From a virus, in IMG/VR virus record IMGVR_UViG_3300032308_002155, positions 1 through 22,794 of that record: 22,794 nt of DNA. One strand, 5' to 3'. Below the pieces are notes generated by a model. It worked only from the letters and a program-made list of their open reading frames with translations. It searched no databases and had not been told where the DNA came from. Positions 1-22,794 of the stretch are shown here, one piece after another. Every line of letters starts with the position of its first letter. Position 1 is the stretch's first letter. The position numbers and the translations under genes are program-made.

Positions 1-292
1 CTAGATAAACAGAAATAATAATTGCAAATATTTTAATAATTTCATCGAAGATAGTAACAAAAGAACCTGTCAAGGTTGGGGTATAAGCTGTTAAAAACAA
101 AATACCCACGCTTACAAAATAAAAAGCGACAAGCAACCCTATCGCACTAAAAACAATAAAGAATTTTTTAGATGAAAAGAAATTAACACGACTTAAATCT
201 TCACGATACTGTATTGGCGTATTTGGCGGAAACTTTCCGCTCTGAAGAAAGGCCGTTGCGCTCTTAACTATATTTGTTATGTTATTCCACAT
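1..292 (-). CDS. Partial two-helix membrane protein, holin-like (3' end outside window)
   Basis: An open frame starts with ATG at 292 and reads 97 codons without a stop to the window edge, so the C-terminus is missing. The N-terminal ~40 residues are polar (begins MWNNITNIVK). A hydrophobic helix spans about residues 44-70, and a second begins near residue 80 and reaches the edge. The ATG shares one base with the stop of the upstream gene (TAATG), so translation is probably coupled. There is no Shine-Dalgarno site. Two close helices in a small protein directly after a lipoprotein and a coiled-coil membrane protein suggest a holin or other lysis-associated membrane protein. That role is inferred from topology and neighbours only; no family was recognised. 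Confidence 0.6.
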   Translation of the reverse strand, partial: MWNNITNIVKSATAFLQSGKFPPNTPIQYREDLSRVNFFSSKKFFIVFSAIGLLVAFYFVSVGILFLTAYTPTLTGSFVTIFDEIIKIFAIIISVYL

Positions 293-813
293 TATAAAAA
301 GAACCAAACTAATGCACTAAAGAATCCAGCGCCACCAATTGGCACAAGTAAATTATATGGCGGGGGTACGAATCCCATAATTTGTAATCCTAATAAAACG
401 CCCCCAGCAGCAGCTATCAAAGCAGCAATCCATTTCAAACGATGATATCGTTTAATCGCATTTGTATATTTTTCAAGCCATTTTTGCGCCTCGGCCTGTT
501 GGACAACACCCCATTCTTTTAAAGTAGAAATATCTTTATTCAATTTATCAATTTGTATAAATCCGTTTTTTACATTAGCATTCGCTTCATTTAAATTTTG
601 CTTTAACTTTGCGTTTTCATTTTTTGCAATTTTTAATTCTGATTGCAATTCCTTAACAACATTTTTAGCATCTTGTATTGGATTTTTAGATTTTTCAACA
701 AGAACTGGAGTTGGCTTTGGAACGGGCGTGGGTTTTGGTCTTGGTTTCCAAAATTGCCCGAAACTTGTTCCAGATAAAACTAATAATATAATTAATGGTA
801 ATAATTTTTTCAT
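292..813 (-). CDS. Secreted/membrane coiled-coil protein with Pro-rich stalk and C-terminal transmembrane pair
   Basis: Family not recognised. Residues 1-19 form a signal-like hydrophobic segment (MKKLLPLIILLVLSGTSFG) with a possible cleavage site before Q20. A Pro/Lys-rich stretch (residues 22-37, PRPKPTPVPKPTP) follows, then a charged helical region at ~45-120 that looks like a coiled coil, and two hydrophobic segments at about 128-149 and 155-173. The start overlaps the stop of the upstream lipoprotein gene as ATGA. An AAAGGA Shine-Dalgarno lies at 823-828, nine bases from the ATG. The topology, envelope-spanning coil plus membrane anchor next to a small lipoprotein, recalls spanin pairs of Gram-negative phages. 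However, inner spanins normally have one N-terminal anchor and no C-terminal pair, so the lysis role is tentative. Confidence 0.75.
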   Translation of the reverse strand: MKKLLPLIILLVLSGTSFGQFWKPRPKPTPVPKPTPVLVEKSKNPIQDAKNVVKELQSELKIAKNENAKLKQNLNEANANVKNGFIQIDKLNKDISTLKEWGVVQQAEAQKWLEKYTNAIKRYHRLKWIAALIAAAGGVLLGLQIMGFVPPPYNLLVPIGGAGFFSALVWFFL

Positions 814-1085
814 TTAATTGGGTCCTTTACTGTTTTTGATTCTGATTGTTCTATTTGCTCTAACAATTTTTCTAAACGCTCTGCAAGAGTTAAAGCTTTA
901 TCCACTTTTTCACCCACAATGGTATTTGAATCTCCAGCCCTATCCAATTCATCTTTTGTCTTTTCAAGAGATTGAATAACTTCTCCAGTATTAGCAATTG
1001 GAGGTGCGGATTTTTTGTGTTCAGGATTTAAACAAATACATCCAGTTAAAAATACGCTGAATATTAATAAGTATCTCATATACAT
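810..1085 (-). CDS. Small lipoprotein, candidate outer-membrane spanin-like subunit
   Basis: The 91-residue product begins with a short hydrophobic helix ending in a clear lipobox, L13-T14-G15-C16, so it should be lipid-anchored after signal peptidase II cleavage. The mature part has a Pro-Pro linker (PEHKKSAPPI) and then a charged amphipathic helix (residues ~35-85). ATG at 1079 (third residue) is an alternative start that keeps a full lipobox; neither start has a Shine-Dalgarno site. It overlaps the next gene by four bases (ATGA), so the two are probably made together. A tiny lipoprotein beside a coiled-coil membrane protein fits a spanin pair; alternatives are a superinfection-exclusion or generic envelope lipoprotein. 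No sequence family was recognised. Confidence 0.7.
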   Translation of the reverse strand: MYMRYLLIFSVFLTGCICLNPEHKKSAPPIANTGEVIQSLEKTKDELDRAGDSNTIVGEKVDKALTLAERLEKLLEQIEQSESKTVKDPIK

Positions 1086-1093
1086 ATATACAC
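1085..1093 (-). promoter_or_regulatory. GTGTATATA box upstream of the lipoprotein gene (weak variant)
   Basis: On the minus strand the 33-base gap between the lamin-tail gene and the lipoprotein gene contains GTGTATATA. It differs at one position from the GTGTAAATA box found before three other genes in this window. It lies five bases from ATG 1079 but overlaps ATG 1085. The surroundings are very AT-rich, so a chance match is quite possible. Confidence 0.2.
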
Positions 1094-1118
1094 ATATTTT
1101 AAATTATCAAATTTATTT

Positions 1119-3293
1119 TTATAAACATGATCCATATCTATATATTAAAATCAAATCATTATTTGAATTATATAAAGATAAAACATCTCCAACATTATTC
1201 CAAATAGAAGAAGCACTCCATAAAAATTGTCTTGTACCAATAGTTGGTGGAGAAGCAATCGGGTAATCAGAGAATATTTGAACAGTTTCTCCAGGATTTA
1301 GAAACGTACCGTTTGGAAATATAAAAGTTTGAGTTGATGGTAATTCTGGACAAACAGGCGGTTGAGTTCCATCATGACTTACCATTCTCCAGTTAGAAAT
1401 ATTTAATCGTTGGTTAGTTGTATTCATTAAAGAAACAACTTCTGGAGATGTAAATAAATTTAAGTAATTAATTTGTAATGGAACTACTCCTGAATTAGAA
1501 ACTATTTGAATATTATTTACAAAAAATCCATATTGTTGTTGTTCTGATAAATTATTAGCTTTTTGCCCGCCAACATAAATGTGTAATTGTTCTATTGGAT
1601 TACGAATAGGTAATGTAGTACCAAAGAAATAATTAAGTTTATTATATTCTTTTTGTAAAATAAGTACTCCAGTTTGTATTCCCGTATTACCACTTAAAAC
1701 AGCAGAAATTTCTGTTGTAATTGCTTTTGTATATACGTTACCAGTAGTAGTTATAGAAAAATTTGAACCAGTACGTAAAGATAAATTATCACTCATACCC
1801 CCATGTTCAATTCTAAATACACTATCGTTTTGGATACCTGTCATGAATTGTATAGCTCTAAAACCCCCGTTCCAAAAATAATTAGAATCAATAATAATTC
1901 TATTACCTGTAGATAATTTTGTTTTTAGTTTAAAGTAGGCATCAATATAATTGTTTGGATTACCGGTACTTGGGCAGAAAAAGAATGATTTGTCACCAAT
2001 ACTTGCACGACCATTTAAGTTGGAATTTTCTATATTTCTAAATGTTCCCGAGCCGCTTAAGAAAAACCAGTTACCGATATTAGCAAGACCAGAACCATTT
2101 TGCCAAGTTGGATTTGTATATAATCCGCTATATAACCCTCCATATTCTACTCCGGTTCCTATTAAACTCGAACTCGAACTCGAACTTGAAGAGATTGTTG
2201 TTCCAGATACACAAGACAAAGGTATATTAAGTAATTGACCTGGAGCAATACAACTATCAAAGACAACAGTCGGGCTATTACCTGTTTTTATTGTCATAAC
2301 TATATATGTCACTCCAATGTGGCAATTATTATTTACTGATTTACATTCAAGATTTAAGCTTATAGATTGACCAGTTAAAAGAATTGTACTTAAAGGAATA
2401 TTAAATTCAAATTGATCGTCTCTGTCATAAGGAGCTGACCCTAAGTTATTTAAATTTATTTGCCTGTTTGCAGTGATGATATTACCGTCACCAAATATTA
2501 ATCTTGGTAAAAAGTTAGTACGGTCACACACATGACCATTCCAACACTTAGCGTTTAGAATTCCAATTTCTGGGATATTACATCCACGATTATTAAATGT
2601 ATGACGATAGAATGCATAACCACTAATTGTAAGCCCTGTTAAATTTAAACAATTGACTTCTACACTAGAAGAAGAACTAGATCCGGTTTCTATTTGTGTT
2701 AAATACTTACATGAAAAAACTGGACAGCCAACTTGATTAACGCCTTCATATACAATATATTCTTCAGGTAAAGAACATGGGGGTAACGTAACTGGATTAC
2801 AGTCTGGGGTTGAATCAATATGAACTATAACATTAGAAGGTTTATTATCACCAAATTGATATTGATATTTAATTTCATGAGGAACTCCAGTATCAGATCC
2901 ACTTGTCCATCCTTGCTCAAAAGGAGGATATAAAAATGTTGGTTTGGCCCATGTGTGGGTAAATAAATCAATTCCCGCGATTAATCCTTGGGATGGATTT
3001 ATTGGAATATCTAAATTAATTTTTCCAGTTCTTCTATCACCCCATTGTTGAATAATTTTTCCAGTTGGTGACGGATATAGAGCATCTAATCCTCCACTAA
3101 CAAATTGTAAATACCGAGTATCTAATGCGGAAGAATCTGATCTCCAAAAATTAATTCTTGGCCTATCATTGTAATTAGATAACGGGTCAAAATTTAAAGT
3201 AAGAACATTATTAAAATTCCATTCAAGGCTAGCATTAATAATTTGCGTCTTGCCAGCAATAATCCCCGCCTGCGCTGCAAAATTACCAAACAT
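1119..3293 (-). CDS. Modular virion/adhesin-like protein with poly-Ser linkers and C-terminal lamin-tail-like domain
   Basis: The 724-residue protein has three segments separated by serine tracts (205-210, six Ser; 368-376, nine Ser). The first ~200 residues are beta-rich and end in a Cys cluster (C165, C173, C190, C195). The middle segment (211-365) is Cys-containing and beta-rich. The third resembles a beta sandwich (~380-600). Residues ~606-719 fit a lamin tail domain (LTD): PEVVSLMNTTNQRLNISNW, then an NPGETVQIFS strand and GDVLSLYNSNNDLI near the end. LTDs occur in secreted bacterial surface proteins and nuclear lamins as immunoglobulin-like folds. The start overlaps the upstream stop as TAATG. 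Its place at the end of a fibre cluster suggests a virion surface or receptor-binding role; no signal peptide is seen. Function is inferred, while the LTD match is fairly strong by eye. Confidence 0.8.
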   Translation of the reverse strand: MFGNFAAQAGIIAGKTQIINASLEWNFNNVLTLNFDPLSNYNDRPRINFWRSDSSALDTRYLQFVSGGLDALYPSPTGKIIQQWGDRRTGKINLDIPINPSQGLIAGIDLFTHTWAKPTFLYPPFEQGWTSGSDTGVPHEIKYQYQFGDNKPSNVIVHIDSTPDCNPVTLPPCSLPEEYIVYEGVNQVGCPVFSCKYLTQIETGSSSSSSVEVNCLNLTGLTISGYAFYRHTFNNRGCNIPEIGILNAKCWNGHVCDRTNFLPRLIFGDGNIITANRQINLNNLGSAPYDRDDQFEFNIPLSTILLTGQSISLNLECKSVNNNCHIGVTYIVMTIKTGNSPTVVFDSCIAPGQLLNIPLSCVSGTTISSSSSSSSSLIGTGVEYGGLYSGLYTNPTWQNGSGLANIGNWFFLSGSGTFRNIENSNLNGRASIGDKSFFFCPSTGNPNNYIDAYFKLKTKLSTGNRIIIDSNYFWNGGFRAIQFMTGIQNDSVFRIEHGGMSDNLSLRTGSNFSITTTGNVYTKAITTEISAVLSGNTGIQTGVLILQKEYNKLNYFFGTTLPIRNPIEQLHIYVGGQKANNLSEQQQYGFFVNNIQIVSNSGVVPLQINYLNLFTSPEVVSLMNTTNQRLNISNWRMVSHDGTQPPVCPELPSTQTFIFPNGTFLNPGETVQIFSDYPIASPPTIGTRQFLWSASSIWNNVGDVLSLYNSNNDLILIYRYGSCL
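2165..2188 (-). repeat. Hexanucleotide repeat encoding the nine-Ser linker
   Basis: On the plus strand the unit AACTCG occurs three times in a row, followed by the variant AACTTG. Read on the minus strand this gives alternating Ser codons within the nine-Ser tract of the lamin-tail protein. Each unit is six bases, so slippage would change linker length by two residues without a frameshift. Confidence 0.75.
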
Positions 3294-3787
3294 TAGTTTA
3301 TAAGATCTCCATATAATAGGAAATCATTTGTGTTAATAACTTTTAAAATTGATGCAACCGCATATTTACCACCAGTTTTAGTTGCATTAATTTTATTTCT
3401 TAAATTACCAACTGTACCACCACTAAACAAAACAGCGCCATTTCCCATTTGAACAATTGCTACGTTAAAACCATTTTCAAAAACGCCATTTAATGTAGCC
3501 GTAACTTGAGTTGCGGAATCAACATATAAAACTTGTCCATTATGGCCCTGCGTAATCTCAAAATTACCAGAAAATGCCGTGGGATTATCAACATTTGTTG
3601 TTACAACTTTTTCCCATGTATTAGAACCTTGAAATACATATATATTTTTTTCATCGGTAACATAACAAATTAATCCTACGTATTTATTAGTAATATTGTT
3701 CAAGTTATTATATGTACTAACAATCATACGATCATCGATTGGTTTTGTAACAGCTACGGTAAAATCTCCTCCTAATGGTATTGGCAT
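3293..3787 (-). CDS. Small virion-associated protein with fibre-type N-terminal attachment domain
   Basis: The 164-residue product starts with a domain shared with the N-terminus of the 1030-residue fibre protein just upstream: IPL, then P-(I/L)-D-(D/S)-R, LNNI, KY-x-G, an x-Y-x-(T/S)-D segment and a W-(E/T)-x-V end (residues ~3-62 in both). Such N-terminal modules are common in phage structural proteins and probably dock to the tail or baseplate. The remaining ~100 residues are Gly/Val/Asn-rich and beta-like (residues 68-164), resembling the small beta modules of neighbouring fibres. An AAAGGAAA Shine-Dalgarno lies six bases from the ATG and overlaps the upstream stop region. It overlaps the downstream gene as TAATG. 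It may be a short fibre, a head or tail decoration, or an adaptor; the exact role is unknown. Confidence 0.75.
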   Translation of the reverse strand: MPIPLGGDFTVAVTKPIDDRMIVSTYNNLNNITNKYVGLICYVTDEKNIYVFQGSNTWEKVVTTNVDNPTAFSGNFEITQGHNGQVLYVDSATQVTATLNGVFENGFNVAIVQMGNGAVLFSGGTVGNLRNKINATKTGGKYAVASILKVINTNDFLLYGDLIN

Positions 3788-3793
3788 AATATA

Positions 3794-3801
3794 TTTCCTT
3801 T
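3794..3801 (-). promoter_or_regulatory. Shine-Dalgarno AAAGGAAA for the 164-residue gene
   Basis: The minus strand reads AAAGGAAA, then six bases, then ATG at 3787. It is one of the few clear ribosome-binding sites in the window and it overlaps the stop codon of the upstream fibre gene. Confidence 0.6.
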
Positions 3802-6800
3802 ATAAATTAAATTGTAAGTTAAATGATGCATTTATATTCCAGGTTAATTTTGATCTATGAACCCTATATATTAAAGTTTTTGTACCTAGGTTAACCGTAA
3901 CGTTTGGCAATGCTTCAAATTCATTTGTATATTGTTGAAAAGTTACCGTATCAACTATGCTAGTGATAGAACCCCAGTCCTTAATACTATCAGCAGAAAC
4001 CTCTTGACCTGGATAAACTAAATATAGATATTGATTAACTGGATTATTAAAAGTTGCTACTAAATTCGTAGGCCTTACATTTATTGCATAATTATAAAAA
4101 TTAGAATGAGTATTTGGTCCAATAATATTTTGTAACCCTGTAATCTGAGCGCTCGTTAAACTTGTATTCGCTGATAACCCAAAATAATATCTTGGCTCAA
4201 ATCTGATAGCTATGTTACTAGATGCTATATTAGTAGATACCCCGCTTCTTGTTATATAAACTCTCGATAAACAGCTAGAAGTTGTTGTAGCTATAACATT
4301 CGGTGATAATGTTGCTGTTTGAGAAATTGTTTGTATACCATTTACGCTAATTGGATCAATACCACCAACTCTTAACAAACCCCTAAATGCAGCAAGACCA
4401 GTCACGGTATCATCATTTGAAGTAATCGTAGAGTTGAAATTAATACTAGATAAACTATCTATTCCATATGTATATATACTAAACGGATTTAAACCAATTG
4501 TCGTATTTAAGTATGGGAAAAATAAATTTGTCAAAAATCCACTAATTGTAACGCCACCATAATTTGTATCCGCAACTGGAAGTCTTCTTATTGGTCGATT
4601 GCCAAAAAATTCATCTAAGGTTTCTCCTTGTAAAACAATACCTGTATTATTTACTGTTGGTCTAGAAATAAAATTTTTATTACCAGTTATTGTTTGATCT
4701 CCAGTGGTAAAAACCACATTTGTTAAATTTGGAGTTGATTCGCTCGCCTCTCCTTGTAAAAGGATTCCACTACCATTGACTCTGGGCCGACTAAAAAACG
4801 TTACTCCAGTATCTGTAAAATCAATAATTCTTCCTTCAGATCCCCACATCGTCGTTGAAGCAGGCACCCCAGAACCTTTATAAGAAGATCTAAAATAAGG
4901 ACCTTCTAATGCGAACTCCGAAAAATTTTTAAATTCTAATTTGGATAAACGAGCATCGGAATCGGGTATAATAGCTTCACCACTCACAACAATTAATTTA
5001 TCATTAATTGATGGGCGGTCATTACTATATAATTTAGTATTACCACTAATAATGGTATCACCTACAAATTTTGTAGAGCCAATAATTTTTAGAAAACTTT
5101 CTGGAAATACGTTACCAAGTGTAAATTCATTAGGTGTTAGATCTTTATAGACATTTATAGCCCCCTTTTCAAAGAGATTTGATGCAAAACTCGAAGTTAA
5201 CCTAGTACCTAATGCAAAAGTATCTCCTTTTCCATTAATAGAGATACCCTCTCCCAAACGTTTGTACCCCCCAGAAGGTTCGGGTATTTGCTGCTTTATA
5301 AACCAAGAAAAATCTGTGGATTTTTGCAAAATTAGTGCATACCCATCATCTCCTTGATAATTAGGATAATCAGAAGCGCCAACTAAAACAACAGACGCAT
5401 CGTTATTACATTTAACTTGCCTTATCAAAGATCTTGGGTATAATCCAAAAACTTGACTTGTATTCACCCATGTATTATTTTTAGAACCTGTATAAAAATA
5501 CACACATCCCCTACCATCTATTTTATTAGGGTCTGTTATCATTAAGATATTTCCACTGTTATTAATATCTACTCCTACTCCAAATCTAGGATAACCAGCA
5601 AAAAAGTAATCTCCATTCTCAAAAACTCCAGAAAATCTTTGTTGTAAAGCCCAATTTGTTGTTGGCGATCCCACGAATGTACACGCAAAACCTCCAGAAA
5701 TTGTTCGGTCTAAAGACCCTGCCAATATTAAGCTGGCATCATGATTACATGCTAACGAAGCACCAAGACCGCCTATAGGAATATCACCGGTAATAATCTG
5801 TTTTAATCTCCATTCTGTATTTTTTGAACCCGTAAAAATATTAATACGCCCATTACCTGCGAACTCAGACCTAGGACTTCCAACGGCTATTACTTCTGCA
5901 TTATCACTAATGGCAATTGAAGATCCAAATTCTTCATAATTTTCAATTATACCCGTTAAAGTTTGCTTCTTTATCCACCCATTTTGTATAGATCCTGTAT
6001 AAACATGTACCTCTCCAGGTCTATAAACTATACCATTCGATGTTAAAAAATCATTAGGATTTCCAATAACTAATACGCTATTGTCACGGCTCATTTTAAA
6101 AGCTCTACCATATCCAGAAACGGTTGTAACTATTTCTTGTAAAAGTCTCCAAGTATTATTGACTCCAGTTGTAAAAATATAAGTACCACGAGACCAGTTG
6201 TCATTATAATTATTACTTCCATAAGTAATTAATATATTTCCATCGTTATTCAAATATAACTGTTCGCCTATAAATTGACCAGAACTACCACTTCCAGTTA
6301 AAACAGTTCCAAAGAATGTATTGGTCAATGACCAATTACGATTAGTTAAAGATATTTTTTCGAAAGCGTCTATATTTTTATTAAATACGCTATCGTCTAA
6401 AAATGTTTTACTTCCACTTATTAATTGATTGCCGGTTGTGTAAACAATAGTATTAGGCAAAGATGGAATTTCACCTTGTAATAAAACACCAGAAATTCCG
6501 ACTTTTGGTCTTGTAGAAAATGTTTTTTCGCCACCAATCGTTTGATTGCCAATAGTATAAACACCATTCGTTACAGTTGCGGCATTACCATCTATTGATC
6601 CACCAATAATATTCGAAAATGTTTTGGTACCACCAATTGTTTGGTTTCCCGTAGTATAAACAAGAGAGGTTGGTAAAGAAGGAAGATTTGAATTTGTAAT
6701 TACTTCCGTCCATTTGTTAGTTGGCAAATCTTCTAGATAATATAACTTTTTTGTATCCGACGCATACACTTGCATCCCAGAATATTTTGGGTTAATATTA

Positions 6801-6892
6801 TTTAATTGACTAAACTGGGCAATCACAATTCTACTGTCTAAGGGCAGTGGCGCTCCGAGGTCAAAATTTAATGCTAAGGGTATTCCAGCCAT
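3800..6892 (-). CDS. Large tail-fibre-like protein with seven-repeat FG-GAP-type beta-propeller
   Basis: Residues 1-64 form the attachment-type domain shared with the 164-residue protein. TGNQTI-type repeats follow (about 78-97, 111-142, 149-166), most with the fuller pattern TGNQ-x-I-x-G-x-K-x-F and some ending RP-x-V-x-x-(S/T)-G-(V/I)-L-L-Q-G-E. From ~200 to 590 there are seven repeats of ~55 residues, each with an N/S-D-x-(S/A) strand, a V-x-G or similar turn, and an x-V-Y-x-G-S end followed by an aromatic Trp segment. The clearest is FGSSIAISDNAEVIAVGSP. This is FG-GAP/integrin-type propeller architecture. More TGNQ-type units occur at 692-716 and 727-758, then a C-terminal beta domain (~765-1030) related to that of the next protein upstream. 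The likely role is host recognition at the virion surface; receptor unknown. Confidence 0.85.
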   Translation of the reverse strand: MAGIPLALNFDLGAPLPLDSRIVIAQFSQLNNINPKYSGMQVYASDTKKLYYLEDLPTNKWTEVITNSNLPSLPTSLVYTTGNQTIGGTKTFSNIIGGSIDGNAATVTNGVYTIGNQTIGGEKTFSTRPKVGISGVLLQGEIPSLPNTIVYTTGNQLISGSKTFLDDSVFNKNIDAFEKISLTNRNWSLTNTFFGTVLTGSGSSGQFIGEQLYLNNDGNILITYGSNNYNDNWSRGTYIFTTGVNNTWRLLQEIVTTVSGYGRAFKMSRDNSVLVIGNPNDFLTSNGIVYRPGEVHVYTGSIQNGWIKKQTLTGIIENYEEFGSSIAISDNAEVIAVGSPRSEFAGNGRINIFTGSKNTEWRLKQIITGDIPIGGLGASLACNHDASLILAGSLDRTISGGFACTFVGSPTTNWALQQRFSGVFENGDYFFAGYPRFGVGVDINNSGNILMITDPNKIDGRGCVYFYTGSKNNTWVNTSQVFGLYPRSLIRQVKCNNDASVVLVGASDYPNYQGDDGYALILQKSTDFSWFIKQQIPEPSGGYKRLGEGISINGKGDTFALGTRLTSSFASNLFEKGAINVYKDLTPNEFTLGNVFPESFLKIIGSTKFVGDTIISGNTKLYSNDRPSINDKLIVVSGEAIIPDSDARLSKLEFKNFSEFALEGPYFRSSYKGSGVPASTTMWGSEGRIIDFTDTGVTFFSRPRVNGSGILLQGEASESTPNLTNVVFTTGDQTITGNKNFISRPTVNNTGIVLQGETLDEFFGNRPIRRLPVADTNYGGVTISGFLTNLFFPYLNTTIGLNPFSIYTYGIDSLSSINFNSTITSNDDTVTGLAAFRGLLRVGGIDPISVNGIQTISQTATLSPNVIATTTSSCLSRVYITRSGVSTNIASSNIAIRFEPRYYFGLSANTSLTSAQITGLQNIIGPNTHSNFYNYAINVRPTNLVATFNNPVNQYLYLVYPGQEVSADSIKDWGSITSIVDTVTFQQYTNEFEALPNVTVNLGTKTLIYRVHRSKLTWNINASFNLQFNL

Positions 6893-6894
6893 AA

Positions 6895-8175
6895 TTAATT
6901 AAAGTTAAAAGTTAAATCAAAGTTATTTACAGTATTTAGATTCAATGTTTCCCATATAATATAATTTTGAGGGGATCCGTCCTGCAATAAAAAGGTAGAT
7001 TGACGAGAACTCCATCCAGGGAAGTTATTAAAACCTGCTCCATCAATTATACTTACTAAGTTCCAACTTTGTGGAACAACAATATATAATTTTTGGTTAT
7101 TTGCGGAAAAACGTCTTGTTTTATTTGATTTTGATTCGACCTGTTTGATAAACGAATTTTTAATTGAAGATTCTGTAAGATTTGAAATGCCCGAACCGTA
7201 ATACATTGGGGCTTCAAATATTATATTTTGAGTAGATGATATAACAGTTGGCGATCCATTATTATTAATTGATAGTAAAACGCCTATAGTCCCATCGGAA
7301 TTTAAAGATTCTAAAGTTGTGTAATCAAAATTACCAAAAGCAGGATTTGAAATTGTGTTAAAAACTATATTATTTTTAGTAAGACGGAAATTTGAAATAC
7401 TAGTTTCCTGATTTTGATTAATTGTACCTTTATATCTAATATTTTGCAAACTAACGCCTTTTTCTTGCAATGGATATCCATCTAAAGATATCGAAGCCGA
7501 AACAAAAGGAAAGAAATAATTATTCAAAAAAGCTCCTATATCGTCACCGCCAATGAATGATGGTAAACCAGCTCTTGTTACAGTTCTATTTCCACTAAAT
7601 GAAATTTGAGATGCCGAATGTCCGTGTGCGTATGGAATAGGTTTTCCTATAGTTGGAAAACGTATTTTCCACTCGGGTCCTTTATATACAAATTCAACTC
7701 CGTCATTAACTTCTATTAAATTTAAAGTAAAAATATCTACTGGACCGGAATAAGTATTATTTTGAAATAAATTTGTTTTAAAATTTAAAGGTATACTTTG
7801 GTTTACCCCACTAATAGATACTATCGAACATAAAATTCTATCACCCGTTTTAACCCCACCACTTGATGGATTAGGTAATAAAATATTGCATTGAATATTT
7901 GTTTCGAATGTTAAATCAAAAACAGAATTTCTACCAGTATTGATTTGTAAATTATTTGAATTTCCACCAGAGAAGGTGTGATAAAAATATCTTTCGGAAG
8001 AAGATAAATCCTGTGGTAATAAATTAATAATCTCTCCGCTTAGTAAAATACCAGTACCATTAACGGTTGGCCTAGATAAGAAATTCTTAATACCACTAAT
8101 TAACTGATTACCAGTTTTATAAACTAGTGTTTCTAATCCTATATTAGTTGGATAATATTGCGATAATTTTAACAT
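6895..8175 (-). CDS. Tail-fibre-like protein, short paralogue of the propeller fibre
   Basis: The 426-residue protein has a short N-terminus (MLKLSQYYPTNIG), one TGNQLISG...RPTVNGTGILLSGE repeat at ~20-48, a beta module at ~62-172 ending GPEWKI, and a C-terminal domain (~190-426). That domain parallels the end of the 1030-residue neighbour: FLNNYFFPF against FLTNLFFPY, an (I/R)FE-x(2-3)-YYG/YYFG segment, a LYIVVP/LYLVYP strand, and a final FDLTFNFN/FNLQFNL strand. The gene lies two bases from its neighbours on each side and has no evident Shine-Dalgarno site, so translation is probably coupled. It is likely a fibre or spike produced by duplication and divergence; the target is unknown. Confidence 0.8.
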   Translation of the reverse strand: MLKLSQYYPTNIGLETLVYKTGNQLISGIKNFLSRPTVNGTGILLSGEIINLLPQDLSSSERYFYHTFSGGNSNNLQINTGRNSVFDLTFETNIQCNILLPNPSSGGVKTGDRILCSIVSISGVNQSIPLNFKTNLFQNNTYSGPVDIFTLNLIEVNDGVEFVYKGPEWKIRFPTIGKPIPYAHGHSASQISFSGNRTVTRAGLPSFIGGDDIGAFLNNYFFPFVSASISLDGYPLQEKGVSLQNIRYKGTINQNQETSISNFRLTKNNIVFNTISNPAFGNFDYTTLESLNSDGTIGVLLSINNNGSPTVISSTQNIIFEAPMYYGSGISNLTESSIKNSFIKQVESKSNKTRRFSANNQKLYIVVPQSWNLVSIIDGAGFNNFPGWSSRQSTFLLQDGSPQNYIIWETLNLNTVNNFDLTFNFN

Positions 8176-8177
8176 AA

Positions 8178-9698
8178 TTATTGTAATTTTTTAACGTATA
8201 AAGTTGTTGGGGTACTATTCGCGTCTGATGGGTACGCACTATTCGCACTTACATTCAGAAGTATGATAAAATATTCTGGTTGTGTTACATTTGAAATTAT
8301 CGATTGTCCAAGTATTAGTTGATCAGAAGTCAATGTAGCAGCTTTAAAATCAGATAATAATCTACTAATCGTAAATGGTCCATTAACAGCTGTTGATCTA
8401 GCTAATTTTACTAAAACATCAACGTTCCCGTACATATCAAAAAGGTGGACATGTGTTATAAATTCATATACTCCAGGTTCTTTAATATATATTCTGGTAG
8501 TATTAGTATTTCCAGGACCAACCAATTCAAATACATTGGTATTCGTATTAAAAAATGTTGTTCCCCATGGGATATTAACATCTGTATTGTTTGTAATATT
8601 AAAATACCCATTAAGCCAACCAACGCCGAAAGATGGTAATGTAACGATACCCGTTGCTCCAGTTGCACCATTTATTCCAATTGGGCCAGTTGCTCCAGTT
8701 GACCCTGTTTGCCCAATACCAGTTGCGCCGCTTGTTCCAGCTGGTCCCGTTGAACCAGTAGCCCCATTATTTCCAACAGGCCCCGTTGAACCTGTCGCAC
8801 CTGTCGCCCCTGTCGCCCCACCTGGACTTCCTTGTGGCCCTGTCGCGCCAGTTGCGCCGTTTGCACCATTTGTTCCAGCTGGTCCCGTTGAACCCGTAGC
8901 CCCATTATTTCCAACAGGTCCTGTTGAACCTGTCGCGCCACCTGGACTTCCTTGTGGTCCTGTCGCGCCAGTTGCGCCGTTTGCACCATTTGTTCCGGTT
9001 GGTCCCGTTGAACCCGTAGCCCCATTATTTCCGGTTGCTCCAGTTGGTCCGTTACTTGGGCCAGTAGCTCCAATTGGTCCCGTCGCGCCGGTGGCTCCAT
9101 TTGGACCTTGTGGCCCGATAGTTGAAGACATTTGAATAGGTGCTACTGAAGCATATTGTGGTATTAATTGCCATCCACGATCAGGACCAGTAAAAACTAA
9201 ATTAAAAGCAGATCCTTTTACATCGCATGTTAAATCGAAATTAAAACCTTCTATTTTATAATTGTTTCTCAATATTGATAAATTTTTTTCATCAAAAGTT
9301 TCCGAGAAATCAAATATTTCGATATTATCACCAATCGATGGGTCCGAAGGTAATGTAACAAAAAAACTACCAGTAATAGTATTAATAGCATATTTATTAC
9401 CAGCCGATAATAAAGTAGGTGTTTCTATTAACGTATATGCATTTACTAAATTTTCACCCTTTAAAAAAACACCAGAACCATTTACTGTCGGTCTAATTAT
9501 AAAATCTTTACCCCCATCTATTGTTTGGTTACCAGTTGTTTTTACAACAGTTGTTCTTAATTCTGATTCTATATTATTAACACGACCAGATAAAGCAACT
9601 GTCTGACCAATCTGTGTGAAATAATTCGCACCGTAACCAGATACTAAATCTTCAATATCGGGGTGTAACTGATATTTTCTGATTAAACTCTTAGCCAT
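8178..9698 (-). CDS. Collagen-like fibre with C1q-like C-terminal tip
   Basis: The domain order is clear. A short N-terminus ([19 protein letters not shown]) precedes one [12 protein letters not shown]...[14 protein letters not shown] repeat (54-82). A beta module follows (88-180) with [11 protein letters not shown] and a [10 protein letters not shown] end. Residues ~195-350 are Gly-X-Y collagen repeats rich in GAT/GPT/GST triplets, with a few interruptions. The last ~150 residues form a C1q/TNF-like beta domain ([20 protein letters not shown] ... [16 protein letters not shown]). Collagen followed by a C1q-like head is a classic trimeric adhesin layout. It sits one base downstream of the portal stop. 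The tip is closely related to that of the protein at 20007..21575, about 11 kb away. Host attachment is inferred. Confidence 0.88.
8821..9032 (-). repeat. 120-bp tandem repeat in the collagen-like region
   Basis: Bases 8821-8912 recur at 8941-9032 with only about three differences, a period of 120 bases (40 residues, [20 protein letters not shown] and following). A degenerate partial copy precedes it near 8728-8796. The period is a multiple of three, so copy-number changes preserve the Gly-X-Y frame. Confidence 0.8.
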
Positions 9699-9699
9699 A

Positions 9700-11607
9700 T
9701 TATTCTAATTTACTATGATATAACAAAATTGCAGTTTTATAATCAAGGCCATATTCTTCTGCAATTTTATTAATCTCATCCATATTCGCATTAACTTGAA
9801 CCGGTTTATTGATGTAATCTTCTATTTTATTTAACCACTCTTTAGGAGGTTCATTGGTTGCGATTGTTTCGGCTACGGTTTGTATAATTTCTTTTTGTTC
9901 TTTACTTAATCTCTTACGATTATACTTTTCTTTTAAAGACAATTCTATGCCATCAATAAGACCATCGAATCTAACCAAGTTTTTAGCCACAAGATCTGCA
10001 TTAATTTGCGCTTTCGGTTCGGAAGCTTTTACAGCTGGAGTCGTTCGTGGAGCTTTTGTTGTTTGCGGGGTACCAGTCCCAGATGGCCTACCAGTCATTT
10101 CCTGTTCTTTGCCTTTATTAAGTAATGGTTGATAAAGACCATCTTCTTGTAATTTTTTAAAATCTTTTTGAGATTCTATACTTTCTTCTGGAAGTGGTAA
10201 GCGTCCAGTATCAATAGCCGTAATCCCTTCTTCTGGAGTAAGAACCCCAAGCTCAATTAGTCTAGAATAAGTACGTGTTAAATTTGCATCACTTTTGAAA
10301 TCAGCGTCTTTAAATCTAGGGGTCGGTAAATTTTTAAAACCAAGACTTTTCCCAATTTTTTTAACTTCTGGCATTAAGAATTCGTTTATAAATGTTTCTC
10401 TTGCATGTTTTAAACGTGATAAAAATACTTCTATTTTTGTATTTGTATTGGCATATTTTTCTTCTCCAAATAAAACGTTATTAAGACCATAACGAATATC
10501 ACGGTCTACAACTTCATATTTTTTAGGATCTAAAATATTGCTAATTTCTGGAATTATAAATTTAATATTTGTTGTATAATCAGTAACTAAAATACGACCA
10601 ACACTTTCATTTTCAAAGATTTTTCTTAATGTTCCGATTTGTTCTTTGGTAGGCATGCCGACTTCATCATTTCCCATTGTAACCAATAAGACTGCTTGCT
10701 GTATAGTACGGCTGATTGCCATGTCCATATTTTTAAGTTCTTGCTTCCAGTTAATATCTTCGAGAACTGGGAAGCCCATTGGAACGCTAAATGGTTCATA
10801 ATCTTGTTTTTTATAAAATACTGAAATGATTTTATCCCCGTTTAACTCAAAAACCATTTGTTGGTTAGGAACGGTCATTGCTGATTTATTTTGAATATCT
10901 TTAATATTAACAATTCTTTTCGCAAGTTCTTTATCTTGATCTGTTTCTGGGTTTGTAAGAATCTGCATTTCAAAATCATTTAAAACTTTAATATATTTAG
11001 GAGTTAGAAAGGATGTTGACCCAACAGCTTGTATGTCAGCAGGATTTAAAATAATATACCTCACGGGAATTTCTGCCGAGCTATTTTCTGCGCCCATGAT
11101 TTCCGAAATTACCCTCATATCTTGTTTAGTAAATTCTGCATGTATTTTATATAAGAAAACATTTCCACTACGGAAAAATTCTCTAAAAAACATATCCTGT
11201 AATTTCCATAAATTTACCCTTTGAGCCCAAATCTCAAAAAATTTACGAGATTGGTCATTACCGCCAGAAAAATAAATAGGAGAACAACTGAATTCTGTCA
11301 TTAAATCAATTGTATTTCTAAAAATAGAAAAATTGTAATAAGCTTTTTGGCATAAAATAATAGTATCTCTAACGCTTATATTAGAACCATACTTACCTTT
11401 GCCGCCGCCATAAATAAAAGGAATAACCCCGCCCTCAATATTTGCATATTTATCAGTTCTCGAAATAGAGGCGGCCCTATTTCTTCTTACAGATGTATTC
11501 ATTTCGCCACGACTAGCTTTTACCTCTATAGTGTCTTTTGACTTAATAGATCCTTCAATTACCTGCGGCTCTGGGAATTTAATATTTTTATTATTATTAT
11601 GCGCCAT
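9700..11607 (-). CDS. Portal protein
   Basis: The portal forms the dodecameric ring through which DNA is pumped and to which the tail attaches. The 635-residue length is right for a portal. After a disordered N-terminus comes the portal-type segment [16 protein letters not shown] (~59-75), then [40 protein letters not shown] (~134-153) and a helical stem-like centre. The C-terminal part has a low-complexity Pro/Thr linker ([18 protein letters not shown]) and a charged helical tail. It directly follows the large terminase, the usual gene order. It has no Shine-Dalgarno site, but an extended -10-like element lies just upstream. Identification rests on pattern recognition plus context. Confidence 0.87.
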
Positions 11608-11612
11608 AAACT

Positions 11613-11621
11613 ATTATAACA
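11613..11621 (-). promoter_or_regulatory. Extended -10-like element (TGTTATAAT) before the portal gene
   Basis: The 42-base terminase-portal gap reads TGTTATAAT on the minus strand, a perfect extended -10 (TG-N-TATAAT). I see no good -35. A start 6-7 bases downstream would fall at the portal ATG (11607), giving a leaderless or nearly leaderless transcript. A stretch GTGTAATAG, resembling the GTGTAAATA box, lies at 11624-11632 (minus). Confidence 0.35.
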
Positions 11622-11649
11622 GTCTATTACACTAAAATCTGATATTTTA

Positions 11650-13554
11650 TTAGATTAATTCTGCAACAAACTCCGTATTCTTTTTTGCAAAATTTTCTGG
11701 AGCCATTATATCAAAATAAGCTTTAACGCCCCAGTTTCCAAGCATAAGAGTTGTATAATTATCTTTTCTAGCCCTGTTTATACTTGTAGATTTTCTTAAA
11801 TGCGACGGTAAATCAAAACTCTGGGTACCCCTAGATGTTGTGGTTACTTCAACATTGGCGCACTGATCTTTTGTATCTTGAACAATGAAATCTTGCTGCT
11901 CTATAAATTCTCTCACAGTTAATTTTTTAGTCTCAAATTCATTATCAGCTTTATCTCCAATACCTCTTGGGTAAATATATTCCATAGGAAGATTCATTGT
12001 AAAAATATTTTCTAAGATATCGGGGTGGTTGCTCGCGCGCGAGGCAAACCATATTTTTTTATGATCAATACAGGTTTGTAAATAAGAGTTTGCGCGGCCC
12101 AAGAAAAAACTAGTAAAATATTGTTTAATACATATATTACCAAAATCTTTATTATATTGGCGAGCGCAATCTTTCAACATCTTTGTGTAATCCTCATTTT
12201 CTTTATCAGAATCAAAATCTACAAACCCAATTTTACGATTCATGTCTTTAAAAAATTGAGAGTTATTAACCGCATCTATAAATGTGTCAGCACCAGCATG
12301 GTCGATTACAATCAGGGCGATATTAAAGTTTTTATATAAATAATAGAAATATTTTATATGATCTTGTAAAGATGATCCAGCTGCTTGGTAACCATGAACT
12401 AAAACGCCCTGCTTCTTTTCTTCATCAATCTCAATAACACTCATAGCAAAATAGTCAGCCCCTTTCGAAGAAGAAAAATTTGGGTCAATAGATATAATAT
12501 ATTTTTTATCACTATCTCCAATTACTTTAGTGGTTGGGTATTCACCATCTGGGATAGTACAGTCATGCATTTTTTTAGGTGAGAAATAACTATCTCCGCC
12601 ATCAATAAAACGGGCGCAATATTCACGAAGAAACGAATGATGTGAACTTCCACCACTTTTAGCAACTTGAATCGCACCTTGATCTACCATGTGTTGAGGC
12701 AGGGCTTCATAACTTAATTGAGAAATAAAATATGTCCCAGGTAATTCCCCCTCTTTAGACTCTTGTTCTTCTGGGTGCTCTACTAAGTGTGACCATTGTT
12801 GATACACACGGAATAGATGTTCGAAAGTATAACTTGCCGAACTTAAACATAACATTTGTGATGTGTTTTCAAATATATGCCTATTATCTGGATGCAATAA
12901 CCCCTTTTTTATTAGTTCTTCTTCTAATTTTCTAATACGAATACGTTCACCCACATCTCTTGGTGAACTCAAGAATGGAATAAGAACATTATCAATAATA
13001 TCTGGAGGTAAAAGTAAAAACTCGTCCAAGATAAGTACGTTAGCACGGATACCACGAATTTTTTCTCCAGTTAATGGGATAGCCGTAATACTACCGCCAT
13101 TAATTTGCCATTCATATTGGTCATTTCGCTTGCTTTTTAAACCGAAACATTGCCGCGCTAAAGCTGCGCCTGGAGACATTAAAAATTTTTCAATTTCATT
13201 AAAAACACGACGACTAGTACGAAAGTTAATAGACGCAATAAGTATTTTAGTTCCAGGCTCTAACATGCATTTAAGAATGCAATAGATTGCAGCGCAAAAG
13301 CTTTTCGCGCCGCCACGCCCCCAAACTAACATGCAGTAATTTCTATTAAAAAAAGAATTAAGTGTTAATTCTTGATAAGCTTCTAATGTTAAGCCCATTG
13401 ATAATTCCGTAGTAAAACCAAGATTATATCTTAGAAATTTAGCAAGGCTAACCCTTGCTTCTACGTCGGTTAAATCGCCCTTTAAATCAAGCAATTCTTT
13501 ATTAACGTTAGCTAATGGTTTAGATTTTTTTTGATTTCCAACTATAAGTGCCAT
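11650..13554 (-). CDS. Terminase large subunit (ATPase and nuclease)
   Basis: This is the DNA packaging motor, which powers translocation into the prohead and cuts the concatemer. All expected elements are visible in 634 residues. Walker A-like WGRGGAKS is at 78-85, Walker B VLILDE at 173-178, and a coupling motif LCLSSAS at ~235-241. The RNase H-fold nuclease shows acidic residues in YIISIDPN (D357), ALIVIDHAGAD (D418) and a late Asp near D598 (RKDNYTTLMLGNWG). The start overlaps the upstream ERCC4 nuclease gene by 13 bases, and the portal gene follows after 42 bases. The protein appears intact, with no inteins or frameshifts. Confidence 0.93.
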   Translation of the reverse strand: MALIVGNQKKSKPLANVNKELLDLKGDLTDVEARVSLAKFLRYNLGFTTELSMGLTLEAYQELTLNSFFNRNYCMLVWGRGGAKSFCAAIYCILKCMLEPGTKILIASINFRTSRRVFNEIEKFLMSPGAALARQCFGLKSKRNDQYEWQINGGSITAIPLTGEKIRGIRANVLILDEFLLLPPDIIDNVLIPFLSSPRDVGERIRIRKLEEELIKKGLLHPDNRHIFENTSQMLCLSSASYTFEHLFRVYQQWSHLVEHPEEQESKEGELPGTYFISQLSYEALPQHMVDQGAIQVAKSGGSSHHSFLREYCARFIDGGDSYFSPKKMHDCTIPDGEYPTTKVIGDSDKKYIISIDPNFSSSKGADYFAMSVIEIDEEKKQGVLVHGYQAAGSSLQDHIKYFYYLYKNFNIALIVIDHAGADTFIDAVNNSQFFKDMNRKIGFVDFDSDKENEDYTKMLKDCARQYNKDFGNICIKQYFTSFFLGRANSYLQTCIDHKKIWFASRASNHPDILENIFTMNLPMEYIYPRGIGDKADNEFETKKLTVREFIEQQDFIVQDTKDQCANVEVTTTSRGTQSFDLPSHLRKSTSINRARKDNYTTLMLGNWGVKAYFDIMAPENFAKKNTEFVAELI

Positions 13555-14474
13555 ATCGTATCAAAATAATATTGCAAATCAAATTTACAAGCTTCTTCAT
13601 TCATTGCTAAAAGATGTAGAGTTTTAATTTTAGCATCTTCACGATCATCACAAAAAACAAATTGTAAATTATCATATTGACGTAATAATTTTCTCATATT
13701 ATGAGCAATAAATTCACCAGAAGCTTTACCGAATTTTTGTTTTTGATACATCATGTTATTAAGTGTTGACTCGACAACAACGACAATGTATCCTTCTAAT
13801 TTTTTAGCTTTTTGAATTTCACGCTCAAATCTTTCACGCCCACCACTTAATGTTCCATATAAATCACTTAAACTTTTACGCTCAACTGCTAATTTATTAT
13901 TAGGATGTAGCGAATAATCTCCATACTCTAATTTAGATTCTATTAAAGTATGACCCTCGAAATGAAATGGCTTTTGTTCCCGACTATCTACAATAATTTG
14001 TGGAATGGGCGTAAATGAGATCTCTTCTGGAATTTGATAATTAAACCTGGAACGCAATCCATGTTTTTGATACAAATTCTTGTAACCCATTCCAGAAAAA
14101 GCTTCCATAGTACTAACGGGTAATAAACAATTAATACTCTGGCACTCAACTTGACCTGGGGCTACATCAATACTTTTTAAGTCACAATATTGCCCTAATT
14201 TACTTTTAAAATAATCGGCGCATTCTTCTTGAGAAAGAGTCTTTAACCAGTTTTTATAGTTTTTCTTATCTACAAAATCACAGGTAATATATTGATCAAA
14301 TGATTTATACTCTAATTTTGTACCATTAAAACGGTCAATACGCTTCCAATAAGTTTCAAAATAAGTCTTACAGGAAAGCTTGTGGTAATATCTTAAATGT
14401 TTTTGAAGTTCAGCAAAATAATTAAATTCTTCGCCACAAACTTTACATTTTAAATATATTTTGTTCTTATTCAT
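13542..14474 (-). CDS. ERCC4/XPF-type nuclease with N-terminal C2H2 zinc finger
   Basis: Residues 10-31 form a zinc finger, C10-x2-C13-x12-H26-x4-H31. A middle section of unknown fold follows (35-155). Residues ~158-275 carry an XPF/Mus81-type nuclease core: VDSREQKPF (D163, R165, E166), YGDYSL (184-189) and the signature ERKSLSD (198-204, ERKxxxD), then GRERFEREIQKAKKL and the buried strand YIVVVVES. All catalytic positions are present, so it should cut branched or flapped DNA. It lies between a candidate small terminase and the large terminase, overlapping the latter by 13 bases. A role in clearing junctions before packaging, analogous to T4 endonuclease VII, is an inference; recombination or host DNA attack are alternatives. 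Confidence 0.87.
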   Translation of the reverse strand: MNKNKIYLKCKVCGEEFNYFAELQKHLRYYHKLSCKTYFETYWKRIDRFNGTKLEYKSFDQYITCDFVDKKNYKNWLKTLSQEECADYFKSKLGQYCDLKSIDVAPGQVECQSINCLLPVSTMEAFSGMGYKNLYQKHGLRSRFNYQIPEEISFTPIPQIIVDSREQKPFHFEGHTLIESKLEYGDYSLHPNNKLAVERKSLSDLYGTLSGGRERFEREIQKAKKLEGYIVVVVESTLNNMMYQKQKFGKASGEFIAHNMRKLLRQYDNLQFVFCDDREDAKIKTLHLLAMNEEACKFDLQYYFDTIWHL

Positions 14475-14485
14475 AATATATTATA

Positions 14486-15598
14486 TTAACTATGAACCAT
14501 TTCATCTATATCAATTCCACGAATTACCGCTTTTAACTCGTCCATTGATGATAAGCGTTTAGCTTCTTCTTGCAGGTTTTGTTTTTGAGCTTCTGCGAGG
14601 TGAATAATACTTTTACGACGTTCTTCGTCTTTCCACGCTTGTACTAAATTAAGAATGCTAGCGTTCTCTTCTTTACGCTCCTGTATTTTTTTAGATCGAT
14701 CATCTACAAGTGATTTATATAATTTATTTTGTCTATTACGGCATTGGTTGTATTCGGTTTGTAAGCTACTAATTGCCTCATTAAGACTCATTTTAATATT
14801 GCGACCATCGTCTTCTTCCGATGCCTGTCTCAATAATTGACGCAAGTCTTCAACCTGTTGTAAAATACTTGAAGCCGTAACTGTCTCAGTGCATAGGGTT
14901 ATAAATTGATCTAACTCTTCTTGTGTTAAGTCTTCCTTGTCATATGTATAACGAATAAAAGCATCCTCAAATAATTTTCTATCGTCTTCACGACGATAGG
15001 TATTAATTTGATAACAGAAACTAAAAGTATTCAAATATCTTTGCAGCATTTCAACCTGTTTAGTCTGAACGGCTTTTAATTTCTTATCCTCCCACCCCAA
15101 GTTAAGATATTTATTAACTCGGTATAATGTTTGGTCCATACGGCGCGGCGGAAAGTATTCACCCAGAGAGGTTGGGGTCGTGACTTCGGATTCTTTGGGA
15201 ACATAAGTCGTCATGTCCAAAAAAGTAGGGTCTGCCTTTTGCAGTTTGTTAACGTATTTGTTAATTTCGCGCGATTCGAGACTCAGATGGGTTAAAGTAT
15301 TATTTTTAAATAAAATTTTTGCCATATCTAAGTAGTGTTGATTTTTATAATTATTTTTTATAAATTCTTCTTGATCTTTTGTTAATGAAACGCGATCCCT
15401 TTGAAAAACTGAACGATTTTTATATTCAATATTATTATCTAATAAATATTGTTTTAAAATCCGCCCCTCTTTACTACGACTATCAATATTTTCATTATTA
15501 TAAGTGCAAGCAGTAATCTCAGTGAGGGTAGCTTCAGGATTTTTTTGCAAAAATTCTTTTAATCTATTTTGCTGTTCTAATGTAAGAATATCTTCCAC
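14486..15598 (-). CDS. Helical DNA-binding-like protein, candidate small terminase (unproven)
   Basis: I do not recognise a family with confidence. The 370 residues are almost wholly helical and charged. The N-terminal ~130 residues show two helix-turn-helix-like stretches (LTLEQQNRLKEFLQKNPEA; LTKDQEEFIKNNY followed by a MAKILF helix), and a long coiled-coil-prone region lies at ~235-350. Translation starts at GTG, fixed by a perfect AAGGAGGT six bases upstream and by the TAGTG overlap with the sigma-like gene. Its position, one nuclease gene ahead of the large terminase, makes a small terminase (DNA recognition) role plausible. At 370 residues it is longer than most small terminases, so a scaffold-like or transcription-related function remains possible. 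Confidence 0.7.
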   Translation of the reverse strand: MEDILTLEQQNRLKEFLQKNPEATLTEITACTYNNENIDSRSKEGRILKQYLLDNNIEYKNRSVFQRDRVSLTKDQEEFIKNNYKNQHYLDMAKILFKNNTLTHLSLESREINKYVNKLQKADPTFLDMTTYVPKESEVTTPTSLGEYFPPRRMDQTLYRVNKYLNLGWEDKKLKAVQTKQVEMLQRYLNTFSFCYQINTYRREDDRKLFEDAFIRYTYDKEDLTQEELDQFITLCTETVTASSILQQVEDLRQLLRQASEEDDGRNIKMSLNEAISSLQTEYNQCRNRQNKLYKSLVDDRSKKIQERKEENASILNLVQAWKDEERRKSIIHLAEAQKQNLQEEAKRLSSMDELKAVIRGIDIDEMVHS

Positions 15599-16302
15599 TA
15601 TACAACCTCCTTAACTACTTCGCGTGCTTTTTGTAAAATTTTAGATTTAATTTTTCCAATTTGTCTATAGGCCGGACGACCTTCTTTCAAACTAAGTTTA
15701 TAACCCATTTTTTTTGCGACATCGGCTTCATCTAAATGTTGTAAAAACATCAAATCATAAACCTTCCATTCAATATTTGTTAAATATTTTTTCATAATTT
15801 CATGAAATAAAGGCATTATATTTTGTATATCAATAGCATTTTCTGTATCGTGTAAAACATTCTCCAAAGTCGTTTCTGGGTTATCATGATTTGGACTATG
15901 GATACTTAAAGGAAATTTAACATCATACGCAGATTTCTTACTTTTTTCCCACTTCTTATAATCTTTACAAGAATTATTTTGCGAGCCATATACTGAACAA
16001 CCATAATCCCCAGTATTAAATGGACATTTTAAACAAGGTCTTGAAAAATTAGAATAATGATTTCTTAACATGTTAGTCATCTGATGATTAATGACTTGGT
16101 TTAACCAGGGGCGCATTGGGCGAGTTGGATCCCATTTTTCCCATTTTTTGTAAATATGTAGTCTCAGTCTTTGCGCTATATCTTCAAAATCCATCCATGC
16201 GATTGCGGTAAGATGCCAACGATGTTTACGTTTCTGGATTTCCGAATCAATAATTTCTATCGACTCTTCGAATGTCGGCCTAGCAATTTTTTTACGAGGC
16301 AT
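15598..16302 (-). CDS. Phage sigma-factor-like protein with four-cysteine insert
   Basis: Sigma factors direct RNA polymerase to promoters. Residues ~37-86 resemble sigma region 2: MDFEDIAQRLRLHIYKKW, then WDPTRPMRPWLNQVINHQ and MLRNHYSNF. A putative zinc site follows directly with C90-x2-C93-x8-C102-x9-C112. The C-terminal 65 residues look like region 4, with WKVYDLMFLQHLDEADVAKK as a helix-turn-helix core. The size (234 residues) is near that of short phage sigma factors such as T4 gp55 (185). It lies three bases after a zinc-ribbon gene and overlaps the next gene as TAGTG, at the head of the packaging/structural cluster. A late-gene sigma is the best guess; the partner polymerase would be the host's. 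Sigma assignment is fairly sure, the late role is inferred. Confidence 0.8.
   Translation of the reverse strand: MPRKKIARPTFEESIEIIDSEIQKRKHRWHLTAIAWMDFEDIAQRLRLHIYKKWEKWDPTRPMRPWLNQVINHQMTNMLRNHYSNFSRPCLKCPFNTGDYGCSVYGSQNNSCKDYKKWEKSKKSAYDVKFPLSIHSPNHDNPETTLENVLHDTENAIDIQNIMPLFHEIMKKYLTNIEWKVYDLMFLQHLDEADVAKKMGYKLSLKEGRPAYRQIGKIKSKILQKAREVVKEVV
15605..15612 (-). promoter_or_regulatory. Strong Shine-Dalgarno AAGGAGGT
   Basis: The minus strand reads AAGGAGGT, then TGTATA, then GTG at 15598. It settles the non-ATG start of the 370-residue gene and lies inside the 3' end of the sigma-like gene. It is the best ribosome-binding site in the window. Confidence 0.8.
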
Positions 16303-16305
16303 GGT

Positions 16306-16707
16306 TTATTTGGATCTTAAAGAGCCAGCTTCGGACTGGAATTCTTGTAAAATTTCTTGTGTTGATTTCGAAGTATTTGATTTTTCAATAGAGGGCTCAA
16401 TTAATTCTTGTGGATTATCTATTAGGTCGCCAAATGATTCACCTTTATTTTTATAAATATTTAACTTATATTTTGCTTTAACTTGCTTAAAATTAATATG
16501 CTCTTCTTGAACGTTTTCGACCTCTTCTTCTCTAACCGAGTTTATATTTCTTTTTAATTTTAATTCATTTAAAAATTTATTTCCTTGTTCTACGGCTTGC
16601 GGGGAAGCTAATTTGTTTGCGAACGATTGTCCACAAAAAGCACAAAAGCTTGGTATTTCAAAAGTATACTGTGTGGTTTTACCACATTTTGAGCAAAAAT
16701 ATTTCAT
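16306..16707 (-). CDS. Zinc-ribbon protein
   Basis: The N-terminus holds a compact zinc ribbon, C5-x2-C8-x13-C22-x2-C25 (FCSKCGKTT ... FCAFCGQSF). The remaining ~105 residues are polar, acidic and probably largely disordered or helical. The family is not otherwise recognised. It is the first gene of the long minus-strand cluster and ends three bases before the sigma-like gene. Co-transcription with a sigma factor that also has a four-Cys insert suggests an accessory transcription role, but a generic nucleic-acid-binding function is equally possible. There is no Shine-Dalgarno site. A GTGTAAACG sequence, related to the GTGTAAATA box, lies 16 bases upstream of the ATG. Confidence 0.72.
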   Translation of the reverse strand: MKYFCSKCGKTTQYTFEIPSFCAFCGQSFANKLASPQAVEQGNKFLNELKLKRNINSVREEEVENVQEEHINFKQVKAKYKLNIYKNKGESFGDLIDNPQELIEPSIEKSNTSKSTQEILQEFQSEAGSLRSK

Positions 16708-16793
16708 ACACTAGTATCTTATACGTTTACACAAAAAAATTCTAAAATCTCTTCTATTAACTTTTTATAAAATATATGTGTAAATAACCATTG
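16708..16793. promoter_or_regulatory. Divergent promoter region with GTGTAAATA-type boxes
   Basis: This 86-base AT-rich region separates the zinc-ribbon gene (minus) from the HEYCH peptidase gene (plus). On the plus strand GTGTAAATA is at 16778-16786, seven bases before ATG 16794. On the minus strand the related GTGTAAACG is at 16724-16732, 16 bases before ATG 16707. The region must drive both directions; a TATAAAATA sequence also occurs at 16766-16774 (plus). No terminator hairpin is apparent. Confidence 0.45.
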
Positions 16794-17381
16794 ATGTCGT
16801 CTTTAATCAATTCCAAGGTCTTCGGTATCATTAAAGAAGATATCGAATCTCTTGATGGTCGAGTTATATTATTAAAAGGGAACTACTGCGGTGGTAAGAG
16901 CAAATGCTCTGGACTTTTTTATATGAGTTCAAATGACAATCCAATTATTAAGGTTGCGAAAGGTAATTTAGCAGAAGATGAATGGTTTGGAGTATTAGTT
17001 CATGAGTATTGCCATTTTATACAATGGAGAGATGATACTCGAATATGGAACCGTTTTTGCGATTATGATGTTACGTATTCTGAAATTATATTAAAACCTG
17101 AAAAATATAAAAAAGAACTTGCCGTTTTAATGGAATTAGAAATTGATTGTGAAAAATGTGCCACGAGTATTATAAAAAATAATAAGCTATTCGATTATAA
17201 AAATTATGTCCAAACCGCAAATGCAATTCTATATAAATATGCAATGTTATATAATTATGGAAAATGGCCCAACGACAATCGAAAATATCAAAAAGTCCAA
17301 GAGTTTTGTCCAAAAAGAATTCTAAAATCTTATAAAGAATATTTAAATATTCCCGAACAGGTTTATAATTATTATAAATAA
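16794..17381 (+). CDS. Putative zinc metallopeptidase (HEYCH motif)
   Basis: The protein carries VLVHEYCHFIQW, a canonical HExxH zinc-peptidase helix (H71, E72 and H75, counted from the TTG at 16791; subtract one when counting from ATG 16794). A second helix, MELEIDCEKCATSII, contains acidic residues (E115, E117, E121) that could supply the third ligand. This layout resembles ImmA/IrrE-like and other small gluzincin-type peptidases. There is no signal peptide, so it is probably cytoplasmic. ATG 16794 is preferred over the adjacent in-frame TTG 16791. No Shine-Dalgarno site is visible, but a GTGTAAATA box ends seven bases upstream. It is one of only two plus-strand genes here and meets PhoH tail to tail with no spacer. 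Substrate unknown; host-regulator cleavage or virion maturation are guesses. Confidence 0.75.
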   Translation: MSSLINSKVFGIIKEDIESLDGRVILLKGNYCGGKSKCSGLFYMSSNDNPIIKVAKGNLAEDEWFGVLVHEYCHFIQWRDDTRIWNRFCDYDVTYSEIILKPEKYKKELAVLMELEIDCEKCATSIIKNNKLFDYKNYVQTANAILYKYAMLYNYGKWPNDNRKYQKVQEFCPKRILKSYKEYLNIPEQVYNYYK

Positions 17382-17384
17382 TTA
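17379..17384. other. Back-to-back stop codons of convergent genes (TAATTA)
   Basis: The peptidase TAA (plus) and the PhoH TAA (minus) abut exactly, forming the palindrome TAATTA within the longer AT palindrome AAATAATTATTT (17376-17387). No GC-rich terminator hairpin is present, so transcripts from the two strands may overlap. The same junction occurs at 18626-18631. Confidence 0.8.
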
Positions 17385-18107
17385 TTTTTTTGCATTTTCA
17401 AACTGCTCGATAATATAAGATAAAATTTCAGATCTTACAATATCTTCTTTACCAAACTCAAAAGTATGAATTCCTCGTTCTTTGGCGCAATCTTTGTCGA
17501 ATAATTCAAAGACTTTATTAAATCCACTCTGTTTGATGTCTGATTGTTGAGCGTCTCCACAAATAAACAGTGTGGAAAAATTTGCCATACGTGTCATTAC
17601 CAATAAGAAATCTTCAATACGACAATTTTGCGCCTCGTCCATAATAAAACTAGCGTTTGAAATATTTAAACCTCTTAGAAATCCTAGTGGAATACCAACA
17701 ACTCTTTCGTCCAACATAAGAGCTTTAACATGCGGAACAGGTAACAACTCGTTTAATTTATCAACTAAAGGTTGTGTGTATGGAGACATTTTTTCTTCAG
17801 ACGTTCCCTTGATGTAACCAATTCCGTGAACAGAGGCTTCAACTGGAACTCGGCTATAATATATTTCACTAGACTTTTTATCTTTTATTTTTTTTAAGGC
17901 GCAATAAACTGCTAAGATCGTTTTCGCTGTACCAGCCACACCTTTTATTATTAAGACTTTAGTATTTTTATCTAAAGCTAGATTTATAAACTCTTTTTGT
18001 TTATCTGTCCATGGTAATTCACGAATGCTTAAATCTATGGTTGTTTTTGTTTTTTTCTTCTCCGTGTATGGAGAAACATCACGAGGGTTTTCTTTTTTCT
18101 GTTTCAT
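17382..18107 (-). CDS. phoH: PhoH-like P-loop ATPase
   Basis: PhoH proteins are ATPases with a helicase-like core, common in phages, whose exact phage role is unsettled. Walker A is GVAGTAKT (56-63), with Ala where most family members have Gly (GTGKT). Walker B is FIMDEAQN (154-161), and a sensor-like ICGDAQQSD lies at 182-190. A basic N-terminal tail (1-30) precedes the core, and the 241-residue size matches the single-domain phage form. The gene stands alone on the minus strand between two plus-strand genes, with a GTGTAAATA box 13 bases upstream, so it probably has its own promoter. It converges with the HEYCH peptidase gene. Confidence 0.92.
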   Translation of the reverse strand: MKQKKENPRDVSPYTEKKKTKTTIDLSIRELPWTDKQKEFINLALDKNTKVLIIKGVAGTAKTILAVYCALKKIKDKKSSEIYYSRVPVEASVHGIGYIKGTSEEKMSPYTQPLVDKLNELLPVPHVKALMLDERVVGIPLGFLRGLNISNASFIMDEAQNCRIEDFLLVMTRMANFSTLFICGDAQQSDIKQSGFNKVFELFDKDCAKERGIHTFEFGKEDIVRSEILSYIIEQFENAKK

Positions 18108-18120
18108 GAAAGAACATATA

Positions 18121-18129
18121 TATTTACAC
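18121..18129 (-). promoter_or_regulatory. GTGTAAATA box upstream of phoH
   Basis: The minus strand reads GTGTAAATA followed by 13 bases and then the phoH ATG. The same nonamer is found before the HEYCH peptidase and the 522-residue collagen fibre. The wider 104-base divergent region (18108-18211) must also promote hsp20. On its plus strand I see TTGAAC at 18174-18179 and TAATAT at 18200-18205, but their 20-base spacing is poor for a sigma-70 promoter. Confidence 0.4.
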
Positions 18130-18211
18130 TACATATAATAGAGACACTTTTTATTTTACTTTTTAATTTTTTTTTGAACGTTTATCGTATTAAACAATCT
18201 AATATACCACT

Positions 18212-18628
18212 ATGAATATTAATGCAACTTTAGTGCCAAAATCAACTCTTAATTCAACTGGATATAATACATGGGATATCGTCGATCTTGTAGATCGTAC
18301 ATGGCCAAGCTTAACTAGTACTTTTGATCTTGTTACAAGCCCTAAATATAGTTTCTCAAATATGGTGGGATTTAAAGAATCAAATAAAGATTCTTATAAT
18401 TTAGAAATTGAGCTACCCCGTTTTCGTAAAGAAAATATTAAACTTTCAGCAGAAAATAACGTTTTGCATATTAGTGCTGAACAAGATAATCTTAAGTTCT
18501 ATCATTCCGTAAGTATCCCGCCAACTTTAGACACTAACACAATTGAAGCTGAACTTGATCATGGTGTACTCAAAATCTTTGCCCAAAAAGCTGAACAAGC
18601 TAAAACAAAAAGTATTAAAATTAAATAA
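18212..18628 (+). CDS. hsp20: Small heat-shock protein, Hsp20/alpha-crystallin family
   Basis: Small heat-shock proteins are ATP-independent holdases that keep unfolding proteins soluble. The 138-residue product has an alpha-crystallin domain at ~55-130: YNLEIELPRFRKENIKLSAE, then LHISAE, and the diagnostic ELDHGVLKIFAQ strand (A-x-x-x-G-V-L). A C-terminal IKIK gives the I-x-I oligomerisation motif. The N-terminal ~50 residues are variable, as is usual. Hsp20 genes are well known in T4-like cyanophages and other large phages, where help with virion protein folding has been suggested. The gene converges with the glycosyltransferase gene without a spacer. No Shine-Dalgarno site is seen. Confidence 0.92.
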   Translation: MNINATLVPKSTLNSTGYNTWDIVDLVDRTWPSLTSTFDLVTSPKYSFSNMVGFKESNKDSYNLEIELPRFRKENIKLSAENNVLHISAEQDNLKFYHSVSIPPTLDTNTIEAELDHGVLKIFAQKAEQAKTKSIKIK

Positions 18629-18631
18629 TTA
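18626..18631. other. Second back-to-back stop junction (TAATTA)
   Basis: The hsp20 TAA and the glycosyltransferase TAA directly abut, forming TAATTA, as in the peptidase/PhoH junction 1.2 kb away. No hairpin terminator is visible. Confidence 0.8.
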
Positions 18632-19744
18632 GCTTATATAATTTTTATATAAAGCGTCTAAATTAGAACCATCTTTTGGCGTATACCAACCTTTTCCGGT
18701 ATATACCTCAAGAACATCTTGAAAATATTTTTCATACATTAGAGCAACACGTTCGAGTGAAAAGTTTTCGCCCCATTTGCGACAATCAATTGATTTAATT
18801 TTATCTATATTCTTGATCGCTTGTACGAAATCGCCCATCGTTCTACAACGATAGCCCGTGATTCCATGTAGATTATTTTCTGCAAAACTACCCCAATCGG
18901 TGGTAATAGTCGGCGTACCAGAAAGTAAATTTTCAATTTGTACTCCACCAAATGGTTCTACGTACATGCTAGCAAGGAAACTTGCCTTTGCTTTTTTCAT
19001 TAAACGTTTTCTAGTTTCTACATCAGCATATCCAATATATTCGACATGATCTGGTAATACATAACCTTCTTCTTTTTGTCCAGCTATAACTAGTTTGACA
19101 CCAGCAATTTTTGTAGCCTCAATTGCGATGTTAACACCTTTTCCATTATACACCCTGCCTAAATAAAGAAAATAATCTTCTTTCTCGTCGCAGTAATCGA
19201 AATCTTCTAAATCAAAATAATTGGGAATAACAACTTCATACCAGTCCTGATTACATTGTCCAACATTTTTTAATCCACAATAGGCATGATAAATTGCATA
19301 GGATTCAAAGATTTTCCAACGCGCCCAGTGCCCACCAGCATATCCGATTCCAGGTTCTACAGTGATTAAATCAGGATGCGCGTCACAAATTGGGCGAACC
19401 CCTGACCCCCAGAAAGGAAGAATAAAATCATGTTTTTGTTTTCTCTTGCCTACTTCTATAATCGCATTACGGAAAAAAGTTTGGTAGGCATGATCATTAG
19501 TGTCAAATTTAAAAAAATTATTTTTCCAATCATGGGACCCGTAACTAATCTCAAAATCACGGTTCGTTAATACTGTAACGTGCTCATCGCAAATAACATC
19601 CGAATCTTCGTGGCCATAATGAATGATCGTGTGCCCACGAGCCTTCATCATTTTGCAAAATTTAACTACTTTCTGAGTATAGGCACAAGCATTAAATTCT
19701 TTACTAGTAACTGTATGTGGAAGTCCTAATACATGAAATCTCAT
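18629..19744 (-). CDS. GT4-type (GT-B fold) glycosyltransferase
   Basis: The protein probably transfers a sugar from a nucleotide-sugar donor with retention of configuration. The C-terminal half has the family marks: YLGRVYNGKGVNIAIEA (194-210), the strand KLVIAGQKEEGY and the EX7E motif EPFGGVQIE (263-271), followed by SGTPTITTDWG. The N-terminal half is a plausible acceptor domain starting with MRFHVLGLPH. The 371-residue length is normal. It is 36 bases downstream of a 73-residue unknown and follows two collagen-like fibre genes, so Thr-rich Gly-X-Y repeats are attractive acceptors, as in BclA-type collagens. Host surface glycans, other virion proteins or modified DNA bases are alternatives. 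Family assignment is firm; acceptor unknown. Confidence 0.88.
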   Translation of the reverse strand: MRFHVLGLPHTVTSKEFNACAYTQKVVKFCKMMKARGHTIIHYGHEDSDVICDEHVTVLTNRDFEISYGSHDWKNNFFKFDTNDHAYQTFFRNAIIEVGKRKQKHDFILPFWGSGVRPICDAHPDLITVEPGIGYAGGHWARWKIFESYAIYHAYCGLKNVGQCNQDWYEVVIPNYFDLEDFDYCDEKEDYFLYLGRVYNGKGVNIAIEATKIAGVKLVIAGQKEEGYVLPDHVEYIGYADVETRKRLMKKAKASFLASMYVEPFGGVQIENLLSGTPTITTDWGSFAENNLHGITGYRCRTMGDFVQAIKNIDKIKSIDCRKWGENFSLERVALMYEKYFQDVLEVYTGKGWYTPKDGSNLDALYKNYIS

Positions 19745-19780
19745 ATTAATAATTATATGAGTATTTGTATTTTATATAAA

Positions 19781-20002
19781 TTAAATTACTGGACCTTCAG
19801 AGAAAGTATCTGTGTGGGAATTGTAATATTTTCCAATATATTCTTCAGAGTATTCAATATTTGGAATACACACTTCTCTTACTTCGTAATAGGTTTTTGT
19901 AGGGTAATCAAAAGCTTGAACAACCGAATCTGCCTGTTCTACAGTTGAATATCTTAATAACTTATAATTTTTATTTTGATCAAATATACCGTATAATTTC
20001 AT
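19781..20002 (-). CDS. Small hypothetical protein
   Basis: Not recognised. The 73-residue product begins MKLYGIFDQNKNYKLLRYST, with a strand-rich start suggesting a small alpha/beta fold, and is rich in Tyr and Glu. It has no signal peptide, membrane helix or cysteine cluster. A good AAGGAA Shine-Dalgarno lies eight bases upstream of the ATG inside the end of the fibre gene, and it lies four bases from that gene's stop, supporting a real coding sequence. Its place between a collagen-like fibre and a glycosyltransferase could mean a fibre chaperone or a regulator, but nothing in the sequence shows this. Confidence 0.65.
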   Translation of the reverse strand: MKLYGIFDQNKNYKLLRYSTVEQADSVVQAFDYPTKTYYEVREVCIPNIEYSEEYIGKYYNSHTDTFSEGPVI

Positions 20003-20006
20003 AATT

Positions 20007-22794
<2,788 letters not shown>

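Follow-up and report, generated by a model that had tools for sequence, protein, structure and literature searches.

Which transcription factor directs the expression of the structural genes in the uncultured virus represented by IMG/VR record IMGVR_UViG_3300032308_002155? The window, meaning here the whole analysed stretch of 22,794 nucleotides, contains two small adjacent genes at the head of its packaging and structural genes. A first-pass annotation, made from the sequence letters, had read them as a zinc-ribbon protein (ZnR) and a sigma-like factor with a four-cysteine cluster (Zn-sigma), and had suggested that they may form a late transcription module, with gp55 and gp33 of T4 as the known example. 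The features of the locus are compiled in Table 1.

Table 1. Genes, protein domains and predicted promoter elements of the window
Feature	Position	Strand	Basis or remark
Portal protein	9700..11607	-	PHROG (weak) and position
Late promoter element GTGTAAT before portal gene	11626..11632	-	kept at its place across clades
Terminase large subunit (TerL)	11650..13554	-	PHROG
ERCC4-type nuclease, N-terminal C2H2 finger	13542..14474	-	Pfam/PHROG
orf370, probable small terminase	14486..15598	-	deduced from position and HTH-like N-terminus; relatives have it between the sigma and TerL genes
Zinc-cluster sigma factor, 234 aa	15598..16302	-	Pfam Sigma70_r2, PHROG sigma family, fold matches, synteny
Sigma region 4-like domain, residues 158-234	15601..15831	-	fold match to sigma-H, SigE, SigW and others
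Four-cysteine (putative zinc) module C90-x2-C93-x8-C102-x9-C112, region 2/4 linker	15967..16035	-	cysteine conservation
Sigma region 2, residues 36-86	16045..16197	-	Pfam match 36-82; model helices 39-56 and 63-86
Region 2.3/2.4 helix, residues 63-86 of sigma region 2	within 16045..16197	-	
Zinc-ribbon protein ZnR, 133 aa	16306..16707	-	alignment, model, upstream of sigma in relatives
Zinc ribbon C5-C8-C22-C25	16633..16695	-	invariant in 24/24
Late promoter -10-like element GTGTAAA, ZnR-sigma operon	16726..16732	-	19 nt before ZnR start
Divergent late promoter element GTGTAAA	16778..16784	+	10 nt before ATG (16794) of orfP196
Divergent gene orfP196, HEYCH (HExxH) motif	16791..17381	+	196 aa from TTG; likely ATG start 16794; synteny kept by almost every relative
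Late promoter element GTGTAAA before phoH	18123..18129	-	
Late promoter element GTGTAAA before collagen-repeat virion-type gene	21583..21589	-	

The sigma factor with a putative zinc cluster and its gene neighbourhood

There is little doubt that the 234-residue protein belongs to the sigma-70 family, because two independent domains are present in the right order and a Pfam match supports the assignment. Residues 36-82 match Sigma70_r2 (PF04542) with 29.2 bits against a cut-off of 24, and the search against sigma-family profiles recommended by the first-pass annotation recovered this family in 35/35 aligned relatives and PHROG 1740 (RNA polymerase sigma factor) in 30 of the 35. Within region 2, the residues P65, W66, I71, Q74, N77, R80, N81 and Y83 are invariant among 137 distinct sequences. 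The structural model built from 35 sequences (mean pLDDT 72) contains confident helices at positions 39-56 and 63-86 of region 2 and at 159-173, 176-187, 192-198 and 211-233 of the C-terminal domain, and its fold matches among PDB entries and viral models are almost all sigma factors. Upon re-alignment, region 4 is matched apart from region 2, the deviations from known region 4 structures being 1.7-2.5 Å over 64-68 residues. The best match is sigma-H (1.7 Å over 68 residues) with a Z value of up to 9.9, values of 8-10 being middling for helical domains, and region 4 of E. coli SigE superimposes with 2.5 Å over 68 residues. No sequence profile matched region 4 of Zn-sigma, PF08281 being absent at the gene in the eight contigs searched, and a sequence search of solved structures with the sigma protein yielded sub-threshold matches only, region 2 of CnrH being the best among the sigma factors. 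Judged from the model, the protein is a two-domain (ECF-like) phage sigma factor whose region 4 is recognised by fold only. The sigma-like ends described by the first-pass annotation are thus recovered, region 2 by Pfam and both ends by fold, and the structure comparison on which it had staked its reading in advance returned matches to regions 2 and 4.

The linker between the two domains contains the four cysteines, which are found exactly at the annotated positions 90, 93, 102 and 112 and are the only cysteines of the protein. They are invariant in 43/43 close and middle relatives and in 137/137 distinct sequences from 189 freshwater and marine loci, with identities down to 39%. Scans of viral contigs, in which the sigma protein and ZnR served as queries, supplied these relatives; most of the search patterns contained no cysteines and some contained them. 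The loop lengths between the cysteines vary among the relatives, as exemplified by C-x2-C-x10-C in the deepest outlier L199, and the model confidence is low in this part of the protein (pLDDT 44-58). Four invariant cysteines connected by variable loops look like a metal site, presumably for zinc, and we refer to them as a putative zinc module. The linker of two-domain sigma-70 factors is usually short and devoid of a metal site, although this property is not strictly defining. The initial impression that a four-cysteine insert after region 2 is unusual for a sigma-70 factor agrees with the position of the invariant module in the region 2/4 linker.

The family has so far been found only in uncultured freshwater and marine phages, these habitat labels being deduced from the grouping and the composition of the contigs. 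Neither tblastn, run with three divergent queries against 50,697 named phage records, nor one scan of GTDB genomes revealed a relative of the sigma protein, and a terminase search gave partial identities of ~23-35% at best. A description of a zinc-ribbon/sigma phage factor of this kind was not found in the full-text literature, in which subscription papers are incompletely covered.

The ZnR gene is separated from the sigma gene by 3 nt on the same strand. Its ribbon cysteines C5, C8, C22 and C25 were correctly placed by the first-pass annotation and are invariant in 24/24 aligned sequences, and in each of the 122 loci that could be judged the gene immediately preceding that of the sigma factor encodes a C-x2-C...C-x2-C zinc-ribbon protein. 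Except for the ribbon and a conserved C-terminal helix, the ZnR model is mostly of low confidence or disordered. ZnR is the constant partner of the sigma factor and probably a co-factor, this role being a guess derived from the gene pairing.

Downstream of the ZnR-sigma operon, the minus strand encodes orf370, the ERCC4 nuclease, TerL, the portal protein and tail-type proteins with collagen repeats. The gene order PhoH - orfP196 - ZnR - sigma - orf370 - ERCC4 - TerL - portal is nearly unchanged among relatives ranging from >90% to ~40% protein identity. G003, with 178 kb the largest relative, has a block of ~48 kb that extends from the ZnR-sigma operon in one direction and includes the tape measure gene; the cluster size of ~16 kb originally proposed therefore corresponds to the part visible in the cut-off window. 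For orf370 neither Pfam nor PHROG provided a family match. The ERCC4 nuclease gene is placed between the probable small and the large terminase genes in all relatives. Long collagen-like G-A-T-G repeats characterise the virion-type genes at 8178-9698, 20007-21575 and 21595-22782, all on the minus strand. The divergent orfP196, which has its intergenic region in common with ZnR, might encode a zinc metalloprotease on the basis of its HEYCH motif and is devoid of a family match. A glycosyltransferase encoded at 18629-19744 (minus strand) is 70-75% identical to those of the cyanophages S-CAM7 and ACG-2014f, the rest of the phage being unrelated, which suggests gene exchange and gives a hint of related hosts or a related habitat.

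GTGTAA as a probable promoter word of the late genes

Over-represented words were sought upstream of genes in two large relatives without assuming any particular word. In both of them GTGTAAT ranked first and was strand-specific. Among all hexamers located within 46 nt of gene starts in four contigs, GTGTAA is the most enriched (97 seen versus 6.2 expected), and TTGACA is also enriched in the same count. The intergenic GTGTAA sites in five contigs amount to 30, 33, 27, 23 and 19, compared to 5.2, 6.9, 5.0, 5.7 and 2.2 expected, and are mostly oriented into the next gene. In the window, the word occurs 11 times versus 9.0 expected, such that there is no overall excess and only its placement is non-random: each of the 5/5 intergenic copies is followed, after 8-19 nt, by a gene of the same orientation, i.e. 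those of the portal protein, ZnR, orfP196, PhoH and a collagen-type protein. The freshwater clades and every marine locus printed carry the word upstream of the portal gene, in the marine loci amid largely unrelated sequence. A middle clade has CGTGTAGAAT in place of GTGTAAT, one pair of middle-clade loci (L066/L067) shows no word in the stretch printed, and the outlier L199 contains GGTGTACT. As controls, T4 and S-CAM7 were subjected to the same script, which recovered their known late word TATAAATA and detected no GTGTAA near gene starts. The T4-type word TATAAATA was also considered for the contigs studied here and is not clearly enriched upstream of their genes. GTGTAA was not found described as a phage promoter in the full-text literature, again with incomplete coverage of subscription papers.

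In nine contigs including the window, the distance between GTGTAA and the start codon has a sharp maximum at 8-10 nt and is most commonly 8 nt. This spacing resembles that of a Shine-Dalgarno sequence and would be expected if GTGTAA were a translation signal; like an activator site, such a signal would be unrelated to the sigma factor. We consider this reading very unlikely, since at 110/122 GTGTAA sites the gene that follows lies at least 12 nt away from the previous one, compared to ~55% of all genes, and since the word is concentrated in the late block. Moreover, the distances extend up to ~35 nt, and a Shine-Dalgarno-like word is found between GTGTAA and the start in 2/97 cases at distances of at most 12 nt and in 27/49 cases at distances of at least 20 nt; in genes without GTGTAA, it is present in 116/1171 of such 12-nt windows. 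The bias towards operon heads and the dependence of the Shine-Dalgarno pattern on distance are the reasons for reading GTGTAA as a promoter and not as a ribosome-binding site.

The assignment to late genes is based on a structural block taken here as the 54 kb surrounding the sigma gene on its own strand. GTGTAA is found at 42/84 operon heads inside this block versus 66/475 outside (pooled p = 2e-12), TTGAC-type host promoters at 2/84 inside versus 87/475 outside (pooled p = 4e-5), whereby the pooled tests count orthologous genes of related phages more than once; for GTGTAA the enrichment in the block gives p < 0.05 in each of six contigs. Some genes outside the structural block are also preceded by GTGTAA, and the list of GTGTAA-led genes in G003 does not include those for DNA polymerase, ribonucleotide reductase and replicative helicase. 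By their existence and placement, the sites mark GTGTAA(W) as the probable promoter word of the late/structural genes. The word itself is strong and -10-like, and a weak GG.C signal is detectable 16-19 nt upstream of it, at the distance of a -35 element. If GTGTAA is placed like the -10 element of sigma-70 promoters, the spacing of 8 nt would position the transcript start at the ATG and many late mRNAs would consequently be leaderless.

Probable assignment of the word to a sigma factor

The large freshwater contigs encode a second phage sigma factor of ~200 residues without a cysteine cluster, found in G003 (C1:96294-96923, corresponding to L165:1295-1924) with equivalents in G001, G002 and G004-G008; in G005 and G006 the profile match spans one TGA. 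In place of the freshwater type, the marine relative G009 contains an RpoD-like sigma factor with a frame of 301 residues (C1:4915-5817). A second sigma factor was not detected in the shorter, fragmentary contigs of the other clades. The freshwater protein shows a region 2 match and a weak region 4 match, and its gene has its own host-like promoter TTGAC-N17-TATAGT. Because a profile-profile comparison between Zn-sigma and the second sigma factor gave no significant match, their relationship is based on Pfam and fold only.

The second sigma factor might itself read GTGTAA and switch on the ZnR/Zn-sigma operon, while Zn-sigma acts at other, unrecognised promoters. Such a cascade is compatible with the GTGTAA promoter in front of the ZnR-sigma operon, with the two domain matches of the second factor in the large freshwater contigs and with its host-like promoter, which implies early expression. 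We nevertheless regard it as unlikely, as the marine clade retains GTGTAA although the ~200-residue sigma factor was not found in most of its contigs (these being fragments) and only a distant RpoD-like protein was found in G009, and as the only other promoter word to stand out was TTGACA, which is host-like. GTGTAA and Zn-sigma are kept together across clades at ~45% identity, whereas the second sigma factor differs between them. On account of this co-conservation, Zn-sigma rather than the second sigma factor is quite probably the reader of the word.

A further scenario assumes that the 234-residue protein has lost promoter recognition and serves as an anti-host factor or as a packaging/structural accessory, retaining the sigma fold and binding polymerase or DNA via the zinc module. 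The vicinity of its gene to the terminase genes and a cysteine module unlike anything in standard sigma factors would fit. It is, however, highly improbable in view of the invariant region 2.3/2.4 positions and of the dedicated late promoter word that co-occurs with the sigma factor.

Relation to known systems and proposed mechanism

Zn-sigma resembles the ECF (group 4) sigma factors such as SigL/SigH of M. tuberculosis and sigma-E of E. coli in its two-domain build, in the folds of regions 2 and 4 and in the helix pattern of region 2.3/2.4. It differs from them by the linker of ~70 residues with the invariant four-cysteine module, by the very weak -35 element of the GTGTAA promoters and by the lack of a recognised anti-sigma gene nearby. 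Linker cysteines are shared with the metal-dependent ECF sigma factors CorE and CorE2 of Myxococcus; CorE senses metals and has a CXC motif in the region 2/4 linker and a C-terminal cysteine-rich domain, and its linker cysteines are needed for activity (PMC8999054). Zn-sigma contains CX2C-x8-C-x9-C at this position and no C-terminal cysteines; lacking the linker CXC and the C-terminal cysteine-rich domain, it does not belong to the CorE-type class.

In T4, genes 33 and 55 lie apart. The late module of this phage consists of gp55, which has a region 2-type domain only, and of gp33, which is bound to the beta flap and replaces region 4, and it is activated by the gp45 clamp (PMC7892883, PMC2988020). 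The locus analysed here is similar in that a phage sigma-like factor, probably serving virion genes, is accompanied by a small partner protein and in that the predicted late promoters have almost no -35 element. When the -10-type 8-base words GTGTAATA and T4 TATAAATA are compared, the last two bases are the same and the AA before them is of a shifted class. In contrast to gp55/gp33, the region 4 fold resides in the same protein, a cysteine cluster is present and the gene of the zinc-ribbon partner is located directly upstream; a comparable cluster is missing from the gp55-like sigma factor of the cyanophage S-CAM7. Homology to gp55/gp33/gp45 was rejected due to the presence of region 4, the different word and the absence of a gp45-type clamp over the cut-off. 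For the latter, PF02916 gave one weak match and none over the cut-off in eight large contigs, and the bacterial-type clamp PF00712 was not matched in nine contigs, with the reservation that the contigs may be incomplete. The multi-subunit phage RNA polymerase profile PF00562 had no match in eight contigs. Thus, the idea of a late transcription module stands with respect to the sigma factor and to its location at the head of a structural block with its own promoter class, but not with respect to T4 gp55/gp33 homology.

In archaea and eukaryotes, zinc-ribbon proteins fill the role of the sigma linker in the active cleft (PMC6372665), which would make a TFB/TFIIB-like role of the zinc module an attractive possibility. 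By analogy, the module could correspond in position to the sigma linker or B-reader, although Zn-sigma has no cyclin repeats and is a sigma factor.

Altogether we consider it likely that an ECF-like late sigma factor with a zinc module in its linker directs RNA polymerase to GTGTAA(T/A), involving positive feedback and ZnR as partner, and we propose the following scenario. The early genes, including that of the second sigma factor, would be transcribed from host-like TTGACA/TATAAT promoters. Subsequently, Zn-sigma might replace the host sigma factor on the host core RNA polymerase by means of regions 2 and 4 and open the late promoters at the -10-like GTGTAA(T/A), assisted by a weak -35 element at most. 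The resulting late mRNAs would begin near the start codon and might often lack a leader. The GTGTAA promoter before ZnR presumably enhances the synthesis of Zn-sigma, and this feedback would turn on the ~50-kb structural block after the early phase. ZnR is expected to act together with Zn-sigma, probably as a co-factor, and the zinc module would sit where the linker of other sigma factors enters the active cleft. We speculate, with considerable doubt, that the module replaces sigma region 3/linker as part of promoter reading and opening and, together with the zinc-ribbon partner, reads the GTG half of GTGTAAT and loads the template strand, thereby converging on the zinc ribbon and B-reader of TFB/TFIIB, with late mRNAs being mostly leaderless.

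The proposed system would represent a family of sigma factors in which a conserved cysteine module of the metal type takes the place of the flexible linker of ordinary sigma factors, and a late-gene switch that works like that of T4 but is differently built. The predicted target word makes the sigma claim directly testable in vitro, and GTGTAA may serve as a marker word from which late promoters can be predicted in a phage group that is widespread in freshwater and marine habitats. Moreover, the family raises the question why zinc modules are found repeatedly next to the active cleft of RNA polymerase, in TFIIB, in TFB and perhaps in a sigma factor.
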